A model generated the notes under the pieces. The model made no database searches, had not been told where the DNA came from, and worked only from the letters and a program-made list of their open reading frames with translations. DNA of 64,000 nt from Acidimicrobiales bacterium (GTDB lineage: Bacteria; Actinomycetota; Acidimicrobiia; Acidimicrobiales; DATDAH01), in the NCBI GenBank assembly GCA_016794585.1, contig JAEUJM010000031.1:1-64000 (forward strand), given 5' to 3'. This document shows positions 1-64,000 of the stretch, piece by piece (positions within the stretch are counted from its first letter, which is position 1; each line of letters starts with the position of its first letter). Both the position numbers and the translations under genes were made by a program.

Positions 1-2
1 TC

Positions 3-137
3 AAGCGGTGCGGTCACGGCTTCCGCTCGTTCGAGAACTACCGGCTCCGAGTCCTGCTCCACGCCGGCGGGATCACCTGGCCCACCCGCCCACGCCCACC
101 CCGGATCCGAACCCGCTCTCCCCACTCAGTCGCGTAG
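3..137 (+). mobile_element. Transposase C-terminus (ISL3-like), cut by window edge
   Basis: The third forward frame is open from the window edge to a TAG at 135-137 and encodes 44 residues. The stretch reads KRCGHGFRSFENYRLRVLL and ends with an Arg/Pro-rich tail. This F-R-x-F-x-N-Y-R-L-R-x-L-L pattern is the usual C-terminus of ISL3-type DDE transposases in actinobacteria, from memory of the family. The end of the element probably lies a few bases past the stop, where AGAGCC at 135-141 resembles the close of an ISL3 terminal repeat. The neighbouring helicase begins immediately afterwards without its N-terminus, so the element probably inserted into or beside it. The rest of the element is outside the window. 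Confidence 0.6.
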
Positions 138-139
138 AG

Positions 140-1684
140 CCGGTAAAGGATCTAAGTGGGTCACTGGGTGAGGGCACTGAGGTCCAGTCGTTCCATGGCC
201 TAGCCAAGAAGCTGCTCCATCAAGGCCTTCCCGGCACACCACCCAACATTCACTACCGTCCGTTCACGTTCATCAGGCTTGCCGCGGAAGATCTTCTCCT
301 GATCGAGGGCTTGACCATGGACGAGATGGAGATCGGTCAACGATTCCGGAGCCTCGAGCCCGATTCAACCGCAGTGGTGTCCACACTCCGCAGTGGTGAC
401 TACTACAGGGCTGTCGGGTACGACGACTCAGTCTTCCGGGTGTACCGGGCACTCAGGGATAACCCTGATTACGTCCCTGCCTACGCGCAGGTGGTGGTCG
501 ATGAGTTTCAAGACTTTTGTGCACTTGAGGTCGAACTGATCAAGGCTCTCGCTGGATCGAGCCCTACCCTCATCGTCGGCGACGACGATCAGGCCCTGTA
601 CGCCTTCCGGGACGCGTCGCCCGACGCAATCCGAGAGCTCGCTGCCGAAGGGCAGTACCAGCGATTCGAGTTGCCCTTCTGCTCACGGTGCACCGAGGTC
701 CTCGTGGCCGCGACACACACGGTTGTTGACCGAGCGAAGGCCAATGGGCTGCTGACCGGCCGGCTCGACAAGCGTTACGAGTGCTACCTGCCCGGAAAGA
801 GCGCTGAGAGCGCCCTCTACCCGAAGATCAAGCATTTCTCCTGTTCGACTCACAACAGGCAGTCGCCGTACATCGGCCGCCTGATCGCGGAGTGCATCCG
901 ACGCATTCCGGCTGGCGAAATTGCCGAGTCATACGCCGAGACCTTTCCGACCGCAATGATCATCGCACCAGAGCCGTTCCGCAGCTTCGTCGAGAAGTAC
1001 CTCGGAGACGCAGGATTCCAACTCGTCGGTAGCCCAGAGACCAACGGAATCGACGACCTTGTCTTCGCCTACAGGCTCCTCGCGAAGGAACCTGACAGCA
1101 ACTTTGCCTGGCGCATCATCGCTGGTACTGCCCAACCAGACGGCTGGGAGGAGGCCGTCAGAGAGGCCGTGACCTCTGGCACGCCACTCGTGACCTTGCT
1201 CCAGGAGGCGTTCCTCGACGGCCAACGCGATATTGCTGCGCTGGTTGCGAAGGCGTACGGAGACGAGGACATGAGTTCTGAGGACCGGAATTCCTTGGCC
1301 GATGCGCTCGCTGTCTCAGTCGACGAACTCGATGATCAGCTCGCGCCCCCCGAACCCGATACGCCGGACCCGTGGGACGAGACCAAGCCGTTGGTGATGG
1401 TCACTTCACTGATGGGCTCTAAGGGTCTTCAGGCCGGCCATGTGTTCATCGCTGGAATCAACGCCGGCCACTTCCCCCGCAACAATCAGGCCCCCAACAA
1501 TGAGGAGGTATGTCAGCTTCTTGTTGCCCTTACCCGCGCAAGGAAGTCATGCACACTTGTGTCAACCAGGAGGCTCGGCGACGCGCAGCTCGGGAAGTCG
1601 GTCTTTGTCGACTGGTTGGAGCCACACATCGATCAGACGGTGTACGCGAACAAGACCTACATCGAGGCGTTCGAAGCATCCTGA
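140..1684 (+). pseudogene. UvrD/Rep-type DNA helicase lacking its N-terminal Walker A part
   Basis: The frame contains superfamily 1 helicase motifs in order. They are a motif Ia-like FHGLAKKLL near 191, motif II DEFQD near 500, motif III GDDDQALYAF near 578, and C-terminal motifs around GSKGLQAGHVF and VALTRARK near 1400-1550. The Walker A motif I (GxxGxGKT), which should sit about 25 residues before motif Ia, is absent. The sequence there belongs to the transposase in another frame. The frame stays open upstream to a GTG at 8, but that part overlaps transposase code and is not helicase. Without motif I the protein could not hydrolyse ATP, so this looks like a 5'-deleted remnant. Reading-frame integrity over 1.5 kb suggests recent damage. 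Confidence 0.75.
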
Positions 1685-1702
1685 ACAGCCAGCCCCCGAC
1701 CA

Positions 1703-2188
1703 TCAACGAGGCCAACCGCGGCGAGGTCGAATCTCCACGCCGGCCTGGCGTAGTTCGTTAGCCACCGTCGTGTGGTGGACATCGAACTGCCGGCCGATGC
1801 TGGCCAGGGACTGCCCTCCTTCGTAGAGCTCGGCTGCCACCTGGACATCGTCGGCGGCGAGCACACGTCGACCTCCGCCGCGTCGCTGGATGCCGTTCCG
1901 CTCTAGATGGCTGGTCACGGTGGTGCGGTGGATCTGGAAGGCAGCGGCCAGCAGATCAGCGGTCTCGCCAGCCTGGTAGCGGCGGACCAGCTCGGCCACC
2001 TCGTCGGTCGTCAGCCGACGCTGCACCTGCTTGGCCCGTCTGGTGCGGGGTCCGTCGACCTCAGGATCGGCGTCCTGCGGCGGTTTCTCACCGAGAGGGT
2101 TGGGATCCACGGGGTTCGAGAACAGCGCGGTTAGGTCCACTCGATCGTGGTGGGCTCGTCCGACCGGGCGTGTCGGATTGCGTCGCAC
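1703..2188 (-). CDS. Double helix-turn-helix protein, serine-recombinase C-terminus-like
   Basis: This 161-residue protein has two consecutive helix-turn-helix units. The first is around residues 60-100 (VAELVRRYQAGETADLLAAAF then IHRTTVTSHL) and the second around 115-150 (LYEGGQSLASIGRQF then VHHTTVANEL). The pattern A-x-x-F-x-[IV]-H-[RH]-T-T-V is the DNA-binding part found at the C-terminus of resolvases/serine recombinases and in some transposase helpers. No recombinase catalytic Ser domain is present, so it is either a stand-alone DNA-binding protein or the tail of a lost recombinase. It converges on the helicase remnant, 18 nt away, and fits the mobile-element debris in this corner. Confidence 0.6.
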   Translation of the reverse strand: MRRNPTRPVGRAHHDRVDLTALFSNPVDPNPLGEKPPQDADPEVDGPRTRRAKQVQRRLTTDEVAELVRRYQAGETADLLAAAFQIHRTTVTSHLERNGIQRRGGGRRVLAADDVQVAAELYEGGQSLASIGRQFDVHHTTVANELRQAGVEIRPRRGWPR

Positions 2189-2237
2189 GTCTGCTGGGCC
2201 CTGGCGGCGACCTTCGAGCTTGCACTCCGTTCGGCCG

Positions 2238-2567
2238 TCAGGAATCGGGCCTGTCCGGGTCAGCCGTCAAGAACGCCGGGAGGTCGCGCCGAGCATGTAA
2301 CACCCGCCAGATGTCGATGCGGTCGTCGTCGGGAACGTAGAAGAGCAGATAGGGAAACCGCTGGAGGGGCCAACTCCTCAGGTTCGGGATCTCGAGTTCG
2401 AAGGCGAACCGGAGGGAGCCGATGTACGGGTGGTCGCAGAGGCGCGTGATCGCGACCTCGAGCGCGTCGACGAAGTCGAGGGCGATCTCGGGGCCTGCTT
2501 CGTCGCGGTAGTGGACCATCGTCTCCTCGACGTCGCGCTCCGCGGCAGCGCGAAGTTGGGCTTGCAC
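2238..2567 (-). CDS. parE: ParE/RelE-superfamily toxin
   Basis: The 109-residue protein has the ParE layout. It starts with A-x-x-D-[VL]-x-x-x-x-x-x-Y in the N-terminal helix (AAAERDVEETMVHY) and ends with the core strand pair around RRFPYLLFYV-like QRFPYLLFYVPDDD and IDIWRVLHARRDL. Both are typical of ParE, whose family members poison DNA gyrase. It lies 10 nt downstream of the parD-like antitoxin on the same strand, so the two form a co-transcribed type II module. A RelE-like ribosome-dependent RNase is the alternative; the paired ribbon-helix-helix antitoxin favours ParE. Confidence 0.85.
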   Translation of the reverse strand: MQAQLRAAAERDVEETMVHYRDEAGPEIALDFVDALEVAITRLCDHPYIGSLRFAFELEIPNLRSWPLQRFPYLLFYVPDDDRIDIWRVLHARRDLPAFLTADPDRPDS

Positions 2568-2577
2568 GAGGCCGATC

Positions 2578-2811
2578 TCAGCCCGCTGATCGCGCCTGGT
2601 CTCGCAGCGACGCGAAGTACGCGGCGTCGGCGTTGGCAGTCACCGGGCCCCGAGCGCCTTCGAGGAGTGCCGCACGAAGCTGTCGGCGGTCGTGGTCGCG
2701 CCTGATGAGCTCGCGGACGTACTCGCTGGTGGACCCGTAGTTCCCTTCGTTGACCTGGGCATCCACGAAGGAGCGGAGCTCGTCGGGAAGCGAGACGTTC
2801 ATGGTGGTCAC
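2578..2811 (-). CDS. parD: ParD-type ribbon-helix-helix antitoxin
   Basis: The 77-residue protein opens with the ribbon-helix-helix signature (MNVSLPDELRSFVDAQV, then GNYGSTSEYVRELIRRD), which is diagnostic of ParD. Its disordered C-terminus would wrap the toxin. The start is either GTG at 2811 or ATG at 2802. The GTG is preceded by AGGA with 7 nt spacing, and it also sits about 7 nt after a -10-like TAGGAT, so the message may be leaderless. It leads the parDE operon and should repress it through the perfect palindrome immediately upstream. Confidence 0.85.
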   Translation of the reverse strand: MTTMNVSLPDELRSFVDAQVNEGNYGSTSEYVRELIRRDHDRRQLRAALLEGARGPVTANADAAYFASLRDQARSAG

Positions 2812-2817
2812 GGTTTG

Positions 2818-2849
2818 ATCCTAGCCTCTTGGCAAGGTTTGCCAAGAGG
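2818..2849 (-). promoter_or_regulatory. parDE promoter with palindromic operator
   Basis: A perfect inverted repeat occupies 2825-2849: CCTCTTGGCAA, a 3-nt GGT spacer, then TTGCCAAGAGG. On the minus strand, the repeat contains a -35-like TTGGCA (2845-2840), followed after 16 nt by a -10-like TAGGAT (2823-2818). This places the transcription start at about the GTG of parD. Binding of ParD, or ParDE complex, here would block the -35 element. This is the usual autoregulatory design of parDE modules; the assignment of the repeat to ParD is inference. Confidence 0.6.
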
Positions 2850-2953
2850 CCCGCGACAGCATCGCCCAGCAGGGCCAGGACCTGCGGGTCCGCGCCGCCA
2901 ACTGAACAGGAGTCTGGTTCGAACACCGCCCCATCAGCTCCACCACGCGCCAG

Positions 2954-4111
2954 TCAGCCGCCGTCGAGGTCGATGCGCTGGACCGAGCCGGCGTCGCCCA
3001 GGCTGTCCAGGCAGGTCACCCAGACGGAGAAGCCGACGACCGCCACTGCGTTCACGTCCTCCAGCGTGCAGATCTGCGCGCTCGCCACCTCGCCCGTCTC
3101 CCCGTCGACGCGGACCAGCGCTCCGGAGTGGGTCGCCCACGCCCGGCCGGGGCTGGTGGCGATGACGGAACGGGTCCCCGTCTCGAAGCCGCCCACCTCC
3201 ACCGCGTACTCGTCGACCACCTCACCATCGGCGATCGCCGTGACCGTGTCGCCACCGCGGTCGACGATCCACACGCTGCCGTCGTCGGCCAGGGCCACGC
3301 CCGACGGGTCCGGGCCGACGGCCACCTCCTCCACGACCTGCTCGGTGCTCGGGTCCACCCGGAGGACCCGGCCGGCGTCGGCCTCGTCGGTCACCCACAC
3401 GGCCTCGTCGGTGGCGGCGACGCCGACCAGCGTGGCCTGGATGGTCACGCCGCCGACGAACTGGTTGGTCGCCGGGTCGATGCGCTGCAGGTTGGGAGCC
3501 CCCAGCGTGGTGACCCACACGGCGTCGTCCGTGGCGGCGATGGCCTGGGGCTGAGCGTCGAGGAGGAGGGTGGTCACCACCTCGTTGGTCGACGCATCGA
3601 TGCGTGTGACGGTGCCGTCGCAGGCGTTCAGGACCCAGACGGCGCCCGCCCCAAGCGCCAGGCGCTCGGGGCAGTCACCGACGTCGACCGTCGCGACGGT
3701 GCGGCCGGTCGCCGGGTCGAGCCGGGTCACGCTCCCACCCACGTTGTTGGTGACCCACACCGCCTGGCCGTCGGCGACGAGCCCGTAGGGGCGGGCGCCG
3801 GCGGGCACCGCGGTGATCGACGCGATGTCCCCCTCGAACCCGTCCAGGTCCGGGCCGAACGGCGGGATGGTGAAGGTGGTGTCCGCCGTCTCGTCCTCGG
3901 TGTCGGCCGTGGTCGGTGCCGTGTTCGCCGTGGTCGCCGTCGCCGCATCCGAGCGATCATCGACACGGGCTCGCAGTACCGCCACCACGACGACGACCCA
4001 GAGCGCCAACCCGACGAGGCACAGCAGCGTCACGACCGTCACGATCACCCCGACCGGTCGGCGCCCGGCGGGTGGCGCCGGTCGCATCGGCGGGGGCGGC
4101 AGGTTCGACAT
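2954..4111 (-). CDS. Membrane-anchored YncE-like beta-propeller protein
   Basis: The protein (385 residues from ATG 4111; a GTG at 4156 would add 15) begins with a Pro-rich cytoplasmic tail. One hydrophobic helix follows at about residues 20-46, then an Ala/Thr/Asp linker. The rest is a series of about seven repeats of the form VWVTNxxGxxVTRLDPATGxxVATV, each about 40 residues, as in YncE and NHL-type propellers. No enzyme motif is visible. It is probably tethered outside the membrane as a binding or scaffold domain; many actinobacterial Ser/Thr kinases carry the same propeller as a sensor, but no kinase domain is attached here. Ligand unknown. Confidence 0.7.
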   Translation of the reverse strand: MSNLPPPPMRPAPPAGRRPVGVIVTVVTLLCLVGLALWVVVVVAVLRARVDDRSDAATATTANTAPTTADTEDETADTTFTIPPFGPDLDGFEGDIASITAVPAGARPYGLVADGQAVWVTNNVGGSVTRLDPATGRTVATVDVGDCPERLALGAGAVWVLNACDGTVTRIDASTNEVVTTLLLDAQPQAIAATDDAVWVTTLGAPNLQRIDPATNQFVGGVTIQATLVGVAATDEAVWVTDEADAGRVLRVDPSTEQVVEEVAVGPDPSGVALADDGSVWIVDRGGDTVTAIADGEVVDEYAVEVGGFETGTRSVIATSPGRAWATHSGALVRVDGETGEVASAQICTLEDVNAVAVVGFSVWVTCLDSLGDAGSVQRIDLDGG

Positions 4112-4453
4112 GCCGGGTGGAATGCCCGGGCCCGGCGGTCCTTCTCGGGGCGCCACGATCTACTCGGGCCGCCGCCGGCCCGCCGGCGTGGATCCCAGCG
4201 CCTCGTCGATCATCGGCCGTCGACCTGCGCAATGGCGTGCCCGGTCGTGCCCATCCGACCAGCATGCCCGCTGGGGCGGCTTCGAGGTCGCCGTCGACGG
4301 CGACGAGGTCGAACGCTGGCTGCGGCCGGAGCGAGCGACCTGGGTGGCCGAAGTCGCCCAGGGGGATGGGTGTGCGCTCCTCACGGCGGCGGCGCGCCCC
4401 ACTCGACCATGATCAGTTTGTCTATCTGCTGGGTAGGTAATACGTTGGTGGTC
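4112..4453. other. Divergent intergenic region, possible short gene remnant
   Basis: This 342-bp gap separates the leftward beta-propeller gene from the rightward TauE gene and should hold both promoters. I see a -10-like TAATAC at 4438-4443 in front of TauE, but no convincing -35 at standard distance. A forward frame from about 4278 to a TGA at 4410-4412 reads plausibly like protein (FEVAVDGDEVERWLRPE). It has no start codon of its own and may be the tail of a lost gene. Nothing else was recognised. Confidence 0.3.
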
Positions 4454-5347
4454 ATGGACGACCTCCTCCTCGTGGCGCTGGCCGGGTTCGCCGCCTCACT
4501 CGTCGACGGGGCGCTCGGGATGGGCTTCGGGCCCACCAGCTCGAGCATCCTCCTCGGCACCGGCATGTCGCCGGCGTCGGTCTCGACCACGGTCAACCTG
4601 GCCAAGGTCGCCACCGGCATCGCCGCGGCGATCTCGCACTGGCGGTTCCGCAACATCGACCACAAGCTCGTGCTGAAGCTGGCCATCCCCGGCGCCGTCG
4701 GGGCCCTCATCGGCGTGACCATCCTCTCGAACGTCGACGGCGACGTCATCAAGCCCGCCCTCGCCGTGCTGCTGATCATCATCGGGCTGCGCATCCTCTG
4801 GCGCTTCAGCCGACCGGTGACCGCCAAGCCGGAGGAGTTCGAGGACCTGGCCGGCGACCCCGACAAGATGCCGCCGTTCAACGACAAGGGCGTCGAGGTG
4901 GTGGCCACCGCCGGCGGCATCACCAACGGCATGATCGGCGCCTGGGGGCCGGTGGTCACCCCGTTCCTGATGGGCCGCCAGCTGGCGCCGCGGTTCGCGG
5001 TGGGCTCGGTGAACACCGCCGAGGTCGCCGTCGCCGCCGTCTCGGTGACCTCACTGATCGCCGCCGTCGGCAAGGGAGATCTCGACATCGGGATCATCGC
5101 GGCCATGCTTCTCGGCGGGATGCTCGCCGCCCCGGTGGCGGCGTGGTCGATCCGCCACATCCCGCCCCGGCCGATGGGCGTGGCGGTCGGCGCCCTCCTC
5201 CTGCTCACCAACGCGCGCGAGCTGAGCAACAGCGGAGACATCGGCGATGGACGCTGGCTCGCCTACGGACTGGTCGTCGTCCTCGTGGCGCTCGCCGCGC
5301 TGCGCCCCCGCCTTCAGGCCTCGAGGCAGCCCACCCCCGCGACCTGA
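4454..5347 (+). CDS. TauE/SafE-family membrane permease
   Basis: The 297-residue integral membrane protein has about eight hydrophobic segments in two homologous halves. The N-terminal half has the family hallmark GFAASLVDGALGMGFG and a Pro-containing loop (STTVNLAKV). The second half repeats the motif as GGITNGMIGAWGPVVTPFL. TauE/SafE proteins export or import sulfite, sulfoacetate or other small organic anions. The ATG at 4454 matches the start of homology; the open frame upstream is spurious. With several sulfatase and sulfotransferase genes in this window, a sulfonate or sulfite substrate is tempting but unproven. It is followed 27 nt later by the CmcJ-like gene. Confidence 0.85.
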   Translation: MDDLLLVALAGFAASLVDGALGMGFGPTSSSILLGTGMSPASVSTTVNLAKVATGIAAAISHWRFRNIDHKLVLKLAIPGAVGALIGVTILSNVDGDVIKPALAVLLIIIGLRILWRFSRPVTAKPEEFEDLAGDPDKMPPFNDKGVEVVATAGGITNGMIGAWGPVVTPFLMGRQLAPRFAVGSVNTAEVAVAAVSVTSLIAAVGKGDLDIGIIAAMLLGGMLAAPVAAWSIRHIPPRPMGVAVGALLLLTNARELSNSGDIGDGRWLAYGLVVVLVALAALRPRLQASRQPTPAT

Positions 5348-5374
5348 CCGCGCTCCGTCCGTTAGCGTCGCGCC

Positions 5375-6556
5375 ATGGCCGTCGCCGACGTAGGAGTCGA
5401 GGTCGAGGTCCCGGTCGTCCTGGGGTTCACGCCGCCGGCGGTGGCGATCCCCGACGAGGCGCACCCCGGGCTGTTCCGGGCCGGGGTGCGGGGCGGGCCG
5501 TACTCCGACGAGACCATCGAGCAGCACCGGTGTCCGGCCACCGACCTTTCGGCTCCCGGTGCCGACGCGCCCGACCTGCTCGGCGCCGGTCTCGACACCG
5601 TCGACCTGTCCGGGTTCGACGACCTGCAGGCGACCCTCGGCCACGTCCTGGCGAGCGGGCGCATCGACGACGCAGACGCCGCGGTCATCCGCTCCGCCCT
5701 GGGGGGCGCCACCCTGCCGTTGCTGTCGGGGCCGACGGTCACCGTCATGCACGTGGCCGACGAGGGCCTGATCATGCGCAACGGCGGCCCCAACGGCCGC
5801 AAGGTGGTCGGGGCCCGCTCGGTGGGGATGAACGGCCACGGCATCGCCACCTCGGTCCACGCCGACCAGGACGTCTTCGGCACGCCGCTCGCCCAGGTGA
5901 TGGGCGGGCGGGCGCCGGAGCTCTTCCGGTACCACTCGCCCGAGGACCACAACGACGAGGCCGGCCTCATGCTGGTCAACCTGTGGATCCCGCTGCGCCA
6001 GCCGGTCCAACCCCTGGTGCTCGGCGACGGCACCAGCCTCGACCGGCCCCGCCACCAGCTCCGCTACGGGCTGCCCACCTCGACGTTCCTCGAGCGCGAC
6101 GAGGAGATGGTCGTCAACGACATCTGGCTGTTCCTGCACGACCCCGGCCAACGGTGGTGCTTCCGGTCGGACATGGACCACCGCCACGCCTGGCTCTTCG
6201 ACACCCTGAGCACACCGCACGGCGCCGGCATCCTGCCCGGCGAGGACGTCGCCGAGCAGTGGTTCGTGGCCCTCGAAGACGTCGAGGCCGCGGCCTCGGC
6301 CGGCGACGCCGCAGGGATCACCGAAGCACTGGCCTCGACCCCCTCCGCCGCCGAGCCCCTTCCCGCCGGCACGCCCCCCGGGCTGCGCGACGCGATCTCG
6401 ACCATGGCCACCGTGGCCGACGAGGCCCGCCGCGATCCGGCGGGCGTGTGTGGCCATGGAGCGGCAACCTGGACCGAGGCGGCGCACGCCGCCCGCGAAG
6501 GTGTCGTCCGCCGCTCGATCGAGATGCGCATGGTCGTCGCCCTCGACGCACCCTGA
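5375..6556 (+). CDS. CmcJ/NvfI-like predicted Fe(II)/2-oxoglutarate oxygenase
   Basis: The 393-residue protein resembles the CmcJ/AsaB/NvfI family. The clearest block is LVNLWIPLRQPVQPLVLGD near residues 200-218, matching the family pattern I-N-V-W-R-P-x-x-P-V-x-x-x-P-L-A-x-x-D. A HxD pair at H162/D164 (VHADQD) and a later His at 282 (STPHGAG) could be the facial triad shown for NvfI. Known members act on fungal meroterpenoids or in cephamycin biosynthesis; most bacterial ones are uncharacterised. The gene lies 27 nt after the TauE permease on the same strand, perhaps as one transcript. Substrate unknown. Confidence 0.55.
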   Translation: MAVADVGVEVEVPVVLGFTPPAVAIPDEAHPGLFRAGVRGGPYSDETIEQHRCPATDLSAPGADAPDLLGAGLDTVDLSGFDDLQATLGHVLASGRIDDADAAVIRSALGGATLPLLSGPTVTVMHVADEGLIMRNGGPNGRKVVGARSVGMNGHGIATSVHADQDVFGTPLAQVMGGRAPELFRYHSPEDHNDEAGLMLVNLWIPLRQPVQPLVLGDGTSLDRPRHQLRYGLPTSTFLERDEEMVVNDIWLFLHDPGQRWCFRSDMDHRHAWLFDTLSTPHGAGILPGEDVAEQWFVALEDVEAAASAGDAAGITEALASTPSAAEPLPAGTPPGLRDAISTMATVADEARRDPAGVCGHGAATWTEAAHAAREGVVRRSIEMRMVVALDAP

Positions 6557-6586
6557 TCAAAGGGCGGCGCCGGTGGCGCCGGCGGG

Positions 6587-7519
6587 TCAGCCGGTGAATC
6601 GGGGCGCCACGTCGATCGGCTCAGCGGGGACGACCGGCGGGGCGCAGGCGCCGCCGGCCTCGTAGGTGAAAGTGACGACGCCGTCACCGGCGATCACACC
6701 GGTGGCGAAGACCGCACCCGCCGGACCCAGGCTGGAGCCGCCGCCACCACCGCCGGCGCTGGACTCACCGCCGCCACCGCCGCCGCCACCACCCAGGACG
6801 CCGGCACCGCCGCCGCCGCCGCTACCGAGGCTGCCGCCGCCGTCACCACCCTGGCCGGGCGACCCGTCGGTGGCCTCACCGAAGGGACCGGTTCCCGCGG
6901 TCCCACCGTTGCCGCCGGATGCGCCGCCCAGGCCGGGGGTGCCCTGACTGACGCCGTCCTGGCCGTCGGTGCCGCCCTCACCGCCGTCGCCACCGACGCC
7001 GCCGCCGTCGATGCCGTCACCACCGCCACCACCGCCGCCGGCCACGACGAGCACCTCGGCGCCGCGGAGGACCTCGGACATGCCGCCGCCCCCACCACCG
7101 CCGAACGCGAAGTTGAGCTCACCGCCCGTCCCGCCGCCGTTGAACCCGCCGGCGCCACCGGAGCTGGCGGGCGCGCTGTCGCCGCCGGCGCCACCGACGA
7201 CCACGGTGAGCTCCTCGCCCGGCGTCACGGCGAGCTCGGCGGTGACCTGGCCGCCGAGGCCACCCGGCCGCTCGCCGCCGGGGAGCCCACTCGTCTCACC
7301 GGACGACGCCCCGCCGCCAGCACCGCCGACCTCGACGGTCACGGCACACACCCCTTCGGGGACGACGAAGGCGTCCTCGCCCGGGGAGTCGAAGACGGCG
7401 GACGCCTCGGTCGGCGGGGTCGGCGCCCCTTGAGCGCCGACGGGCGCGCCGACGAGCACCATCCCGCCCGCCACCGTTGCGAGCACGAACGAGGCAGCCG
7501 CCCCCGAGAACCGCTTCAT
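6587..7519 (-). CDS. Secreted glycine-rich repeat protein (Gly_rich family)
   Basis: The start at ATG 7519 gives MKRFSGAAASFVLATVAGGM, a signal peptide ending near VGAQGA. The mature protein begins with a short beta region (FDSPGEDAFVVPEGVCAVTVEV) and a second one (ELAVTPGEELTVVVGGAGG). A roughly 150-residue stretch of Gly runs broken by Ser, Asp and Asn follows, then a short C-terminal beta segment. This layout matches the bacterial glycine-rich domain family related to the ALK/LTK glycine-rich domain. A surface or extracellular structural role is likely. The opposite strand is proline-rich only because GGN is CCN in reverse. Confidence 0.7.
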   Translation of the reverse strand: MKRFSGAAASFVLATVAGGMVLVGAPVGAQGAPTPPTEASAVFDSPGEDAFVVPEGVCAVTVEVGGAGGGASSGETSGLPGGERPGGLGGQVTAELAVTPGEELTVVVGGAGGDSAPASSGGAGGFNGGGTGGELNFAFGGGGGGGMSEVLRGAEVLVVAGGGGGGGDGIDGGGVGGDGGEGGTDGQDGVSQGTPGLGGASGGNGGTAGTGPFGEATDGSPGQGGDGGGSLGSGGGGGAGVLGGGGGGGGGESSAGGGGGGSSLGPAGAVFATGVIAGDGVVTFTYEAGGACAPPVVPAEPIDVAPRFTG

Positions 7520-7640
7520 CCCCGCACCGTAACCTCCGACCACGGGCGACGCCGGTCCAGGGAGGCACGGCGCCACTGCGCAGCGCCGCCGCCGCGCCCT
7601 TCGTGCCGCCCCCGCGCCGGCGGTCGGGCATGATCTCCCG

Positions 7641-8819
7641 ATGCGCTTCCGCTTCACGCCGGAGCAGGCGGCCCTCCAAGAGGAGATCCGTGCCTACTTC
7701 ACCGAGCTGATGACCCCCGAGCTCCGGGAGGAGCTGCGCGGTACCGAAGGCGTCGGCCCCGTGCCCCGCAAGGTGGCCCTCAAGATGGGGGCGGACGGGT
7801 GGCTCGGCGTCGGCTGGCCCAAGGAGTACGGCGGCCGCGGCCTCACGCCGGTCGAGCAGTTCATCTTCTTCGACGAGTCGATGGCCTTCGGCGCCCCGGT
7901 GCCCGTCCTCAGCGTCAACTCGGTGGCGCCCACGATCATGCAGTTCGGCAGCGAGGAGCAGAAGCAGTTCTTCCTGCCCAAGATCCTCGCCGGCGAGATC
8001 CACTTCGCCATCGGCTACACCGAGCCCGACCACGGCACCGACCTGGCCGCGCTCGAGACCCGGGCCGTGCGCGACGGCGACGAGTACGTCATCAACGGCA
8101 CCAAGATCTTCACCTCACTGGCCAGCGACGCCGACTACATCTGGCTCGCCTGCCGCACGAACCCCGAGGCCCCCCGCCACAAGGGGATCTCGATGATCAT
8201 CGTCCCCACCGACACCCCGGGCTTCAGCTACACGCCGATCGATTCCATCGGGTCGTTCAACACCAACTACACGTTCTTCGAGGACGTGCGGGTGCCCGTG
8301 TCCAACCTGGTCGGGCCCGAGGACGGCGGCTGGGGGCTCATCACCAACCAGCTCAACCACGAGCGGGTCACCATCTGCTCGTCGGGGATCATCGAGCGCC
8401 GCTACCGCGACCTGCTGGCGTGGACCAAGGAGACGACCACCGCCGACGGTGAGCGCATCATCGACCTCCCCTGGGTGCAGCGGAACCTGGCCCACATCCG
8501 GGCCCACCACGAGTTCCTGCGCCTGGCCAACTACGAGATCGCCTTCAAGGCCGAGCGGGGCGACCCGCTCAACCCGGCCGACGCCTCGGTGGTGAAGGTC
8601 TACGGCTCCGAGCTTTACATGGAGGCCTACGACCTCATGCTCGAGATCGTGGGCGCGGCCGCCGGCGTGGAGGACGGCTCGCCCGGCGCCGTGCTCCGGG
8701 GCCAGCTCCAGGCCGACATCCGCAGCCAGCACGTCCTCACCTTCGGCGGCGGCACGAACGAGATGCAGCGGGGCCTCATCGCGGTGTTCGCCCTCGGCAT
8801 GCCGGGGAGCCCCCGGTGA
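7641..8819 (+). CDS. Acyl-CoA dehydrogenase, large-type subunit
   Basis: The 392-residue flavoprotein has the three acyl-CoA dehydrogenase domains. The N-terminal helical part begins MRFRFTPEQAALQEEI. The mid beta domain includes IGYTEPDHGTDLAAL and the FAD-binding strand YVINGTKIFTS. The C-terminal helices end in TFGGGTNEMQR. The usual catalytic Glu of the Y-E-G-T motif is Gly here, as in some actinobacterial FadE proteins that place the base elsewhere or act in heteromers. The next gene, 54 nt downstream, is a second, shorter dehydrogenase, so the two probably form a heteromeric enzyme like the mycobacterial cholesterol side-chain ChsE1/ChsE2. Substrate is unknown but probably a branched or polycyclic acyl-CoA. 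Confidence 0.85.
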   Translation: MRFRFTPEQAALQEEIRAYFTELMTPELREELRGTEGVGPVPRKVALKMGADGWLGVGWPKEYGGRGLTPVEQFIFFDESMAFGAPVPVLSVNSVAPTIMQFGSEEQKQFFLPKILAGEIHFAIGYTEPDHGTDLAALETRAVRDGDEYVINGTKIFTSLASDADYIWLACRTNPEAPRHKGISMIIVPTDTPGFSYTPIDSIGSFNTNYTFFEDVRVPVSNLVGPEDGGWGLITNQLNHERVTICSSGIIERRYRDLLAWTKETTTADGERIIDLPWVQRNLAHIRAHHEFLRLANYEIAFKAERGDPLNPADASVVKVYGSELYMEAYDLMLEIVGAAAGVEDGSPGAVLRGQLQADIRSQHVLTFGGGTNEMQRGLIAVFALGMPGSPR

Positions 8820-8873
8820 GCCGGCCCGCCCTCGCCCGCCTCATCCCCTCCCACCCGCTCGAGGAGCGCTGAC

Positions 8874-9944
8874 ATGGACCTGGACCTGACCGAGGAGCAG
8901 GAGGCCGTCGTCGCGCTGGCCGAGCAGATCTTCACCGGAGAGGTGACCGGCGAGCGCTGCCGCGCCGTGGAGGACGGTGACACCGGCGTCGACACCGCGC
9001 TGTGGTCGACCCTCGCCGAGGCCGGGCTGCTCGCCCTCTGCGTCCCCGAGTCCGCCGGCGGCACCGGCTACGGCGCGGTCGAGGCGACCCTGCTGCTGCA
9101 GGAGCTCGGCCGGGCGTGTGCACTCGTCCCGCTGCAACCGACGTTGATGGGCACGATCTTCGTCGCCGAGCACGCCTCCAACCAGCAGGCCGCGGCGATG
9201 CTCGCCGGCGTCGCCGAGGGCGAGCGAACGTTCGCGGTGGCCCTCGCCGACGACCCCCGGGCCCCGCTGCGGGCGCCGGCGCTCACCCACGACGGGAGCG
9301 GTCTCCACGGCATCAAGACCGCGGTCGGGTTCGCCCCCACCGCCGATGTCCTGCTCGTCACCGCGGCCGACGGCGTCTACGCCGTCGAGGCCGGCGCCGA
9401 CGGCGTCACCATCGAGCCCCAGCTGCTCCAGCACAAGCTCCGGGCCGGGCAGATCACCTTCGCCGGCGCCCCCGCCGAGCGCGTCGCCGGCCCCGAGGGC
9501 GTCGCCCGCCTCGTCGACCTGGCCACCCTCGGCGTGTGCGCGCTCGTGTTCGGCGCCTGCGACAAGGCGCTGCGCGTGACCGCCGAGTACTCGGGCCAGC
9601 GCCACCAGTTCGGCCGGCCCATCGGCAGCTTCCAGGCCGTGGAGACCCGACTGGCCGACGCGTTCATCGCCCTCAACGGGGTGCGCCTGACGACGCTGTC
9701 GGCCGCGACGATGCTCGACGAACACGCCCCCGAGGCCACCGAGTCCGTGGCCATCGCCAAGTACTGGGCGGCCCGGGCGGCGGACATCGTCGGCCACGCC
9801 AGCCTCCACGTCCACGGCGGCATCAGCATCGACCGGGATTACCCGGTCCACCGCTACTTCCTCTGGGCCAAGACCCTCGAGCACGAGCTCGGCGGCAAGT
9901 CCGACCAGCTCACCACCATCGGCGCCGGCATCGCCGCCGGCTGA
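8874..9944 (+). CDS. Acyl-CoA dehydrogenase, small-type partner subunit
   Basis: The 356-residue protein starts MDLDLTEEQEAVVALAEQIF and contains the C-terminal motif RHQFGRPIGSFQAV of the family. It lacks the classic glycine-rich end motif and stops at HVHGGISIDRDYPVHRYF. Such short partners are usual in two-gene fadE pairs of actinobacteria, in which one subunit carries the catalytic base and both share FAD. It is translated from the same strand 54 nt after the first dehydrogenase. The pairing is inferred from position and length. Confidence 0.8.
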   Translation: MDLDLTEEQEAVVALAEQIFTGEVTGERCRAVEDGDTGVDTALWSTLAEAGLLALCVPESAGGTGYGAVEATLLLQELGRACALVPLQPTLMGTIFVAEHASNQQAAAMLAGVAEGERTFAVALADDPRAPLRAPALTHDGSGLHGIKTAVGFAPTADVLLVTAADGVYAVEAGADGVTIEPQLLQHKLRAGQITFAGAPAERVAGPEGVARLVDLATLGVCALVFGACDKALRVTAEYSGQRHQFGRPIGSFQAVETRLADAFIALNGVRLTTLSAATMLDEHAPEATESVAIAKYWAARAADIVGHASLHVHGGISIDRDYPVHRYFLWAKTLEHELGGKSDQLTTIGAGIAAG

Positions 9945-10009
9945 GACAGTTCACGGCGGCCGATCACCGTCGTTCCGAGATCTGGTCGAAGTCCGCGTCG
10001 TCGGGTGGA

Positions 10010-10357
10010 TCAGTGGGCCAGGTGGAGGCGCAGCGCCTCGTCGAGCGCGGCCACGTCCGGGCCCGACAGCATGCCGAGGGCATCCCCGATGCGCTCGACC
10101 GCAACCGACCGCACCTGCTCGGCCTGGGCCTTCGAGTCGTGCGGGAGGCCCGTCGCCTCCGCGCTGAGGAGCACCTGGAACGGGTACACCCGAGTGGTGT
10201 TCCTGGTCACCGGCACGACCGTCACCACCCCTCGGCCCAGTCGGTTCGCCGTCGTGTTCGCACCGTCGTTGCTGACGATCACGGCCGGCCGGCGCTTGTC
10301 GGACTCCGAGCCGAGCACCGGATCGAGGTCGACCCAGCGGATCTCCCCCCGACGCAT
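10010..10357 (-). CDS. mazF: MazF/PemK-type mRNA interferase toxin
   Basis: The 115-residue protein shows the MazF fold landmarks: an N-terminal [17 protein letters not shown] strand, [11 protein letters not shown], the TVVPVTRNT strand and the C-terminal [13 protein letters not shown] with a closing helix. Family members cut mRNA at short sequence motifs. Its ATG (10357-10355) overlaps the TGA of the antitoxin gene by one base (TGATG), which couples translation and keeps toxin subordinate to antitoxin. It converges on the acyl-CoA dehydrogenase gene. Confidence 0.9.
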
Positions 10358-10575
10358 CAGCCGAGCCCGTCCGACGTCGCGGTGTCCCAGTGCTCGGCGT
10401 CGTCGCCGCCCGCCCACTCCGCCCATGCCTCCTCGTAGGCAGCACCGAGCTCGGAGGCCCGGAGGAGCCGGACCGCTCGACGCAACGCTGCGGAACGGGA
10501 GTCGAGACCACGATCCTGCGCGTAGGTGTCGAGGTAGGCCACGTCCTCCTCGGGCAGACTGACGCTGAGCTTCAT
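10357..10575 (-). CDS. Ribbon-helix-helix antitoxin of the mazF pair
   Basis: The 72-residue protein begins with a ribbon-helix-helix ([19 protein letters not shown], then [14 protein letters not shown]). Its acidic, Trp-rich tail ([17 protein letters not shown]) is the usual toxin-neutralising segment. It is the first gene of a two-gene leftward operon with mazF. Upstream on the minus strand, TAGCAT (10587-10582) ends seven bases before the ATG, so the mRNA is probably leaderless. Tandem 9-mers next to it could be its operator. Confidence 0.85.
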
Positions 10576-10579
10576 ACTT

Positions 10580-10600
10580 TGATGCTACTACTGGTGCTAC
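10580..10600 (-). promoter_or_regulatory. Tandem 9-mers, candidate antitoxin operator and -10
   Basis: TGATGCTAC at 10580-10588 and TGGTGCTAC at 10592-10600 form a direct repeat with a 12-bp period, one mismatch apart. The first copy contains the reverse of a -10-like TAGCAT. Short direct repeats on one helix face are the standard target of ribbon-helix-helix antitoxins, so this is the likely autoregulatory site of the leftward MazEF module. Inference from pattern only. Confidence 0.5.
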
Positions 10601-10642
10601 CCACCGGCTACCAACCCGATGCGGGCGGCGCCGACGGCGCCG

Positions 10643-10678
10643 TTGTCGCCAACGTGGGACAGTGGCATAGTCATGCCA
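10643..10678 (+). promoter_or_regulatory. Promoter and palindrome of the rightward MazEF module
   Basis: A -35-like TTGTCG (10643-10648) lies 17 nt before a -10-like CATAGT (10666-10671). The predicted start is at about 10678, the A of the ATG, so the transcript would be leaderless. The palindrome TGGCAT-AGTC-ATGCCA (10663-10678) covers the -10 and the start codon and could be the operator. No Shine-Dalgarno sequence precedes the gene, which agrees with this reading. Confidence 0.5.
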
Positions 10679-10914
10679 TGGCTCGCACACGTGTCAGCAC
10701 GACCGTCGACGGGACCTTGCTCGCGAAGGCAAGAGAGGCGACCGGCGCACCGACCGACGCGGCGCTGTTCGACCAGGCCCTCGACGCTCTGCTCGCGCAA
10801 CGGCGAAGCACGGAGATCGACGCCTCCTACTCGGCCTACGACGAGCGGCCGCTCGACGAGCCCGATGAGTGGGGAGACCTCGCGTCGTTCCGCTCGGCCG
10901 CCGCCGCGTCATGA
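10678..10914 (+). CDS. VapB/MazE-like antitoxin
   Basis: The 78-residue protein starts [21 protein letters not shown], a ribbon-helix-helix type N-terminus seen in VapB and MazE antitoxins of actinobacteria. It ends in an acidic segment ([13 protein letters not shown]) expected to bind toxin. Its TGA overlaps the toxin ATG by four bases (ATGA at 10911-10914). It is read away from the other MazEF module across a 102-bp shared intergenic region. Confidence 0.8.
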
Positions 10915-11237
10915 GCGACCAGCCACGCCGGGGCGAGCTCTGGTGGTGCGAGCTGCCCGAGATCAGCCGTCGCCCCGTCGTCGTGCTCAGCCGGGACGCC
11001 GCCATCCCTCGCCTGCGCCGCGCCCTCGTCGCTCCCTGCACGACGACCGTTCGCGGCCTGGCCAGTGAGGTGCTGCTCGAACCGGGGGCGGATCCCGTGC
11101 CACGACCGAGCGCGGTCAACCTCGACTTGGTCGAGAGCGTGTCCCTCGGTGTCCTGGTCGACCGCCTGGGCCGCCTGAGCGACGAGCGCATGCGAGAGGT
11201 CTGCGCCGCCCTGTCGGTCGCCGTCGACTGCCGCTGA
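10911..11237 (+). CDS. mazF: MazF/PemK-type toxin, second copy
   Basis: The 108-residue protein has MazF signatures: [25 protein letters not shown] at the N-terminus, the strand [12 protein letters not shown], and the core [20 protein letters not shown] near the C-terminus. It is divergent from the first MazF and clearly not a recent duplicate, since the N-terminal strand and loop lengths differ. Start ATG 10911 lies inside the antitoxin stop, giving translational coupling. A member of the actinobacterial MazF/PemK group is the safest call. Confidence 0.88.
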
Positions 11238-11286
11238 TCCTCCGCGCGCTCACCTCGCCGGCCGGCGGCGAGGGACGGGACGCTGA

Positions 11287-11946
11287 TCAGCCGCCGCGGC
11301 GGGCGAGCCGATCCTGGAGGGGGACGCGCCACTCGGCGGCGAGGGCCGGGTGCTCGGCGAGGGCGGCGACCAGGTCCCGGCGCTCGAGGTGGCGGTCGCC
11401 CATCGCTTCGTGGGCATCGAGCACGGACACCGAGCGCGGGTCGGTCTCGACCACTTCGAGCGTCGACCCGACGGTGACCTCACCGGGCTCCAGCACCCGG
11501 AGGTACCAGCCGGTCCGGCCGTTCGAGCGCATGCGGGCCTGGATGTCGGCCCGCTGGCGGTGCAGAGCCAGCTTGAAGCAGGGCCAGCGAGGCTGGCACA
11601 CCTCGAGCAGGGCGCCGTCCCAGCGCCACCGGTCACCGATGTGGACGTCGGCCTCGAGCGCGCCGGCGGTCGACAGGTTCTCCCCGAACGGTGCGTCCCC
11701 GAGCGTCTCCCCCAGCTCGTCCTCCCACGCCGGCAGGTGCTCGGACGGGTAGGCGTAGACCGCCTTGTCAGGGCCTCCGTGCACCGCCAGGTCGGCCTGG
11801 CCGTCACCGCTGAGGTTGACCAGGGACAGCCACAGGATCGTCCCGGTCGCGACCGGCCGCTTCGCGATCCCGCTGTACACGCGCTCGCCGCCGGCGTCCG
11901 CCAGCACCGCCGGTGTCCCCACGTTGACGGCGGCCACGTCGATCAC
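11287..11946 (-). CDS. MOSC-domain protein (YiiM-like)
   Basis: The 219-residue protein carries a MOSC domain. It has an N-terminal VNVGTPAVL strand, GGPDKAVYAYPSEH, FGENLSTAG, and the conserved Cys in CQPRWPCFKLALH, the position of the sulfur or molybdenum-binding Cys. YiiM and YcbX, the best known members, detoxify N-hydroxylated compounds as part of molybdenum-dependent chains. The GTG at 11946 fits the start of homology. It is divergent from the TetR gene. Confidence 0.8.
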   Translation of the reverse strand: MIDVAAVNVGTPAVLADAGGERVYSGIAKRPVATGTILWLSLVNLSGDGQADLAVHGGPDKAVYAYPSEHLPAWEDELGETLGDAPFGENLSTAGALEADVHIGDRWRWDGALLEVCQPRWPCFKLALHRQRADIQARMRSNGRTGWYLRVLEPGEVTVGSTLEVVETDPRSVSVLDAHEAMGDRHLERRDLVAALAEHPALAAEWRVPLQDRLARRGG

Positions 11947-12086
11947 GGACCGCAACCTACCGGCGGGAGGCTGGTCGAGGGCCGAACCGCCACCACCGGA
12001 CTCGAGGGACCTGCGCCGCATCGACCGTGGCCGTCGAGGGCCGCTTCCTTCGAGCGCACGTCGAGCACTCCGGGTCGCATATTGAC

Positions 12087-12125
12087 CAGTACGCTCTTGT
12101 ACTGAATACAGGATCGTCCTATCCT
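12087..12125 (+). promoter_or_regulatory. TetR promoter with CAGTAC-N6-GTACTG operator
   Basis: A perfect inverted repeat, CAGTAC-GCTCTT-GTACTG, lies at 12087-12104. It overlaps a -35-like TTGTAC (12097-12102) that is 17 nt from a -10-like TATCCT (12120-12125), predicting a start about at the GTG codon 12132. A second possible -35, TTGACC (12082-12087), touches the other arm. The size and spacing suit a TetR dimer, so this is most likely the autoregulatory site of the adjacent gene. Confidence 0.55.
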
Positions 12126-12131
12126 GGAACC

Positions 12132-12770
12132 GTGACCACGAAGGCGAGCGCCGCCGAGACGACCCGTCGCTACGAATCGCCGCGGCGCGCCAAGCAGGCG
12201 CAGGAGACCCGGGCCGCGGTGATGGCGGCCGCCGGCTCGCTGTTCACCACCCGGGGGTGGGCCGGAACCGGCATGCGTGACGTGGCCAAGGCCGCCGGCG
12301 TCGCCACCGAGACCGTCTACTCCCACTTCTCGTCGAAGCGGGTGCTGCTGCAGGCGGTGATCGACGTGGCCGTGGTCGGCGACGAACAGCAGGTGGCGGT
12401 GGCAGAGCGGGAGGAGTTCGCCGCACTCGGCCGCGGCCCGCGGTCCGAGCGGATCGCCGGCGCCGCCGCGCTCATCCGGGCCATCAACGAGCGCACGGCC
12501 CCGTACGCCGGGGTCATCCGCGAGGCGGCGCCGGCCGACGAGCAGATCGCCGAGGTGCTCGCCGCCACCCGGGCCCGTCAGCGCTCGGACGTCGAAGCCG
12601 GCCTGGTCCTCATCCTCGGCCGGGCCCCGACGACGGTCGAGGCCGACGAGGTGTGGGCCCTGTTGAGCCCCGAGCTCTACCTGCTGCTCGTCGACACCGC
12701 CGGCTGGACGCCGAACGCGTACGAGGCGTGGATGGCCACGCTCCTCGAGCGCACCCTTCCGCACACCTGA
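12132..12770 (+). CDS. TetR-family transcriptional regulator
   Basis: The 212-residue protein has the TetR N-terminal HTH: TRAAVMAAAGSLFTTRGWAGTGMRDVAKAAGVATETVYSHF split over residues 25-65. A helical ligand domain follows. The GTG at 12132 is preceded by a palindrome and promoter that would give a leaderless message. It is co-directional with, and 17 nt from, the hemerythrin/SRPBCC gene, so it probably controls that gene and itself. Ligand unknown. Confidence 0.85.
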   Translation: MTTKASAAETTRRYESPRRAKQAQETRAAVMAAAGSLFTTRGWAGTGMRDVAKAAGVATETVYSHFSSKRVLLQAVIDVAVVGDEQQVAVAEREEFAALGRGPRSERIAGAAALIRAINERTAPYAGVIREAAPADEQIAEVLAATRARQRSDVEAGLVLILGRAPTTVEADEVWALLSPELYLLLVDTAGWTPNAYEAWMATLLERTLPHT

Positions 12771-12787
12771 CCCCAGGGAGGCTTGCC

Positions 12788-13951
12788 ATGGACGTCGCCG
12801 CCACCGCACCGGCCGACACCCGCATGATGACCGTCGTGCACGACGCCCTGCGCCGGGACATCGAGCGCGCCACCACCGCCCTCGCGGCGAGCCCGCCGCC
12901 GGGCGACCGGCAGCGCCGGGCCATCGCCCGCCACCTCGCCTGGATGATGACGTTCCTGCACGCCCACCACGAGTCCGAGGACAACGGTCTGTACCCCGTG
13001 GTGCGGGACCGACGACCGGACGCCGCCGCCCTCCTCGACGCGATGGACGCGGACCACCGAGCGGTGGCCGAGCGGGTCGACGAGGTGGAGGCTGCCGCCT
13101 CGGCCTACGCGGCGAGCGACGCCGAGACCGACTGCTCCCGCCTCCTCGACGCGATCGTCGCGCTGGAAGCCGACCTGCTCCCCCACCTGCGCCGGGAGGA
13201 GGACGAGGCCATGCCCCTGGTCGCCGCGGCCGTCACCGACGACGAATGGAAAGCGATCGAGCAGGAGCACAACCTCGACGGCAAGTCGCCCGCCCAGCTC
13301 GGCAAGGAAGGCCACTGGCTGATCGACGACGCCACCCCCGAGTCCCGGGAGCTGGTCCTCGGCCTCGTGCCACCCGTCCAGCGATTCGTCCTGGTCCACG
13401 GGTTCGGCCGGGCCTACCGGCGCGAGCGTGACGCATGCTGGCACCCGGCCCGCGCCACTCGACGGGTCCAGAAGACCGGTCGGACGGAGGTGGTCGTGGA
13501 TGCCGATCCCGACGCGGTCTGGGACGTCGTGCGCGATCCGACCCGGGTCGGCGAGTGGAGCCACGAGTGCGTCGCCGCCACCTGGCTCGGCGGGGCGGCG
13601 CACGCCGAGCCCGGCGCCCGGTTCCGCGGACGCAACCACCAGGGGCTGCTCCGCTGGGGACGAGTCTGCGAGGTGCTGAGCGCGGACGACCACGAGCTCG
13701 TGTGGCGGACCGTGCCGACGAGGCTCTACCCCGACAGCTCGATCTGGAGGATCCGGGTCGAGCCCGCCGACGGCGGCGCCCGGGTGATCCAGACCTTCGA
13801 GGTGGTGCGCGGCCCCAAGGTCCTCGACCCGATCTACGCGACCCTCGCCCCGAACCACCGCGACCGCGACGCAGCCCTCCGCGAAGATCTGCAGCGCCTC
13901 GGCGCCGTGGCCGGCACCCAACGCCCAGGACGTCGACCGGTCCCGGGGTGA
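12788..13951 (+). CDS. Hemerythrin-like domain fused to SRPBCC domain
   Basis: The 387-residue protein has two parts. Residues 10-165 form a hemerythrin/HHE helical bundle with candidate iron ligands H18, H61-x-x-E64, H90 and H133-x3-E137. Residues about 230-385 form an SRPBCC/polyketide-cyclase-type fold that starts TEVVVDADPDAVWDVVRDPTRVGEW and ends in a long helix. A strong AGGGAGG precedes ATG 12788. Hemerythrin domains sense or store O2, NO or iron; SRPBCC domains bind hydrophobic ligands. The fusion could be a redox- or gas-sensitive lipid-binding protein; this is inference. Confidence 0.75.
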   Translation: MDVAATAPADTRMMTVVHDALRRDIERATTALAASPPPGDRQRRAIARHLAWMMTFLHAHHESEDNGLYPVVRDRRPDAAALLDAMDADHRAVAERVDEVEAAASAYAASDAETDCSRLLDAIVALEADLLPHLRREEDEAMPLVAAAVTDDEWKAIEQEHNLDGKSPAQLGKEGHWLIDDATPESRELVLGLVPPVQRFVLVHGFGRAYRRERDACWHPARATRRVQKTGRTEVVVDADPDAVWDVVRDPTRVGEWSHECVAATWLGGAAHAEPGARFRGRNHQGLLRWGRVCEVLSADDHELVWRTVPTRLYPDSSIWRIRVEPADGGARVIQTFEVVRGPKVLDPIYATLAPNHRDRDAALREDLQRLGAVAGTQRPGRRPVPG

Positions 13952-14018
13952 TCCCGGGCTCATCGCTGAGCCGCCTCGGAATCACCACGCGTCCCACACT
14001 GTCGATGGTTGCCTCGAT
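13929..14018 (-). pseudogene. AbrB/VapB-type antitoxin N-terminal remnant
   Basis: About 30 codons on the minus strand read IEATIDSVGRVVIPRRLSDE and then PGITPG, the classic SpoVT-AbrB antitoxin opening (M-E-A-T-I-D-x-x-G-R-[IV]-V-I-P-K-x-L-R-D-x-L-G-L). The position of the initiator Met is ATC, and no start codon lies nearby in frame. Beyond residue 30 the similarity stops, where the frame enters the 3' end of the hemerythrin gene. No partner toxin is left. It looks like the relic of a lost TA module. Confidence 0.5.
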
Positions 14019-14056
14019 GCCGGAAGGCCCCCATGCGGACGCCGTCCGTCTGGAGC

Positions 14057-14599
14057 TCAACGACCGAGGAGGAGGTCCTCGGCCCGCCGGTGTCCGGCGT
14101 CGAAGTCGACACTGAGGTCGACGTAGGGCACGCCGGCCTCGCGACACTCGTCACGCAGGACGCGGCTCCAGTCGGCGATCCACGCCGGAAGGAGGGCGAG
14201 GGTCTCGGGGGGCAGGTGGCGGTGCCAGCGGTTGCGACCCTCGTGGGCGAGGATGGCGTCGAGGCGGGGCTCCACCATGCCCACGAACACGACCCGCCGC
14301 TCGACCCACGATGCCAACTTGGCGACGTGGCGGGGCAGGAAGCCCACCCCCTCGATCACGTAGTCGTCGGCGAGGTAGGCGCAGCTCTCGGCCATCCGTT
14401 CGAAGTAGGGGAAGAAGAGGTCGGCCTCGGCACCCGGCGGAACGCCGACGTCGCCGGCGGGGCCGAAGTCGGGCCGGAGCATGCCCACGACGTCGCGCAC
14501 GGTGTCGGTCGAGCACCAGCCGGCGCCGAGCGCCGATGCCACGCGTTGGGCCAGCAGCGTCTTGCCGCACCGCGGCGCACCGCCAATCAGGGAGAGCAC
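14057..14599 (-). CDS. P-loop kinase-like ATPase
   Basis: The 180-residue protein opens with a Walker A, LIGGAPRCGKTLLAQR at residues 4-19, directly after the GTG start. The rest resembles small P-loop kinases (zeta-toxin or 2-phosphoglycerate kinase-like): STDTVRDVVGML, an acidic strand VIEGVGFLP, and RRVVFVGMVEP. No substrate signature is recognised. It is divergent from rph, so its promoter shares the region with the rifamycin element. Confidence 0.65.
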   Translation of the reverse strand: MLSLIGGAPRCGKTLLAQRVASALGAGWCSTDTVRDVVGMLRPDFGPAGDVGVPPGAEADLFFPYFERMAESCAYLADDYVIEGVGFLPRHVAKLASWVERRVVFVGMVEPRLDAILAHEGRNRWHRHLPPETLALLPAWIADWSRVLRDECREAGVPYVDLSVDFDAGHRRAEDLLLGR

Positions 14600-14678
14600 C
14601 CGACGATCATGACCGCCGGATCGAGGCGCCGCCGCGCCGGTCGTCCTCCCCCGCCGTGAAAACCGTACCGCAGGGTGG

Positions 14679-14697
14679 GGGGCTTGTGGCAAGGACC
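14679..14697 (+). promoter_or_regulatory. Rifamycin-associated element (RAE)
   Basis: GGGGCTTGTGGCAAGGACC matches the published 19-bp RAE of actinobacterial rifamycin-resistance genes (GGGGCTTGCGGCAAGGCCC, as I recall it) at 17 of 19 positions. It retains the CTTG...CAAG arms. It lies 92 nt upstream of the rph start and on the expected side. RAEs are required for rifamycin-inducible expression of such genes. Confidence 0.8.
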
Positions 14698-14756
14698 GGA
14701 TCCGTGCTGAGAATGCGCCCTCCGGATCGGCGGGCCACGCCGGCGCCGGCCACGAC

Positions 14757-14776
14757 GACACGACACGACACGACAC
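14757..14776 (+). repeat. Four tandem GACAC units in the rph leader
   Basis: Four perfect copies of the pentamer GACAC run from 14757 to 14776, ending directly at the GAGGGG ribosome-binding sequence (14777-14782) of rph. The unit length is not a multiple of three, and it lies in untranslated leader. Slippage would change the leader length but not the protein. Confidence 0.75.
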
Positions 14777-14788
14777 GAGGGGACGCGG

Positions 14789-17371
14789 ATGACCGATGCC
14801 GACGCAGTGGACCGGGCGGAGCAGGGCGAGGTGGTCGACCTCGCAGCGATCGACCGGACACTGATCGGCGTCGCCGGCGGCAAGGGGGCGAACCTCGGCG
14901 AGCTGCTCCGGGTGGACGGGGTGCGGGTGCCGCCGGGCTTCTGCGTCACCACGCGGGCGTTCACCCGGGTCGTGGCGGCAGCCCCCGAGATCGACGCCCT
15001 GCTGGCCGAGCTCGCCGGTGTCGGCGCCGACGACCGGGAGGGGCTGGCGGCCCTCGCCGGGGGCCTGCGCACGGCGGTCGAGGCCCTCCCCGTCCCCGAC
15101 GACCTCGCCGCGGCGATCGGCGAGGCGCTCACCGCGCTCGGCCCGGACACGCCGGTCGCGGTTCGCTCCAGCGCCACCGCCGAGGACCTGCCCACCGCCT
15201 CGTTCGCCGGCCAGCAGGACAGCTACCTCGGTGTCGTCGGCGCAGAGGGTGTGATCGACCACGTCCGCCGCTGCTGGGCGTCGCTCTTCACGGATCGGGC
15301 CGTGGCCTATCGCTCACGCCAGGGCATGGACCAGCGGGCGGCGCGGATGGCCGTGGTCGTCCAGACGATGGTCGAGGCCCGAGCGGCCGGCGTGCTCTTC
15401 ACCGCGGACCCGGTGACCGGCAACCGCCTGGTGACCGCGGTCGAGGCGGTCCCGGGACTCGGCGACGTGCTGGTGGCCGGGCAGGTGACCCCCGACACCT
15501 ACCGGGTGTGCGACGGCGCCATCGTCACCGCTGAGCGTTCTGCGGAACGCCGCGAACCGGCAGTCTCGGACGCCCAGGTGCTCGAGCTCGACGCACTCGG
15601 CCGCCACCTCGAAACCCACTTCGGCGCACCGCAGGACATCGAGTGGTGCCTCGATGACGCTGGCATCGCGGTCGTGCAGAGCCGGCCCATCACCACCCTC
15701 TTCCCGGTCCCCGAGGTCCACGACGACGCCACCCACGTCTTCGTCTCGGTCGGGCACCAGCAGATGATGACCGAGCCCATGACACCGCTCGGGCTGTCGG
15801 TCTGGCAGCTCACCGCCATGCGCCCGATGTACGTCGCCGGCGGGCGCCTGTTCGTCGACGTGGCCGAGAACCTGGCGTCGCCGGCGATCCGGCCGGCGAT
15901 CATCGGCGGGCTGGGCAAGTCCGACCCGCTCATCGGTGACGCACTGCAGACGCTCGTCGACCGCGAGGGCTTCCTCCCACCTCCGCCCGCCGACGACGGC
16001 GACCCGCTGCCCATCCCGGGCGCCCCCGGCGCACCGTCGATGATCGACGCCGACCCCGAGCTGGTCGCCCGGCTCGTCGAGCGCACGGAGGACTCGCTGG
16101 CGGCGACCGCCGCCGCGATCGCCGACAAGACCGGCCCCGAGGTGTTCGCCTTCATCCTCGAGGACCTGCCCGAGATGCGCAGCCGCCTGGCCAACCCCGA
16201 GAGCCTGCCGGTGCTCCTCACGTCGATGGAGGCGGCGTTCTGGCTGAACGACCACCTCGAGGAGTGGCTCGGCGAGACCAACGTGGTCGACCTGCTGTCC
16301 CAGTCGCTGACGGGCAACGTGACCGCGGAGATGGGGCTCGCCCTGCTCGACGTCGCCGACGTGGTCCGCGCCCACCCCGAGGTGGTCGCGTTCCTGCATG
16401 GGGCGGGCGACGACGACACCTTCCTCGACCGGCTCCCCGAGGTGGCGGGCGGCGCCGAGACCGCCGACGCGCTTCGCGACTACCTCGAGCGCTACGGCAT
16501 GCGCTGCGTCGGGGAGATCGACATCACCCGGCCGCGCTGGAGCGAGCGCCCGAGCACGCTCGTCCCCCTGATCCTGGCCAACGTCGAGAACTTCACCGAC
16601 GGCGAGCGGGAACGCCGGGTGGCCGAGGGCCTGCGGGTCGCCACCGAGAAGGAGCGGGAGGTGCTCGAGCGGCTGCGTGCCCTGTCGGACGGAGAGACGA
16701 AGGCCGCCGAGACCAAGGCCATGATCGACCGGGTCCGGGTGTTCGCCGGCTACCGGGAGTACCCCAAGTACCGGATGATCAGCCGCTACTGGATCTACAA
16801 GCGGTCGCTGCTCGCGGAGGCCGACCGGCTCGTGACCGCCGGGGTGGTGGACGCCCCCGACGACGTCTCCTTCCTGTCCTTCGACGAGTTCGCCGAGGCC
16901 GCCCGCACGCACGAGGTCGACCGCGACCTGATCCGCCGGCGGCGGGAGGAGTTCCACTCCTACGCGACGCTGACCCCACCCCGGGTGATGACCTCCGAAG
17001 GCGAGGTCGTCGGTGGCTCGTACCACCGCGACGACGTGCCCGCCGGCGCCCTCGCCGGTCTCGCGGTCTCGGCGGGTGTGGTCGAGGGCCGGGCCCGCGT
17101 GATCCTCGACGTGGGCGACGCCCACGACCTCGAGCCCGGCGACATCCTCGTCACCAAGGGCACGGACCCGAGCTGGTCACCGGTCTTCGTCGCGGTCGAT
17201 GCGCTGGTCACCGAGGTCGGCGGCCTCATGACCCACGGCGCGGTCATCGCCCGCGAGTACGGCCTGCCCGCGGTCGTCGGCGTCGAGGGGGCCACCCGTC
17301 TGATCGAGGACGGCCAGCGCCTGCGCGTCGACGGCACGAACGGCTGGGTCGAGGTGCTCGACACGGCCTGA
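14789..17371 (+). CDS. rph: Rifampin phosphotransferase (rifamycin-inactivating)
   Basis: The 860-residue protein is collinear with Rph. It has an ATP-grasp domain (GGKGANLGELLR, FCVTTRAF, AVRSSATAEDLPTASFAGQQ, ADPVTGNR, QDIEWCLDD), then the family-specific MMTEPMTPLGLSVWQ and a rifamycin-binding middle region. A swivelling phosphohistidine domain with catalytic His816 (GLMTHGAVIAREYGLP) closes the protein. Rph transfers the beta-phosphate of ATP to the C21 hydroxyl of rifamycins. The RAE upstream strongly supports this function over a phosphoenolpyruvate synthase. All key motifs are intact. Confidence 0.92.
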   Translation: MTDADAVDRAEQGEVVDLAAIDRTLIGVAGGKGANLGELLRVDGVRVPPGFCVTTRAFTRVVAAAPEIDALLAELAGVGADDREGLAALAGGLRTAVEALPVPDDLAAAIGEALTALGPDTPVAVRSSATAEDLPTASFAGQQDSYLGVVGAEGVIDHVRRCWASLFTDRAVAYRSRQGMDQRAARMAVVVQTMVEARAAGVLFTADPVTGNRLVTAVEAVPGLGDVLVAGQVTPDTYRVCDGAIVTAERSAERREPAVSDAQVLELDALGRHLETHFGAPQDIEWCLDDAGIAVVQSRPITTLFPVPEVHDDATHVFVSVGHQQMMTEPMTPLGLSVWQLTAMRPMYVAGGRLFVDVAENLASPAIRPAIIGGLGKSDPLIGDALQTLVDREGFLPPPPADDGDPLPIPGAPGAPSMIDADPELVARLVERTEDSLAATAAAIADKTGPEVFAFILEDLPEMRSRLANPESLPVLLTSMEAAFWLNDHLEEWLGETNVVDLLSQSLTGNVTAEMGLALLDVADVVRAHPEVVAFLHGAGDDDTFLDRLPEVAGGAETADALRDYLERYGMRCVGEIDITRPRWSERPSTLVPLILANVENFTDGERERRVAEGLRVATEKEREVLERLRALSDGETKAAETKAMIDRVRVFAGYREYPKYRMISRYWIYKRSLLAEADRLVTAGVVDAPDDVSFLSFDEFAEAARTHEVDRDLIRRRREEFHSYATLTPPRVMTSEGEVVGGSYHRDDVPAGALAGLAVSAGVVEGRARVILDVGDAHDLEPGDILVTKGTDPSWSPVFVAVDALVTEVGGLMTHGAVIAREYGLPAVVGVEGATRLIEDGQRLRVDGTNGWVEVLDTA

Positions 17372-17431
17372 GCCACCACGACGGCTCGGGAGCCCGCCGG
17401 TGGCCCGTCGCCCGTCGCCCGTCGTCAGGCG

Positions 17432-18148
17432 TCAGGCGTCGGCGAGACGTCGGGCGTAGTCGTCGGCGAGGGCGGTCAGGGCGCCGGCGCAGTCGCCGGT
17501 GAACGCCGGGCCGTGCATCAGCGCCAGGGTCTCGGCGCCCAGCTCGGCCAGCTTCGCGATGGTGGGCGCGGTGGCCGGGGTGAGGCAGGTCGCGCCGAAG
17601 AGGTCCTCGGCTGCGATCGCGGGGCCGACGATGTCGGCGTCGGTCGCCGCAGGCGACTCGCCGGTCGCCGTGAAGAGGTCGCCGCACAGCAGCGTCTGCG
17701 TGGCCTCCTCGTAGAGCAGGTGCGCGTCCCAGCCGTGAGGGACGTGGGGCGTCTCGAGCATGCGCACCTGCTTGCCGCCGAGGTCGAGTACCTCACCGTC
17801 GCCCATCGAGTGCGGAGGCCGGTCGCAGAGGTCGAACAGCGACACGATGTTGGCGAGGTGGGTGCCGACCACCTCCGCCTGTGGCGCGGCGGCCAGGAAC
17901 TCGTTCATCGCGCCGCACTCGTCGGACTCGAGGTGCCCGAACGCGATCCAGCGCAGCCGCTCGATGGGCATGACCGACGCGACCGCCGCCGACACGTCGG
18001 CGAACAGCGCCCGCTGCCCGGTGTGGAAGAGCAGCGGCTCGTCGGCGTCGAGCAGGTACTGGTTGAAGACCAGGCCCGCCGGTTCCAGCCAGGTCGACAG
18101 CCGGTACACGCCGTCGCCGACCTCGTCGACCTTCGTGTCGTAGCTCAC
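17432..18148 (-). CDS. Metallo-beta-lactamase-fold protein, flavodiiron-like
   Basis: The 238-residue protein (GTG 18148, preceded by GAGGGGG; an ATG at 18190 is possible) resembles the MBL domain of flavodiiron proteins. It contains FGHLESDECG, a version of the H-x-E-x-D motif that binds the di-iron site, then HVPHGWDAHLLYE, LLCGDLFT and ALMHGPAF. The flavodoxin domain of true flavodiiron proteins is absent. Such stand-alone proteins may reduce O2 or NO or hydrolyse esters. Convergent with rph. Confidence 0.7.
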   Translation of the reverse strand: MSYDTKVDEVGDGVYRLSTWLEPAGLVFNQYLLDADEPLLFHTGQRALFADVSAAVASVMPIERLRWIAFGHLESDECGAMNEFLAAAPQAEVVGTHLANIVSLFDLCDRPPHSMGDGEVLDLGGKQVRMLETPHVPHGWDAHLLYEEATQTLLCGDLFTATGESPAATDADIVGPAIAAEDLFGATCLTPATAPTIAKLAELGAETLALMHGPAFTGDCAGALTALADDYARRLADA

Positions 18149-18280
18149 CGGCACCCCCTCGGCGACGGTGACGCCAGGTCTGGTGGCCACCGCTCGCGGG
18201 CCGATCGTACTCCTGGCCCGCCCGGCATCGCCGAGCGGTCGACGGGTGATCGCGGCCGACCCTGCGACCAGGCCGTCAGG

Positions 18281-19549
18281 TCAACTCGACGGGTCAGACC
18301 CCTGCTCGACCAGGATCAGCTGGCGTTCGAGGTGGGCGCGCTCGACGTCGTTGCCACACCGGGCGAGCGCGACTCGATACGAGGCGGCTGCGAGCTCGAG
18401 GTCGCCGGCCCTGCGGGCGAGCTCGCCGCGGACGGCAGCAAGCCGGTGGCTGTCCTCGAGCAGGGCGTCGAGCCCGTCCAGCAAGGCGAGGCCCTCTCGG
18501 GGACCGGTCGCCTCGGCCACCGCGACGGCACGGTTGAGGCGCACGACCGCGGACCCCGTTTGCGCTTCCAGGACCGCGTAGTGCGCGGTGATCGCTCCCC
18601 AATCGGTGGCGCTCGCGGTCTCGGCGCAGGCGTGCTCTGCGGCGATCAGGGCCTGGAGGCGGAGCTCCTCGGCGTACCCCGAGCTCGGCTCGAGGCCGGC
18701 GACCAGCGCCAGCGCCACGTCGATCTCGTCGCGGTGCCAACGGGACCGGTCCTGCTCCGCCAGGGTCACCAGCCGGCCGGCCTCCTCCCTCGCGTCTCGG
18801 CGCGAGTGCTGGAGCAGGAGCAGCCCATGGAGTGCCCGAACCTGCGGCTCGTCGGGCACCAGCTCCGTGAGCACCGCTGCCAGGCGGACGGCGTCGCCGG
18901 CGAGGTCGGCCCGGAGCAGCTCGGGACCGGTCCCGGGGGTGTAGCCGGCGGTAAAGGCCAGGTAGATCGTCCGGCAGACCTCGTCCAGGCGTGCGCCGAG
19001 CTCGTCGGCGGCCGGAGCGCCGAGCGGGATGCCCGCGCCGACGATCTTCTTCTTCGCACGCGTCAGACGGGCCGCCATGGTCGGGGTCGACACCAGGAAC
19101 AGCCGGGCGATCTCCTCGGTCGGCGTCCCGATGACGAGGCGCAGCGCGAGCGCGGACCGCGAGTCCCGAGGGAGGGCCGGGTGGCAGCACAACAGGACGA
19201 GGTGCAGTCGCTCGTCGACCAGCTCGCCGCCGGGCGGGTCCGGGGCCACCCAGTCGGGTCGGACCGCGAGCAGCGGCGCCTTGCGCCCGGCCACCGCCTC
19301 CGCCCGCAACCGGCCCAGCACCTGGCGGTGCGCGGTCGTGTAGAGCCAGCCGCCGGGGTTCCTCGGGACCCCGGCGGCCGGCCAGGTCTCCGCGGCCCGG
19401 GCGAACGCCTCGCCCAGCGCGTCCTCGACCAGGTCGAGGCGTCGGGTCCGCGCCACCAGCAGCGCCGACAACCGGCCCCACTCGGACCGGTAGGCCGCGG
19501 CGAGCGCGGCGTCAGCCGAGCTCGAGGACCGGTCGGATGTCGATGTCAT
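18281..19549 (-). CDS. ECF42-group sigma factor
   Basis: The 422-residue protein has sigma region 2 (YRSEWGRLSALLVARTRRLDLVEDALGEAF, in pieces) and region 4 with HTH (ALALRLVIGTPTEEIARLFLVS). A long C-terminal helical extension of about 200 residues has TPR-like character and the conserved FTAGYTPG. That extension is the mark of ECF42 and of DUF6596. Like other ECF42s it has no anti-sigma gene but overlaps the DGPF gene just upstream, by 38 nt. The C-terminal domain is known to matter for activity in this group. Confidence 0.88.
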   Translation of the reverse strand: MTSTSDRSSSSADAALAAAYRSEWGRLSALLVARTRRLDLVEDALGEAFARAAETWPAAGVPRNPGGWLYTTAHRQVLGRLRAEAVAGRKAPLLAVRPDWVAPDPPGGELVDERLHLVLLCCHPALPRDSRSALALRLVIGTPTEEIARLFLVSTPTMAARLTRAKKKIVGAGIPLGAPAADELGARLDEVCRTIYLAFTAGYTPGTGPELLRADLAGDAVRLAAVLTELVPDEPQVRALHGLLLLQHSRRDAREEAGRLVTLAEQDRSRWHRDEIDVALALVAGLEPSSGYAEELRLQALIAAEHACAETASATDWGAITAHYAVLEAQTGSAVVRLNRAVAVAEATGPREGLALLDGLDALLEDSHRLAAVRGELARRAGDLELAAASYRVALARCGNDVERAHLERQLILVEQGSDPSS

Positions 19550-19862
19550 AGGCGGGCAGGACCCGGCAGAGCTCGATGACCGTGTCGAGGTCGGGCGCCT
19601 CCAGCACGTAGAACCCGCCGATCCCCTCGGCCGCCTCGGCGAAGGGCCCGTCGGTGATGGTCATCTCGCCGCCGCGGGTGCGCAGCGTCGTGGCCATCGT
19701 GGCGTCGAGTGCCTCGCCACCGACGATCTCGACCCCCTCCCGGGCGGCGCAGGCCTCGTCGAAGGCCAGGTGCTTGGCCAACCCGGCTTCCTGCTCCTCT
19801 GGGCTCAGCTCGTCCCAGCCGGGCATCTCACCGTCGCCGGCCAACAGCACGAAGTACTTCAT
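19512..19862 (-). CDS. DGPF/YCII-domain protein, ECF42 partner
   Basis: The 116-residue protein has the defining TDGPFAE motif in a YCII ferredoxin-like fold (MKYFVLLAGD ... GGFYVLEAPDLDTVIEL). The ATG at 19862 with AGGAG five bases upstream is preferred over the GTG at 19868. DGPF genes accompany almost all ECF42 sigma factors and are their main known targets; their biochemical role is unknown. The overlap with the sigma gene implies one transcript. Confidence 0.88.
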   Translation of the reverse strand: MKYFVLLAGDGEMPGWDELSPEEQEAGLAKHLAFDEACAAREGVEIVGGEALDATMATTLRTRGGEMTITDGPFAEAAEGIGGFYVLEAPDLDTVIELCRVLPAYDIDIRPVLELG

Positions 19863-19908
19863 GTCCACTCCTCTCGTCGTCGCCGGCGATCATCGCCGAC
19901 AGGAGGGT

Positions 19909-19935
19909 GACGCGCCGGGCGACCCGAATTCGACA
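19909..19935 (-). promoter_or_regulatory. ECF42-type promoter
   Basis: On the minus strand, TGTCGA (19935-19930) is followed after 17 nt by CGTC (19912-19909), about 47 nt before the DGPF start. TGTCGA as -35 and CGA/TC as -10 is the consensus reported for ECF42 in Streptomyces venezuelae, as I recall it. The operon therefore probably transcribes itself through its own sigma factor. Confidence 0.7.
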
Positions 19936-19994
19936 CGGGTGGAGGAATCTTCTTCTTCGGTGGGGCCGGGCGAGGGACCGCGGCCCCTCCCCTC

Positions 19995-21188
19995 TCAGCG
20001 GGGGATCTCGCTCCAGGGGAGGTCCTTGTCCACGCGGACGTCGCCGGGGAGGCCCAGGACGCGCTCACCCAGGATGTTGCGCATGATCTCCGAGGTGCCG
20101 CCCTCGATGGTGTTGGCCCGAGACCGCAGGAAGCGGCCCGTCGGCGTCGCCATCGAGTCCGAGGAGCGGGACATCGGGTAACCCGGCAGGTGGAGCATGC
20201 CCTCCGGGCCGAGCAGGTCGACGATGGCCTCGTTGACGGCGATGCTCAGCTCGGCCGAGGCCAGCTTGGCCACCGAGCCCTCCGGGCCCGGGTTGCCACC
20301 GATGGCGTTCTCCTTGGCCCGGGCGTTGGTCAGGCGCCCGACCTCCGCCTCGACCCAGAGCCCGGCGACCCGGTCCCGCCACCGGGCGCGCTCGTCCTCG
20401 TCGAACTGGTCGCGCCGCTTCTCCCACAGGCTCACGAGCCCGGCGATGACGCCCGAGCCCTTCGGCGCCGGTCCGCCGGCGAGGGCGACCCGCTCGTTCA
20501 TCAGCGTCGTGGTGGCGACCCGCCAGCCGTCGCCGGTGGCGCCGAGTCGCTGCGAGTCGTGGATGCGCACGTCGGTGAGGAAGACCTCGTTGAACTCGGC
20601 CTCGCCGGTCATCTGGTAGAGCGGCCGGACGTCGACGCCGGGGGCGTGCATGTCGAGCACGAAGTAGCTGAGGCCCTTGTGCTTGGGGACGTCGGGGTCG
20701 GTGCGGGTGAGCAGCATGCCGAAGTTGGAGAGGTGGGCGAGCGTGGTCCAGACCTTCTGACCGTTGACCACCCACTCGTCGCCGTCGCGCACGGCCCGGC
20801 TCGGGATGCCCGCCACGTCCGAGCCGTGGGTGGGCTCGGAGAACAGCTGGCACCAGATGTCCTCGCCGGTGAAGATCCGGCGCAGGTGCTTCTCCTTGAG
20901 CTCGTCGCTGCCGTAGGCCAGCACCGTCGGCAGCCCCATGCCGATGCCGATGGGGTTGATGCGCAGGTCCTCGTAGGTCACGCCGTTGGCCCGGAGGATG
21001 GCGTCGATCACCGCCTGCTGGCCCCGGTTGCCGCCGAGCCCGCCGGCGCCCTCGGGCAGGTGGACCAGGGCCAGGCCGGCGTCGAACTGGGCGCCCCGGA
21101 AACGCACCTGGTCGTCGAGGAAGTCACGGCAGGCCTCGACCAGCGCGTTCGTGCGCTCGGTGAGCTCGGCGTCGGTAGGTGCACTCAT
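19995..21188 (-). CDS. Acyl-CoA dehydrogenase
   Basis: The 397-residue protein has the full family architecture: QLFSEPTHGSDVAG and WVVNGQKVWTT in the mid domain, and EGGTSEIMRNILGERVLGLP at the end, which retains the Glu of the catalytic motif. It is a single homomeric-type FadE, unlike the pair at 7.6-9.9 kb. The gene starts at ATG 21188 and follows the sulfatase gene on the same strand after 130 nt. Substrate unknown. Confidence 0.88.
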   Translation of the reverse strand: MSAPTDAELTERTNALVEACRDFLDDQVRFRGAQFDAGLALVHLPEGAGGLGGNRGQQAVIDAILRANGVTYEDLRINPIGIGMGLPTVLAYGSDELKEKHLRRIFTGEDIWCQLFSEPTHGSDVAGIPSRAVRDGDEWVVNGQKVWTTLAHLSNFGMLLTRTDPDVPKHKGLSYFVLDMHAPGVDVRPLYQMTGEAEFNEVFLTDVRIHDSQRLGATGDGWRVATTTLMNERVALAGGPAPKGSGVIAGLVSLWEKRRDQFDEDERARWRDRVAGLWVEAEVGRLTNARAKENAIGGNPGPEGSVAKLASAELSIAVNEAIVDLLGPEGMLHLPGYPMSRSSDSMATPTGRFLRSRANTIEGGTSEIMRNILGERVLGLPGDVRVDKDLPWSEIPR

Positions 21189-21318
21189 GGTGGGACCTCC
21201 AGGTCTGCGTCCCCGATCCTGCGGCGGCGGTGGTCGGTGGGGTGGCGGGTGGGGACGTCGGCGCCCGAAGCGTATTGCGTGGGGCGGGTCGGGCTTTCCC
21301 GTGTGGGCGGGGCCGTCG

Positions 21319-22908
21319 TCAGGCGGCGTCGCCGCGCCAGGTGGGCCAGCCGAGGAGCTGGGGGCGCTCGCTGACCCAGTCGTGGCGGTCCTCGCCGATC
21401 TCGGTGGTGATGAGCGCCTCGAGCTTGGCCCGGTAGGTCTCGACGAGGTCCCGGTGCGCCGGGTCGGCGGCGAGGTTCACCGTCTCGCCCGGGTCGGTCT
21501 GGCGGTCGTACAGCACCACGTCGTTCTCGGCGAAGAGGGCATCGACGTCGGCGGGCCGATTCGGGTCGAGGGGTGAGAAGTACCGGCCGAACGTGTAGCG
21601 CTCGTCGGTGAAGCCCCGCAGGAAGCCCCGCTTGCGCCAGTCCGGGCGCAGCTCTCCGGCCAGCACCTTGTCGGCCACGTCGGGGTCGCCGAAGTGGTGC
21701 CAGAAGCCGGCGTCGAGGTAGGTGACCGCCTCCACCGCGGTGAGGACGCCGTCGCGGACGGGCGCGCCACCGTCGATGCTCGCGACCAGCGAGTGGCCGT
21801 GCAGCGCCGGGTAGCGCTCCGCCACCGTGGCCGCGTCGACGCCGGCGAACTCGAGCAGGGTCGGCGCCAGGTCGACGGCCGAGGCGAGCGCGTCGGTGGT
21901 CGTGCCGCCGGCGAGGTCGGGGTGGTCGACGATCAGCGGCACGTGGAAGTTCTCGTCGTAGACGAGGTTGCCCTTCTGGCGCAGGCCGTGGGACCCGACC
22001 AGGTCGCCGTGGTCGGCGGTGAAGAGCACGACCGTGTGGTCGGCCTGTCCGGTCGCGACCAGCGCATCGAGGACGAGGTCGATGCTGCGGTCCACGTCGC
22101 GGATGCAGTTCAGGTAGAAGCTCAGCGCCTGGTGCCAGTTGTCCTCGCCGGCGACCTCGCCGAACACGAGATCCATCATGTCGGCGTACTCGCGCACCGC
22201 CGGCGCCGCCCCCGAGAGATCGTCGCCGAGGTTGGCGGGTAGGTCGACGTCCCACTGGCGCTGGTAGATCGGCACCTCGGCCGGGGGCTTGGCCACCACC
22301 GCGTGGGCGAGGTTGGGCGGGAGCTGGACCGGCGAGCTGCCGCCGAAATCGAAGCTCATGATGTCGTGGGGGTTCACGAAGTTGACCGCCAGGAACCAGG
22401 GCTGGTCCTCGGCCACCACAGGGGCCCGCTCGCGCAACCACTTCACCGCCTGACCGGCGATGACGGGGTCGACCCGCAGGCCCGCCCAGGCGCCGCCGTC
22501 GATGTCGCCCCAGTCGTTCCACTCCGAGAAGCCGTAGGGCTCGAGGGCGTCGACCGTGGACGGATCGCCCGGCTCTTTGTAGAGCTTCGAGAGGTGCCAC
22601 TTGCCCTGGTAGCTCGTGAAGTAGCCGGCGTCGCGCAGCATCGTGCCGATGGTGCCGAGCGCCGGGTCGAGCGGGTCGACGTAGGGCATGTTGTCGTTGT
22701 CGTGGATCTGGGTCAGGGGCATGTGCTGGCCCGTGTAGATCACCGAGCGCGACGAGCTGCACATGGCCGCGGCGGCGTAGTAGTTCGTGAAGCTGGTCCC
22801 GCCCGCGGCAAGGCGCTCGTGGGCCGGGAGGGCGAACCCCTCGGGCTGCGGGATGTGGAAGCGCTCCTCGTCGGTGACGACGAGCAGGATGTTGGGACGG
22901 CGCGACAC
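21319..22908 (-). CDS. Type I sulfatase
   Basis: The 529-residue protein begins RRPNILLVVTDEERF with metal-binding acids, then the sulfatase signature MCSSSRSVIYTGQ. C50 is the residue converted to formylglycine in the C-x-[SPA]-x-R motif. Other landmarks are GKWHLSKLY, FTADHGDLVGSHGL and VPLIVDHPDL. GTG 22908 has GAGGAG six bases upstream; earlier in-frame codons lack this. Targets may be aryl or alkyl sulfate esters, phosphonate esters or choline sulfate. No formylglycine-generating enzyme is seen in the window. The N-terminus has no obvious signal peptide, so it is probably cytoplasmic. Confidence 0.88.
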   Translation of the reverse strand: MSRRPNILLVVTDEERFHIPQPEGFALPAHERLAAGGTSFTNYYAAAAMCSSSRSVIYTGQHMPLTQIHDNDNMPYVDPLDPALGTIGTMLRDAGYFTSYQGKWHLSKLYKEPGDPSTVDALEPYGFSEWNDWGDIDGGAWAGLRVDPVIAGQAVKWLRERAPVVAEDQPWFLAVNFVNPHDIMSFDFGGSSPVQLPPNLAHAVVAKPPAEVPIYQRQWDVDLPANLGDDLSGAAPAVREYADMMDLVFGEVAGEDNWHQALSFYLNCIRDVDRSIDLVLDALVATGQADHTVVLFTADHGDLVGSHGLRQKGNLVYDENFHVPLIVDHPDLAGGTTTDALASAVDLAPTLLEFAGVDAATVAERYPALHGHSLVASIDGGAPVRDGVLTAVEAVTYLDAGFWHHFGDPDVADKVLAGELRPDWRKRGFLRGFTDERYTFGRYFSPLDPNRPADVDALFAENDVVLYDRQTDPGETVNLAADPAHRDLVETYRAKLEALITTEIGEDRHDWVSERPQLLGWPTWRGDAA

Positions 22909-22994
22909 CGTCACCTCCTCAAAGGCGGGTCGGGGTGGGCGCCATTGTGTCCGATGGGTCACACCCGTGGCGGGCACGTCCGCCGGGCCGGGTC

Positions 22995-23690
22995 TCAGCC
23001 CTCAGGTAGGCCCCAGAAGGCTCCCCGCAGGCCGACCTCCTGGAAGTAGGCGCTGGCTTCGGCGGGCTCGCGCCGGCGGTGCCCGGGTTCGAGGCGGCCG
23101 TCGTACCAGTGGGCCGCGAAGCGCCACAGGGTCCCGAGGTCCATTCGGTAGCCCTCGGCGTTGCCGGTGCGGTCGAGCCAGGCATCGATGCAGGCGTCGT
23201 CGCAGAACAGGAGCTGGTGGCTGCACGTGTGCACGACGTCGTCCCACATGTGGGCGGTCGGCACCAGGAAGTGCGCCCGCTCCGGTCCTTCCGGCGGCGC
23301 CGAGGCGTCGAAGCGCCAGGCGAGGGCGCGGTCGCAGGCCGGGCAGGTCGACGCCACGACGACCGTCCCGCAGTCGGGCACCAGGTGAGGGATGGCGAAC
23401 GAGTCCCACGCACAGCCGCCCCACCAGAGGGTGTCGGCGCTCATCACGCTGTAGCCGAACGAGCGGGTGGCGAAGGGGTGGGCGAGGACGATGTGGCCCT
23501 GCTCGTCGAGGGCCAGGTGCCGGTCGGCGGCGAGCTGCTCGATGGCCCGGCCGAGGCGGACGTTGCTCCCGGCCAGCTCCGCGAGGGCGCCGCCACGCGG
23601 CAGCCGCCCGGTGCGCGCCAGCGCCCGGTAAACCGCGACTCGGACGACCTCGACCGTGTCGGCGTCAGGGGGACCGGTTTCGGCGACCAC
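22995..23690 (-). CDS. MerB-like organomercurial lyase
   Basis: The 231-residue protein aligns with alkylmercury lyase. After a winged-helix N-terminus comes GGCAWDSFAIPHLV, then STCPACDRALAW and HTCSHQLLFCDDACIDAWLD. The catalytic C96, D99 and C159 of plasmid MerB correspond to C93, D96 and C156 here. MerB protonolyses the carbon-mercury bond. No merA, merR or mercury transporter is visible nearby; many solitary actinobacterial MerB-like proteins have unproven substrates. It lies 86 nt upstream of the sulfatase on the same strand. Confidence 0.75.
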   Translation of the reverse strand: MVAETGPPDADTVEVVRVAVYRALARTGRLPRGGALAELAGSNVRLGRAIEQLAADRHLALDEQGHIVLAHPFATRSFGYSVMSADTLWWGGCAWDSFAIPHLVPDCGTVVVASTCPACDRALAWRFDASAPPEGPERAHFLVPTAHMWDDVVHTCSHQLLFCDDACIDAWLDRTGNAEGYRMDLGTLWRFAAHWYDGRLEPGHRRREPAEASAYFQEVGLRGAFWGLPEG

Positions 23691-23778
23691 GACCTACCTC
23701 CTCGGGCGGCGGGGCGACCGGACCGTCGCCGCCGCCCGCAGTCTGCTCCCCCGCACCGCCGCGTGCCCGAGGGCGCGC

Positions 23779-25158
23779 TCAGCCGGCGTCGGCGGCGGGG
23801 TCCCGTTCAGCTCGGTGGGCCGCGGCGTCGGGGTCGCGGGGCGGCTGGATGAGGGGCAGGGGGCCGGACGTGGCCGCGTCGAGGATCTCGGCGGCGCCGT
23901 GGGGCACGTGCTCCGGCACCGCGAGCTCGTCGAACTGGTCGAGCGAGCGGACGAAGACCGCCCCGATCGCGATGGCCAGGATCAGGACGGCCACGGCGGT
24001 GAACGTCGTCTGCACCCCGAAGCGGGTGGTGGCCACGCCGACGATCAGGTAGCCGAGCGGGCCGGCGGCGTACTCGGTCGAGGTGATGATGCCGACGATC
24101 CGCCCGCGCATGTGCTCGGGGCTGCGGGCCTGCATGGCCAGGTTCACCAACGGGCCGATCGGGCCGTAGGCGAGGCCGATCAGGAACGAGGCCCCGATCA
24201 TCACCGGGAACGGTGGCAGCACGGCAAGCACCAGGATGAAGGTGGCCGTGAGCACCAGCGCCCCGCGGAACACGGTGGCCCGACGGAGGCGGTCACCCCG
24301 CCAGCTGTAGAGGACCGCGCCGAGGATGCCCCCGAGGCTCATCGCCATCACGATGGCCCCGAGACGGCCGGGCTCGTCGAGCGCCTCGAAGTGCACGGGC
24401 AACAGCACGCCTTCGATGGGCATGTACACCGACACCAGCAGGGCGGAGATGACGGTGATGGCGAGGAGCAGCCCGTCCCGGCGCACGAAGCCGAGGCCCC
24501 TCCGTGTCCCGGCCCAGACCCCCTCGGGGGCGTCGTCGGTGACGACCGGGGCGTCGGCGTGGGGCACGCGCAGCACCGACACGCACGCCGCCGAGAGCAG
24601 GAACCCGACCGTGGTCACCCACATCGCGTCGATGGCGCCCACCCACGCGATCAGAACGCCGCCGACGCCCGGCCCCACGATGAAGGCCACGCCCCAGATG
24701 GCCTCGTGGAGGCCGTTGACCCGCTCGAGGGGCCAACCCGCCCGACCCGCAGCCGCCGGGAGCATCGTCTCGCGGGCGGTGACGCCGGCCGGATCGAAGA
24801 TCGCCCCGATGACCGCGAGCGCCACGAGCCAGCCCAGGTCGAGTCCGATGGTGAGGTCGACGATCGGGATGGCCGCGAGCGACGCGGCCGAGAGCAGATC
24901 GGCCCCGACGGCTGTGCGCTTGCGCCCCAGCCGGTCGACGATCGTCCCCGACAACAGACTCGACACCAGCAGCGGGAGCGCGGTGGCCGCGGCGAGCAGG
25001 CCGGCGGCACTGGCCTCGCCGGTGCGCTCGAGCGCGATCCACGGCAACAGGACGAGGGCGGCGCCGTTGCCTGCGCCGGACAGCAAGGTGGCCGCCTCCA
25101 ACAGCACCAGCGGACGCCGGGTCGTCTTCACCCGCGCGTCGGCCATCACCCCAGTCAA
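23779..25158 (-). CDS. Major facilitator superfamily exporter
   Basis: The 459-residue membrane protein has about twelve hydrophobic segments. It carries the MFS loop 2-3 motif as GTIVDRLGRKRTAVGADL. The C-terminal half contains GLAYGPIGPLVNLAMQ and EHMRGRIVGI, the pattern of the MFS_3/EntS-like drug and siderophore exporters. An acidic C-terminal tail is cytoplasmic. It lies 45 nt downstream of the dioxygenase gene and 88 nt upstream of the merB-like gene. Substrate unknown. Confidence 0.85.
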   Translation of the reverse strand: MTGVMADARVKTTRRPLVLLEAATLLSGAGNGAALVLLPWIALERTGEASAAGLLAAATALPLLVSSLLSGTIVDRLGRKRTAVGADLLSAASLAAIPIVDLTIGLDLGWLVALAVIGAIFDPAGVTARETMLPAAAGRAGWPLERVNGLHEAIWGVAFIVGPGVGGVLIAWVGAIDAMWVTTVGFLLSAACVSVLRVPHADAPVVTDDAPEGVWAGTRRGLGFVRRDGLLLAITVISALLVSVYMPIEGVLLPVHFEALDEPGRLGAIVMAMSLGGILGAVLYSWRGDRLRRATVFRGALVLTATFILVLAVLPPFPVMIGASFLIGLAYGPIGPLVNLAMQARSPEHMRGRIVGIITSTEYAAGPLGYLIVGVATTRFGVQTTFTAVAVLILAIAIGAVFVRSLDQFDELAVPEHVPHGAAEILDAATSGPLPLIQPPRDPDAAAHRAERDPAADAG

Positions 25159-25203
25159 CCGCGCCCGGCACTGCGGGACGCGGTCGATTCGCCCCTCGGG
25201 TGC

Positions 25204-26220
25204 TCAGCCCTCGACGGTGGGGCGGAGGCGGCTGGCCGAGCGGTTGGCCTCCCAGTGGCTGCGGCGGGCGAAGTGTGGCGGTCGACTGGTGAGCTCGTCG
25301 GTCTCCAGCCACAGTCGCTTCAGGTGGCGGACCCGGCCGGTCGGCCGGTCGTCCACGTACGCGGTGCGTCCGTGGAGGACGTGGAAGTTGTTGATGAACT
25401 GGATGTCGCCGGGGCGCAGCTCCATGAGCACGTGGTTGTCCGGATCCTCGGCCATCGTCTCGACCGCCAGCAGGGCCTCTCGCTGGAGGTCGCTCAGGCG
25501 AGGCGCCTCGGGATGGCGCTGGGACGCCCAGATGTAGGGCGGGATGCACCGCACGAACAGGCGCCCGTCCCACTCGGTGAAGACGGGCAGCTCGTAGAAC
25601 GAGGGTCCGCCCGCCGGCTGCTCACCCCGGAAGTCGTAGGGGTACGGCTCGTAGAGGGCGGCGGCGAGGTCGGGGCGCTCCCGGACCAGCCGGTTGTGGA
25701 TGCGCACCGAGCTCGAAACCGCCGAGAGCCCGCCACCCATGCCGTTCTCCAGGCAGAGGAGGCCGACGAGGTCGGCCCCGTCGCAGTGGAAGGGCAGGGC
25801 GATGCCGCCGAGCTCGTTGCCCCGGGCCGTGGGGTCGTCGGGCCGCTTGGCCTGGTCGGTCACGTCGCCGAGCACGTGCCCGTGCCGGTTCTGGGCGAGG
25901 GGCACCCCCAGGTGCAGACCGAGGCCCCAGTAGAGGAGCTCCATCTCGTCCTGGGTGTAGGCCGAGCGATCGATCCCGCGGAGGCGGACGAAGCCCCGGC
26001 CGTCGATCAGCTCGAGCTCGACCGCGGCGAGGCGGTACACGAACCCACCGAGGGGGAAGTCGTCGGCGGACAGCTCGAGGGGATCGGTCGACCGCCGCAT
26101 CGCGTGGCGCAGGGCGGCGTCCAGCTCGCCGAGCTCGTCGGGTGTGAGGTGCACGGTCCAGGTGTCCTCGTCGGCCACGTCGGCCGCCGTCCACTCGCAC
26201 TGCGGCTCGAGGACCCTCAC
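25204..26220 (-). CDS. TauD/TfdA-family Fe(II)/2-oxoglutarate dioxygenase
   Basis: The 338-residue protein (GTG 26220) has the TauD triad: HxD in LPFHCDGADLVGL, the distal His in FHVLHGRTAY, and Arg in RVRHLKRLWL for 2-oxoglutarate. The long N-terminal half with GFVRLRGID and the middle GGLSAVSSSVRIHN match the clavaminate synthase-like arm of the family. Substrate cannot be read from sequence. It is followed on the same strand by the MFS exporter, suggesting production and export of a hydroxylated compound, which is inference. Confidence 0.82.
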   Translation of the reverse strand: MRVLEPQCEWTAADVADEDTWTVHLTPDELGELDAALRHAMRRSTDPLELSADDFPLGGFVYRLAAVELELIDGRGFVRLRGIDRSAYTQDEMELLYWGLGLHLGVPLAQNRHGHVLGDVTDQAKRPDDPTARGNELGGIALPFHCDGADLVGLLCLENGMGGGLSAVSSSVRIHNRLVRERPDLAAALYEPYPYDFRGEQPAGGPSFYELPVFTEWDGRLFVRCIPPYIWASQRHPEAPRLSDLQREALLAVETMAEDPDNHVLMELRPGDIQFINNFHVLHGRTAYVDDRPTGRVRHLKRLWLETDELTSRPPHFARRSHWEANRSASRLRPTVEG

Positions 26221-26409
26221 GACGCGCCGCCGCCATCCACGACGGTGCTCGCCCCGACGACGCGACCATGCTCCATGGATCCCCCTGTCCTCGCAGGCTA
26301 GATCGCCGACGCGCACGGACGGTCGACCGCTCGTCGGCCGCCCCGGGGACTCGGCCTGTGGCTCTGGCTCGGGTTCGGGGGCGGGGTGGACGACCGGCGG
26401 GGCCGGCGA

Positions 26410-27273
26410 TCAGCCGGGCGCGAGCTCGTGGCGGTCGAGGAAGGCGAGGACGGCGTCGGTGAAGGCGTCGTTGCGGTCGCCCGCGACCATGTGGCCGGCG
26501 CCCGAGACGTCCACGAACTCGACCGCGGGGAAGCGAGCGAGGAAGTCCTCGGCCTTCTCTTCGCTGACGAGGTCGCTCATCCGGCCCCGCACCAACAGCA
26601 CCGGGATGTCGGCGGCCATGCGCTCGACCGCGGCGTGCAGGCGGTCGACGTCCATGATCTCCGAGGGCGCCTTGTCGGACGCCGGGTCCATGAAGCGGGG
26701 GTCCCAGTGCCAGTACCAGCGGCCGTCGCGCTCGCGCAGGTTCTTGGCGAGTCCGCTCGGGTCGGCGGGCCGCTCGCGATGGGTGTTGTAGCCGGCCACC
26801 AGGTCGGCGGCCTCCTCGAGCGAGGCGAAGCCCTCGTTGGCCCGCTCAGCCATGAAGGCCCGGATGCGCTCGGCGCCGGCCGGCTCCATGTCCGGGACGA
26901 TGTCGACGAGCACGACGGCCCGGGCGGCACCCGGAACCAGCTCACCGGTGAGGAGCATCGCCGTGAGCCCGCCGAGGGACGCCCCCACGAGCACCGGGCG
27001 CTGGTCGACCGACGCAAGGACGGCCTCCAGGTCCATGGCGAAGGTGGCCAGGCGGTAGTCACCGTCGGGTGACCAGTTCGAGTCGCCGTGACCGCGGGCG
27101 TCGAGGGTGAGGGTGGTCACCCCCCGATCGGCGACGCGGGCGGCGGTCCCACCCCACGAGTGGCGGGTCTGGCCACCGCCGTGGAGGAACACGACCCCGG
27201 GGTCGCCGTCGCCCCCGAAGCGCTCACCGGCGAGGCGCAGCCCCTGATGCCCCTCGAGATCGACCGTGGTCAC
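26410..27273 (-). CDS. Alpha/beta hydrolase
   Basis: The 287-residue protein shows the fold: oxyanion-hole strand VVFLHGGGQTRHSW, nucleophile elbow GASLGG (Ser), cap region, acid in LVRGRMSDLV and the catalytic His in SGAGHMVAGD. This is the MhpC/haloperoxidase-like group, which includes many ester and C-C bond hydrolases. Start GTG 27273 gives VTTVDLEGHQG. Gene spacing of 44 nt to the upstream glutaminase, same strand, suggests a possible joint transcript. Confidence 0.82.
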   Translation of the reverse strand: MTTVDLEGHQGLRLAGERFGGDGDPGVVFLHGGGQTRHSWGGTAARVADRGVTTLTLDARGHGDSNWSPDGDYRLATFAMDLEAVLASVDQRPVLVGASLGGLTAMLLTGELVPGAARAVVLVDIVPDMEPAGAERIRAFMAERANEGFASLEEAADLVAGYNTHRERPADPSGLAKNLRERDGRWYWHWDPRFMDPASDKAPSEIMDVDRLHAAVERMAADIPVLLVRGRMSDLVSEEKAEDFLARFPAVEFVDVSGAGHMVAGDRNDAFTDAVLAFLDRHELAPG

Positions 27274-27317
27274 GGCGCCATCATGGCTCCCCGCACCGTG
27301 CGCCCGTCCACGACCCG

Positions 27318-28343
27318 TCACGATTCCCGCGCCGTGTCGAGGGGGCGGTAGGTGGAGGCGAAGAGGTTGAGCCCGAGGGTGTCCGAGAGGTGGGCCGTGG
27401 CGAGACGACCGCGGACGGAGTTTCCGGCGGGATCGAGCAGCGGCGAGAACGCGGCGAGTCCACCCTTGCCCGGGGAGATCGTCACCATCCCGCCACTGAC
27501 CCCGCTCTTGCCGGGCAGGCCGATGTCGTAGAGCCAGTCGCCGGTCCGCTCGTAGAGCCCGGCGGTCGCGAGCACGGCGAGCACCCGCCGGCAGATCGCC
27601 GGGTCGATCACCGCCTCCCCCGTCATCGGGTTCACGCCGCCGTCGGCCAGCGTGGCGGCCATGACCGCGAGGTCCGTGGCGGTCACCAGGATCGAGCACT
27701 GCCTCGTGTAGCGGTCCGTCGCCTCGTCAGGGTCGCAGTAGATGCGGTCGTAGCCCGCCAGGAGGTGCGCCGTCCCGCGGTTGCGCTGGTTCGTGGCCTG
27801 CTCGGACGCGAACACCTCCTCGTCCACCGCCAGCTCCCGGCCGGCGAAGGCCGAGAGCCCCCGGCGGACGAACTCCCAGCATTCGTCAGGGCCCTCGCCG
27901 GGCACCAGGCTCGCGGTCGCGAGTGCTCCGGCGTTCACCATCGGGTTCGTGATGCCGTCCGCACCCAGCTCGACCGCGACGACCGAGTCGAAGGGGAGGC
28001 CTGTGGCGTTCACGCCCAACCGCTGCCTGGCCGCGTCGTGGCCGATCGCGTCGCAGACCAACGCGAACACGAACGGCTTCGAGACGCTTTGGATCGAGAA
28101 CTCCCTTTGGGCGTCACCGACGGCCGAGACCCCACCAGCGACGCCTGCGATCGCCAGCCCGAACCACTCCGGCGAGGCGGACGCGAGGGCCGGGATGTAG
28201 GTGGCGATGGTTCCCTCGTCGACCCCGCGGAACCGCTCGTACGCCTCGCGCATCCGTCGGTCGACGAGCTCGCGCGGAGGCAGCTCGCCGGTCGACACCA
28301 CGATCGGCAGGGCTCCGTCATCGGCATCGGCATCGGCGCTCAT
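27318..28343 (-). CDS. glsA: Glutaminase (serine beta-lactamase-like fold)
   Basis: The 341-residue protein is collinear with GlsA: SIQSVSKPFVFALV holds the catalytic S-x-x-K, and NPMVNAGALAT, ASEQATNQRNRGTAHLL, TRQCSILVTATDLAVMAATLADGG and LPGKSGVSGG follow in order. It hydrolyses glutamine to glutamate and ammonia in the cytoplasm. It is divergent from the Anbu gene across 74 bp. The C-terminal extra domain seen in some GlsA proteins is missing. Confidence 0.93.
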   Translation of the reverse strand: MSADADADDGALPIVVSTGELPPRELVDRRMREAYERFRGVDEGTIATYIPALASASPEWFGLAIAGVAGGVSAVGDAQREFSIQSVSKPFVFALVCDAIGHDAARQRLGVNATGLPFDSVVAVELGADGITNPMVNAGALATASLVPGEGPDECWEFVRRGLSAFAGRELAVDEEVFASEQATNQRNRGTAHLLAGYDRIYCDPDEATDRYTRQCSILVTATDLAVMAATLADGGVNPMTGEAVIDPAICRRVLAVLATAGLYERTGDWLYDIGLPGKSGVSGGMVTISPGKGGLAAFSPLLDPAGNSVRGRLATAHLSDTLGLNLFASTYRPLDTARES

Positions 28344-28417
28344 GGTTCGTCCTCTGGAGTGGTCCCGGTCGGGGAACAGCCTCCTACAGTTTCCGCACCC
28401 GCCCCTGGAGGACCACC

Positions 28418-29161
28418 GTGACCTACTGCCTGTCGATGCGCATGGACGACGGTCTCGTCTTCCTGTCCGATTCGCGCACGAACGCCGGCGTGGACAACGT
28501 CAGCATCTACCGCAAGCTCTTCGTCTTCCACCCTGCGCCGGACCGAACCATCGTGATCCAGTCGGCGGGCAACCTGGCCACCACCCAGGAGGTCATGGAT
28601 CGAATCGAGCGGGATCTCGCCACGCCGGACGCCACCGCGTCCCTGTCGACCGGTGGCAGCCTCGCCGACGCCGCGCTCTACGTCGGCCGCCTCAGCGTGG
28701 AGGTGGCCGACTCCCATCGGGCGGCGCTCGCCGAGTCCGGCGCTGACGGCACGTCGACGTTCCTCGTCGGCGGACAGATCGAGGACCAACCGCCGGACAT
28801 CCTGCTCGTGTACCCCGAGGGGAACTACATCCGGGCGTCGGACGACCGGCCGTTCCTGCAGATCGGCGAGACGAAGTACGGCAAGTTCCTGCTCGAGCTC
28901 GCCACCCGTGCCCACCTCCCGATCCTCGGCGCCGCGAAGGTCGCGCTCAGCTCGATGGTCAGCACTGCGGACGCCAACCTGTCCGTGGGTCCGCCCTACG
29001 ACCTCGGCATCTACCGGCCCGCCACCCACCAGATCGAACACGTGCGCATCGCTGCGGACTCGCCCTACCTGGCCCGCCTCCAGGGGGTTTGGAACCGGCA
29101 CCTGACCGCCGCCCTCGATGAGTTGCCCATGGTCGAGCCCGGCGACCTCCAGTTCCTCTGA
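28418..29161 (+). CDS. Anbu, ancestral proteasome-like peptidase subunit
   Basis: The 247-residue protein begins MTYCLSMRMDDGLVFLSDSRTNAGVDN, so removal of Met exposes Thr as N-terminal nucleophile, as in proteasome beta subunits. SDSRTNAGVDNxSxYRK is characteristic of Anbu, with the catalytic Lys in YRKL. Anbu forms open ring or lock-washer assemblies. Bacterial anbu usually sits with a transglutaminase, an alpha-E protein and an ATP-grasp gene; none is here, and the neighbour is a glutaminase. GGAGG lies eight bases before the GTG start. Confidence 0.87.
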   Translation: MTYCLSMRMDDGLVFLSDSRTNAGVDNVSIYRKLFVFHPAPDRTIVIQSAGNLATTQEVMDRIERDLATPDATASLSTGGSLADAALYVGRLSVEVADSHRAALAESGADGTSTFLVGGQIEDQPPDILLVYPEGNYIRASDDRPFLQIGETKYGKFLLELATRAHLPILGAAKVALSSMVSTADANLSVGPPYDLGIYRPATHQIEHVRIAADSPYLARLQGVWNRHLTAALDELPMVEPGDLQFL

Positions 29162-29242
29162 CGCGTCAGAACCTGCTGCCCTGCTCGACCGCCGCGCCCA
29201 GGCCGTCTCTCGCCCCCAGCGTGGCGGCACCCGGACGACCGT

Positions 29243-30466
29243 TCAGGCGGGGGTGAGGACCAGGGGGAGGCCCGCGAAGCGGCGGAGGAAGATGCTCGGG
29301 CGGCGGGTCGCGGGATCGTCGGGGACGGGCGCGATCGACGCGGTGCGGGCCAGGAGCTGCTCGATGGCGAGGCGGGCTTCGAGGCGGGCGATGGGCGCAC
29401 CGATGCAGAAGTGCATCCCCTTGCCGAAGGCGTAGTGCGGTGGCTGTGGCCCTTCAGGCGACGTCGGCGCGCCAGGCGCCGGCCGGTTGGCCGCCGCCCA
29501 CATCAACAGGACCCGGCTGCCGGCCGCGATGGCCACACCTCCGAGCTCGGTGTCCGCCGGCGCGTGGCGGTAGTGGAACTGGAACGGGCCGTCGTCGCGC
29601 AGCGTGTCCTCGAGGAACTCGGCGATCATCTGCGGGTCGGCGCGGAGCTGAGCCTGGAGACCCTCGTCGCGGGCGAGGCGCTCGCACGCCGTCGCGATGA
29701 GGGTGGCGGTCGTCTCGGAGCCCGCCGACACGAGGATGAGCAGGATGTTCTTGACCTCGTCCCCGGTGATCTCGCCGGCGGCGATGTCGGCGCCGAAGAC
29801 CCCGAGCAGCCCCGGACGTTCGTCGGGCGGGAGGGCGAGGGCCCGGTCGAGCTCCTCGTGCACGATGATGCCGAGCTCGAAGGCCGCCACCGACGCGGCG
29901 TCGGTGCCGTCGCTCGTGGTCACCCCGTCGAGCAATTCACCCGTGCGCACGACGAGGTCGGACAGCCGTGGCCAGAGGTGGTCCGGCAGGCCGATGAGCC
30001 GGCACACCACCCGGGTCGCCACGGCGTCGCCGAAGCCGGCCACGGCGTCGACCGGCCCGGTCCCCAGCATCGGAGTGAGCTGCTCGTCGACGATGCGCTC
30101 GATGTCGGGGGTCAGCGCCGCCACCGCGGCCGGGCTCAGGTGCTGCTGGAGGAGCCGCCGGTGCCGGGTGTGGATCGGCGGGTCGGCGGTGGCCAGCACG
30201 TGCATCGGGTCACCGAACGGGAGCAGCCCGTAGGGCTCGGTACCGCCGGTCCCGTCGCTGCGCAAGAGCGTGACCAGGTTCGAGGAGAGGTCGTCGGGCC
30301 GGCCCACCGCCTCGCGGATGAGTCCCGGGTCGGACACGAGGAAGGTGTCCTGGCCGGGCACCTGCCACACCGGCGCCTCCCGCCGCAGCTGGTCGTACAG
30401 CGGGCGGGGGTCGGCCAGCACCGCCGGCGAGAGCAGCAGCCCCGGGTCCGTGAGGTCGAACGCCAT
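29243..30466 (-). CDS. Cytochrome P450
   Basis: The 407-residue protein has the I-helix VSAGSETTATL and heme-binding loop FGKGMHFCIGAPIARLEARL, with the Cys thiolate. The K-helix E-x-x-R is D-T-L-R here (LEDTLRDD), so Glu is replaced by Asp. It is soluble and bacterial class I, needing ferredoxin and reductase from elsewhere. It is the last gene of the five-gene leftward operon and starts 10 nt after the alcohol dehydrogenase. Substrate unknown. Confidence 0.87.
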   Translation of the reverse strand: MAFDLTDPGLLLSPAVLADPRPLYDQLRREAPVWQVPGQDTFLVSDPGLIREAVGRPDDLSSNLVTLLRSDGTGGTEPYGLLPFGDPMHVLATADPPIHTRHRRLLQQHLSPAAVAALTPDIERIVDEQLTPMLGTGPVDAVAGFGDAVATRVVCRLIGLPDHLWPRLSDLVVRTGELLDGVTTSDGTDAASVAAFELGIIVHEELDRALALPPDERPGLLGVFGADIAAGEITGDEVKNILLILVSAGSETTATLIATACERLARDEGLQAQLRADPQMIAEFLEDTLRDDGPFQFHYRHAPADTELGGVAIAAGSRVLLMWAAANRPAPGAPTSPEGPQPPHYAFGKGMHFCIGAPIARLEARLAIEQLLARTASIAPVPDDPATRRPSIFLRRFAGLPLVLTPA

Positions 30467-30476
30467 GCCGCTCGAC

Positions 30477-31490
30477 TCAGAACTGGGAGGGGTCGACGGT
30501 GACGAGGACCTTGCCGCAGTCCTTCGATCCCTCGAGCGTGCCGAGGGCGGCGTCGACGTCGTCCAACGCGAAGCGGTGGGTGAGCAGCGGCGCGAGGTCG
30601 CGGCGGGCGAGCAGGTCGATCGAGTCGGCGAACCGCGGCGGGTACTCCATCGACCCCCGCAAGGTCAGCTCCTTCATCAGCACCAGCAGGAAGCTCGTCG
30701 GCACCGGGGCGTAGTGGAGCGCGACGACCGAGAGGCGGGCGCCGACGGCGGCGTGGTCGATCACGTCCGTGATGACCCGGTCCACGCCCGATGCCTCGAT
30801 GAAGGCGGCGGTGGCGGGCGTCGGGCCGAACAGGAACGGGGAGGTGCCGTGCAGCTCGGCGAGCTCGCCCCACACATCGGTCGCCATCGGGTCGAGGGCG
30901 GCCTGGGCACCGAGGCCGAGGGCCAGCTCGCGCCGGGTGGCGCTGGGCTCGACCGCCACCACCTTCTCGTGGCCGCGGTCGACGAGGGTGGCGATGGCGG
31001 CGAGCCCGATGGGGCCGCAGCCGAACACCGCGACTCCGTCGCCCGGGCGCACGTCGGCCTGGTCGGCGGCGTGCATCCCCACGGCCAACGGCTCGGCGAA
31101 GGCGGCCACGTCGAGCGCGAGGTCGTCGGGCACGGGGTGCAGGAAGCGGTCGGCCTGCGGCACGAGCAGCAACGGGGTGAGCCCGCCCATCGGCGCGCCG
31201 CCGCCGATGCGGCCGGCGTCCTCGCTGCCGGGCTGCACGACGACCCGGTCGCCCACACGAGCGCCCGTGACCTCGGGGCCGACCCACTCGACGGTCCCCG
31301 CCATCTCGTGGCCGAGGCACAGCGGCTCGGGGCCGGGGCCGGCCATGCCGCCGAGGCGGATGTAGCTGAGGTCGCTGCCGCAGATCCCGCAGGCCGCCAC
31401 CTTCACGAGCGCGTCCCGGGGCCCGGGTTCGGGCTCGGGCACGTCGTCGAGACGGACGTCGCCGGGACCGTGGACTCGCACCTGTCGCAT
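30477..31490 (-). CDS. Zinc-binding alcohol dehydrogenase (MDR superfamily)
   Basis: The 337-residue protein has catalytic zinc ligands in GICGSDLSY and LGHEMAGTVE, and a Rossmann motif VFGCGPIGLAA. The four-Cys structural zinc lobe is missing: where it should lie, the sequence is VVVQPGSEDAGRIGGG. It is coupled to the P450 (10 nt) and the SDR (25 nt). The role may be oxidation of an alcohol produced by the P450 or released by a sulfatase-like step; this is inference. Confidence 0.87.
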   Translation of the reverse strand: MRQVRVHGPGDVRLDDVPEPEPGPRDALVKVAACGICGSDLSYIRLGGMAGPGPEPLCLGHEMAGTVEWVGPEVTGARVGDRVVVQPGSEDAGRIGGGAPMGGLTPLLLVPQADRFLHPVPDDLALDVAAFAEPLAVGMHAADQADVRPGDGVAVFGCGPIGLAAIATLVDRGHEKVVAVEPSATRRELALGLGAQAALDPMATDVWGELAELHGTSPFLFGPTPATAAFIEASGVDRVITDVIDHAAVGARLSVVALHYAPVPTSFLLVLMKELTLRGSMEYPPRFADSIDLLARRDLAPLLTHRFALDDVDAALGTLEGSKDCGKVLVTVDPSQF

Positions 31491-31515
31491 GTGTTCGCTC
31501 CTCGTCCTTGGGCTC

Positions 31516-32274
31516 TCAGCTCGCCAGGTACCCGCCGTCGACGGCGAGGGTCGTGCCGGTGGTGTACGCCGACGCCGCGCTGGACAGGAAGAGGACGGCG
31601 GCGGCGATCTCCTCGGGAGTGCCGGTGCGCCCCATCGGGATGCGGGCCAGCTCGGCGTCCATGATCTCGGGGAACGCCGCCATCGGGGCGGTCATCGGGG
31701 TGTCGATGAGTCCGGGGGCCACGGCGTTGACCCGCACCCCCCGCGTCGCCCAGCGGCGGGCGAGGTTGGCGGTCAGGGTGACGATGGCGGCCTTGGCCGA
31801 GCCGTAGCCCGGGACGATGTCGGTCGAGCGGAACGCGGTCATCGACGCGAGGTTCACGACGCTGGCGCCACCGGGGTGCTCGCTCGCGAACAGCAGCTTG
31901 CGTAGCCCGGTGGTGAGACGTTGGGGGCCGACGAGGTTGAGCTCGATCGCGGCGGCGAATCCCTCGGCGGTCCACTCGTCCAGCCCGCCCGGCAGGTTGG
32001 CGCCGGCGTTGTTGACGAGCACGTCGATCGGGCCGCTCCCGGTGAGATCCTCGACGAGTGCGTCCACGGACGCGGGGTCGGCGACGTCGAGCTGGTGGTA
32101 CCCGAAGCCGGACAGGTCGGTGTCGTACTCCCCCGGCCCCGAGCGGGTGCCCGTGACGGTCACGTCGGCGCCCACCGCGGCGAACGCGGTCGCCACCGCG
32201 TGGCCGATGCCGCTCGTCCCGCCGGTGACGAGCACCCGGGCGCCGGTGAAGTCGAAGGTGACGGTGGCGGCCAT
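31516..32274 (-). CDS. Short-chain dehydrogenase/reductase
   Basis: The 252-residue protein has TGGTSGIGHAVA for cofactor binding, NNAGANLPGG, active-site Ser in VNLASMTAF, and Tyr-Lys in PGYGSAKAAI, finishing with AVDGGYLAS. It is a classical SDR. Its ATG overlaps the TGA of the upstream MBL gene by one base (TGATG), showing tight coupling. Confidence 0.9.
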   Translation of the reverse strand: MAATVTFDFTGARVLVTGGTSGIGHAVATAFAAVGADVTVTGTRSGPGEYDTDLSGFGYHQLDVADPASVDALVEDLTGSGPIDVLVNNAGANLPGGLDEWTAEGFAAAIELNLVGPQRLTTGLRKLLFASEHPGGASVVNLASMTAFRSTDIVPGYGSAKAAIVTLTANLARRWATRGVRVNAVAPGLIDTPMTAPMAAFPEIMDAELARIPMGRTGTPEEIAAAVLFLSSAASAYTTGTTLAVDGGYLAS

Positions 32275-33515
32275 CAGCGGGCCAGCTTCTCGATCGAGCG
32301 GCGCAGCCAGGCGCTCTCCCAGAAGTTCGCCGTGTCGGCGAGCAGCGCCTCGTGGGCGGCGAGGGCCACGGCCTTGGCGCCGGCGTGGCCGCGTTCGACG
32401 GCCAGCACCACGTCGGTGAGCTGGATCGCCTCCACCGGGCGGCCGGCGTCGAGGTGGGCCTGCGCCGCCGCGATCAGCGGGTCGGCGCCTGCCGCGGTCA
32501 CGAGGTCCGGGGCGACCGCCAGCGGAGCCACGCCGTAGAGCTCGGTGGTCGAGCGGTGGTGGAACCAGCCGGCGTAGTTCTCCCAGATGGCCCGCACGTT
32601 CCAGGGCGTCTTGCCGTACCCCTCGCCCACGTCGAGGTGGTCGGGCACCCGGACGGTGCGCATCAGCTCCCACACATCGGCGCCGGCGTTCATGCCGTCG
32701 ACGGTGCGGTCGTGAACCCAGCGCATCGCCTCCTGCATCGCCTCGATCTCCTCGACGATGCGGTCGCCGCCCTCGATGAGGTCGAAGTGGCCGGTGAGGA
32801 GACGCTCGGGGCGCAGCTCCTTCACGATGTCGAGCGAGTCGATGTAGGTGAGGGCGTCGCGGTAGCGGTCGCCGCGGATGGTGACGAGGTTGGGCACGTG
32901 GCCGAACAGCGGCCCGGTGAGGTTGCCCGACAGCAGGGTGGCGGTCTGGGGCAGCCAGATCACCAGCGAGTCGAAGGTCTCCCCGCCGGGGGTGGCGATG
33001 AGCACCAGCTCGCGGTCGCCGACGGTCAGCTCGAGGCGCTCGTCGACGAGGACGGTCGGCTCGGGGAGCTCCGACGAGGCCGCCTCCACCCCGAGGGCCC
33101 GGGTGTGCTCCATCGCGGCGAGGATGGCGTCGATCCAGGCGAAGGCCGAGTTGCGGGAGCGGAAGGCCTCGAGGCGTTGGTTGTCGTTGCGCCACACGCC
33201 GTGGTTGGCCTGGGCGATGAGGTCGGTGCCCTCATCGACGAGGACGGGCAGGCCGCCGACGTGGTCGTAGTGGCCCTGGGTGAGGATCACCGATCGGATG
33301 GGCGAGCCGTCGACGGCGTCGTACTTGGCCCGGTGCAGCGGGCCCTCGAAGCCCATGCCGCTGTTGACCACGACCCGACCGTCCGCGGTGGTGATCAAGT
33401 AGCTGTTGCTGAGCCCAGGTGACAGCCACACGCCGTCGCCCACGTCGACCGCCGGCGCGTCGGTGGCCGGGGTGATGGCGTCGGCGCCGGGCCGTTCGCG
33501 GTGGATGCCGGGCAT
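32274..33515 (-). CDS. Alkylsulfatase-like metallo-beta-lactamase protein
   Basis: The 413-residue protein has the MBL fold followed by the alkyl-sulfatase dimerisation domain (WFHHRSTTELYGVAP and the following helices), as in SdsA1/BDS1. The metal motif H-x-H-x-D-H is altered: TQGHYDHVGG, with Q80 where the first His should be, keeping H82, D84 and H85. LLTGHFDLI supplies another His. Catalysis may therefore differ or be lost. Overlaps by one base at both ends with its neighbours, so it is part of the same operon. Confidence 0.8.
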   Translation of the reverse strand: MPGIHRERPGADAITPATDAPAVDVGDGVWLSPGLSNSYLITTADGRVVVNSGMGFEGPLHRAKYDAVDGSPIRSVILTQGHYDHVGGLPVLVDEGTDLIAQANHGVWRNDNQRLEAFRSRNSAFAWIDAILAAMEHTRALGVEAASSELPEPTVLVDERLELTVGDRELVLIATPGGETFDSLVIWLPQTATLLSGNLTGPLFGHVPNLVTIRGDRYRDALTYIDSLDIVKELRPERLLTGHFDLIEGGDRIVEEIEAMQEAMRWVHDRTVDGMNAGADVWELMRTVRVPDHLDVGEGYGKTPWNVRAIWENYAGWFHHRSTTELYGVAPLAVAPDLVTAAGADPLIAAAQAHLDAGRPVEAIQLTDVVLAVERGHAGAKAVALAAHEALLADTANFWESAWLRRSIEKLAR

Positions 33516-34768
33516 CAGCGCACCTCCGGGGTGATCTGGGGGAAGGCCTCGAAGTAGAAGGCGTAGCGGTCGTAGAGGTCGGCGGGCTCGAGGTGGAAGT
33601 CGGCCCGGAGGTCGTAGACGACACGGCCGTCCTTGCCCCGCGGGTTGCCGCCGACGTAGGCCGCCAGCCGCGCCCGGGCCTCGTCGGTCACCCCCACGCC
33701 GGCCACGTCGAGGATGCGAGTCGCCATGGCGAGGTCGTCGGCCATGAACTCGCGGAACTCGACGTCCACCCGCTGCGCGTCGGGGATGAGGTGGGCGTCG
33801 CGCACGCCGGCCCGCAACAACGACTCGATGCGGTCCACCCAGTAGGCGGCCAGCTCGTCGGGCTCGACGGACACGCGCCGGCTGCGGTCGCCGTAGGCGA
33901 GCATGGTGATGGCCGACTGGAGCACCGCGACCGGGTCGCGCAGGGTGAAGGCGACGGTGGCGTCGGGGAAGGTGCGCAGCAGCGGGCCGAGGCGCTCGAG
34001 GTGCTGCGGGCACTTCAGGACCCAGCGGTTCGGGCCGCGCAGGTAGCTGAGCACCTGGAGCTCTCGGCGCAGGAAGGCGTAGTGGGCGTCGTGGTCGAGC
34101 GTGTCCTGGTGGTCCCGCCACGCAGGCACCCGCGCGTGCCACTCGAGCACGTAGGTGCACAGGTCGAGATCCATGAGCTCGCACTCCTCCTCGATGGACC
34201 ACGGCGGGCGGTCGTGCATCAGAGCGGTGAGCGGGGCGACCTGGTTGGCGGCCTCGTGGTCGGCGAGGCAGCGCAGGTAGCGGGGGTCGACGCCGTCGCG
34301 CCCCGGGCCGTCGCCGAGGACAGGGATGGGCTCGGCCACCTCCCACCAGGGCATCGACCGGAGGCGGGTGTCCGAGGCGAGGACGTTGACCAGGTGGGTC
34401 GTGCCCGAGCGGGGCAGCCCCACCACGATGACCGGCGGTTCGAGATCGACCTCGAGGGCCTCGGGGTGGCGCCGCACGAAGTCCTCGAAGCGGAGACGGG
34501 CGGCGAGCAAGCCGACGAGGCGCCGACGCACGATCAGCCGGCCGATGCCGGACAGCCCCTCGTCGGCCTCGACCGCCGCCACCTGGGCGGCGAGGCGGTC
34601 GAGCAGCGTGGGGTCGCCGAAGTCGTCGAGGTGGGTCTGGCGCTCGGCCGAGGCCACCAGGCCCGCAGGATCGAGGTCGATCTCCATCGACCGCGCCAGG
34701 TCGTAGAGCGCCTGGGCGTCGGCGTCGCGCTGGGGCTCGCGCAGGTCCGCGATCCGGATCTCCTCCAC
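33515..34768 (-). CDS. Sulfotransferase
   Basis: The protein (417 residues from GTG 34768; ATG 34795 is possible) has the 5'-PAPS-binding loop VVGLPRSGTTHL and a later RDPVAVLQSA 3'-phosphate motif. These define the Sulfotransfer_3 family, which moves sulfate from PAPS to hydroxyl or amine groups. A purine-rich AGAGGGGGAGG precedes the GTG. It is the first gene of the five-gene operon. Together with a sulfatase-like protein it suggests conjugation and deconjugation of one substrate, or sulfation as activation for elimination; both are inference. Confidence 0.85.
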   Translation of the reverse strand: MEEIRIADLREPQRDADAQALYDLARSMEIDLDPAGLVASAERQTHLDDFGDPTLLDRLAAQVAAVEADEGLSGIGRLIVRRRLVGLLAARLRFEDFVRRHPEALEVDLEPPVIVVGLPRSGTTHLVNVLASDTRLRSMPWWEVAEPIPVLGDGPGRDGVDPRYLRCLADHEAANQVAPLTALMHDRPPWSIEEECELMDLDLCTYVLEWHARVPAWRDHQDTLDHDAHYAFLRRELQVLSYLRGPNRWVLKCPQHLERLGPLLRTFPDATVAFTLRDPVAVLQSAITMLAYGDRSRRVSVEPDELAAYWVDRIESLLRAGVRDAHLIPDAQRVDVEFREFMADDLAMATRILDVAGVGVTDEARARLAAYVGGNPRGKDGRVVYDLRADFHLEPADLYDRYAFYFEAFPQITPEVR

Positions 34769-34880
34769 GCCCTCCCCCTCTTGCCGTCTCTGCATCGGCG
34801 CCCTGTCCGTGCGGACCGCGGGCGGCGGCGACCCTAGCCCGACCCGGGGCGCTGTCCGGCGGGACCCGTCCCCGTGTGGC

Positions 34881-35993
34881 TCAGCTGTCGGCCAGGCGGG
34901 CGGCCTGGGCCTCGGTGACCGCGATCCACTCCTCGACGATGTCGAACACGACGTCGCGGGTGGAGCGGACCGAGTTCATGTTCCCCACGATCTGGCCCAC
35001 CGGCGAGCCCGACAGCTCCTTGTTCTGCGCCCGGGTGAAGCGGTGGGCGGACTCGGCGTAGATGATCCCCTGGAGCGGCATGGGCAGCGGCCCCGGGCCC
35101 TCGGACGACTCCCACGCCTCGGTCCAGGCGGTGCGGAGCTGGCGGGCGGGCTTCCCGGTCATGGCCCGGGAGCGCACCGTGTCGTTCCACGACGCCGCCA
35201 GCAGGTTCTCGACCACCCACGGGCGGGTGTCCGACTCGGCCACCGTCAGCCAGATCGACCCGGTCCACGCGCCCTGGGCGCCGAGCGCCATGGCCGCCGC
35301 CATCTGGCGACCCCGACCGATGCCGCCTGCGGCCAGCACGGGCACGTCCTCGGGCACGGCGTCGACCACCTCGGGCACGAGCACCATGGTCGAGATCTCG
35401 CCGCAGTGGCCGCCGGCCTCGGTGCCCTGGGCGATGAGCACGTCCACGCCGCGCTCGACGTTGCGCTCGGCGTGGCGGGGCGAGCCGCACAGCGCACCGA
35501 CGAGCACGCCGGCGGAGTGGGCGGCGTCGACCGCGTAATCCGGCGGCGGGCCGAGGGCGTTGACCAGCATCGACACGGGGTGCTGGAGCGCCTGGTGGAC
35601 CTGCGCCGGGCCCATCTGGTCGACCCCGAGGCCGGGGGCGATGGTCGGACCTTCGAGGCCCTCGGGCATGGGCGGCACGTCGTGCTCGGCGAGGATGTGC
35701 TCGGCGTACTCGCGGTGCTCCTCTGGGATGAGCGCCTCGAGGTCGGGCAGCTCGAAGTCCTCGCCCTTGCCAACGAACTTCTCGGGCATGGCGAAGTCGA
35801 CCCCGTAGGGCTTGCCGCCGACGTGCTCGTCGATCCAGGTCAGCTCCTGCTCGAGCTGCTCGGGGCTGAAGGCCAGCGCGCCGAGCACGCCGTAGCCGCC
35901 GGCCTTCGAGACCGCGGCGACGACGTCGCGGCAGTGCGAGAAGGCGAAGAGCGGGAACTCGATCCCGAGCCGGTCACAGATCTCCGTGCGCAT
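34881..35993 (-). CDS. Nitronate monooxygenase-like flavoprotein
   Basis: The 370-residue TIM-barrel protein has VAQGTEAGGHCG-like IAQGTEAGGHCGEI, which carries the catalytic His, and LAAGGIGRGRQMAAAMALGAQG for FMN binding. Family members oxidise alkyl nitronates or act as quinone reductases. A C-terminal extension (FTRAQNKELSGSPVGQIVG) is common in actinobacterial members. It is 112 nt upstream of the sulfotransferase on the same strand. It could provide flavin chemistry for the same cluster. Confidence 0.83.
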   Translation of the reverse strand: MRTEICDRLGIEFPLFAFSHCRDVVAAVSKAGGYGVLGALAFSPEQLEQELTWIDEHVGGKPYGVDFAMPEKFVGKGEDFELPDLEALIPEEHREYAEHILAEHDVPPMPEGLEGPTIAPGLGVDQMGPAQVHQALQHPVSMLVNALGPPPDYAVDAAHSAGVLVGALCGSPRHAERNVERGVDVLIAQGTEAGGHCGEISTMVLVPEVVDAVPEDVPVLAAGGIGRGRQMAAAMALGAQGAWTGSIWLTVAESDTRPWVVENLLAASWNDTVRSRAMTGKPARQLRTAWTEAWESSEGPGPLPMPLQGIIYAESAHRFTRAQNKELSGSPVGQIVGNMNSVRSTRDVVFDIVEEWIAVTEAQAARLADS

Positions 35994-36065
35994 GGACGCA
36001 GACCCTACGGCGCGGAGCAGGTGACCCGTTCCGCCGCCGTCGGCGCTCCCTGAAGGGCCGCGGAG

Positions 36066-37202
36066 TCAGGCGTCGCGGCGCAGGCCGCGGTAGAGCAGGC
36101 GCTCGGTGAAGAAGCGGAACAGCAGGGGCTCGACGGCCCAGCGGGGCACGGTGAAGGCCTTGCCGTTGGGCTGGAAGACCGTGAGGCCGTCGTCCTGGAT
36201 GCCGGTGATCGAGCCCCAGCGGTAGCGGGGCGGGGTGAAGGTCTTCGCCGTGCCGGTGCCCTTCAGCGCGACGGCGACGTTGTGGGTGACGACCCGGTAG
36301 CCCCAGTTGCGGGCCGAGCTGCGGTTGGGGTCGCTGGCGGCGACGTCGCCCACCGCAAACACCTCGGGGTGACCCACCACCTGGAGGTGCTCGTCCACCC
36401 GCACGAAACCGTGCTCGTCGAGGATCTCGGCGGGCAGGAAGCCGGTGTTGGGGCGCACCTTGCCGACCGCCCACAGCACGACGTCGGCGGCGAAGGGGTC
36501 CTGCCCCGTCGACCACTCGACGGGGTCGTGGGTCAGCTCCTCGCCAGCGAACCCGTCGGGGAGCACGGCTCGGTGCCCAGGGTGCAGGTGCACGCCCACC
36601 TTCTCGAGGTGGCGGGCCAGACGCCGGCGGGCGTCGGGGTGGTAGTCCGGCAGGGGCTCGTCCTGGGCGAAGAAGAGGTGGACGTCCTTGTCGGGGTGGC
36701 GGCGGGCGAGGTTGTAGGCGGCGCTGACGCCGGTGGCGCCGCCGCCCACCACCGCGACCGTGGTGGCGGCGCCGACTTTCTCGGCCACTGCCGCGAGACC
36801 CGCCTCGACGCCGGCGAGATCCTCGACGCGGTCGCTGCGCCAGAAGCCGTTGGTGACCCCGGTGGCGACCACGAGCACGTCATAGGGCGCGGTCGTGGTG
36901 GCGCCGTCGGCGAGCTCGACCGCCACCTCCTGCGCCGGCAGGTCGACGGCGGTGATGCGCCCGTGCAGGACCCGCACCCGGTCGAGGCGGCGGAAGCGGC
37001 GCAGCGGCAGCAGGTAGTTCCTCCGCCAGCCGGCGGGGTCGGCCACCCGGTTGCCGAGCTCCTGACCGCTCACCAGCGCCGGCCGGGTACCGACGGCGGT
37101 GACGTCGAGGCCCTTGGGAAGATTGGCGGCGACCAGCACGCCCGTGTCGCCGAGACCGGCGACCACCACCCGCTTGCCCGTCGCTTTGCCCCCGTTGCCC
37201 AC
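36066..37202 (-). CDS. FAD-dependent pyridine nucleotide oxidoreductase (NDH-2/FSP1-like)
   Basis: The 378-residue protein has two dinucleotide motifs, VVVAGLGDTGVLVA near the N-terminus and VAVVGGGATGVSAA near residue 145, and the FAD-binding FAVGDVAASD near 295. This layout matches type II NADH dehydrogenases and FSP1-like quinone reductases. No redox disulfide is seen. A C-terminal amphipathic segment (LLFRFFTERLLYRGLRRD) could bind the membrane. Neighbours are the nitronate monooxygenase and a hydrolase. Confidence 0.82.
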   Translation of the reverse strand: MGNGGKATGKRVVVAGLGDTGVLVAANLPKGLDVTAVGTRPALVSGQELGNRVADPAGWRRNYLLPLRRFRRLDRVRVLHGRITAVDLPAQEVAVELADGATTTAPYDVLVVATGVTNGFWRSDRVEDLAGVEAGLAAVAEKVGAATTVAVVGGGATGVSAAYNLARRHPDKDVHLFFAQDEPLPDYHPDARRRLARHLEKVGVHLHPGHRAVLPDGFAGEELTHDPVEWSTGQDPFAADVVLWAVGKVRPNTGFLPAEILDEHGFVRVDEHLQVVGHPEVFAVGDVAASDPNRSSARNWGYRVVTHNVAVALKGTGTAKTFTPPRYRWGSITGIQDDGLTVFQPNGKAFTVPRWAVEPLLFRFFTERLLYRGLRRDA

Positions 37203-37294
37203 GGCGCCAACCTACGGCCCGACGCCACGGGAACGGGCACCCGGGCCGTGCTCCGTGTTCCTGCAGTCGGGGGAGTCAGGGTGGCGGTGGACCC

Positions 37295-38047
37295 TCACCG
37301 CGGGAGGTCGTGCACCCAGTCGCGCAGACGGGCAGCGAAGCCGTCGGGATCGACGAGGTGCAGGAAGTGCCCCGCTCCGGCCACCACCTCCACCGTGGTC
37401 GTGGCCATCTGATCGAGGATGGCGGCGTCCTCCGGTGTCGGGGTGGCGGCCCAGAGCACGAGGGTGGGGACGGCGATGCCGGCGAGCGCCGCGGTCATCT
37501 GTGGCTGCCCGGCGACCGCGACCTCCGGGTTCAGCACCACCTGCCAGTAGGAGCGCACCGTCTCCGCTCGCGGGTGCAGGCCCGACAGGATCGCGGTGCG
37601 CTGTGCGGCATCGACCGGGCCGAGGTCGAGGGTCTGCTCCCACTCGGCGAACGCGTCGTCGAAGTCGTCCCCCAGCAGGCGCTCACGGAAGGGCGCCACG
37701 CGTTCGCAGAGGTGGGGTGTGTACAGGTGCACCGGGTCGACCGCGACCACGGATCGGGGCGTGAACAGCGCAGCGCTGAGCAGGGCGACCACGCTGCCCA
37801 GCGAGTGCCCGACGACGACCGGAGCCTCGACCCCGAGTGCGCTCCACACCTCGTGCACCGCCACCGTGGCCGACAGGGCGTCGCTGCCGTCGTCACCCGA
37901 CCCGCCATGGCCCGGAAGGTCGACCGTGATGCACCGGAAGTCGCCGGCGAGACGTTCGATGACGGGCGCCCAGCGGGTGCGGTCGCTGCCCAGCCCGTGG
38001 ACGAGCACCAGGGTGGGGCCGGTTCCCACGTCGTCGTACGCGAGCAC
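37295..38047 (-). CDS. Alpha/beta hydrolase
   Basis: The 250-residue protein has LVLVHGLGSDRTRW, nucleophile elbow VGHSLGSVVAL (Ser), an Asp region and the catalytic His in AGAGHFLHL. A complete triad is therefore likely, as in MhpC/3-oxoadipate enol-lactonase-type hydrolases. Start is GTG 38047. It is divergent from the SDR gene across 50 bp and precedes the NDH-like gene by 92 nt. Confidence 0.83.
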   Translation of the reverse strand: MLAYDDVGTGPTLVLVHGLGSDRTRWAPVIERLAGDFRCITVDLPGHGGSGDDGSDALSATVAVHEVWSALGVEAPVVVGHSLGSVVALLSAALFTPRSVVAVDPVHLYTPHLCERVAPFRERLLGDDFDDAFAEWEQTLDLGPVDAAQRTAILSGLHPRAETVRSYWQVVLNPEVAVAGQPQMTAALAGIAVPTLVLWAATPTPEDAAILDQMATTTVEVVAGAGHFLHLVDPDGFAARLRDWVHDLPR

Positions 38048-38097
38048 GGGGGGACGGTACCCGGCCGGTCCGATGGGCGCGGTGCCACCATGGGGGG

Positions 38098-38868
38098 ATG
38101 GAGACGCCGGCAGCGCTGTTCGACCTGACGGGCAAGGTGGCCGTCGTCACCGGGGGGAGCCGGGGCATCGGCCGGGCGGTGGCCGAAGGGTTCGCCACCG
38201 CCGGCGCCGACGTGGTCATCGCCAGCCGCAAGTACGACAACTGCGTGATCGCGGCCGACGAGATCGCCGCGGCCACTGGTCGGCGCACGCTGCCGGTCGC
38301 CTGCCACGTCGGCCGGTGGGAGGACGCCGACGCGCTGGTCGACGCGGCCTACGCCGAGTTCGGGCGCTGCGACGTGCTGGTCAACAACGCCGGCATGTCA
38401 CCGCTCTACGACGGACTGCCGTCGGTCACCGAGCAGCTCTACGACAAGGTCCACGCCGTGAACGCCCGGGGACCGTTCCGGTTGAGCGCACTGGTCGGCG
38501 AGCGCATGGCCGCCGGCGACGGAGGCTCGATCATCAACGTGTCCACCGCCGGCTCGTTGCGGCCGATGGCCTCCGACCTCCCCTACGCCATGGCCAAGGC
38601 CGCCCTGAACGCCCTCACCCTCGGCCTCGCCGGCGCGTGGGCACCCAAGGTGCGGGCCAACCTCGTGCTGCCGGGTGCCTTCGACACCGACATCACCGAC
38701 GCCTGGTCACCCGAGATGAAGGCCCAAGCCGGCGCCATGAACCCCATGAAGCGCATCGGCGTGCCCCAAGACATGGTGGGCGTCTGCACCTTCCTCGCCA
38801 GCGACGCCGCGGCCTACGTCAACGGCGCGCAGCTGCTCGTCGACGGCGGCGCCTTCCGCTCGCTCTGA
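38098..38868 (+). CDS. Short-chain dehydrogenase/reductase
   Basis: The 256-residue classical SDR has TGGSRGIGRAVA, NNAGMSPLY, active-site Ser in INVSTAGS, and Tyr-Lys in LPYAMAKAAL, ending in LVDGGAFRSL. Such enzymes act on 3-hydroxyacyl, sterol or sugar substrates; nothing in the sequence decides. It converges on ppk2. Confidence 0.9.
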   Translation: METPAALFDLTGKVAVVTGGSRGIGRAVAEGFATAGADVVIASRKYDNCVIAADEIAAATGRRTLPVACHVGRWEDADALVDAAYAEFGRCDVLVNNAGMSPLYDGLPSVTEQLYDKVHAVNARGPFRLSALVGERMAAGDGGSIINVSTAGSLRPMASDLPYAMAKAALNALTLGLAGAWAPKVRANLVLPGAFDTDITDAWSPEMKAQAGAMNPMKRIGVPQDMVGVCTFLASDAAAYVNGAQLLVDGGAFRSL

Positions 38869-38908
38869 CCTGATCTGATCTCATCCGAGCAGCCCGCCGG
38901 CGCCCTCG

Positions 38909-39718
38909 TCAGTAGCGCTGCTCGACGAAGGTCTGCTCGCTGATGGGCGGGCGCACGTAATCGTCGGGCCCCCGGGGCGGCAGCACCGCCGGCGCCGACG
39001 TGACGTCCTTGTACGGGATCTGGCTCAACAGGTGCGAGATGCAGTTCAGCCGGGCCCTGCGCTTGTCGTCCGACGGCACCACCCACCAGGGCGACCACTT
39101 CGTGTCGGTGAACCGGAACATCTCGTCCTTGGCCCGCGAGTAGTCCGCCCACCGGGCCCGGGACTCGAGGTCCATGGGGCTCAGCTTCCACCGCTTGTCG
39201 GGCCGGTCGATGCGGGCCTGGAAGCGCCGCTCCTGCTCCTCGTCGCTCACCGAGAACCAGTACTTCACCAGGACGATCCCGGAGTGGATCAGCATCCGCT
39301 CGAACTCGGGGACCGACCGCAGGAACTCCGTGTGCTCTTCGTCGGTGCAGAACCCCATCACCCGCTCGACGCCCGCCCGGTTGTACCAGGACCGGTCGAA
39401 CAGCACGATCTCACCCGCCGACGGCAGCTCCGCGACGTAGCGCTGGAAGTACCACTGCGTGCGTTCCTTCTCCGTCGGCGTCCCGAGGGCCACCACCCGC
39501 ACGATGCGCGGGTTCGTGCGCTCGACGATGCGCTTGATGGTGCCTCCCTTGCCGGCGGCGTCCCGCCCCTCGAACAGGACGCAGACCTTGAGGCCCTCGT
39601 CGCGCACCCAGCCCTGGAGCTTCACCAGCTCCCGCTGAAGGTGCTGGAGCTCCTTCTCGTACTCGGCGGTCGGCATCTTGGCCGATCCGGTCGCGCCGTC
39701 ACCGTGCTTCTTGGTCAT
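38909..39718 (-). CDS. ppk2: Polyphosphate kinase 2
   Basis: The 269-residue protein has the PPK2 P-loop FEGRDAAGKGGTIKR, Walker B FDRSWYNRAGVERVMGF and lid-region YWFSVSDEEQERRFQAR. The length fits single-domain class I PPK2. It uses polyphosphate to phosphorylate nucleoside diphosphates (GDP or ADP), and the reverse. It probably acts alone. Confidence 0.93.
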   Translation of the reverse strand: MTKKHGDGATGSAKMPTAEYEKELQHLQRELVKLQGWVRDEGLKVCVLFEGRDAAGKGGTIKRIVERTNPRIVRVVALGTPTEKERTQWYFQRYVAELPSAGEIVLFDRSWYNRAGVERVMGFCTDEEHTEFLRSVPEFERMLIHSGIVLVKYWFSVSDEEQERRFQARIDRPDKRWKLSPMDLESRARWADYSRAKDEMFRFTDTKWSPWWVVPSDDKRRARLNCISHLLSQIPYKDVTSAPAVLPPRGPDDYVRPPISEQTFVEQRY

Positions 39719-39814
39719 GGTCCCACTCCGTCGCGATGCACCACCCGGCGAGCGCCGGCGTGGTGAACCGACGGTAACCGAGTGGCGACGACCCGCTGAC
39801 CGGCCGGCGCACCG

Positions 39815-40423
39815 TCAGACGCGGGCGGCCTCGATGGTGGCGACCGCCGCCTTGCGGACGGCCACGAGCTGAGCGTCGGTGGCGCCGGCCGCCTGGAGGA
39901 GGATGCCCCCGTCGAGCTGGGCCAGCGCCGCAGCCACCGTCCCCGGCGCCCGGCGGGCGGGCACGCCCATGGACACCAGCGCCGGAACGGCCAGCTCCAG
40001 CCAGCGGTCGATCACCCGGGTGGCGGCGGACCGGTACGGCTCGCCCCGCCGGCGGGTGAGCACGAACAGTTCGAGGAAGAGGTCGACGATCCCCTGGGCC
40101 GCTGGGTCGGTGAGCAGGCCCCAGAGCCCCTCGACGAAGGCCTTGGGTGACCGACTGAGCTCGGGAAGGACGAGCTCGAGGGCTCCCGCGAGGCCGTCGG
40201 CGGCCCGGTCCACCACGGCGGCCACGAGGTCGTCCTTCGTGCCGAAGTAGTAGAGGAGCATGCGGTCGCTCGTGCCGACCGACCGGGCCAGGGGGCGGAG
40301 GGAGAGATCGGCGAGCCCGTGCTCGATCGTCCACGCCACCGCTCCGTCGAGGAGCTCGTCTCGGCGCGCGGACGACTCGTCGGGGGGCGGGTTCACATCG
40401 CCATGGTACGCACGAGGCTTCAT
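39815..40423 (-). CDS. TetR-family regulator, controls divergent hydrolase
   Basis: The 202-residue protein has the TetR HTH: LLDGAVAWTIEHGLADLSLRPLARSVGTSDRMLLYYFGTKDDLV in pieces over residues 24-66. The ATG at 40423 lies inside an operator arm and lacks a Shine-Dalgarno sequence; GTG 40396 is an alternative giving nine fewer residues. It is divergent from the hydrolase gene, and both promoters lie between two matched operators, so it should repress both genes. Confidence 0.87.
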   Translation of the reverse strand: MKPRAYHGDVNPPPDESSARRDELLDGAVAWTIEHGLADLSLRPLARSVGTSDRMLLYYFGTKDDLVAAVVDRAADGLAGALELVLPELSRSPKAFVEGLWGLLTDPAAQGIVDLFLELFVLTRRRGEPYRSAATRVIDRWLELAVPALVSMGVPARRAPGTVAAALAQLDGGILLQAAGATDAQLVAVRKAAVATIEAARV

Positions 40424-40478
40424 GTTGTAGCAGTCGCTACAACATGCCTATGCTGGTTGTAGCGACCGCTACAACCAG
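40421..40478. promoter_or_regulatory. Overlapping divergent promoters with two TetR operators
   Basis: Operator 1 is CATGTTGTAGC-AGTC-GCTACAACATG (arms 40421-40431 and 40436-40446). Operator 2 is CTGGTTGTAGC-GACC-GCTACAACCAG (arms 40453-40463 and 40468-40478). Each has perfect 11-bp arms and shares the core TTGTAGC-N4-GCTACAA. The centres are 32 bp apart, three helical turns. A rightward promoter uses TTGTAG (40425-40430), 18 nt, TATGCT (40449-40454). A leftward one uses TTGTAG (40474-40469), 16 nt, CATAGG (40452-40447). Both -35 boxes are inside operators. Confidence 0.8.
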
Positions 40479-40487
40479 GAGAACCAC

Positions 40488-41339
40488 ATGCGCACCGTCG
40501 AGCCCCAGATCGTCGACACCAACCTCGGGCCCGTCGAGGTACGGGTCGAGGGCGAGGGACCGGCCGTGGTCTTCTCCCACGCCGCCATCACCAACCACGA
40601 CCTCTGGGACGGCCTCTCGGGCACCCTCCTGTCCGACCACCGCGTGATCCGGGCCACCCTGCCCATGGGCGCGCACCACCTCCCCGCAGCGCACCGGGAC
40701 CGGATCGAGTTGGTCAACCTCGCCGACGCCCTCGTCGAGGTGCTCGACGCCCTCGACATCCGCCAGGCCGCCTTCGTCGGCTGCGACTCGGGCGGCGCGG
40801 TCGCCCAGACCATCGTCGCCCGCCACCCCGAGCGGGTGACGGGGCTATTCCTCTTCTCCTGCGACGCCTTCGACAACTTCCCGCCGAAGGCCTTCCGGCC
40901 GGTGTGCGCGGCCATGCGCCGCTCGTGGGGCGCCTCGATCTTCGAGCTCTACCGGTTCGACGTCTTCCGCAAGTGGGGGGCCTGGCGCTTCCTGGCCAAG
41001 CGGGGCTGGACCGACGAACTGAACCGCTCGTGCTTCGAACCGCTGCGTGACCGCGAGATCCGTGACGACGCCGCCGCCCTGTTCGCGTCGGCCCGGCCCA
41101 CGGAGCTGCCCGCCCTCACCGACGACCTCGCCGCGTACGAGGGCCCCGTGCACATCGCCTGGTCCCGCAGGGACATCCTCTTCCCCAAGAAGTACGGCGA
41201 GCGCCTCGCCGCCACCTTCCCCACCGCGGAGCTCACCTGGTTCGAGGACGCGATGACCTTCGCCTTCCTCGACGAGCCCGACGAGGCCGCCGCCCGCCTG
41301 CGGCGCTTCCTCACCGAACGGGTGGCGGCCGTCGCTTGA
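40488..41339 (+). CDS. Alpha/beta hydrolase with Asp nucleophile
   Basis: The 283-residue protein has the fold motifs VVFSHAAITNHDLW and the nucleophile elbow VGCDSGGAVAQ, in which Asp takes the nucleophile position as in haloalkane dehalogenases and epoxide hydrolases. The usual C-terminal G-H-F is absent; the aligned region reads EDAMTFAFLDEPDEAA. It may therefore be a binding protein or use another base. AGGAG six bases before ATG 40488. It is under the control of the divergent TetR protein. Confidence 0.8.
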   Translation: MRTVEPQIVDTNLGPVEVRVEGEGPAVVFSHAAITNHDLWDGLSGTLLSDHRVIRATLPMGAHHLPAAHRDRIELVNLADALVEVLDALDIRQAAFVGCDSGGAVAQTIVARHPERVTGLFLFSCDAFDNFPPKAFRPVCAAMRRSWGASIFELYRFDVFRKWGAWRFLAKRGWTDELNRSCFEPLRDREIRDDAAALFASARPTELPALTDDLAAYEGPVHIAWSRRDILFPKKYGERLAATFPTAELTWFEDAMTFAFLDEPDEAAARLRRFLTERVAAVA

Positions 41340-41342
41340 GGC

Positions 41343-42794
41343 TCAGCCCTGGCCGGCCTCGGTGAGCGCGTCCGAGCACTCGACGTAGCGCTGCTGCTCG
41401 TCGGCGCTGAGGCCCGAGGTGGCGAGCGCGACCGCGGTGTCCGGCAGCTCGCCGCCGAGCTCGGAGAAGGCCGCACGGTCTCCGTCGGTTGCGGTCCCCC
41501 CGACGATCGCGTCTGCCGCGGCAACGTACTCGTCGACCGCATCGCAGAAAGCCTCGAGCTCGGCGTTCTCCGAGGCCCCCGCAGTGGATCCTGCGTCCGT
41601 GGTCGCCGAGGTGGCGGACGGGTCGCTCTCGTCGTCCGTGCTGTCGGCCGAGGCCGTCGTGACCGTCGTGCTCGCAGCGGTGCCAGGGGAATCGTCGCCG
41701 CCCGAGAGCAGGAGCGCGGCCACCGCCCCGACGACGAGCGTCGCAACGACCCCCACCGCCACCAGGACCGCCGTCCGCCGGCGTGGGACCGCTGGCCGGT
41801 CGCCCCCGGTCGGTCCCGACGCTGGCGGGGCGGGAGGAGCAGTCGGACCGGGCGGAGCGGGTGGCGGCGGGGGCGGCGACGCGACGGACGCGGTGAGTGC
41901 GGTCGTCACGGTGGCGTCCGCTCCGGCACCGCCGCCGGTGGCCTTGGGGTCGAGGCGGAGCTCGGTCACGGGCACCCCTGCCTCACGCTGCACTCGTTGC
42001 AGCAGACGGCCCAGGGCGGCGGCATCGGCCGGCCGATCGGCGGGGTCCTTCGCCATGGCATGGCCGAGCGCCGCGGCGAGCGCCGGCGGGACCTCCGACC
42101 GTTCGAGGTCCGGCGGCGGCTCGTTGATGGTGCGCATCAGGGCCGGGACCATCGACTCCTCGCCCGCACGCAGGAACGGGGCTCGACCCGCCACCAGCTC
42201 GTACAACGTCGAGGCCAAGGAGTAGACGTCGGAGCGGACCGTGGCCCGCTCGCCCTGCAGCACCTCGGGCGCGGCGTGACCGAGGGTGAAGCTGACCATG
42301 CCGGTCGCGGTGTGGCCGGCGTCCTCCGTGCCGACGATGCCGAAGTCGGTGAGCTTGGCCTCCCCGTACGGGCCCCGCATGATGTTCGCGGGCTTGAGGT
42401 CGCGGTGCAGCAGGCCGGCGTCATGGGCCACCTGGAGGGCACCGGCCACCTCGATGACGCGGGCCACCGCCTCGTCCCAGGCAAGTGCCCCGCGGGCAGA
42501 GAGATCGTCGGCCAGCGAACCTCCTTCGAGGTACTCCATGGCGAGGTAGGGCTCGCCCTCGACGGTGCGGCCCGAGTCGTGGACGACGACGATGTGGGGG
42601 TGCCAGGAGAGCGCTCCCATGGCCCTGCGCTCCCGGTCGAAGCGCTGGAGGGCCACCTCGTCGAGATCGACCCGCGACAGGACCTTCACGGCGACGACCC
42701 GGCCCAACTCCACGTCTTGCGCCCGGTAGACCACCCCGAAACCGCCACGGGCGATCTCGTCGAACTCGCCGTACCCGGGGATCGAGACCGCCAC
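41343..42794 (-). CDS. Membrane Ser/Thr protein kinase
   Basis: The 483-residue protein has a Hanks-type kinase domain (about 1-270) with glycine loop RGGFGVV, K37 in VAVKVL, H130-R131-D132 in HRDLKPANIM and D150-F151-G152. A Pro-rich linker (305-330) and one transmembrane helix (341-363) follow. The extracytoplasmic part of about 120 residues is Ser/Thr-rich, then helical with two Cys. It has no PASTA repeats. Ligand unknown. Its 3' end meets the hydrolase gene 3 nt apart, convergent. Confidence 0.92.
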   Translation of the reverse strand: MAVSIPGYGEFDEIARGGFGVVYRAQDVELGRVVAVKVLSRVDLDEVALQRFDRERRAMGALSWHPHIVVVHDSGRTVEGEPYLAMEYLEGGSLADDLSARGALAWDEAVARVIEVAGALQVAHDAGLLHRDLKPANIMRGPYGEAKLTDFGIVGTEDAGHTATGMVSFTLGHAAPEVLQGERATVRSDVYSLASTLYELVAGRAPFLRAGEESMVPALMRTINEPPPDLERSEVPPALAAALGHAMAKDPADRPADAAALGRLLQRVQREAGVPVTELRLDPKATGGGAGADATVTTALTASVASPPPPPPAPPGPTAPPAPPASGPTGGDRPAVPRRRTAVLVAVGVVATLVVGAVAALLLSGGDDSPGTAASTTVTTASADSTDDESDPSATSATTDAGSTAGASENAELEAFCDAVDEYVAAADAIVGGTATDGDRAAFSELGGELPDTAVALATSGLSADEQQRYVECSDALTEAGQG

Positions 42795-42897
42795 GTCCCG
42801 ACGTTACCGATCTCCGCCGATCGGCGACGGCTGGGCGAGGGTGTCGGGTCGGCGGCGCCGTGCGGCCTGCGTGTGGTCTACCCGACCCACTCGATCC

Positions 42898-42947
42898 GTT
42901 CTGCCAGCACGAGCCTGTCGTGCAGAACTCGCTGGTGCTGGCAGAAC
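42898..42947. repeat. Long palindromic intergenic element
   Basis: GTTCTGCCAGCAC (42898-42910) and its exact reverse complement GTGCTGGCAGAAC (42935-42947) are separated by 24 nt. The spacer itself contains GCAGAAC (42922-42928), a partial third arm. It lies 37 nt after the esterase stop and 104 nt before the kinase start, on their common strand. No T-run follows, so it is not a textbook terminator. It may be a dispersed palindromic repeat or a structured RNA. Confidence 0.65.
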
Positions 42948-42983
42948 CGAGGGTCGAAAGGCGCCGGCCGGCGGCGCCACCGA

Positions 42984-43949
42984 TCAGTCGAGGCCGAGGC
43001 GGCGCTGCAGCACGTCGCGCTGCTCGGCCATCTGGCGCTTCGAGATCCAGGCGTTCATGGCCACCACCGAGCCGTGGTACGTCCCGGGGAAGTGGTGCAG
43101 CTCGACCGAGACGCCGGCCTCGAGCAGGCGCAGGGCGTAGACGATGGCCTCGTCGCGGAGCGGGTCGAACTCCTGCGCGGAGATGTACGTCGGCGGGAGG
43201 CCGGCGAGGTCGGTGGCGCGGGCGGGCGCGGCGTAGGGCGACACGTCCTCGCGGATGCCGTCGTCGGGCGGGCCGTCGTCGCCCAGGTAGTAGCGCCAGC
43301 TCAGCTCGGCGCTCGGGCGGTTCCAGAGCGGCGTGTCCACGAACTCGCGCATGCTCGTGGTCTCGAGGCGGTCGTCCAGCTCGGGGAAGCCGAGGAACTG
43401 GAAGCACAGCGCCGGCCCGCCCCGGTCGCGCGCCATCAGCGCCACCGCCGCGGAGAGGCCACCCCCGGCGGACGAGCCCATCACGGCGACTCGGGTCGGG
43501 TCGACGCCCAGGTCGCCGGCCTGCTCGTGGAGCCAGCACAGGGCGTGGTAGCAGTCCTCGGGCGGCGCCGGGAAGGGGTGCTCGGGAGCCAGGCGGTACT
43601 CCACCGAGACGACCACCACGCCGAGCTGGGTGGCGAGCTGCGCCGCCGACAGGTGCTCGGCGTCGATGTTGCCCATGACGAAGCCGCCCCCGTGGAGATA
43701 GAGGAGGGCGGCGTGCCCTCGCTCGGGGGCCTCCCCCTTCGGGCGGTAGACCCGCACGGGGACGTCGGGCTGCTCGCCGGCACCGGGGGCGACCCGGTCG
43801 TCGACATCGAGCGCCGAGGTGTCGGCGGCGCCGCCGAACTGTGCGATGAGGCCGTCGAGCACCTTGCGGGCGGCGGGCAGGTCGTTCAGGTCGCTCACCG
43901 GCAGCAGCGGCACCCACTCGGCCACCTCGGGATCCAGGTTCCAGCTCAC
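42984..43949 (-). CDS. HSL-like alpha/beta hydrolase (esterase/lipase)
   Basis: The 321-residue protein carries the hormone-sensitive-lipase HGGG oxyanion motif in LYLHGGGFVMG and the nucleophile in VMGSSAGGGLS. DPLRDEAIVY supplies the acid and FPGTYHGS the His. It hydrolyses short to medium acyl esters; the natural substrate is unknown. It begins at GTG 43949 and has no signal peptide. Confidence 0.88.
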   Translation of the reverse strand: MSWNLDPEVAEWVPLLPVSDLNDLPAARKVLDGLIAQFGGAADTSALDVDDRVAPGAGEQPDVPVRVYRPKGEAPERGHAALLYLHGGGFVMGNIDAEHLSAAQLATQLGVVVVSVEYRLAPEHPFPAPPEDCYHALCWLHEQAGDLGVDPTRVAVMGSSAGGGLSAAVALMARDRGGPALCFQFLGFPELDDRLETTSMREFVDTPLWNRPSAELSWRYYLGDDGPPDDGIREDVSPYAAPARATDLAGLPPTYISAQEFDPLRDEAIVYALRLLEAGVSVELHHFPGTYHGSVVAMNAWISKRQMAEQRDVLQRRLGLD

Positions 43950-44021
43950 GTCACGTCCCCCTGACGATCGGTCGATGCGGCGGCGAGCGCCGCGCCCGCC
44001 GCAGTGTGCCAGGCGGCGGCG

Positions 44022-44477
44022 CTACAAGGTGACGGTGCGGACCCGCGCCGCGGGAACCGCGGCGGCGAGCTCGTCGATGTCGTCGGGGTCGGCGGTGACC
44101 ACCAGACCGCCGCCCGCGGGGACACACACCGCGACGACGTGAGCGTCGACCACCATCTCGGTCGACCAACCCGCGGCGTCGAGAATGGTGCCGACCTGGC
44201 GGGCGAGCGCGAAGTCGGTGTCGATCAGGCGGACCGCCGGGCGCTCGCGACGGTCGGCGTCGTGACGCGCCAGCGCCGCCTCCAGCGCCCGGGTACGAGC
44301 CCGACCGCGGGCCACCTCGGAGCACACCACCGTGGGCGCAATGACTTCCCGATGCCGGCGGTGCGCCTCGGTGAGCAACGCCCGGAGCTGCGCCGGCGGC
44401 TGCTTCGCACTCAGTCCGTCAAGGCCCGCCGCGTCGAGGACGAGCGGGACGTCGCCGGCCAGCGACCACGTGCTCAC
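44022..44477 (-). CDS. PIN-domain toxin, VapC-like
   Basis: The 151-residue protein has the PIN acids: D15 in LVLDAAGL, Glu in VVCSEVARG, Asp in MVVDAHVVAVC and Asp in VVTADPDDI. VapC-type proteins are Mg-dependent RNases that often cut tRNA or rRNA. GTG 44477 overlaps the TGA of the upstream antitoxin-like gene by four bases (GTGA), a typical TA arrangement. Confidence 0.83.
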   Translation of the reverse strand: MSTWSLAGDVPLVLDAAGLDGLSAKQPPAQLRALLTEAHRRHREVIAPTVVCSEVARGRARTRALEAALARHDADRRERPAVRLIDTDFALARQVGTILDAAGWSTEMVVDAHVVAVCVPAGGGLVVTADPDDIDELAAAVPAARVRTVTL

Positions 44478-44668
44478 GCGGCGCCCGACTGCACGGGCGG
44501 GTCGGTGACCGTCGGCTCAGACTCACCCGCGACGCCGTCGACCCGATCGAACTGCGCCGCCGCCCAGGCCAGCGTGTCGTCGTCCACCGGACCGTGGGCG
44601 TCATCCCACTCCGCCAACAGGCGGCCGAGCGCGGCGTGACGGGCCCGTCGATCGACCTCCCGCTCCAA
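44474..44668 (-). CDS. Short VapB-like antitoxin, TTG start
   Basis: The 64-residue frame starts at TTG 44668, since an in-frame TAG lies four codons upstream. It reads EREVDRRARHAALGRLLAEW and then an acidic DDAHGPVDDDTL. This resembles the C-terminal, toxin-binding half of antitoxins paired with PIN toxins. The usual DNA-binding N-terminus is missing, so it may be truncated or rely on another regulator. A -10-like TAGAAC (44680-44675) would make the TTG leaderless. Confidence 0.55.
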   Translation of the reverse strand: MEREVDRRARHAALGRLLAEWDDAHGPVDDDTLAWAAAQFDRVDGVAGESEPTVTDPPVQSGAA

Positions 44669-44681
44669 GGCGCGGTTCTAC

Positions 44682-44709
44682 CCGTAGGCCGCCGTTCGCC
44701 GGCCTACGG
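44682..44709 (-). promoter_or_regulatory. Inverted repeat, VapBC operator or nitroreductase terminator
   Basis: CCGTAGGCCG (44682-44691) and CGGCCTACGG (44700-44709) form a perfect 10-bp stem with an 8-nt loop. It begins 3 nt beyond the nitroreductase stop and ends directly upstream of the -10-like hexamer for vapB. The lack of a T-run argues against a simple terminator; the position suits an operator. Confidence 0.5.
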
Positions 44710-44711
44710 CA

Positions 44712-45164
44712 TCACGCGTCGGGGTTGAGGACGACCATCGGGATGTCGTGGTCGAGGGACTCGCGGTAGTCGGCGAAGCGCTTGTTGAGCGACTCCGTGA
44801 CGGCCCAGAGCTCGAGGCTCTCCGCGGCGTCGGCCAGGTGGGCGGTCGACGTGAAGCGCCGGGCACCGACCTGCACCTCCACCCGGGGGTCGGCCTCGAG
44901 GTTGCGGTACCACATCGGCAGCCACATGCCTGCGGCGGACGCCGACACGACGTAGGCGCCGTCGCGCTCCCAGTAGACGAGGGGGACGGTCCGTCGTTTC
45001 CCCGAGCGTCGCCCGGTCACCGTGAGCAGGAGGACCGGCACGCCGGCGGTCTTGCCCATGATCCGTCCGTTCGAGACGCGGTAGAGCGTCCGTTGCAGGG
45101 CGCCGAAGCCACGGTTCATCGTGGCCATGGCCTTGCCCTTGGTCGACCGCCGATCGACTGCCAT
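44712..45164 (-). CDS. Deazaflavin-dependent nitroreductase (Ddn-like)
   Basis: The 150-residue protein resembles Ddn/FDOR-A enzymes: VPVLLLTVTGRRSGKRRTVPLVYWERDGAYVV and MWYRNLEADPRVEVQVG, which bind F420. ATG 45164 has GGGGG four bases upstream; a 15-residue longer form begins at 45209. The family reduces nitroimidazoles and quinones using F420H2. This indicates an F420-producing actinobacterium. Confidence 0.87.
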   Translation of the reverse strand: MAVDRRSTKGKAMATMNRGFGALQRTLYRVSNGRIMGKTAGVPVLLLTVTGRRSGKRRTVPLVYWERDGAYVVSASAAGMWLPMWYRNLEADPRVEVQVGARRFTSTAHLADAAESLELWAVTESLNKRFADYRESLDHDIPMVVLNPDA

Positions 45165-45235
45165 CTCGCCCCCCTTCGAGGGCTGGTCGAGCGACCACGC
45201 CCCGGACACAGGCTAACGAGCCGACCGTCGTCGGG

Positions 45236-46513
45236 TCAGCGGGTGAGCGCCACCGGGGTCTCGCGGGGTGGTTCGAAGGTGAAGGCCGCGCCGGTGGAGA
45301 TGCGGGTGACGCCGACCTCGGGCTGCTCGGGGACGGGAACCTCGCCGACCGTCATGTCCCAGCTGCGCACGGCGCCGCCGGCGGCGGGCTCGACCGGCTC
45401 GACCACGATCCGGGGGTCGACGGCGTGGACGATGGCCTCGAGGGCCCGGGTCCGGCCGTCGCGCAGCAGGGTCACCCAGGTCACGGTCCCCTCGTCCTCG
45501 TGCAGCGCCGGCGAGTCGAAGAGGTCGAGGCGCACGCTCGACCCGTCGTCGGCGAGCGACACTCGGGCGTCGACGTAGGCAGCGGGGCGCAGCGCCGGGT
45601 GCACACCGAACAAGGTGGCGAGGTCGCCGAGGGAGCCGCCCAGGCCGAGGGCGGCGACCAGGCGTTCGGCGGCGAGGCCGGCGATCCCGGTGAACTGGTG
45701 GTCGAGGATCTCGGCGACCTTCTCGACATCACGGTCGGACACCGCGAACGCGAAGGCGGTCGAGAGCAGGTGGTACTGGAGGCAGACCTCGTCAACGAGG
45801 GCCAGGAGCGCGCCCTTGCTGAAGGCCTCGGTGGGCAGGTGGTCGACGAACTCGCCGGTGTAGTCGTCCCAGCCCTCTCCGTCGTCGCCGGGGAACGACT
45901 CGACGGTGGCAAGGGGGACGCCGGCGGCCTTCGTGCCCCGCATGCGCACGGTGGTCGCCGCCTCGGCAAGGGCCTCGGCGTCGTCCTCGATGGTGACGGT
46001 CCACGCGCAGTGCGGGTGGCGGTCGGCCGGCGAGCGCGGCGGCCGGTGGATGGGCCGCATCCGAGCGCGCGGGTTGGTGGCGCAGGCGGTGGCGTCGAAG
46101 GTCGGGTCCTCGATGGTGTGGCACATACCCACCACGAAGTCCTCGCCCATGGGCTCGACGTCCATCAGCGCGCCGCAGTGGTCGAGGCGGAACTCCCCGT
46201 GGGCGGCGTCCTGGATCGTGTAGCGGAAGTCCATGAACTCGTGGGGGGCGCCGACGTCGAACTGCAGCCCCTTGAAGATGGTGGGGATGTCGTCGCCCTC
46301 GAACCCGAGCAGGCGTTGGATGCGCTGGGTGTAGACGGGGCTGGCGCCGGCCCACTCGTCGATGGCGATGTCGACCATGCCCTCGCGGCCGAACGGGCCG
46401 ATGAGGTAGCCCATCCCGGCGCGGTCGATGAGGTGCCCGCACAGCAGGTACTCGCGCAGCAGCACCGCCAACTCGGCGCGGGTCTGGTCCCGCAGTGTGG
46501 GCACGGACGTCAT
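45236..46513 (-). CDS. Uncharacterised 425-residue protein
   Basis: The start is ATG 46513; longer open frame upstream is not coding. The N-terminal part is polar with MGYLIGPFGREGMVDIAIDEW. The middle has a Cys/His-rich line: LDHCGALMDVEP, MCHTIEDPTFDATAC and HPHCAWTVTI, possibly a metal site. The C-terminal third is beta-rich. There is no signal peptide or membrane segment. I do not recognise a family with confidence; it vaguely recalls amino-thiazoline carboxylate hydrolase-like proteins. A perfect palindrome lies in its promoter region. Confidence 0.75.
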   Translation of the reverse strand: MTSVPTLRDQTRAELAVLLREYLLCGHLIDRAGMGYLIGPFGREGMVDIAIDEWAGASPVYTQRIQRLLGFEGDDIPTIFKGLQFDVGAPHEFMDFRYTIQDAAHGEFRLDHCGALMDVEPMGEDFVVGMCHTIEDPTFDATACATNPRARMRPIHRPPRSPADRHPHCAWTVTIEDDAEALAEAATTVRMRGTKAAGVPLATVESFPGDDGEGWDDYTGEFVDHLPTEAFSKGALLALVDEVCLQYHLLSTAFAFAVSDRDVEKVAEILDHQFTGIAGLAAERLVAALGLGGSLGDLATLFGVHPALRPAAYVDARVSLADDGSSVRLDLFDSPALHEDEGTVTWVTLLRDGRTRALEAIVHAVDPRIVVEPVEPAAGGAVRSWDMTVGEVPVPEQPEVGVTRISTGAAFTFEPPRETPVALTR

Positions 46514-46557
46514 GGCGGCTCCCCCTCGGCGGCGTCGGCGCCCAGGCTCGCAGAGAC

Positions 46558-46573
46558 CTGGACAGGTGTCCAG
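46558..46573. promoter_or_regulatory. Palindrome CTGGACA-GG-TGTCCAG between divergent genes
   Basis: CTGGACAGGTGTCCAG is a perfect inverted repeat with 7-bp arms and a 2-nt centre. It lies 45 bp upstream of the leftward uncharacterised gene and 74 bp upstream of the cyclase. A minus-strand -10-like GATACT (46577-46572) touches it. It is probably a regulator-binding site; the regulator is unknown. Confidence 0.5.
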
Positions 46574-46646
46574 TATCCACGGGCGCCGCCCGCGCCCTGG
46601 CCCGCGGCGTCGTACTTCTACACTGCCGCAGCGGAAGGGGGGCGGC

Positions 46647-49600
46647 ATGGCCGGGACCGTGGTGATCTGCTTCACCGACATCGTCGGCTCGACCGCGCTG
46701 CTCTCCCGAGTGGGCGACGACGCCTTCGACTCGCTCCGGCGGGACCACTTCGCCCTGCTCGCCCACAGCGTCGACGCCCACGGCGGCGAAGTGGTGAAGA
46801 ACCTCGGCGACGGGATCATGGCCACCTTCGGGTCGGCGTCGGCCGCGGTGGCCGGTGCGGTCGCGATGCAACAGGACGTCGACGCGGCCGCCCGGCGGGC
46901 GGGCCCGGACAGCATCGCCATCCGGATCGGCATCTCGGCCGGTGATGCCAGCCAGGAGGACGGCGACTGGTTCGGCGCCCCCGTCGTGGAGAGCGCCCGG
47001 CTGTGCAGTGTCGCCGAGGCCGGCCAGATCCTGGTCAGCGAGGTGGTGCGCCTGCTCGCCGGCAGTCGGGGCGGGCACGAACTGGTCCCTCTCGGCGAGC
47101 GCGAGCTCAAGGGCCTCCCGGCGCCGCTCGCGGTCTCCGAAGTGACCTGGCGACCGTCGGCACCGGCCGCCGCCGGCGACCTGCCCGGGCCGCTCGCTCC
47201 CACCGAGGGTGAGCTGCCATTCTCGGGCCGCAGCGACGTGTACGAGCAGGTCCGAGCGACCTGGAAGCGGTCGGCCGCGGGCGAGACGAGGATCGTCCTG
47301 ATCGGCGGCGAGCCCGGCGTCGGGAAGACCCGTCTCGTGTCCGAGGCGGCCCGGGAGGTCCACGCCGACGGCGCCGTGGTGCTGCTCGGACGGGCCGACG
47401 AGCACATCGACGCCCCGTTCGGACCGTGGCGGGAGGCGCTGCGACGACTGGTGCCGACGTTGCCCGACGAGGTGGTGGCCGCCCACGTGGGCACCTACGG
47501 CGGCGAGCTCGTCCGCCTCGTTCCCGAACTGCGGACCAGGGTCGACGGGCTCACCGCACCGACCGACACCGATGCCGAGACCGAGCGCCTGCTCCTCTTC
47601 GAGGCCGTCGTGGGTCTGCTCTCCCGCGTCTCGGCCGCCGCGCCGGTCCTGCTCGTGCTCGACGACATCCACTGGGCCGACCGATCGAGCCTGCTGCTGC
47701 TCCTCCACGTCCTGCGATCGGACCGAGCCGCCGCGCTGCTCGTGGTCGCCACCTACCGTGACACCGAGGTCGACCGTGCCCATCCGCTGTCGGAGGTGCT
47801 GGCCGATCTTCGCCGGGTGCCGGCCGCCACCCGCGTGGCCCTCGGTGGCCTCGACGACCAGGGCCTTCGCGAGCTGCTCGCCGGCGCCGGCGGCCACGAG
47901 CTCGATGACCGCGCCCGGGACTTCGCCACCGCACTGTGGCGCGAGACCGAGGGAAACCCCTTCTTCGTCGGCGAGGTGCTTCGCCACCTGATCGAGAGCG
48001 GCGGCCTCGTACAGGACGAGGGCCGCTGGCGCGCGACCGCATCGCTCGCGGAGACCGGCCTGCCCGAGGGCGTGCGCGAGGTCATCGGTCGCCGGCTCTC
48101 GGCCCTGCCCGAGCGCACCGAGGCCATGCTGGGGGTGGGCGCCCTTCTCGGACGCGAGTTCGACGTCGCGCTGTTGGGGGCGGCCGCCGACGAAACCGTC
48201 GCGGACGTGTTCGACGCGCTGGCCCCGGCAGAGGACGCCCGCCTCATCGCCGAGGTCGATGGGGCACCGGGCCGCTACGCGTTCTCGCACGCCCTCGTGC
48301 AGGCCACCTTGGCCGAGGAGCTGGGCACCAACCGCCGCATCCGCCTGCACCGAGCCGCCGGGCTCGCCCTGGAGGCGACGGCCGACCCGTCCGTGGGCGC
48401 CCTCGCCTACCACTTCGGCGAGTGCGCCGTGATGGGCGAGACCGAGCGGGCCGTCCGCTACGCCCGCTCCGCGGCCGAGGAGGCGCTCGCACTGGCCGCG
48501 CCGGCGGACGCTGCGACCTTCGTGAGTCGAGCGCTCCAGGCCGTCGAGCTGGCCGGGGGCGGCGACCGCGAGCGGGCGCCCCTGCTCCTGCTGCTCGCCA
48601 CGGCCCAGGACGCCATCGCGGACCCAGCCGCGATGGACACGTGCGCCGCGGCCTTCGACGCCGCGGTGACGGGCGGCGACCATGAGCTCGCCGTCGAGGC
48701 CGCCGTCGCCTACGCCGGGCCGTCGGCCTTCCTCTTCGACGAGCGGGGCGAACGCCAGCTGCGACGTGCGCTCGATCTGCTCGACCCCGGCGACTCCGAG
48801 CTTCGTGCCCACGTCCTCGCTCGACTCGGCAAGGTGCTGGCGCTGGATCCCGGCGACGAGGCAGTCCGACTGGCCCGCGAGAGCTTCGCCATGGCCGGGC
48901 GGGTGGGCTCGGCACACGCGCAACGCCACGCGGCCAGGTCCATCGCCCTGACGATGCGCCATCGGGATCGCCACGCACAGCTGGAGTTCGCCGAGTTGGC
49001 CCTGACCCGACGCGAAGGACCCTTCGCGCTCGAGGACTTCGAGCAGTACAGCCTGGCGGTCGAGGCCCTCCTCAGCCTGGGCGATCCGGGAGGGGTCCCC
49101 CCGGTGGTCGAACGGCTCCGGCGCGATTTCGAGCGGTCGAGCATCGCCGCCCTGGTCGGGGCCCGGGCCCTCTCCAGAAGCATCCTCGCCCAGATCGAGA
49201 TCACCCTGGCCTTCATCGCCGGGCGCTTCGACCTCGCCGACGAGGTCGTGGCCGGGCTGCACGACGAGCCACTCGGTCCGGAGTACCTCCTCGGTCCCAT
49301 CACCGAGAACTTCGGCCGGTGTCAGGTGGCGTGGCTGCGGGGAGACTGGCCCGCGTCGTCCCACTGGTGGCAGGCCACGAAGGATGTCATCCCCGGCGCC
49401 TTCGACGTCTACTTCGGCTACCTCGGCTCCGGACGTCCGCTCCCCGAGGTCCGCGGGTACTGGGACGAGTGGCGCACCGTCGACCACACCCGGCCGGCCA
49501 TCACCCGGGCCTCGAACGTCTCCATGGTGGCCGAGGCCCTGCGCCGACTCGGCGAGGGCGAGGCCTCGGCGGCGTACGCGGACGAGTTCGCTTCGCACAG

Positions 49601-49949
49601 CGGCTGCTTCATCACCAACACCGTGGCCTACTTCCACGGCCCCTACGACACTGCCTTCGGGATCCTCTCCACCACCGCCGGAAGACTCGACCGGGCCGTC
49701 GCCTTTCTCGAGCGGGGCGTGGCGCAGTGTGACGCCATCGGGTCGCCCTCGTTCGGGTCCGTGGCCCGCCTCGAGCTGGCCACGACCCTGCGCCTCCGTG
49801 GCCACGGCGACGACGACGACCGGGCCGAGGCGCTATGCGACGAGGTCCACCGCACCACCGAGGCGCTGGGCATGACCGGCTGGACGCAGCGCGTCGAGCG
49901 CCTCGCCGCTGGGGACCTCGCGCCCTGGCGGCTCGCTGGCGACACCTGA
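46647..49949 (+). CDS. Class III cyclase domain fused to AAA ATPase/TPR
   Basis: The 1,100-residue protein has a class III nucleotidyl cyclase domain (1-170), with metal-binding D11 in FTDIVGST and D55 in LGDGIMATF. The transition-state Asn position is V114 (APVVESARL), though R118 is kept. A STAND-type ATPase follows, with Walker A GGEPGVGKTRL at 220-230 and Walker B LLVLDDIHWAD near 333. Long helical repeats run to the end. No LuxR HTH is present. The domain may have weak or altered cyclase activity. Confidence 0.88.
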   Translation: MAGTVVICFTDIVGSTALLSRVGDDAFDSLRRDHFALLAHSVDAHGGEVVKNLGDGIMATFGSASAAVAGAVAMQQDVDAAARRAGPDSIAIRIGISAGDASQEDGDWFGAPVVESARLCSVAEAGQILVSEVVRLLAGSRGGHELVPLGERELKGLPAPLAVSEVTWRPSAPAAAGDLPGPLAPTEGELPFSGRSDVYEQVRATWKRSAAGETRIVLIGGEPGVGKTRLVSEAAREVHADGAVVLLGRADEHIDAPFGPWREALRRLVPTLPDEVVAAHVGTYGGELVRLVPELRTRVDGLTAPTDTDAETERLLLFEAVVGLLSRVSAAAPVLLVLDDIHWADRSSLLLLLHVLRSDRAAALLVVATYRDTEVDRAHPLSEVLADLRRVPAATRVALGGLDDQGLRELLAGAGGHELDDRARDFATALWRETEGNPFFVGEVLRHLIESGGLVQDEGRWRATASLAETGLPEGVREVIGRRLSALPERTEAMLGVGALLGREFDVALLGAAADETVADVFDALAPAEDARLIAEVDGAPGRYAFSHALVQATLAEELGTNRRIRLHRAAGLALEATADPSVGALAYHFGECAVMGETERAVRYARSAAEEALALAAPADAATFVSRALQAVELAGGGDRERAPLLLLLATAQDAIADPAAMDTCAAAFDAAVTGGDHELAVEAAVAYAGPSAFLFDERGERQLRRALDLLDPGDSELRAHVLARLGKVLALDPGDEAVRLARESFAMAGRVGSAHAQRHAARSIALTMRHRDRHAQLEFAELALTRREGPFALEDFEQYSLAVEALLSLGDPGGVPPVVERLRRDFERSSIAALVGARALSRSILAQIEITLAFIAGRFDLADEVVAGLHDEPLGPEYLLGPITENFGRCQVAWLRGDWPASSHWWQATKDVIPGAFDVYFGYLGSGRPLPEVRGYWDEWRTVDHTRPAITRASNVSMVAEALRRLGEGEASAAYADEFASHSGCFITNTVAYFHGPYDTAFGILSTTAGRLDRAVAFLERGVAQCDAIGSPSFGSVARLELATTLRLRGHGDDDDRAEALCDEVHRTTEALGMTGWTQRVERLAAGDLAPWRLAGDT

Positions 49950-50078
49950 ACCGCTCCGGACCCGAACCGGCGGAACCGGCACGGAGCCCCTGCCCGGTGG
50001 GTCCAAGCCGGCGCCAGAACAGCCGTAGGGTTGCCCGTCGGGGCCGAGCGCCCGAGGGACCGGGAGGAGGAGCCGAAG

Positions 50079-51080
50079 ATGCGGGTGCTGGTCACGGGAG
50101 CGACGGGGTTCGTGGGGTCGCACGCCGCCGTTGCGCTGCGCGAGGCCGGGCACGACGTGCGGGTCCTGGCCCGACGGCCCGAGCGGGTGGCGCCGGCGCT
50201 GGCCATACACGGCGACGGGACCGCGGTCGAGGTGGAGGTGGCCGTCGGCGACATGACCGACGCGGCAGCGGTCGCCGCCGCGGTCGACGGTTGCGACGCG
50301 GTGGTGCACGCCGCCGGCGAGATCGGCGTGGCCGACGGAACCGGGCCGGCCTCGGATGCCAACGTCGAAGGGGTGCGCACCGTGGTGGGTGGCGCCCTCG
50401 CCGCCGGCTGCGACCCGGTGATCTACACGTCGACCATCACCGTGCACCTGCCCACCGGCGACGACGTCGTCACCCTCGACACCTCGCTGGCCGAGCCCCA
50501 CTCCGCGTACGGCGCCTCCAAGCTCCAGGCCGAGCTGCTGGTACGGGAGTGGCAGGCGGAGGGCGCGCCGGTCACGTCGCTCGTCCTCGGTGGCGTCTAC
50601 GGGCCCCGGTCGCCGCACCTCGACGGCAGCTTCGCCGCCATCCTCGGCGCGATGGGCGCGTTCATGCTCGTCCCGCCAGGAGGGCTCGGCGTGGTCGACG
50701 TGCGCGACCTCGCCGCCCTGATCGTCGCCGCGGTCGAGCCGGGCCGCGGCCCGCGCCGCTACCTCGCCGGCGGCACCTACGTCACCTGGGCCGACTGGGT
50801 CAGCGCCCTCAGCGAGGGCGCCGGCGTCGACGTGGCCGGCAACCCGGTGACCGCCGAGGAGCTGCTCGAGCTGGGACGCCAGTGCGACGAGCTGCGGGCC
50901 CAGGGCCAGGACTCGCTGCCCCTGTCGGCCGAGGCCGCGGTGATCATGTCCGCCGGCCGGCCCACCGACGACCAGCCCACGCTCGACGACCTGGGCGTGC
51001 GGTGGCGCCCCCTGGTCGACACCTTCCGCGACACCGTCGACTACCTGCGTTCGATCGGCGAGCTCCCGCCGGCGCCCTGA
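50079..51080 (+). CDS. NAD-dependent epimerase/dehydratase-family protein
   Basis: The 333-residue extended SDR has the TGATGFVGSH motif, VVHAAGEIG, and YGASKLQAE with Tyr-Lys. The purine-rich GGAGGAGGAG precedes ATG 50079. Substrates include nucleotide sugars, sterol 3-beta-hydroxyl groups or flavonoids; the sequence does not decide. Gap to the cyclase is 129 nt. Confidence 0.87.
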   Translation: MRVLVTGATGFVGSHAAVALREAGHDVRVLARRPERVAPALAIHGDGTAVEVEVAVGDMTDAAAVAAAVDGCDAVVHAAGEIGVADGTGPASDANVEGVRTVVGGALAAGCDPVIYTSTITVHLPTGDDVVTLDTSLAEPHSAYGASKLQAELLVREWQAEGAPVTSLVLGGVYGPRSPHLDGSFAAILGAMGAFMLVPPGGLGVVDVRDLAALIVAAVEPGRGPRRYLAGGTYVTWADWVSALSEGAGVDVAGNPVTAEELLELGRQCDELRAQGQDSLPLSAEAAVIMSAGRPTDDQPTLDDLGVRWRPLVDTFRDTVDYLRSIGELPPAP

Positions 51081-51123
51081 CCACCGGGCCCGGTTCGCGG
51101 ACCAGCGTCGCCGGGACCTCCCG

Positions 51124-51720
51124 TCAGGCGGGAGGCTCGAGGGCGGCGTCGAACACCGCCAGGACGTCGTCGACGTGCGGGGCGGCGCCGTCGACGCCGA
51201 ACTGGAGCGATGACATCAGGAGGGAGATGAAGATCAACACGAGGCCGCTGCCGATCGAGTCGGGATCGAGGTCGGCACGGACCACGCCGGCGGCCTGGCC
51301 GTCGCGCAGCCGCTGCGCCGCGGTGGCTCGCAGGTTGGCCAGCGCCGGCAGTTCGAGCATCCGACTGGTGGCCTCGGGCTCGAGCCCGGAGAGCACCCGG
51401 CGGGCCAAGGGATGGTCGTCGACCGCGACCACCAGGGTCGGCATGAGTGCCCCGCGCCAGTGGCGCTCGTCATCCAGGTCGGCGAGGAGCCTGTGGGCGA
51501 CGGCGATGAGGCCAGCGGCGTCCTCATCGAGTGCGGCCCGGAACAACGCCGGCTTGTTGGGGAAGTACGCGAACGGGACGGTCGGGCCCACACCGGCGGC
51601 GCGGGCGACGGTGGCGACCGAGGTCGACCGGTAGCCGTCGGCGCCGAATCGCTCGATCGCCGCGTCGAGGATGGCCCGCCGCGTGCGCTCGCCCTTGGTG
51701 GCCGCTCCGTCATTCGGCAC
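51124..51720 (-). CDS. TetR-family regulator (EthR-like position)
   Basis: The 198-residue protein has the TetR HTH (RTRRAILDAAIERFGADGY, then STSVATVARAAGVGPTVPFAYF). It is divergent from the operon encoding a di-iron protein and an EthA-like BVMO fusion. The geometry recalls mycobacterial EthR/EthA. Convergent with the epimerase gene. Confidence 0.87.
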   Translation of the reverse strand: MPNDGAATKGERTRRAILDAAIERFGADGYRSTSVATVARAAGVGPTVPFAYFPNKPALFRAALDEDAAGLIAVAHRLLADLDDERHWRGALMPTLVVAVDDHPLARRVLSGLEPEATSRMLELPALANLRATAAQRLRDGQAAGVVRADLDPDSIGSGLVLIFISLLMSSLQFGVDGAAPHVDDVLAVFDAALEPPA

Positions 51721-51758
51721 GGCACCACCGTAGCAGGCCGATCCTCCGAAATGAGCAC

Positions 51759-51775
51759 TTGACTGAAATACTCAA
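51759..51775. promoter_or_regulatory. TTGA-N9-TCAA, candidate TetR site
   Basis: TTGACTGAAATACTCAA lies in an AT-rich patch 19 bp before the ATG of the di-iron protein gene and 38 bp from the TetR start. Its ends are symmetrical (TTGA...TCAA) with an outer imperfect TGAG...CTCA. TTGACT could also serve as a -35 box. Weak evidence. Confidence 0.3.
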
Positions 51776-51793
51776 ATCCGTCACCCTTGTCCC

Positions 51794-52648
51794 ATGAGCG
51801 ATTCGGTCCCGACCCGCCGCATCTCCTTCGACGACGCCATGCCCGCCGTGCCCAAGTACTTCGCCAACGGCGGCGACCCCGTCTCGAGCCACTTCCTCGC
51901 CCTGCTCTCGGCCACCTTCCCGGCCGGCGAGGACGGCTTCGTCCGCTCGGTCCGCACCTACCGCGACCAGATCACCGATCCCACGCTGCGCCGCGACGTG
52001 GCCGGGTTCATCGGCCAGGAGGCCACCCACGGCCGTGAGCACCGGGTGCTGAACGAGCGCCTCGCCGAGCTGGGGTACCCCACCGAGCGGTTCGGGCACA
52101 TGATGGAGCGCATGGTCCGCCTCCGCGAGCGCGTCGCCTCACCGATGATGGCGCTGGCCAACACCGCAGCCATGGAGCACGTCACCGCCACCCTCGCCGA
52201 ACTGGCCCTCACCGACGAGGCGGAGCGCTCCTTCGGCGGCGACACGATCGTGGGGGACCTCCTCCTCTGGCACGCGTTGGAGGAGTCCGAGCACAAGGCG
52301 GTCGCCTTCGACGTGTTCCGTGCCGTCGGCGGCACCGAGCGCCAGCGTCGACGCGCCATGAACCTGGTCTGCCTGAACCTGATGCTCGGCGCCACGGTGC
52401 TGCTGGCGTCGTCGGTGCTGCACGACCCCGAGGCCCGGCGGCCCCGCACCCTGTGGGCCAGCCTGCGCCGGTTCCGGTCCGCGCCGATCCTCCGCCGGGA
52501 CACGTGGCGCAGCATCCGGGCCTACAACCGCCCCGGCTTCCACCCGAACGACCGCGACACGCGGGCGCTCGTGGCGCACTGGCGGGTCGAGCTGTTCGGG
52601 CCCGAGGGCACCCTGACGGACCGCCTCGCCGGCAGCCGGGCGGCCTGA
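51794..52648 (+). CDS. Predicted metal-dependent hydrolase, PF10118 type
   Basis: The 284-residue protein is helical with ferritin-like iron ligands: E-x-x-H in FIGQEATHGREH, H in MEHVTATLAEL, and E-x-x-x-E-H-like WHALEESEHK. This is the PF10118 family of unknown enzymatic role, common beside monooxygenases in mycobacteria. It is 3 nt from the BVMO-SDR fusion gene, so the two are an operon. Confidence 0.82.
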   Translation: MSDSVPTRRISFDDAMPAVPKYFANGGDPVSSHFLALLSATFPAGEDGFVRSVRTYRDQITDPTLRRDVAGFIGQEATHGREHRVLNERLAELGYPTERFGHMMERMVRLRERVASPMMALANTAAMEHVTATLAELALTDEAERSFGGDTIVGDLLLWHALEESEHKAVAFDVFRAVGGTERQRRRAMNLVCLNLMLGATVLLASSVLHDPEARRPRTLWASLRRFRSAPILRRDTWRSIRAYNRPGFHPNDRDTRALVAHWRVELFGPEGTLTDRLAGSRAA

Positions 52649-52651
52649 TCC

Positions 52652-55090
52652 ATGGCCACCGCATCGGCGGCCGCGCCGAACGACGACGTCGAACACCTGG
52701 ACGTCCTGGTGGTCGGTGCCGGCATCTCGGGCATCTGTGCCGCCCACCATCTGAACACCACCTGCCCATGGGCCAGCTGGGCGGTCCTCGAGGGCCGCGA
52801 CACCCTCGGCGGCACGTGGGACCTGTTCCGCTACCCCGGCATCCGGTCGGACTCGGACATGCACACGCTCGGCTTCCCCTTCCGGCCGTGGACGGGCGAG
52901 CGGTCGATCGCCGATGGCGCCTCGATCCTCCAGTACCTGCACGACACCGCCGCCGCCGAGGGCATCGACGAGCGCATCCGCTACCGCCACCGGGTGGTGC
53001 GTGCCGAGTGGTCCTCGCCCGACGCCCGGTGGACGGTCACGGTCGAGACCGAGCGCGACGGGGTCGCCGAAGAGATCCGGCTGACCTGTTCGTACCTGAT
53101 CAGCTGCACCGGCTACTACCGCTACGACAAGGGCCACGAGCCCGAGATCGACGGCGGCGAGGACTTCGCCGGCACCATCGTGCACCCGCAGTTCTGGCCC
53201 GAGGACCTCGCCGTCACCGGGAAGCGGGTCGTGGTGATCGGCAGTGGCGCCACCGCGGTCACGCTCGTGCCGGCGCTGGCCGAGCAGGCCGCCCACGTCA
53301 CGATGCTCCAGCGCTCGCCGAGCTGGGTGGCCGCGGTGCCGACCACCAGGCCCGGCGACGCCGCCCTGCGCCGGGTCCTCCCGGCTCGAGCCGCGGCCTG
53401 GGTGCTGCGTTGGGGCAACGCGCTGCGCGCCACCGCCCTGTTCCAGGCCAGCAAGCGGCGCCCGGCCATGGTGCGGCGGGGGCTGCACCAGCGGCTCGAG
53501 AAGGAGCTGCCCGCCGACATCGACATCGCCACCCACTTCACCCCGGACTACGACCCGTGGGACCAGCGCCTCTGCCTGGTGGCCGACGGCGACCTCTTTG
53601 CGGCGCTGCGGTCGGGTCGCGCCAGCGTGGTGACGGGCCACATCGAGCGCTTCACCGCCGACGGGCTCGCCCTGAAGCCCGGTGCCCGTGGTCCCTCCGG
53701 CGACGAGGTCCGCGACCTTCCCGCCGACGTGGTCGTCACCGCCACCGGGCTGGAGCTGCTGTTCCTGGGCGGCATCGAGCTGTCGGTGGACGGCGAGGTG
53801 GTCGACGTCACCGAGCGGCTGACGTACCGCAACATGGCGCTCGAAGGCGTGCCCAACCTGGCGCTGGTGGTCGGCTACGCGAACGCCTCCTGGACGCTGC
53901 GGGCCGACCTCACGTGCTCGTGGGTGGCCCGACTGCTCGACCACATGCACGCCGAGGGCCTGACCACCTGCGTCCCGGTCAACCACGGGGCGGCCACGAC
54001 GCCCGAGCCCCTGCTGGGGCTCCGTTCGGGCTACATGCTGCGGGCGGTCGACCGCTTCCCGAAGCAGGGCAGCGAACTGCCGTGGCGCAGCCCGCAGAAC
54101 TACCTGCTCGACCGGCGGGACCTCGGCCGAGATCCGCTGCACCTCGACGCCCTCGAGCTCACCACGGCTCCCGGTGCCGGGTGGGCCGCAACGGGTGCTC
54201 CGGCCGACGGGCGCCCGTCACCCGCGCCGTCCGCCACGAGCGACGACCACCGGCGCGGGCCCTTCGACGGGAAGACCGCGGCCGTCACCGGGGCCGGCTC
54301 GGGCATCGGCCAGGCCTTGGCCGAGGCACTGGCCCGCCAGGGCGCGAACCTGGCCCTCGTCGACGTGGACGAGGACGGTCTGGCCGCCACCGCGGCGCGC
54401 TGCGAGGGCCACGGCGGAAAGGTCCGCACCCGGGTCGTGGACGTGGCCGACGCCGGCCAGGTGCAGGCCTGGGCCGACGCGGTCATCGACGAGTTCGGCG
54501 CCGTCGACCTGGTGGTGAACAACGCCGGCGTGGCCCTGGGGGCCACCGTCGATGCCATGTCGCTCGAGGACGCCCACTGGCTGATGGACATCAACTTCTG
54601 GGGGGTCGTCCACGGCACCAAGGCCTTCCTGCCCCACCTGCTCGCCGCGGGCGAGGGCCACATCGTGAACGTGTCGAGCGTGTTCGGCCTGGTGAGCATC
54701 CCCACGCAGTCCGCCTACAACGCGTCGAAGTTCGCCGTGCGGGGCTTCACCGACGCGCTCCGGCTCGAGCTCGACCTGGCCGACACCGCGGTGACGTGCT
54801 CGACGGTCCACCCCGGCGGCGTCCGCACGGGCATCGTGCGCAACGCCCGCTTCGACGAGGACAGCGCCGCCCTCACCGGCGGCGCCGACGAACGAGCCGC
54901 CCGCTTCCACCGGGCCGCCCGCACCTCACCCGAGCAGGCCGCCGAGGTCATCCTCGACGGCGTGGTGCGCAAGCGCCGCCGAATCCTGATCGGCCCCGAC
55001 GCCGGCGTCTTCGCGCTGCTGGCCCGGCTCCCCACCGGCCTCACCGAACGGCTGATCGTGGCCGGCGCCCGCCGTCAGGCCCGTCGCTGA
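52652..55090 (+). CDS. EthA/MymA-like Baeyer-Villiger monooxygenase fused to SDR
   Basis: The 812-residue protein has an N-terminal FAD/NADPH monooxygenase (about 1-510) with VVGAGISG at 21-28, the BVMO fingerprint FAGTIVHPQFWP at 172-183, and VIGSGATA near 195. GGTWDLFRYPG and SDSDM are typical of EthA/MymA. After a linker, an SDR occupies about 537-812: TGAGSGIG, NNAGVALG, VSSVFG and Tyr-Lys in AYNASKF. In the mycobacterial mymA locus these are separate genes (mymA and sadH). A fused enzyme could oxidise an alcohol to ketone and insert oxygen in sequence. Confidence 0.9.
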   Translation: MATASAAAPNDDVEHLDVLVVGAGISGICAAHHLNTTCPWASWAVLEGRDTLGGTWDLFRYPGIRSDSDMHTLGFPFRPWTGERSIADGASILQYLHDTAAAEGIDERIRYRHRVVRAEWSSPDARWTVTVETERDGVAEEIRLTCSYLISCTGYYRYDKGHEPEIDGGEDFAGTIVHPQFWPEDLAVTGKRVVVIGSGATAVTLVPALAEQAAHVTMLQRSPSWVAAVPTTRPGDAALRRVLPARAAAWVLRWGNALRATALFQASKRRPAMVRRGLHQRLEKELPADIDIATHFTPDYDPWDQRLCLVADGDLFAALRSGRASVVTGHIERFTADGLALKPGARGPSGDEVRDLPADVVVTATGLELLFLGGIELSVDGEVVDVTERLTYRNMALEGVPNLALVVGYANASWTLRADLTCSWVARLLDHMHAEGLTTCVPVNHGAATTPEPLLGLRSGYMLRAVDRFPKQGSELPWRSPQNYLLDRRDLGRDPLHLDALELTTAPGAGWAATGAPADGRPSPAPSATSDDHRRGPFDGKTAAVTGAGSGIGQALAEALARQGANLALVDVDEDGLAATAARCEGHGGKVRTRVVDVADAGQVQAWADAVIDEFGAVDLVVNNAGVALGATVDAMSLEDAHWLMDINFWGVVHGTKAFLPHLLAAGEGHIVNVSSVFGLVSIPTQSAYNASKFAVRGFTDALRLELDLADTAVTCSTVHPGGVRTGIVRNARFDEDSAALTGGADERAARFHRAARTSPEQAAEVILDGVVRKRRRILIGPDAGVFALLARLPTGLTERLIVAGARRQARR

Positions 55091-55204
55091 CGCCCTCGCG
55101 ACGAGGGGACCCGGCGAGATGCCAGCGGGATGGAGAGCCCGCTGCGACACCGCCGTCGGCCGGGTCGCCCGTCACCGGTGCACCGTCGGCGGCCGGCGGC
55201 GCCG

Positions 55205-55669
55205 TCAGCCGGCGGGGCGGAAGAGGCCGGCGAGGGCGTCGCGCATGCCGGCGTCGACCACCTCGAGGCGCACGCCCAGCCCGCCCCGCTGGTAGGTGAA
55301 GGTCACGGGAGCCTCGGCGCCGGCCCGGCCGGCGAGCTCGAGTGGGCAGCCCGATGCGGCCAGCCGCTCGGAGTCGCCCGGCAGGTCGTCGCTCCAGAAG
55401 CCCAGGTGGTGCAGGTTGGAGTGCTCGTTGCAGACCCACACCGAGCCGGGCAGCTCCTCGATCAGCTCGAGGTGGGGCGCCTCGACCGAGTAGCACATGG
55501 CCGTCGGCAGGGCGATGTCCTCACCGTCGGCGGTGCGGTACTCCACCTCGTCGAGGCGCAGGGTCGGCCCCCACGTGACGCCGAGCTGCTCGGAGAGCTC
55601 GGCCTGCGCCGCGGCGAGATCCTTCACGACGATGCCGACGTGGTAGTGCGGGACGAGCGGGGCGGGCAT
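55205..55669 (-). CDS. VOC-family (glyoxalase-fold) protein
   Basis: The 154-residue protein has paired beta-alpha-beta units, HYHVGIVVKDLAAAQAEL and NLHHLGFWSDDLPGDS, with metal-type His at each and Glu residues in LELIEELPG and VRLEVVD. Family includes glyoxalases, dioxygenases and resistance proteins. Its substrate is unknown. Convergent with the fusion gene. Confidence 0.82.
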   Translation of the reverse strand: MPAPLVPHYHVGIVVKDLAAAQAELSEQLGVTWGPTLRLDEVEYRTADGEDIALPTAMCYSVEAPHLELIEELPGSVWVCNEHSNLHHLGFWSDDLPGDSERLAASGCPLELAGRAGAEAPVTFTYQRGGLGVRLEVVDAGMRDALAGLFRPAG

Positions 55670-55702
55670 GGTCGTGCCTCTCGATCGACGGGGGCCGGGG
55701 CC

Positions 55703-56224
55703 TCAGGCCCCGTCGCGGGTCATGCCGTCGATGGCGACCGTGATGGCGAGGATCAGGGCGGGGTCGGCGCCCGGCTCCACCTCGACGCCGTAGCAGTCAC
55801 GCACCCGGAACCAGCTCTTGGACACCTTGGCCACGGTGTCGCGACCCTTCTCGATCTCGTACTCGTGATCGACGAAGTTGCCCTGCACGTGCAGGTCGTC
55901 GCCCCCGTCGACCTCGACGTGGAAGCGCTGGCGCGGCCCCACCAGGGCCTTCTTGACCGTGGCCTCACGCCCGCCGAGGTGGATCTTCATGGCGTCCCGC
56001 ACGCTGAGCTTGTGCTCTTTGATCTCGGCCACCTCGTTGCCCGAGAGGTCCTCGAGAATCCAGGTGTCGCGGATGCGCATGGCCTTGCCGTTGACCTTGA
56101 AGACCTTGTTGCCGGCCTCGTCCTCGACCCACGAGTCGTCGCCGATGGACAGCAGCTTCTCCTGCATCTTGAAGCGGGTGGCGCCGCCGCCCCGTCGGTC
56201 CTCGATGCGATCGCGCAGTCCCAT
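55703..56224 (-). CDS. LURP-one-related (Tubby-like fold) protein
   Basis: The 173-residue protein has repeated beta-hairpins typical of LURP-one: FKMQEKLLSIGDDSWVEDEAGN, VFKVNGKAMRIRDTWILED, and WFRVRDCYGVEVEPGADPALILAITVAID. ATG 56224 with GAGGAG eight bases upstream is preferred over GTG 56233. These proteins resemble Tubby and phospholipid scramblases; bacterial roles are unknown. It is 33 nt from the VOC gene on the same strand. Confidence 0.82.
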   Translation of the reverse strand: MGLRDRIEDRRGGGATRFKMQEKLLSIGDDSWVEDEAGNKVFKVNGKAMRIRDTWILEDLSGNEVAEIKEHKLSVRDAMKIHLGGREATVKKALVGPRQRFHVEVDGGDDLHVQGNFVDHEYEIEKGRDTVAKVSKSWFRVRDCYGVEVEPGADPALILAITVAIDGMTRDGA

Positions 56225-56298
56225 GCCGCCCACTCCTCGTGTCGTCGGTGCTCAGCGCTGAGCTTGGCACACGAGCCCGGCCGCCGGCCCCGTCCAGA

Positions 56299-57552
56299 TC
56301 AGGCGGGGACGGGCTCGGGGTGGAGGCGCTTTCCGGGGGTGAACTCCACGGGGATGTGCTTGATGCCCCCGATGAAGTTGGAGCGCAGGCGCTCGACGTC
56401 GCCGGCGATGCGCATGTCGGGCGTTCGGGCCGCGATCTGCTCGAACAGGAGGCGCAGCTCGAGGCGGGCCAGGTTGGCGCCGAGGCAGAAGTGGGCCCCG
56501 CCGCCGCCGAACGCGATGTGGTCGTTGGGGGTGCGGGTGATGTCGAAGGTGTACGGGTCCTCGAACACCTCCTCGTCGCGGTTGCCCGACACGAACCACA
56601 TGGCCACCTTGTCCCCGGCCTTGATGGTCTTGTCCCGCAGCTCGTAGTCCTGGGTGGCCTGGCGGCGGAAGTAGAGGACGGGCGAGGCCCACCGCAGGAT
56701 CTCCTCGATGGCCGAGGGCAGCAGCTCGGGCTGCTCGCAGAGCAGGGCGAACTGGTCGGGGTTGGTCATCAGGGCGTGCATGCCGTGGGCGGTGGCGTTG
56801 CGGGTGGTCTCGTTGCCGGCCACCGCCAGCAGCAGGATGAACAGCTCGAACTCCTCGGAGGTGAGCTTGTCCCCGTCGATCTCCGCGTTGATGAGGCGGG
56901 TGACGATGTCCTCCCGGGGGTCGCTGCGCCGGGCCTCGCCGAGGGCGGCGGCGTACAGGTACAGCTCGGCCGCGGCCCCCTGGGCGATGGCCCGGTTGTT
57001 CTCGTTCTTGTTGTACTCGGGGTCGTCGGCGCCGACCATCGCGTTCGACCACTCGAACAGCAGGTGCCGCTCTTCCTGGGGCACCCCCATGATCTCGGCG
57101 ATGGCCTGGAGCGGCAGCTCGGCGGCGAGGTCGGTGACGAATTCGCACTCGCCCCGCTCGATCACGGAGTCGACGATGAGCTCCGCCCGGTAGGCGAGGT
57201 GGGACTCGATCAACCCGATCATCCGGGGCGTGAACCCCTTGTTGACGAGCAACCGGTACCGCGTGTGGCGCGGCGGGTCGGTCATCACCATGATCTTGCC
57301 GCGCATGTCGATGGAGCTCTCGTCGGCGTCGAACTCGTGCAGCGTGATGCCACCCTTCTCCGCACTGAACGTCTCGTGGTCGCGGTTCACCTGGACCAGA
57401 TCGGCGTGCTTGGTGATCGACCAGAAGCCGGGTCCGTCCGGTTCGGGCGTCCAGTGGACCGGGTCCTCGGCGCGCAGCACCTGGAACATCTCGTGGTGCT
57501 GGGCGCTGACGAAGCGATCGAGATCGCAGAGGTCGACGTCTTCGAGCTTCAT
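56299..57552 (-). CDS. Cytochrome P450, CYP125/142-like
   Basis: The 417-residue protein has I-helix VAGNETTRNAT, E-x-x-R in IEEILRWASPV, and heme loop FGGGGAHFCLGANLARLE. The sequence MTDPPRHTRYRLLVNKGFTPRM and overall pattern resemble CYP125/CYP142/CYP124, which hydroxylate steroid or branched lipid terminal carbons in mycobacteria. All signature residues are intact, unlike the P450 at 29.2 kb. ATG 57552 is the likely start. Confidence 0.88.
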   Translation of the reverse strand: MKLEDVDLCDLDRFVSAQHHEMFQVLRAEDPVHWTPEPDGPGFWSITKHADLVQVNRDHETFSAEKGGITLHEFDADESSIDMRGKIMVMTDPPRHTRYRLLVNKGFTPRMIGLIESHLAYRAELIVDSVIERGECEFVTDLAAELPLQAIAEIMGVPQEERHLLFEWSNAMVGADDPEYNKNENNRAIAQGAAAELYLYAAALGEARRSDPREDIVTRLINAEIDGDKLTSEEFELFILLLAVAGNETTRNATAHGMHALMTNPDQFALLCEQPELLPSAIEEILRWASPVLYFRRQATQDYELRDKTIKAGDKVAMWFVSGNRDEEVFEDPYTFDITRTPNDHIAFGGGGAHFCLGANLARLELRLLFEQIAARTPDMRIAGDVERLRSNFIGGIKHIPVEFTPGKRLHPEPVPA

Positions 57553-57673
57553 GGCGTGGTCATCCCCCGGGGTGGCGTCACAACGGTGACCCGTCGGCCG
57601 CCCTCGACCGGAATCCACCGTCGGCCAGAGGCTACCCGCGGCGCGGGCGGCCCCGATCCGGTTCACTTGACTC

Positions 57674-58675
57674 GTGGACATCACCGACGAGCGGGCACCG
57701 ATCGACGTGTGCGACGAGTGCGGGTTCCGTTGGGACGAGTACGACGACGAGACCGCGGTCAACGCCGTGCGCCTCGGCGGCGCGTTCTACCAGGGGATCC
57801 TCGAAGGCGTCGACCTCGAGCTGGCCAACACCCGGCCGGCGACCGACACCTGGTCGATCCTCGAGTACGTCGACCACGTGCGCCAGGCCTTCGCGATCTG
57901 GCGCGGCCGCACCGAGGTGCGGGTCGGGCGCGACGGCGCGAGCGTCCCCGAGTACCGGGGCTTCCAGCCCGACCAGACCCGGTTCGCCGACGTCGAGGCC
58001 ACGATCGCGGCCATGGACGTCGAGGCCGTGGCGTTCTTCGACCTCTACCGACACCTCGCACCGGACGAGTGGGCGCTGACCTCGGAGGCCCGCCTCGGCC
58101 TCGTCGACCAGCACTGGATCGTCCGCCATCAGCTCCACGAGGTGCTCCACCACGGCCACGACCTCGGACGCCTGCGCCACCGGTTGTCTGACGGCGTCGC
58201 CCACCAGACGGGCACCATCCACCAGCTCAACGTGAGCGGCGGCGGCGTGCCCAAGCTCTCGGTGACGGAGGCCGAGGTCGGGTTCCGCGGCCTCGCCGGC
58301 GACCAGCAGAACGACAGGGTCCACCACGGTCGACCCTTCCAGGCGGTGTGCCTCTACGGCCTGGACGTCATCGAGGCACTCCGGGTCGAGGGCCACCCCA
58401 TCCAGCCGGGCTCGGCCGGCGAGAACGTCACCGTCGCCGGCCTCGACTGGGCCTCGCTGCGGCCCGGTGCCCTCGTGGCGATCGGCGACGAGCTGCTGCT
58501 CGAGCTGTCGTCGTACGCCACGCCGTGCGCCAAGAACGCCGGTTGGTTCACCGGCGGCGACTTCCGCCGCATGGACCAGGACCGTCACCCGGGTTGGAGC
58601 CGCCTCTACGGCACCGTCCTGCACCCTGGCACGGTGCGCACCGGCGACGCCGTGGTCGTCGAGCCCGAGCGCTGA
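57674..58675 (+). CDS. DinB-like domain fused to MOSC domain
   Basis: The 333-residue protein begins with a Cys pair (C13-x2-C16). A DinB/YfiT-like helical bundle follows at residues 25-170, with His at 68, 155 and 159 as possible metal ligands. A MOSC domain occupies about 180-333: LNVSGGGVPK, VHHGRPFQAV, AGENVTVAGLDW and C285 in YATPCAKNAGWF. DinB-fold proteins in actinobacteria include mycothiol-dependent enzymes. The fusion suggests thiol transfer or detoxification coupled to a MOSC sulfur or molybdenum chemistry; inference. Confidence 0.8.
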   Translation: MDITDERAPIDVCDECGFRWDEYDDETAVNAVRLGGAFYQGILEGVDLELANTRPATDTWSILEYVDHVRQAFAIWRGRTEVRVGRDGASVPEYRGFQPDQTRFADVEATIAAMDVEAVAFFDLYRHLAPDEWALTSEARLGLVDQHWIVRHQLHEVLHHGHDLGRLRHRLSDGVAHQTGTIHQLNVSGGGVPKLSVTEAEVGFRGLAGDQQNDRVHHGRPFQAVCLYGLDVIEALRVEGHPIQPGSAGENVTVAGLDWASLRPGALVAIGDELLLELSSYATPCAKNAGWFTGGDFRRMDQDRHPGWSRLYGTVLHPGTVRTGDAVVVEPER

Positions 58676-58682
58676 CGCCGGG

Positions 58683-59153
58683 TCAGCCGCCCTGCTGTTG
58701 GAGCAGCTCCAGCATGCGGGCCATCTGCTGGTGGACGGTGTTGACCGCCTGAAGCGGGCGGATCATCACCCGGAACTCGACGATCCTGCCGTCGTCGTCG
58801 CAGCGGATGATGTCCACGCCGTTGACGTACTTGCCCTCGACCGTGGTCTCGAACTCGAGCACGGCGGTGTCGCCGCTCAGCACCTTCTTCGTGTAGCGGA
58901 AGGCGCCGGGCGGTCGCTCGGCCTCGTCCCGTTCGACGGGCGCGCCGGCGCCGCCACCCTCGCCTGGCAGGGCCTGACCCGCCGCCTCGAGGTAGAGCTT
59001 GGTGACCGCCTTGCCCTCCTGAGGCGTGAACACGATGGGCGAGAAGAACACCACGTCGTCGTGCAGCAGCTCGTCGAGCCCGCCCGCCAGCTCCCCCCGC
59101 AGGTGCGCGTGCCAGCGGTCGATGACGTCCACGATCGGGTCGGCGTCGCTCAT
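58683..59153 (-). CDS. SnoaL/NTF2-like protein
   Basis: The 156-residue protein has the NTF2-like cone fold: DVIDRWHAHLRGELAGGLDELLHDDVVFFSPIVF in pieces, a middle insertion with Gly/Pro, then VDIIRCDDDGRIVEFRVMIRPL. The family contains isomerases, dehydratases and binding proteins. No catalytic Asp/His pair is certain. It converges on the DinB-MOSC gene with 7 nt between stops. Confidence 0.78.
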   Translation of the reverse strand: MSDADPIVDVIDRWHAHLRGELAGGLDELLHDDVVFFSPIVFTPQEGKAVTKLYLEAAGQALPGEGGGAGAPVERDEAERPPGAFRYTKKVLSGDTAVLEFETTVEGKYVNGVDIIRCDDDGRIVEFRVMIRPLQAVNTVHQQMARMLELLQQQGG

Positions 59154-59220
59154 GGGTCCGACCGTAGTGGCGACTCCTCACCCGGGGAGACTGTCGCACC
59201 CCCTTCCTACGTTGGGGCGC

Positions 59221-59445
59221 ATGGCGAAACCACCCGGCCCCCGTTCGCCAGACGGCGACGACGACCCGGTCCCGCTCGGACTCGTGCTCGACCTGGACGA
59301 GGCCTTCCGCGTCCTCGAAGCCCTCGAAGACGCCCGCCTCGAGCTTCGGGAACGTCACGCCGGGCTCGGTCTGCAGGATGAGCTCGCAACCGTCGTGCGC
59401 CTGCTGCACCGTAGACTCGGCCTCGACGAAGGAGGCGTGCGATGA
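59221..59445 (+). CDS. Small acidic hypothetical protein
   Basis: The 74-residue protein is acidic and mostly helical: LGLVLDLDEAFRVLEALEDARLEL then LQDELATVVRLLHRRLGL. No family is recognised. Its TGA overlaps the ATG of the next tiny gene by four bases (ATGA), so the pair is translated together. The overlap itself is the best evidence that both are real. Confidence 0.6.
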   Translation: MAKPPGPRSPDGDDDPVPLGLVLDLDEAFRVLEALEDARLELRERHAGLGLQDELATVVRLLHRRLGLDEGGVR

Positions 59446-59609
59446 GTGAGCCTGAGCCGCTGCTTCCCGCCGAGGCGGCACGACGCCTGGGTGTCGAGAC
59501 CCGCGTGGTCATCAAGGCCATGTACGAGGAACGGCTCCCACGCGTTCGCCTCGCCGACGGCACACTGGGCATCCCCGCAGAGGCGCTCGAGTCGTTCGAG
59601 CACGCTTGA
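59442..59609 (+). CDS. 55-residue excisionase-like HTH protein
   Basis: The frame ATG 59442 to TGA 59609 encodes 55 residues beginning MSEPEPLLPAEAARRLGV. It continues VVIKAMYEERLPRVRLADG, a winged-helix form of the excisionase/MerR DNA-binding motif. Start overlaps the preceding stop. It could bind DNA as the repressor of this small operon, similar to an antitoxin pair, but no toxin is recognised. Confidence 0.6.
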   Translation: MSEPEPLLPAEAARRLGVETRVVIKAMYEERLPRVRLADGTLGIPAEALESFEHA

Positions 59610-59658
59610 CCCAGTTCTTCTGAGGCCGCGGCGAAACGCACAGGGGTAGCGTTCGGCC

Positions 59659-62355
59659 ATGGGCGGGGGGCCGATGGGGACGGTGACGTTCCTGTTCTCG
59701 GACATCGAGGGCTCGACCCGCCTGTGGCAGAGCCACTCGGCGGCCATGCAGGCCGCGCTCCCCCGCCACGACGCGCTGCTCCGGGCGGCCTTCGCCGCCC
59801 ACGACGGACAGGTGTTCGCGACCGGCGGCGACGGGTTCGCGGTGGCGTTCGCCCGCGCCGGCGATGCGCTCGCCGCGGCGGAGGAGGCGCAAGCCGCCCT
59901 CGCCGCCGAGGACTGGCCCGACGACGCGGTGCTGCGGGTTCGCATGGGCATCCACACCGGCGAGGCGGTCGAGCGCGACGGCGACTACTTCGGGAGTGCG
60001 GTGAACCGAACGGCCCGCCTCATGGCCCTCGCCCACGGCGGCCAGGTCGTCTGCACGGCCACGACCCTCGGCGTGGTCGAGGACCCGCCCCCCACCCTCG
60101 ACCTGGGTGAGCACCGCCTGCGCGACCTGCTGGCCCCCGTCCACGTGCACCAGGTCGGCACCGAGCCGTTCCCGCCGCTGCGGTCGAACGCCCTCGTCCC
60201 GACCAACCTGCCCACGCCGGCCACCGACCTCATCGGTCGCGACGACGACGTCGCCAGACTCGTCGCCGACCTCAGCGATCACCGCCTCGTCACGATCACC
60301 GGGGTCGGCGGGATGGGCAAGACGCGCCTGGCGGTCGAGGTCGCCGCGGCGCTCGCCGGAGAGCACCCCGACGGCGTCTGGTTCGTCGACCTCGCCCCCG
60401 CCCTCGACGGCGGCGACGTGGTCCGTGCCGTGGGCTCGGCCATGGGCGCCACCGGCGCGTCGTCGGGCACCGACGCCCTTGTCGACCACCTGGCCGGCCG
60501 CACCACGCTGCTCGTGCTCGACAACTGCGAGCACGTGATCGACGCCGCCGCCGACCTGGCCGGGCAGATCCTGGCCCGGGCCCCCGAGGTCCGCCTGCTG
60601 GCCACCTCGCGCGAGCCGCTCGACGTCGCCGGCGAGACGGTGAAGCACCTCCGCCCCCTTGCGCTCCCCGACCCGGCGACGCTGGTCGCGACAACGGCCG
60701 ACTACCCCGCGCTCCGACTGTTCGCCGAGCGCGCCGCGGCCGCCCGCGGCGGCTTCACGATCGACGAGCACAACCTCGACGACGTCGTGGAGATCTGCCG
60801 GCGCCTCGACGGGGTACCCCTCGCCATCGAGCTGGCCGCCGCCCGGGTGGGCGCCATGTCCACCGCCGACATCTGTGCCCGCCTCGGCGAGCGCTTCCGG
60901 CTCCTCGCCGGCGCGCGCCGCGGCCACGAGCGCCACCGCACCCTGCTCGCGACGGTCGACTGGTCCTACGGCCTGCTCGACCCCGACGAGCAGCGGGTCT
61001 TCCGCACGCTGTCCGTGTTCGCCGGCAGCTTCGGCCTCGCCGACGCCGCCGCGGTGGTGGCGGGGCCCGACGGCGACGAGTTCACCGTGCTCGACCAGGT
61101 CACCCGGCTGGTCGAGCGCTCCCTCGTCAACCACGACGGCGAGACCGGCCGCTACCGCCTCCTCGAGACGCTTCGCCAGTACGGCGACGACCGCCTCACC
61201 GACGCCGGCGAGGCCGAGGAGGCCCGCACCCGGTTCGCCGACCACTTCCTGGCGATGGCGCTCCGGGAAGGCCCCCGCATGGGCGGCGCGGACCACGACG
61301 AGGCCCGGGCGGTGCTCCTCGCCGCCATCGACAACCTCCGCGCGACCGCCGAATGGCTCGGAGCGACGGGCCGCGTCCAGGACCTCGCCGCCATGGCCGC
61401 ACCGATGTGGACGTTCCTCAGCCAAGAGGCGCCCGCCGAGACCATCGGGTGGTTCCGCCCCGCCCTCGACGCCGGCGCCGAGCTCGACCTCCAGGTCCGG
61501 TACGACGCCCTGTGGTCGGTGGCGTCGAACACCATGATCGCCGGCAACTTCACCGACGCCCTCGCCCTGCACGAGCAGGTCCGAACGCTGACCGCCGAGC
61601 ACCCGGAGATCGCGGAGTCGGGTTGGGCCTACCAGGTGCCGGTGCTGGTGGCGATCTTCACCGGGGATCGCAACGACCTGCGTGCCTCGGCCGAGCGCAT
61701 GCGGCAGGTGGCCCTCCTCCGTGGCGACCCGACCGCGGAGACGTTCGCCCGCGGCTGCCTCCTCCAGATGGAGAATCCGGACGACCCTGCCTTCGAGGCT
61801 GCCACCGAGCAGCTGCTGGCCGACGCCCGGGCCATCGGCGGCCCCGTGTGGTGGGGGTCCACCATCGGCCTCCTCACCGGCGCGTTCCTCGAGGACGAGC
61901 GGGCGGTAGCGCAAGCGCCCGCGCTGCTGTCTCTGATCGACCGCGACCCGGGTTGGCACGACAGCGGCTCGACCATCGAATCGGCCATCCTCAACAGCCG
62001 GTCGGCGGCGCTCGCCATGGTGGACCCCCCTGCGGCCGTCCCGGTCCTCGCCGAAGCGACCGTCGTCACCGACCGCCTGGGTGCTGTCGCGGCCAAGGCC
62101 GACCAGGCCCTGATCGCCTCGTACGCCGCGCTCCGCCTCGACGAGGCGGAGCAAGCTCGGCGCCTCTACCGCCACCACCTGGCGGTCGCGCCCTTCGAGG
62201 CGCCCTTCTACGCCTGGATGCGACGCGACCTCCTCGACGGGTTCGCCGCCGCCGGCTTCGGCCCGGACGACCTGACGCCCGAGGCCCTGGGCCGCCACGA
62301 GCTCTTCGCCCTGCTGGTCGAGCTCCAGCAGCGCCATCCCGTCACCGGCGGCTGA
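59659..62355 (+). CDS. Class III adenylate/guanylate cyclase fused to NB-ARC ATPase
   Basis: The 898-residue protein begins with a complete class III cyclase domain: D15 in FSDIEGST, D58 in GGDGFAVAF, and N116/R120 in SAVNRTARL. A STAND/NB-ARC ATPase follows, with Walker A GVGGMGKTRL at 215-224, VLDNCEHV and TSREPLDV, then helical repeats. An alternative ATG at 59674 has GGGGGG in front. Unlike the 46.6-kb paralogue it keeps all cyclase residues. No DNA-binding domain is attached. Confidence 0.9.
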   Translation: MGGGPMGTVTFLFSDIEGSTRLWQSHSAAMQAALPRHDALLRAAFAAHDGQVFATGGDGFAVAFARAGDALAAAEEAQAALAAEDWPDDAVLRVRMGIHTGEAVERDGDYFGSAVNRTARLMALAHGGQVVCTATTLGVVEDPPPTLDLGEHRLRDLLAPVHVHQVGTEPFPPLRSNALVPTNLPTPATDLIGRDDDVARLVADLSDHRLVTITGVGGMGKTRLAVEVAAALAGEHPDGVWFVDLAPALDGGDVVRAVGSAMGATGASSGTDALVDHLAGRTTLLVLDNCEHVIDAAADLAGQILARAPEVRLLATSREPLDVAGETVKHLRPLALPDPATLVATTADYPALRLFAERAAAARGGFTIDEHNLDDVVEICRRLDGVPLAIELAAARVGAMSTADICARLGERFRLLAGARRGHERHRTLLATVDWSYGLLDPDEQRVFRTLSVFAGSFGLADAAAVVAGPDGDEFTVLDQVTRLVERSLVNHDGETGRYRLLETLRQYGDDRLTDAGEAEEARTRFADHFLAMALREGPRMGGADHDEARAVLLAAIDNLRATAEWLGATGRVQDLAAMAAPMWTFLSQEAPAETIGWFRPALDAGAELDLQVRYDALWSVASNTMIAGNFTDALALHEQVRTLTAEHPEIAESGWAYQVPVLVAIFTGDRNDLRASAERMRQVALLRGDPTAETFARGCLLQMENPDDPAFEAATEQLLADARAIGGPVWWGSTIGLLTGAFLEDERAVAQAPALLSLIDRDPGWHDSGSTIESAILNSRSAALAMVDPPAAVPVLAEATVVTDRLGAVAAKADQALIASYAALRLDEAEQARRLYRHHLAVAPFEAPFYAWMRRDLLDGFAAAGFGPDDLTPEALGRHELFALLVELQQRHPVTGG

Positions 62356-62383
62356 GCGGGCCGCCGGGCGGTCGCTTCGTCGA

Positions 62384-62545
62384 TCAGCCCGGCAGGTCGA
62401 GCAGGACGGCCACGGTCTCCCGGACCTGGGCGAGCACCACGGGGCCGACATTGCCCAAGCTGCCGGCGATGCGAGCGGGAACGACCGACCGCACGTGCTG
62501 GCACTGCGCGGCCGAAGCGACGTCCAGACCGTTGCCGTGACTCAC
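62384..62545 (-). pseudogene. MazF-type toxin C-terminal remnant
   Basis: The minus-strand frame GTG 62545 to TGA 62384 encodes 53 residues: GLDVASAAQCQHVRSVV then PARIAGSLG, ending AVLLDLPG. It matches the second half of MazF/PemK (G-L-x-x-x-S-x-x-x-x-x-Q-x-R-S-V). The N-terminal half is absent; an in-frame TAA is five codons upstream, and the BVMO gene begins 27 nt further. It is a decayed toxin gene. Confidence 0.6.
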
Positions 62546-62571
62546 TGCGCCGCCGGATTACCGTCGCCGTC

Positions 62572-64000
62572 GTGCGCAACCCTCACGCCGGCCTGCCCTT
62601 CACCGCCGAGGACGTGAGCGACGACGAGCTCGCCGCGCTCCTCGAGGACGTCTCGGTCCCCACCCTGCTGCTCTCGTGCCTGCACATGAGCGGCGACGCG
62701 TCGATCCTCGACGGGCCGCTCCGTCCCCAAGGCCTGTTCCTCAACGACTACCAGGGCTACATGAGCGAGGAGGACCAGGCCGCGGCCCGGGCCTTCGCCC
62801 TGGAGGTCATCAAGGGCTGGCGGGACCGAGGCTGCCCCGAGCCCGAGCCACTCGACCGGGACCTGATCCACCGGATGATGGACTGGCTGGTCTGCGAGGA
62901 GGTCCCCGACGAGTACGTCGAGATGCTCCTCGAGGAGATGGAGCTCGACGGGGGCGACGCCCGTGCCGTCGAACCGCCCGATCCCGAGGCCGCCGCCGCC
63001 CTGCCGGTCGTGATCATCGGCTGCGGCATGTCGGGCCTGCTCGCCGCGATCCGCCTCCAGGAGGCCGGCTTCCCCTACGTGATCGTCGAGAAGAACGAGG
63101 GCGTCGGCGGCACCTGGTGGGAGAACCGCTACCCCGGCGCCCGGGTCGACGTCGGCAACCACTTCTACTGCTACAGCTTCGAGCCCGCCGACCACTGGAC
63201 CGAGTTCTTCGCCCAGCAGCCCGAGCTCCAGGCCTACTTCCAGCGGGTCATGGAGAAGCACGGCGTCGACCAGCACGTGCGCTGGGGCACCGAGGTCACC
63301 GGCGCCACCTGGGACGACGACGCCAACACCTGGTCGGTCGCCCTCGACTCGGGCGAGACCCTCACCGCCCGGGCGGTCATCAGCGCCGTCGGCCAGCTGA
63401 ACCGACCCTTCCTCCCCGACGTCCCCGGCACCTTCGACGGGCCCTCGTTCCACACCGCCCGCTGGGACGACTCGATCGACCTGACCGGCAAGAGGGTGGT
63501 CGTGATCGGCGCCGGCGCCACCGGGTTCCAGCTCGTGCCCGCCATCGCCGACCGGGTCGGCCACCTCACCGTCATCCAACGCACCGCCCAGTGGATGTTC
63601 CCCAACCCGAACTACCACGAGCCCGCCGGCCCCGGCGTGCAGTGGGCCGTGCGTCACCTGCCCTTCTACGGGCGCTGGTTCCGCTTCCTCATCTTCTGGC
63701 CGGGCTGCGACAAGGGCCTGCTCACCGCCCAGGTCGACCCGACCTGGGAACACCAGGAGACCGCCGTCAGCGAGATCAACGACCTCACCAGGGTCATGTT
63801 CACCGACTGGATCACCAGCCAGCTCGAGGATCGCCCCGACCTCGTCGAGAAGTGCGTGCCGGACTACCCGCCCACGGGCAAGCGGACGCTCCAGGACAAC
63901 GGCAGCTGGCTGAAGGCCCTGTGCAAGCCGAACGTCGAGCTCGTGCGCGCCGGCGTCGACCACCTCGAGGCCGACGGCGTGGTCGACAGCGACGGGGTCA
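62572..64000 (+). CDS. Baeyer-Villiger monooxygenase, HAPMO-type, truncated by window
   Basis: 476 residues are visible from GTG 62572. An N-terminal helical extension of about 145 residues (LPFTAEDVSDDELAALLEDV) precedes the FAD motif IIGCGMSG at about 147-154. The BVMO fingerprint FDGPSFHTARWDD lies near 288, and VIGAGATG gives the NADPH site. 4-Hydroxyacetophenone monooxygenase (HAPMO) and relatives have such an extension. The C-terminus is beyond the window. Confidence 0.88.
   Translation, partial: MRNPHAGLPFTAEDVSDDELAALLEDVSVPTLLLSCLHMSGDASILDGPLRPQGLFLNDYQGYMSEEDQAAARAFALEVIKGWRDRGCPEPEPLDRDLIHRMMDWLVCEEVPDEYVEMLLEEMELDGGDARAVEPPDPEAAAALPVVIIGCGMSGLLAAIRLQEAGFPYVIVEKNEGVGGTWWENRYPGARVDVGNHFYCYSFEPADHWTEFFAQQPELQAYFQRVMEKHGVDQHVRWGTEVTGATWDDDANTWSVALDSGETLTARAVISAVGQLNRPFLPDVPGTFDGPSFHTARWDDSIDLTGKRVVVIGAGATGFQLVPAIADRVGHLTVIQRTAQWMFPNPNYHEPAGPGVQWAVRHLPFYGRWFRFLIFWPGCDKGLLTAQVDPTWEHQETAVSEINDLTRVMFTDWITSQLEDRPDLVEKCVPDYPPTGKRTLQDNGSWLKALCKPNVELVRAGVDHLEADGVVDSDGV

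What the first reader, a model, noticed from the sequence alone, without database searches (positions are those of the whole stretch)
29243..34768. Five-gene operon joining a sulfotransferase, an alkylsulfatase-like protein, two dehydrogenases and a P450
Sulfotransferase, MBL alkylsulfatase-like, SDR, MDR alcohol dehydrogenase and P450 are read leftward with gaps or overlaps of -1, -1, 25 and 10 nt. Two junctions are TGATG. Putting enzymes that add and possibly remove sulfate in one operon with oxidases suggests an undescribed route: sulfate activation or masking of an alcohol followed by oxidation. I know of no named pathway with this gene order.
Basis: partly seen in the sequence, partly recalled or inferred. 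Interest (0 to 1): 0.72.

Follow-up and report, generated by a model that had tools for sequence, protein, structure and literature searches.

The report
Conserved sulfotransferase–sulfatase-like–dehydrogenase gene module
This stretch of DNA holds a gene set, shared by many soil, freshwater and mycobacterial species, that pairs an enzyme for attaching sulfate with a relative of the enzymes that remove it, plus oxidising enzymes; it looks like an undescribed metabolic route that uses sulfate as a temporary handle.

Summary
The five genes are really there, with the gaps stated. They are not chance neighbours. Sulfotransferase (ST), metallo-beta-lactamase-fold alkylsulfatase-like protein (MBL), SDR and a second dehydrogenase form a conserved module. 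Among 395 same-class genomes, 39 carry both the ST clade and this MBL type, 1 the ST only and 4 the MBL only. ST lies near 49 of 52 MBL genes found without bias. The set recurs in shuffled order in Acidimicrobiia, Mycobacterium, Nocardia and Myxococcota. The P450 is not core. It fills an oxygenase slot held elsewhere by a PhyH dioxygenase or a luciferase-like monooxygenase. The MDR alternates with a Gfo/Idh dehydrogenase, never both. In four relatives the genes for making PAPS (cysD, cysNC) sit in the same cluster, so sulfation is very probably a real step. The MBL is modelled closest to Pisa1, an inverting alkylsulfatase, but its first zinc histidine is glutamine. That change arose once, on the branch where the ST partnership appears. 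The N-x-x-T-x-R sulfate-site motif is invariant. Best reading: ST adds sulfate to a hydroxyl as a leaving group, and the MBL displaces it at carbon (inversion or elimination), between oxidation steps. Substrate unknown; chemistry untested; no published description found.

The parts
33515..34768 (-). Sulfotransferase (PF13469, PAPS-type); alternative ATG start at 34795
   Evidence: PAPS-loop residues R120, G122, T123, T124 and 3' site R277, D278, P279, S285 at least 97% conserved in 112 relatives
32274..33515 (-). Short alkylsulfatase-like MBL protein (MBL domain plus dimerisation domain, no SCP-2 domain), Q-type metal site
   Evidence: predicted structure pLDDT 92.6, Z 33.2 to Pisa1 over 390 residues
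31516..32274 (-). Short-chain dehydrogenase/reductase, catalytic S144, Y157, K161 conserved
30477..31490 (-). Zinc-type medium-chain dehydrogenase, sorbitol-dehydrogenase-like; replaced by a Gfo/Idh dehydrogenase in other lineages
29243..30466 (-). Cytochrome P450, nearest solved structure CYP144; accessory oxygenase slot, orthologue at 55-58% identity in three other clusters

Best explanation
The operon is one copy of a conserved metabolic module that uses sulfate as a temporary handle. Inferred order: (1) an oxygenase (P450 here) or a dehydrogenase exposes or prepares a hydroxyl on a small polyol-, sugar- or cyclitol-like molecule; (2) the sulfotransferase moves sulfate from PAPS onto that hydroxyl; (3) the alkylsulfatase-like MBL binds the sulfate ester and displaces the sulfate at carbon, giving the inverted alcohol or an elimination product; (4) the SDR and the MDR (or Gfo/Idh) oxidise or reduce the products. 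Shown here by sequence: the module is conserved as a unit; the sulfotransferase keeps its PAPS-site residues; PAPS synthesis is in the cluster in four relatives; the MBL keeps the sulfate-site motif and a changed metal site tied to the ST partnership. Inferred: that the MBL acts on the ST product, that it cleaves C-O, the step order, and the substrate class.
For: Core conserved and shuffled: MDR-SDR-ST-MBL-P450, GfoIdh-SDR-PhyH-MBL-ST, ST-MBL-SDR-MDR, ST-MDR-MBL-SDR. Co-occurrence across 395 class genomes: both 39, ST only 1 (contig edge), MBL only 4, neither 351. ST near 49 of 52 Q-type MBLs; MDR or Gfo/Idh near 42, never both. ST and MBL distances correlate, r 0.90, 0 of 2000 permutations as high. 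CysD plus CysNC in the cluster in L112 Nocardia carnea, L043, L053 and L039, with a second APS kinase elsewhere in two of those genomes. Q80 in 129 of 129 ST-adjacent MBLs, H in 29 of 35 MBLs without adjacent ST; Q-type is one clade, support 99/93. Closest solved structures are Pisa1, SdsA1 and SdsAP. Pisa1 cleaves C-O with inversion (PMC3920027). Gln at this metal position still gives active enzyme in GOB-18 (PMC5599593). CurM and an olefin-synthase ST use sulfonation to activate substrates (PMC10946740). Sugar-type partners: sorbitol-dehydrogenase-like MDR, sugar-type Gfo/Idh, xylose-isomerase-like TIM barrel.
Against: No activity, substrate or transcript data. The MBL has lost the bridging Glu (G197) and the Pisa1 leaving-group His position is Pro (P208); in one sub-lineage the His243 ligand is Arg, and in L040 most ligands are lost, so hydrolysis may be gone. 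The window itself has no PAPS genes in the operon; its APS kinase is on another contig. An oxygenase was recognised near only 22 of 52 MBLs. The co-occurrence p-value is not corrected for shared ancestry, and the Q clade is one evolutionary event, so the link between Q and ST is one observation deep.
Confidence: 0.4

Rival explanations
1. Sulfate as protecting group: ST masks one hydroxyl, the dehydrogenases and oxygenase act elsewhere on the sulfated molecule, and the MBL then hydrolyses the sulfate with net retention.
Against: The inverting type III alkylsulfatase Pisa1, the closest fold match, attacks carbon; both enzymes look cytosolic, so unmasking would compete with masking unless ordered by specificity.
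Confidence: 0.2
2. The MBL is no longer a hydrolase: it is a sulfate-ester binding, lyase or isomerising partner of the sulfotransferase, and the pathway product stays sulfated or is eliminated.
For: First zinc His to Gln, bridging Glu to Gly/Ser, catalytic His position to Pro, His243 to Arg in a sub-lineage, motif QAYYEQ in L040, while N209, T212, R214 stay invariant.
Against: D84, H85, H82, E179 and H243 are kept in the window protein, enough for a mono-zinc site as in GOB-18.
Confidence: 0.2
3. Catabolic scavenging: the MBL desulfates external sulfate esters and the other enzymes break down the alcohol; the ST is a side partner.
For: IclR regulators next to the mycobacterial copies; alkylsulfatase fold.
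Against: In-cluster PAPS synthesis genes consume ATP to make sulfate donor, which scavenging would not need; ST is the most constant partner; no signal peptide or transporter seen.
Confidence: 0.1
4. Chance neighbours of abundant families in a P450- and ST-rich genome.
For: The genome has about 34 P450 matches and 10 ST matches.
Against: Conservation in many families and phyla with shuffled order, r 0.90 co-divergence, no ST beside any of 29 H-type MBLs.
Confidence: 0.02

Closest known systems
Pisa1 / SdsA1 / SdsAP type III alkylsulfatases
   Same: MBL domain plus dimerisation domain over nearly the whole window protein (Z 33.2, 390 aligned, rmsd 2.6, 22% identity); N-x-x-T-x-R motif
   Different: No SCP-2 domain; His192 (SdsAP) is Gln80, Glu322 is Gly197, Pisa1 His317 is Pro208; nearly always partnered by a sulfotransferase
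GOB-18 class B3 metallo-beta-lactamase
   Same: Gln in place of the first zinc histidine with D-H-H second site; active mono- or bi-zinc (PMC5599593, PMC5531557)
   Different: Different family, no dimerisation domain, hydrolyses beta-lactams; a precedent only
CYP128 / Stf3 sulfomenaquinone genes of M. tuberculosis (own knowledge; PMC7404182 seen as title and abstract only)
   Same: P450 paired with a sulfotransferase
   Different: No MBL, SDR or MDR in the known pathway; window P450 is nearest CYP144 in the PDB
CurM and olefin-synthase sulfotransferases
   Same: Sulfonation used to activate a substrate (PMC10946740)
   Different: Polyketide-type substrates; no MBL partner known to me
Ascamycin/nucleocidin sulfamylation genes
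   Same: Sulfotransfer_3 enzymes with PAPS genes in the ascamycin cluster (PMC10946740)
   Different: Biosynthesis of a sulfamyl nucleoside; no alkylsulfatase-like MBL or this dehydrogenase set reported in the passages read

Membership tests
Type III alkylsulfatase (SdsA1/Pisa1) | MBL fold followed by alkylsulfatase dimerisation domain | tested here: met
   PF14863 52.2 bits over cut-off 26; Z 33.2 to Pisa1
Type III alkylsulfatase (SdsA1/Pisa1) | HxHxDH zinc motif | tested here: not met
   QGHYDH; Q80 in all 135 Q-type proteins examined. Loci L041-L120 came by a search pattern that includes Q, but the loci found by profile search without it agree
Type III alkylsulfatase (SdsA1/Pisa1) | Bridging glutamate (SdsAP E322) | tested here: not met
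   Gly or Ser at position 197; ligands from PMC5426288
Type III alkylsulfatase (SdsA1/Pisa1) | Leaving-group histidine just before the Asn (Pisa1 H317) | tested here: not met
   P208 invariant; a near-invariant H206 lies two residues before. A protonating His in Pisa1 is from PMC3920027; that it is H317 is own knowledge
Type III alkylsulfatase (SdsA1/Pisa1) | Sulfate-site motif N-x-x-T-x-R | tested here: met
   N209, T212, R214 invariant in 86 of 86; sulfate role from own knowledge
Type III alkylsulfatase (SdsA1/Pisa1) | C-terminal SCP-2-like domain | tested here: not met
   413 aa, alignment ends at Pisa1 residue 530
Type III alkylsulfatase (SdsA1/Pisa1) | Hydrolysis of alkyl sulfates | not testable with these tools
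   needs purified protein
PAPS-dependent sulfotransferase (PF13469) | 5'-phosphosulfate loop and 3'-phosphate site | tested here: met
   PRSGTT and RDP..QS conserved
PAPS-dependent sulfotransferase (PF13469) | Uses PAPS | tested here: inconclusive
   Indirect only: cysD and cysNC beside the ST in four relatives
Cytochrome P450 | Heme-thiolate Cys and I-helix A-G-x-E/D-T | tested here: met
   FGKGMHFCIG and SAGSETT
Cytochrome P450 | EXXR motif | tested here: not met
   EDTLR: Asp where Glu is usual; Met or Leu in two orthologues, Glu in L039
CYP128/Stf3 sulfomenaquinone pathway | CYP128-type P450 plus Stf3 only | tested here: not met
   Best PDB match is CYP144; core here is ST, MBL, SDR, MDR and the P450 is optional. 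Direct comparison with CYP128 and Stf3 sequences was not made

The most novel reading that the evidence does not exclude
A PAPS-driven 'sulfate swap' pathway: a sulfotransferase makes an alcohol into a sulfate leaving group and a dedicated Gln-type alkylsulfatase relative displaces it at carbon, so that a free hydroxyl is inverted or eliminated at the cost of ATP, as a general catabolic or biosynthetic step in actinobacteria and relatives.
Probability: 0.3. Interest if true: 0.85.

Novelty: new variant of a known kind. Interest (0 to 1): 0.62.

Why it matters
A widespread gene module that builds a sulfate ester and carries a sulfatase relative side by side would be futile if the MBL simply undid the ST reaction, so it points to chemistry in which sulfate is a leaving or protecting group. 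It would give a testable function to a large family of actinobacterial Sulfotransfer_3 enzymes, including mycobacterial ones, most of which to my knowledge have no known role. It also defines a clade of MBL proteins wrongly readable as plain alkylsulfatases.

Tried and rejected
Chance neighbourhood: rejected for the core. P450 as an essential partner: rejected, found in few clusters. Nitronate monooxygenase upstream and TauD-like gene as parts: not conserved with the module. Suspicion that Q80 is an artefact of the TQ-containing search pattern: checked with profile searches that do not require it; it holds. L216-L218 seemed to lack ST: the same genomes carry the ST on another contig. Literature searches for this gene combination returned nothing. 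No NCBIfam equivalog reached its cut-off for the five proteins. Promoter and terminator scans were empty. The TIM-barrel accessory has no PDB sequence match; only a weak Pfam match and a middling fold match. The structural search cannot show that other MBL families are excluded.

Full report
Five minus-strand genes lie at 29243-34768 with overlaps and gaps of -1, -1, 25 and 10 nt and two TGATG junctions. Pfam names them as a Sulfotransfer_3 enzyme (ST), an MBL protein with an alkylsulfatase dimerisation domain, an SDR, a zinc-type MDR and a P450. The window comes from a 5.49 Mb genome with about 34 P450 matches, 10 ST and 5 alkylsulfatase-dimerisation proteins. The relatives found (L048, L054 and L057 among them) place it in or near the Acidimicrobiia.

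The neighbourhood is not random. A search of 59 relatives gave five clear orthologues of the MBL (40-51% identity) set apart from all others (mostly 31% or less). All five lie beside an ST and an SDR or a shuffled form of the set; L039 carries all five genes in the order MDR-SDR-ST-MBL-P450. A pattern-based scan of one genome for each of 84,980 species gave 467 relatives. The best 80 come from Acidimicrobiia, many Mycobacterium and Mycolicibacterium, Nocardia carnea and two proteobacterial or myxococcal MAGs, with ST directly before the MBL nearly throughout.

Profile searches without that pattern covered 395 class genomes and 396 phylum genomes. The ST clade is in 40 class genomes, the Q-type MBL in 43, both in 39 (Fisher p 4e-48, not corrected for ancestry). 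Around 52 Q-type MBLs, ST is near in 49, SDR in 43, and MDR or Gfo/Idh in 42 (28 and 14, never both). The oxygenase slot holds PhyH in 13, P450 in 6 and luciferase-like monooxygenase in 3. P450 goes with MDR, PhyH mostly with Gfo/Idh. Even within one genus (g53) one species has the P450 (L191) and another PhyH (L193). ST and MBL distances co-vary with r 0.90 over 36 loci, 0 of 2000 permutations as high. ST and MBL lie within 150 nt on one strand in 119 of 127 cases (this count includes the pattern-found loci and a few duplicates).

Sulfation is probably a real step. In Nocardia carnea (L112), two Acidimicrobiia-type MAGs (L043, L053) and L039, cysD and cysNC (ATP sulfurylase plus APS kinase, which make PAPS) follow the core genes on the same strand. 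L039's genome and Nocardia carnea have a second APS kinase elsewhere, so the cluster copy looks dedicated. The window's own APS kinase is on another contig. The PAPS-site residues of the ST are conserved.

The MBL is alkylsulfatase-like but not a standard member. The AlphaFold model (pLDDT 92.6) matches Pisa1 best, Z 33.2, rmsd 2.6, 390 residues, followed by SdsAP and SdsA1. It lacks the SCP-2 domain. Against the zinc ligands of SdsAP (PMC5426288), H192 is Q80, H194 is H82, D196 is D84, H197 is H85, E303 is E179, E322 is G197 and H367 is H243. The Pisa1 leaving-group histidine position is P208, with a near-invariant H206 beside it. N209, T212 and R214 are invariant. All 129 ST-adjacent MBLs have Q80; all 29 H-type MBLs lack an ST; the six other Q-type cases are cut by contig ends or have the ST on another contig. 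On the tree the Q type is one clade (99/93), sister to H-type proteins without ST. Gln at this position is not fatal: GOB-18 is active with one or two zinc ions (PMC5599593, PMC5531557).

Mechanism. Pisa1 attacks carbon, breaks C-O and inverts the alcohol (PMC3920027). CurM and an olefin-synthase ST use sulfonation to activate substrates (PMC10946740). An ST and a sulfatase relative with no visible signal peptide, in one operon, make sense if sulfate is a leaving group that the MBL displaces, giving inversion or elimination, with the SDR and MDR or Gfo/Idh doing redox on either side. I give this about 0.4. The protecting-group and non-hydrolase rivals get about 0.2 each. The MDR is nearest sorbitol dehydrogenase, the Gfo/Idh nearest sugar and inositol dehydrogenases, and a recurrent accessory is a xylose-isomerase-like TIM barrel. 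These hint at a sugar-, polyol- or cyclitol-like substrate, but this is a guess from family resemblance. The PhyH type is nearest MysH, which as I recall modifies mycosporine-like amino acids.

Verdict. The gene set is a real, widespread, apparently unpublished module. Conservation as a unit: very likely (about 0.95). Sulfation step: likely (about 0.85). MBL acting on the ST product: probable (about 0.7). Exact chemistry and substrate: open.

Noticed in passing
window 29243-30466: The P450 has Asp where the EXXR motif normally has Glu (EDTLR); orthologues L191 and L201 have Met and Leu there.
   Followed up: partly
window 25204-26316: TauD/TfdA-family dioxygenase on the same strand; best NCBIfam matches are trimethylamine-type dioxygenases, all far below cut-off.
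   Followed up: no
window 34881-35993: Nitronate monooxygenase-like flavoprotein just upstream of the ST on the same strand, 112 nt away; not conserved with the module.
   Followed up: partly
window 28418-29161: 247-aa protein with no Pfam match whose N-terminus (MTYCLSMRMDDGLVFLSDSRTNAG) looks like the proteasome-type Anbu peptidases (from memory).
   Followed up: no
L040:5310-6557: An ST-linked MBL whose metal motif has decayed to QAYYEQ while the sulfate-site motif remains.
   Followed up: partly
L085 and L238 (Mycobacterium colombiense): Two copies of the module in tandem, the second with a very divergent sulfotransferase (27% identity).
   Followed up: no
L062 and L063: Copies in Pseudomonadota and Myxococcota MAGs nest among actinobacterial ones, with the core genes 56-64% identical to the window's, suggesting transfer of the whole cluster (or binning error).
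   Followed up: partly
L036:2739-3662: A second sulfotransferase of another family (PF00685) beside the module.
   Followed up: no

Follow-up and report, generated by a model that had tools for sequence, protein, structure and literature searches.

A TetR-family regulator gene, which runs leftward, and an alpha/beta-hydrolase gene, which runs rightward, are separated by 64 bp, most of which is taken up by two long, matched palindromes. What binds there, and does it control these two genes only? The locus lies in the window, by which we mean the whole 64,000-nucleotide stretch that was analyzed. Our answer, in which we have considerable confidence, is that the palindromes form a classical dual-operator switch of the Tet type that is autoregulated and acts only on its own gene pair. 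This reading is based on the presence of the same operator in relatives with the same recognition helix and on the lack of any other such site in the genome.

Matched inverted repeats in a divergent gap

The features of the locus, in order of position, are as follows.

39815-40423, minus strand: TetR-family regulator gene, longest open reading frame from ATG 40423 (PF00440, 36.4 bits)
40403-40408, minus strand: putative leaderless TetR promoter -10, TACCAT, 6 nt ahead of GTG 40396-40394, proposed from the family pattern
40421-40446, no strand: probable operator 1, TetR-proximal; perfect 26-bp inverted repeat with core TTGTAGC-N4-GCTACAA, also identified by family footprint
40425-40430, plus strand: putative hydrolase -35, TTGTAG, inside operator 1 and 18 bp from TATGCT; below threshold in the promoter scan
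40445-40450, minus strand: alternative TetR -10, TAGGCA, on the symmetrical reading of the initial annotation; 18 bp from TTGTAG 40474-40469, weak, no scan hit
40449-40454, plus strand: putative hydrolase -10, TATGCT, read from sequence; between the operators, its last 2 bp within operator 2
40453-40478, no strand: probable operator 2, hydrolase-proximal; perfect 26-bp inverted repeat with the same core, also identified by family footprint
40477-40482, plus strand: predicted hydrolase ribosome-binding site, AGGAGA, overlapping the end of operator 2
40488-41339, plus strand: alpha/beta-hydrolase-fold gene (PF00561, 54.1 bits), with GCDSGG around D100 and Thr257 in place of the catalytic His

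The TetR gene is followed downstream, on the same strand, by a polyphosphate kinase 2 gene (PPK2, 38909-39718; PF03976, 354 bits).

As the initial annotation had described, both repeats are perfect over 26 bp, share the core and have centers 32 bp apart (40433.5 and 40465.5). Site 1 (40421-40446) reads CATGTTGTAGC-AGTC-GCTACAACATG and site 2 (40453-40478) reads CTGGTTGTAGCG-AC-CGCTACAACCAG; the core is exact in both, and the outermost three bases are unlike (CAT versus CTG). When up to three mismatches are allowed, these two sites are the only matches to the core in the window, compared with a shuffle mean of 0.19, and none of 100 window shuffles reaches two. Perfect inverted repeats with arms of at least 11 and a gap of at most 4 occur at four distinct places in the window (30 dinucleotide shuffles gave a mean of 0.57 and a maximum of 3), and only these two have their sequence in common. 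The other two places are 2824-2850 and 62130-62152.

A genome scan for the core palindrome had been suggested as a way to find other targets of the repressor. Across the 5.49-Mb genome, it yielded none at up to two mismatches: only these two sites match, whereas a reversed control pattern gives 12 matches per strand. A wider family pattern with three mismatches adds four sites, compared with 24 control matches per strand. Among 396 genomes of the phylum, the exact paired core is present in one, the source genome itself. Because the core matches only here while control patterns match elsewhere, the operator pair is far above chance and private to the locus.

Operator sequence follows the recognition helix

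The regulator belongs to the TetR/AcrR family by both its helix-turn-helix profile (36.4 bits for PF00440 against a cut-off of 24) and its all-helical fold, with nine helices and a helical ligand domain in an AlphaFold model of pLDDT 92.7. Its recognition helix, alpha-3, spans residues 53-60 and reads DRMLLYYF. Relatives were collected from a set of 59 relatives, 395 genomes of the class, a collection of 84,980 species and 248 genomes of the order, and 105 non-redundant TetR rows were kept after duplicate proteins and C-terminal partial hits had been dropped (one locus, L018, gave no TetR hit). The 84,980-species collection contributed 62 loci picked by the peptide DR[TM][VI]VYYF, and helix conservation in those loci thus follows from how they were chosen; the operator played no part in the choice. 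Operators were scored as matches to TTGTAG-N6-CTACAA within 150 bp upstream, with a maximum of 12.

Both sites in the window score 12/12. A score of at least 10/12 is reached by 54 of the 68 relatives with a DR..YYF helix (55 of 69 with the window; L150 is in both counts), compared with 15 of 4240 shuffled upstream regions, where the shuffles preserve base composition only. The remaining 14 of the 69 DR rows lack a TTGTAG site at 10/12, and none of the 69 reaches 11/12 for a second pattern, TGTACC-N4-GGTACA. This second operator accompanies a different helix, HR..xHF, in which it is present at 11/12 or better in 22 of 24 rows (3 of 4240 shuffled regions reach this level), and the TTGTAG type at 10/12 in none of the 24. 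Members of the HR..xHF set include L006-L008, L023-L027, L036, L044, L127 and L134, and several have two copies 16 bp apart. The genome that contains the window itself carries an HR-type paralogue with a TGTACC operator (L134).

The DR-type operator has the consensus TTGTAGYG-CRCTACAA, and in 80 sites of relatives scoring at least 10/12, G at -7, A at -5, C at +3, T at +4 and C at +6 are invariant (80/80). Operator class and helix signature occur together in Actinomycetota, Myxococcota, Acidobacteriota and uncultured lineages. One further actinobacterial genome (L150) encodes a helix, GTSDRMLLYYFGTK, that is identical to that of the window and carries GTAGCGGTCGCTAC upstream, as a single site about 100 bp upstream of the ATG and not as two.

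On the protein tree, the DR and HR rows fall largely into two clades, and the pairings of operator with helix therefore do not represent many independent events. The window TetR lies outside the main DR clade (65 rows, support 98/99) and outside the HR clade, yet it still has the DR..YYF helix and the TTGTAG operator by which we assign it to this group. Its identity to the aligned DR rows is 23-34%, and it is across this distance that the footprint evidence is carried over. Close TetR relatives on plasmids comprise 13 records, every one below 60% identity. The operator identity, its conservation with the TetR type, the two copies and their exclusivity in the genome are established by these computations. 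The earlier proposal that the repeats are TetR operators gains from the same comparison, in that relatives with the same helix carry the same core, in most cases a short distance ahead of the TetR start codon and often in duplicate next to a divergent gene. Judged on this sequence evidence, the repeats in the window are very likely operators of the adjacent TetR.

Site spacing, promoter plan and the TetR start

Counting sites of at least 9/12 in the 69 DR rows (window included), 34 rows have two or more, 21 have one and 14 have none. These 69 rows include L103 (21 bp upstream), which is absent from the operator-type comparison, where L150 was added. The initial annotation had pictured a near-symmetrical switch of overlapping promoters, with each -35 inside one operator and the operators three helical turns apart. 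Taken literally, this model puts each -35 in the far operator, and its spacing would let the two dimers sit on one face of the helix. This is the strongest of the alternatives, and we consider it doubtful. Its appeal is plain from the sequence, since TTGTAG arms do lie 18 bp from TATGCT on the plus strand and from TAGGCA on the minus strand, and 32 bp is near three turns. However, center spacing in 38 relatives ranges from 20 to 30 bp, and 36 of these are scattered over every value from 24 to 29 bp, such that the 32 bp of the window is the largest. On this distribution, we reject helical phasing as a conserved feature.

The promoter symmetry fares little better. The plus-strand arrangement is present as described, but its minus-strand counterpart (40450-40445) lacks the final T of a -10 box and is poor. 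The two -10 boxes, which were said to share TATG, overlap by only 2 bp (TA) unless one takes the poorer CATAGG instead. At its threshold, a sigma-70 consensus scan picked up no promoter in the region.

The relatives point to a different plan. Of the 69 rows, 38 have TTGA-N16-18-TANNNT on the divergent strand, compared with 0.59 expected by shuffling, which again preserves base composition only. In most of those 38, the -35 and -10 are separated by the TetR-proximal operator, which takes up the spacer, and the -10 is followed closely by the second operator; in many family members, the -10 of the divergent gene is thus placed between the two sites. The window is absent from these 38 rows. The sole reasonable -35 on its hydrolase side is the arm of the operator itself (TTGTAG, 18-bp spacer). 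The logic of the family is nevertheless kept, with TATGCT between the operators and operator 1 over the upstream element.

On the TetR side, the start could be mapped in 57 relatives. TANNNT precedes the start codon by 5-9 nt in 51 of these, compared with 3.3 expected from the same kind of shuffle, and takes the form TACRRT in 39 (0.27 expected); just 9 of the 57 have a Shine-Dalgarno-like run before the start. Based on the nearby TANNNT and the few Shine-Dalgarno-like runs, the mRNAs of DR-type TetRs look leaderless, with a -10 that appears to grow from the operator edge. This pattern is at odds with a symmetrical promoter pair. In the window, ATG 40423 has no ribosome-binding site, and the pattern occurs only at an in-frame GTG that is 27 nt inside the longest TetR frame (TACCAT-N6-GTG, 40408-40394). 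Given the family pattern, GTG 40396 is more likely to be the start than ATG 40423, and the product would be 9 aa shorter; the nine residues removed are a low-confidence part of the TetR model. The gap, which is 64 bp from ATG 40423, would then be 91 bp, and the TetR -10 would lie beyond site 1, on its other side.

How much of each repeat matters

A second alternative is that each 26-bp palindrome takes a pair of dimers (four in total) and that the full arm length matters, as for QacR. The perfect symmetry extends to 26 bp, which is close to the 28-bp QacR site according to the portion of PMC4482099 consulted. The known QacR system thus resembles the locus in the length of its palindrome, but it differs in that the window has two separate sites. 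Moreover, only about 16-18 bp of each site is conserved in the 80 sites of relatives, with poorly conserved flanks, and the outer arms of the two window sites differ from each other. We therefore regard a QacR-like arrangement as improbable. The possibility that the repeats work as RNA hairpins, in an attenuator or an mRNA stability element, and not as sites for a protein can be dismissed as extremely remote even though a transcript of either could fold into a strong stem, because relatives conserve the sequence itself beyond pairing, this sequence varies with the recognition helix, there is no terminator-like site, and the hydrolase transcript is inferred to start downstream of operator 1.

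A probable Tet-type switch acting on its own gene pair

The arrangement best fits a Tet-type dual-operator switch, in which binding, repression, release by ligand and the start sites are predicted as follows. A homodimeric TetR-family repressor, encoded leftward, would bind its own palindromic operator at both places where it occurs in the gap. Operator 1 would cover the hydrolase -35 just upstream of the TetR start, and because of this position a dimer bound to it should shut off the hydrolase gene and also repress the TetR gene, whichever of the two TetR starts is used. Operator 2 would span the end of the hydrolase -10, the start site and the region up to the ribosome-binding site, and would lock the hydrolase gene a second time. 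The repressor would be freed by a small ligand, which is probably hydrophobic and a substrate of the hydrolase-fold protein, or else a reactive compound that this protein handles. The switch would be local and self-limiting, since the genome offers its regulator no further strong site. One point against this scheme is that the window has only weak promoter hexamers.

The Tn10-type tetR-tetA system provides the closest precedent. According to the parts of PMC3511530 and PMC3037858 consulted, it likewise has a repressor and target transcribed divergently, with a gap of 81 bp versus 64 bp here, and two palindromic operators over the promoters, as is probably the case in the window. In the tet operon, one of the sites tetO1 and tetO2 silences both genes and the other is an extra lock on the target (PMC3037858, in part); the same division, with one operator for both genes and the other mainly for the target, would be expected here. 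The proposal in the initial annotation that one repressor shuts both genes is consistent with this paradigm and with the anatomy of the locus. It also agrees with the rule in the consulted portion of PMC3511530 that divergent targets less than 200 bp from a TetR gene are mostly or always repressed by that TetR, given that the gap here is 64 bp. Hence the locus shares with the Tet paradigm a divergent target within 200 bp and palindromic operators in the gap, and apparently their overlap with promoters. It differs in its operator sequence, in having a hydrolase-fold target rather than an efflux pump, and in its probably leaderless TetR gene.

Two further comparisons are useful. In AbTetR-tetA(G) of Acinetobacter baumannii, a divergent gap of 103 bp holds two inverted repeats, comparable to the window, but these are 13 and 14 bp long and the function is tetracycline efflux (PMC8326586, in part). 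The group of 68 DR..YYF relatives shares the helix, the TTGTAGYG operator, often two sites, and in many cases a divergent hydrolase. The window departs from this group in that its protein is outside the main clade, its sites are 32 bp apart, and its -35 is in an operator arm rather than in an adjoining TTGAYY.

The locus itself is thus a textbook arrangement, and the sequence of its sites is common to a wide, apparently undescribed group of repressors. In a literature search on the operator, on divergent TetR/hydrolase pairs, and on dual-operator and leaderless systems, no title or abstract described a TTGTAG operator, and this operator class is apparently new to the literature. Eleven new mycobacterial TetR motifs are given as images in PMC4482099 (consulted in part), and one of them could be the TTGTAG operator. 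In the portion of PMC4070704 consulted, matches to the operator string are primers only.

The hydrolase-fold protein and other divergent partners

The hydrolase model has a pLDDT of 92.0, and its best PDB matches are mostly HaloTag or haloalkane dehalogenase. Within its own clade (the window and L136-L149), all 15 rows keep the nucleophile D100, which aligns with the nucleophile region of the dehalogenases. The column aligned to the His of GLHYLQED in the dehalogenases, which we take to be the catalytic His, contains no His in any of the 15 rows and has Thr257 in the window. Hence, of the features of haloalkane dehalogenases and epoxide hydrolases, the protein has the Asp nucleophile and lacks the C-terminal catalytic His. 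A second residue, H63, is also invariant in all 15 rows and, judging by this conservation, could be a relocated His.

Divergent hydrolase genes are found beside many DR-type TetRs, and 16 of these hydrolases that were aligned have Leu or Thr at the His place (read by eye). The nearest of the 16 to the window protein are two from Myxococcota, at 34-35% identity. The 14 loci of hydrolase homologues in the phylum (L136-L149) have no operator pair, with one chance-like 11/12 site at L146, from which we conclude that the operator travels with the TetR type and not with the hydrolase.

HaloTag owes its function to the removal of its catalytic His. Our literature search found no paper on natural dehalogenases without a catalytic histidine. 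A bolder combined reading, which we regard as a long shot, is that the gene under the switch encodes a natural counterpart of HaloTag and that the repressors follow a simple recognition code. A protein with the Asp nucleophile but no catalytic His might then react with haloalkanes or epoxides to give a stable alkyl-enzyme, and the protein might be a single-use trap for alkylating compounds, produced when the TetR senses them. In the code, Asp at the start of alpha-3 together with Tyr-Tyr would read TTGTAGYG, and His together with Tyr-His would read TGTACC. Because one operator class is paired with one helix signature, such a specificity code, which contrasts TTGTAGCG with TGTACC, is directly testable by a two-residue swap. 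The regulators would likewise provide a handle on hydrolase-fold proteins that lack the catalytic His.

Some DR-type TetRs have other divergent partners. Limonene-1,2-epoxide hydrolase (LEH, PF07858) is the partner in L093 and L098, DUF4267-like proteins below the Pfam cut-off in L065 and L094, and a membrane-like protein of about 134 aa in L051, L052, L054 and similar loci. These partners hint at epoxide or lipid-like signals, and a reasonable guess is that the inducing signal is hydrophobic, perhaps of epoxide or halide type.
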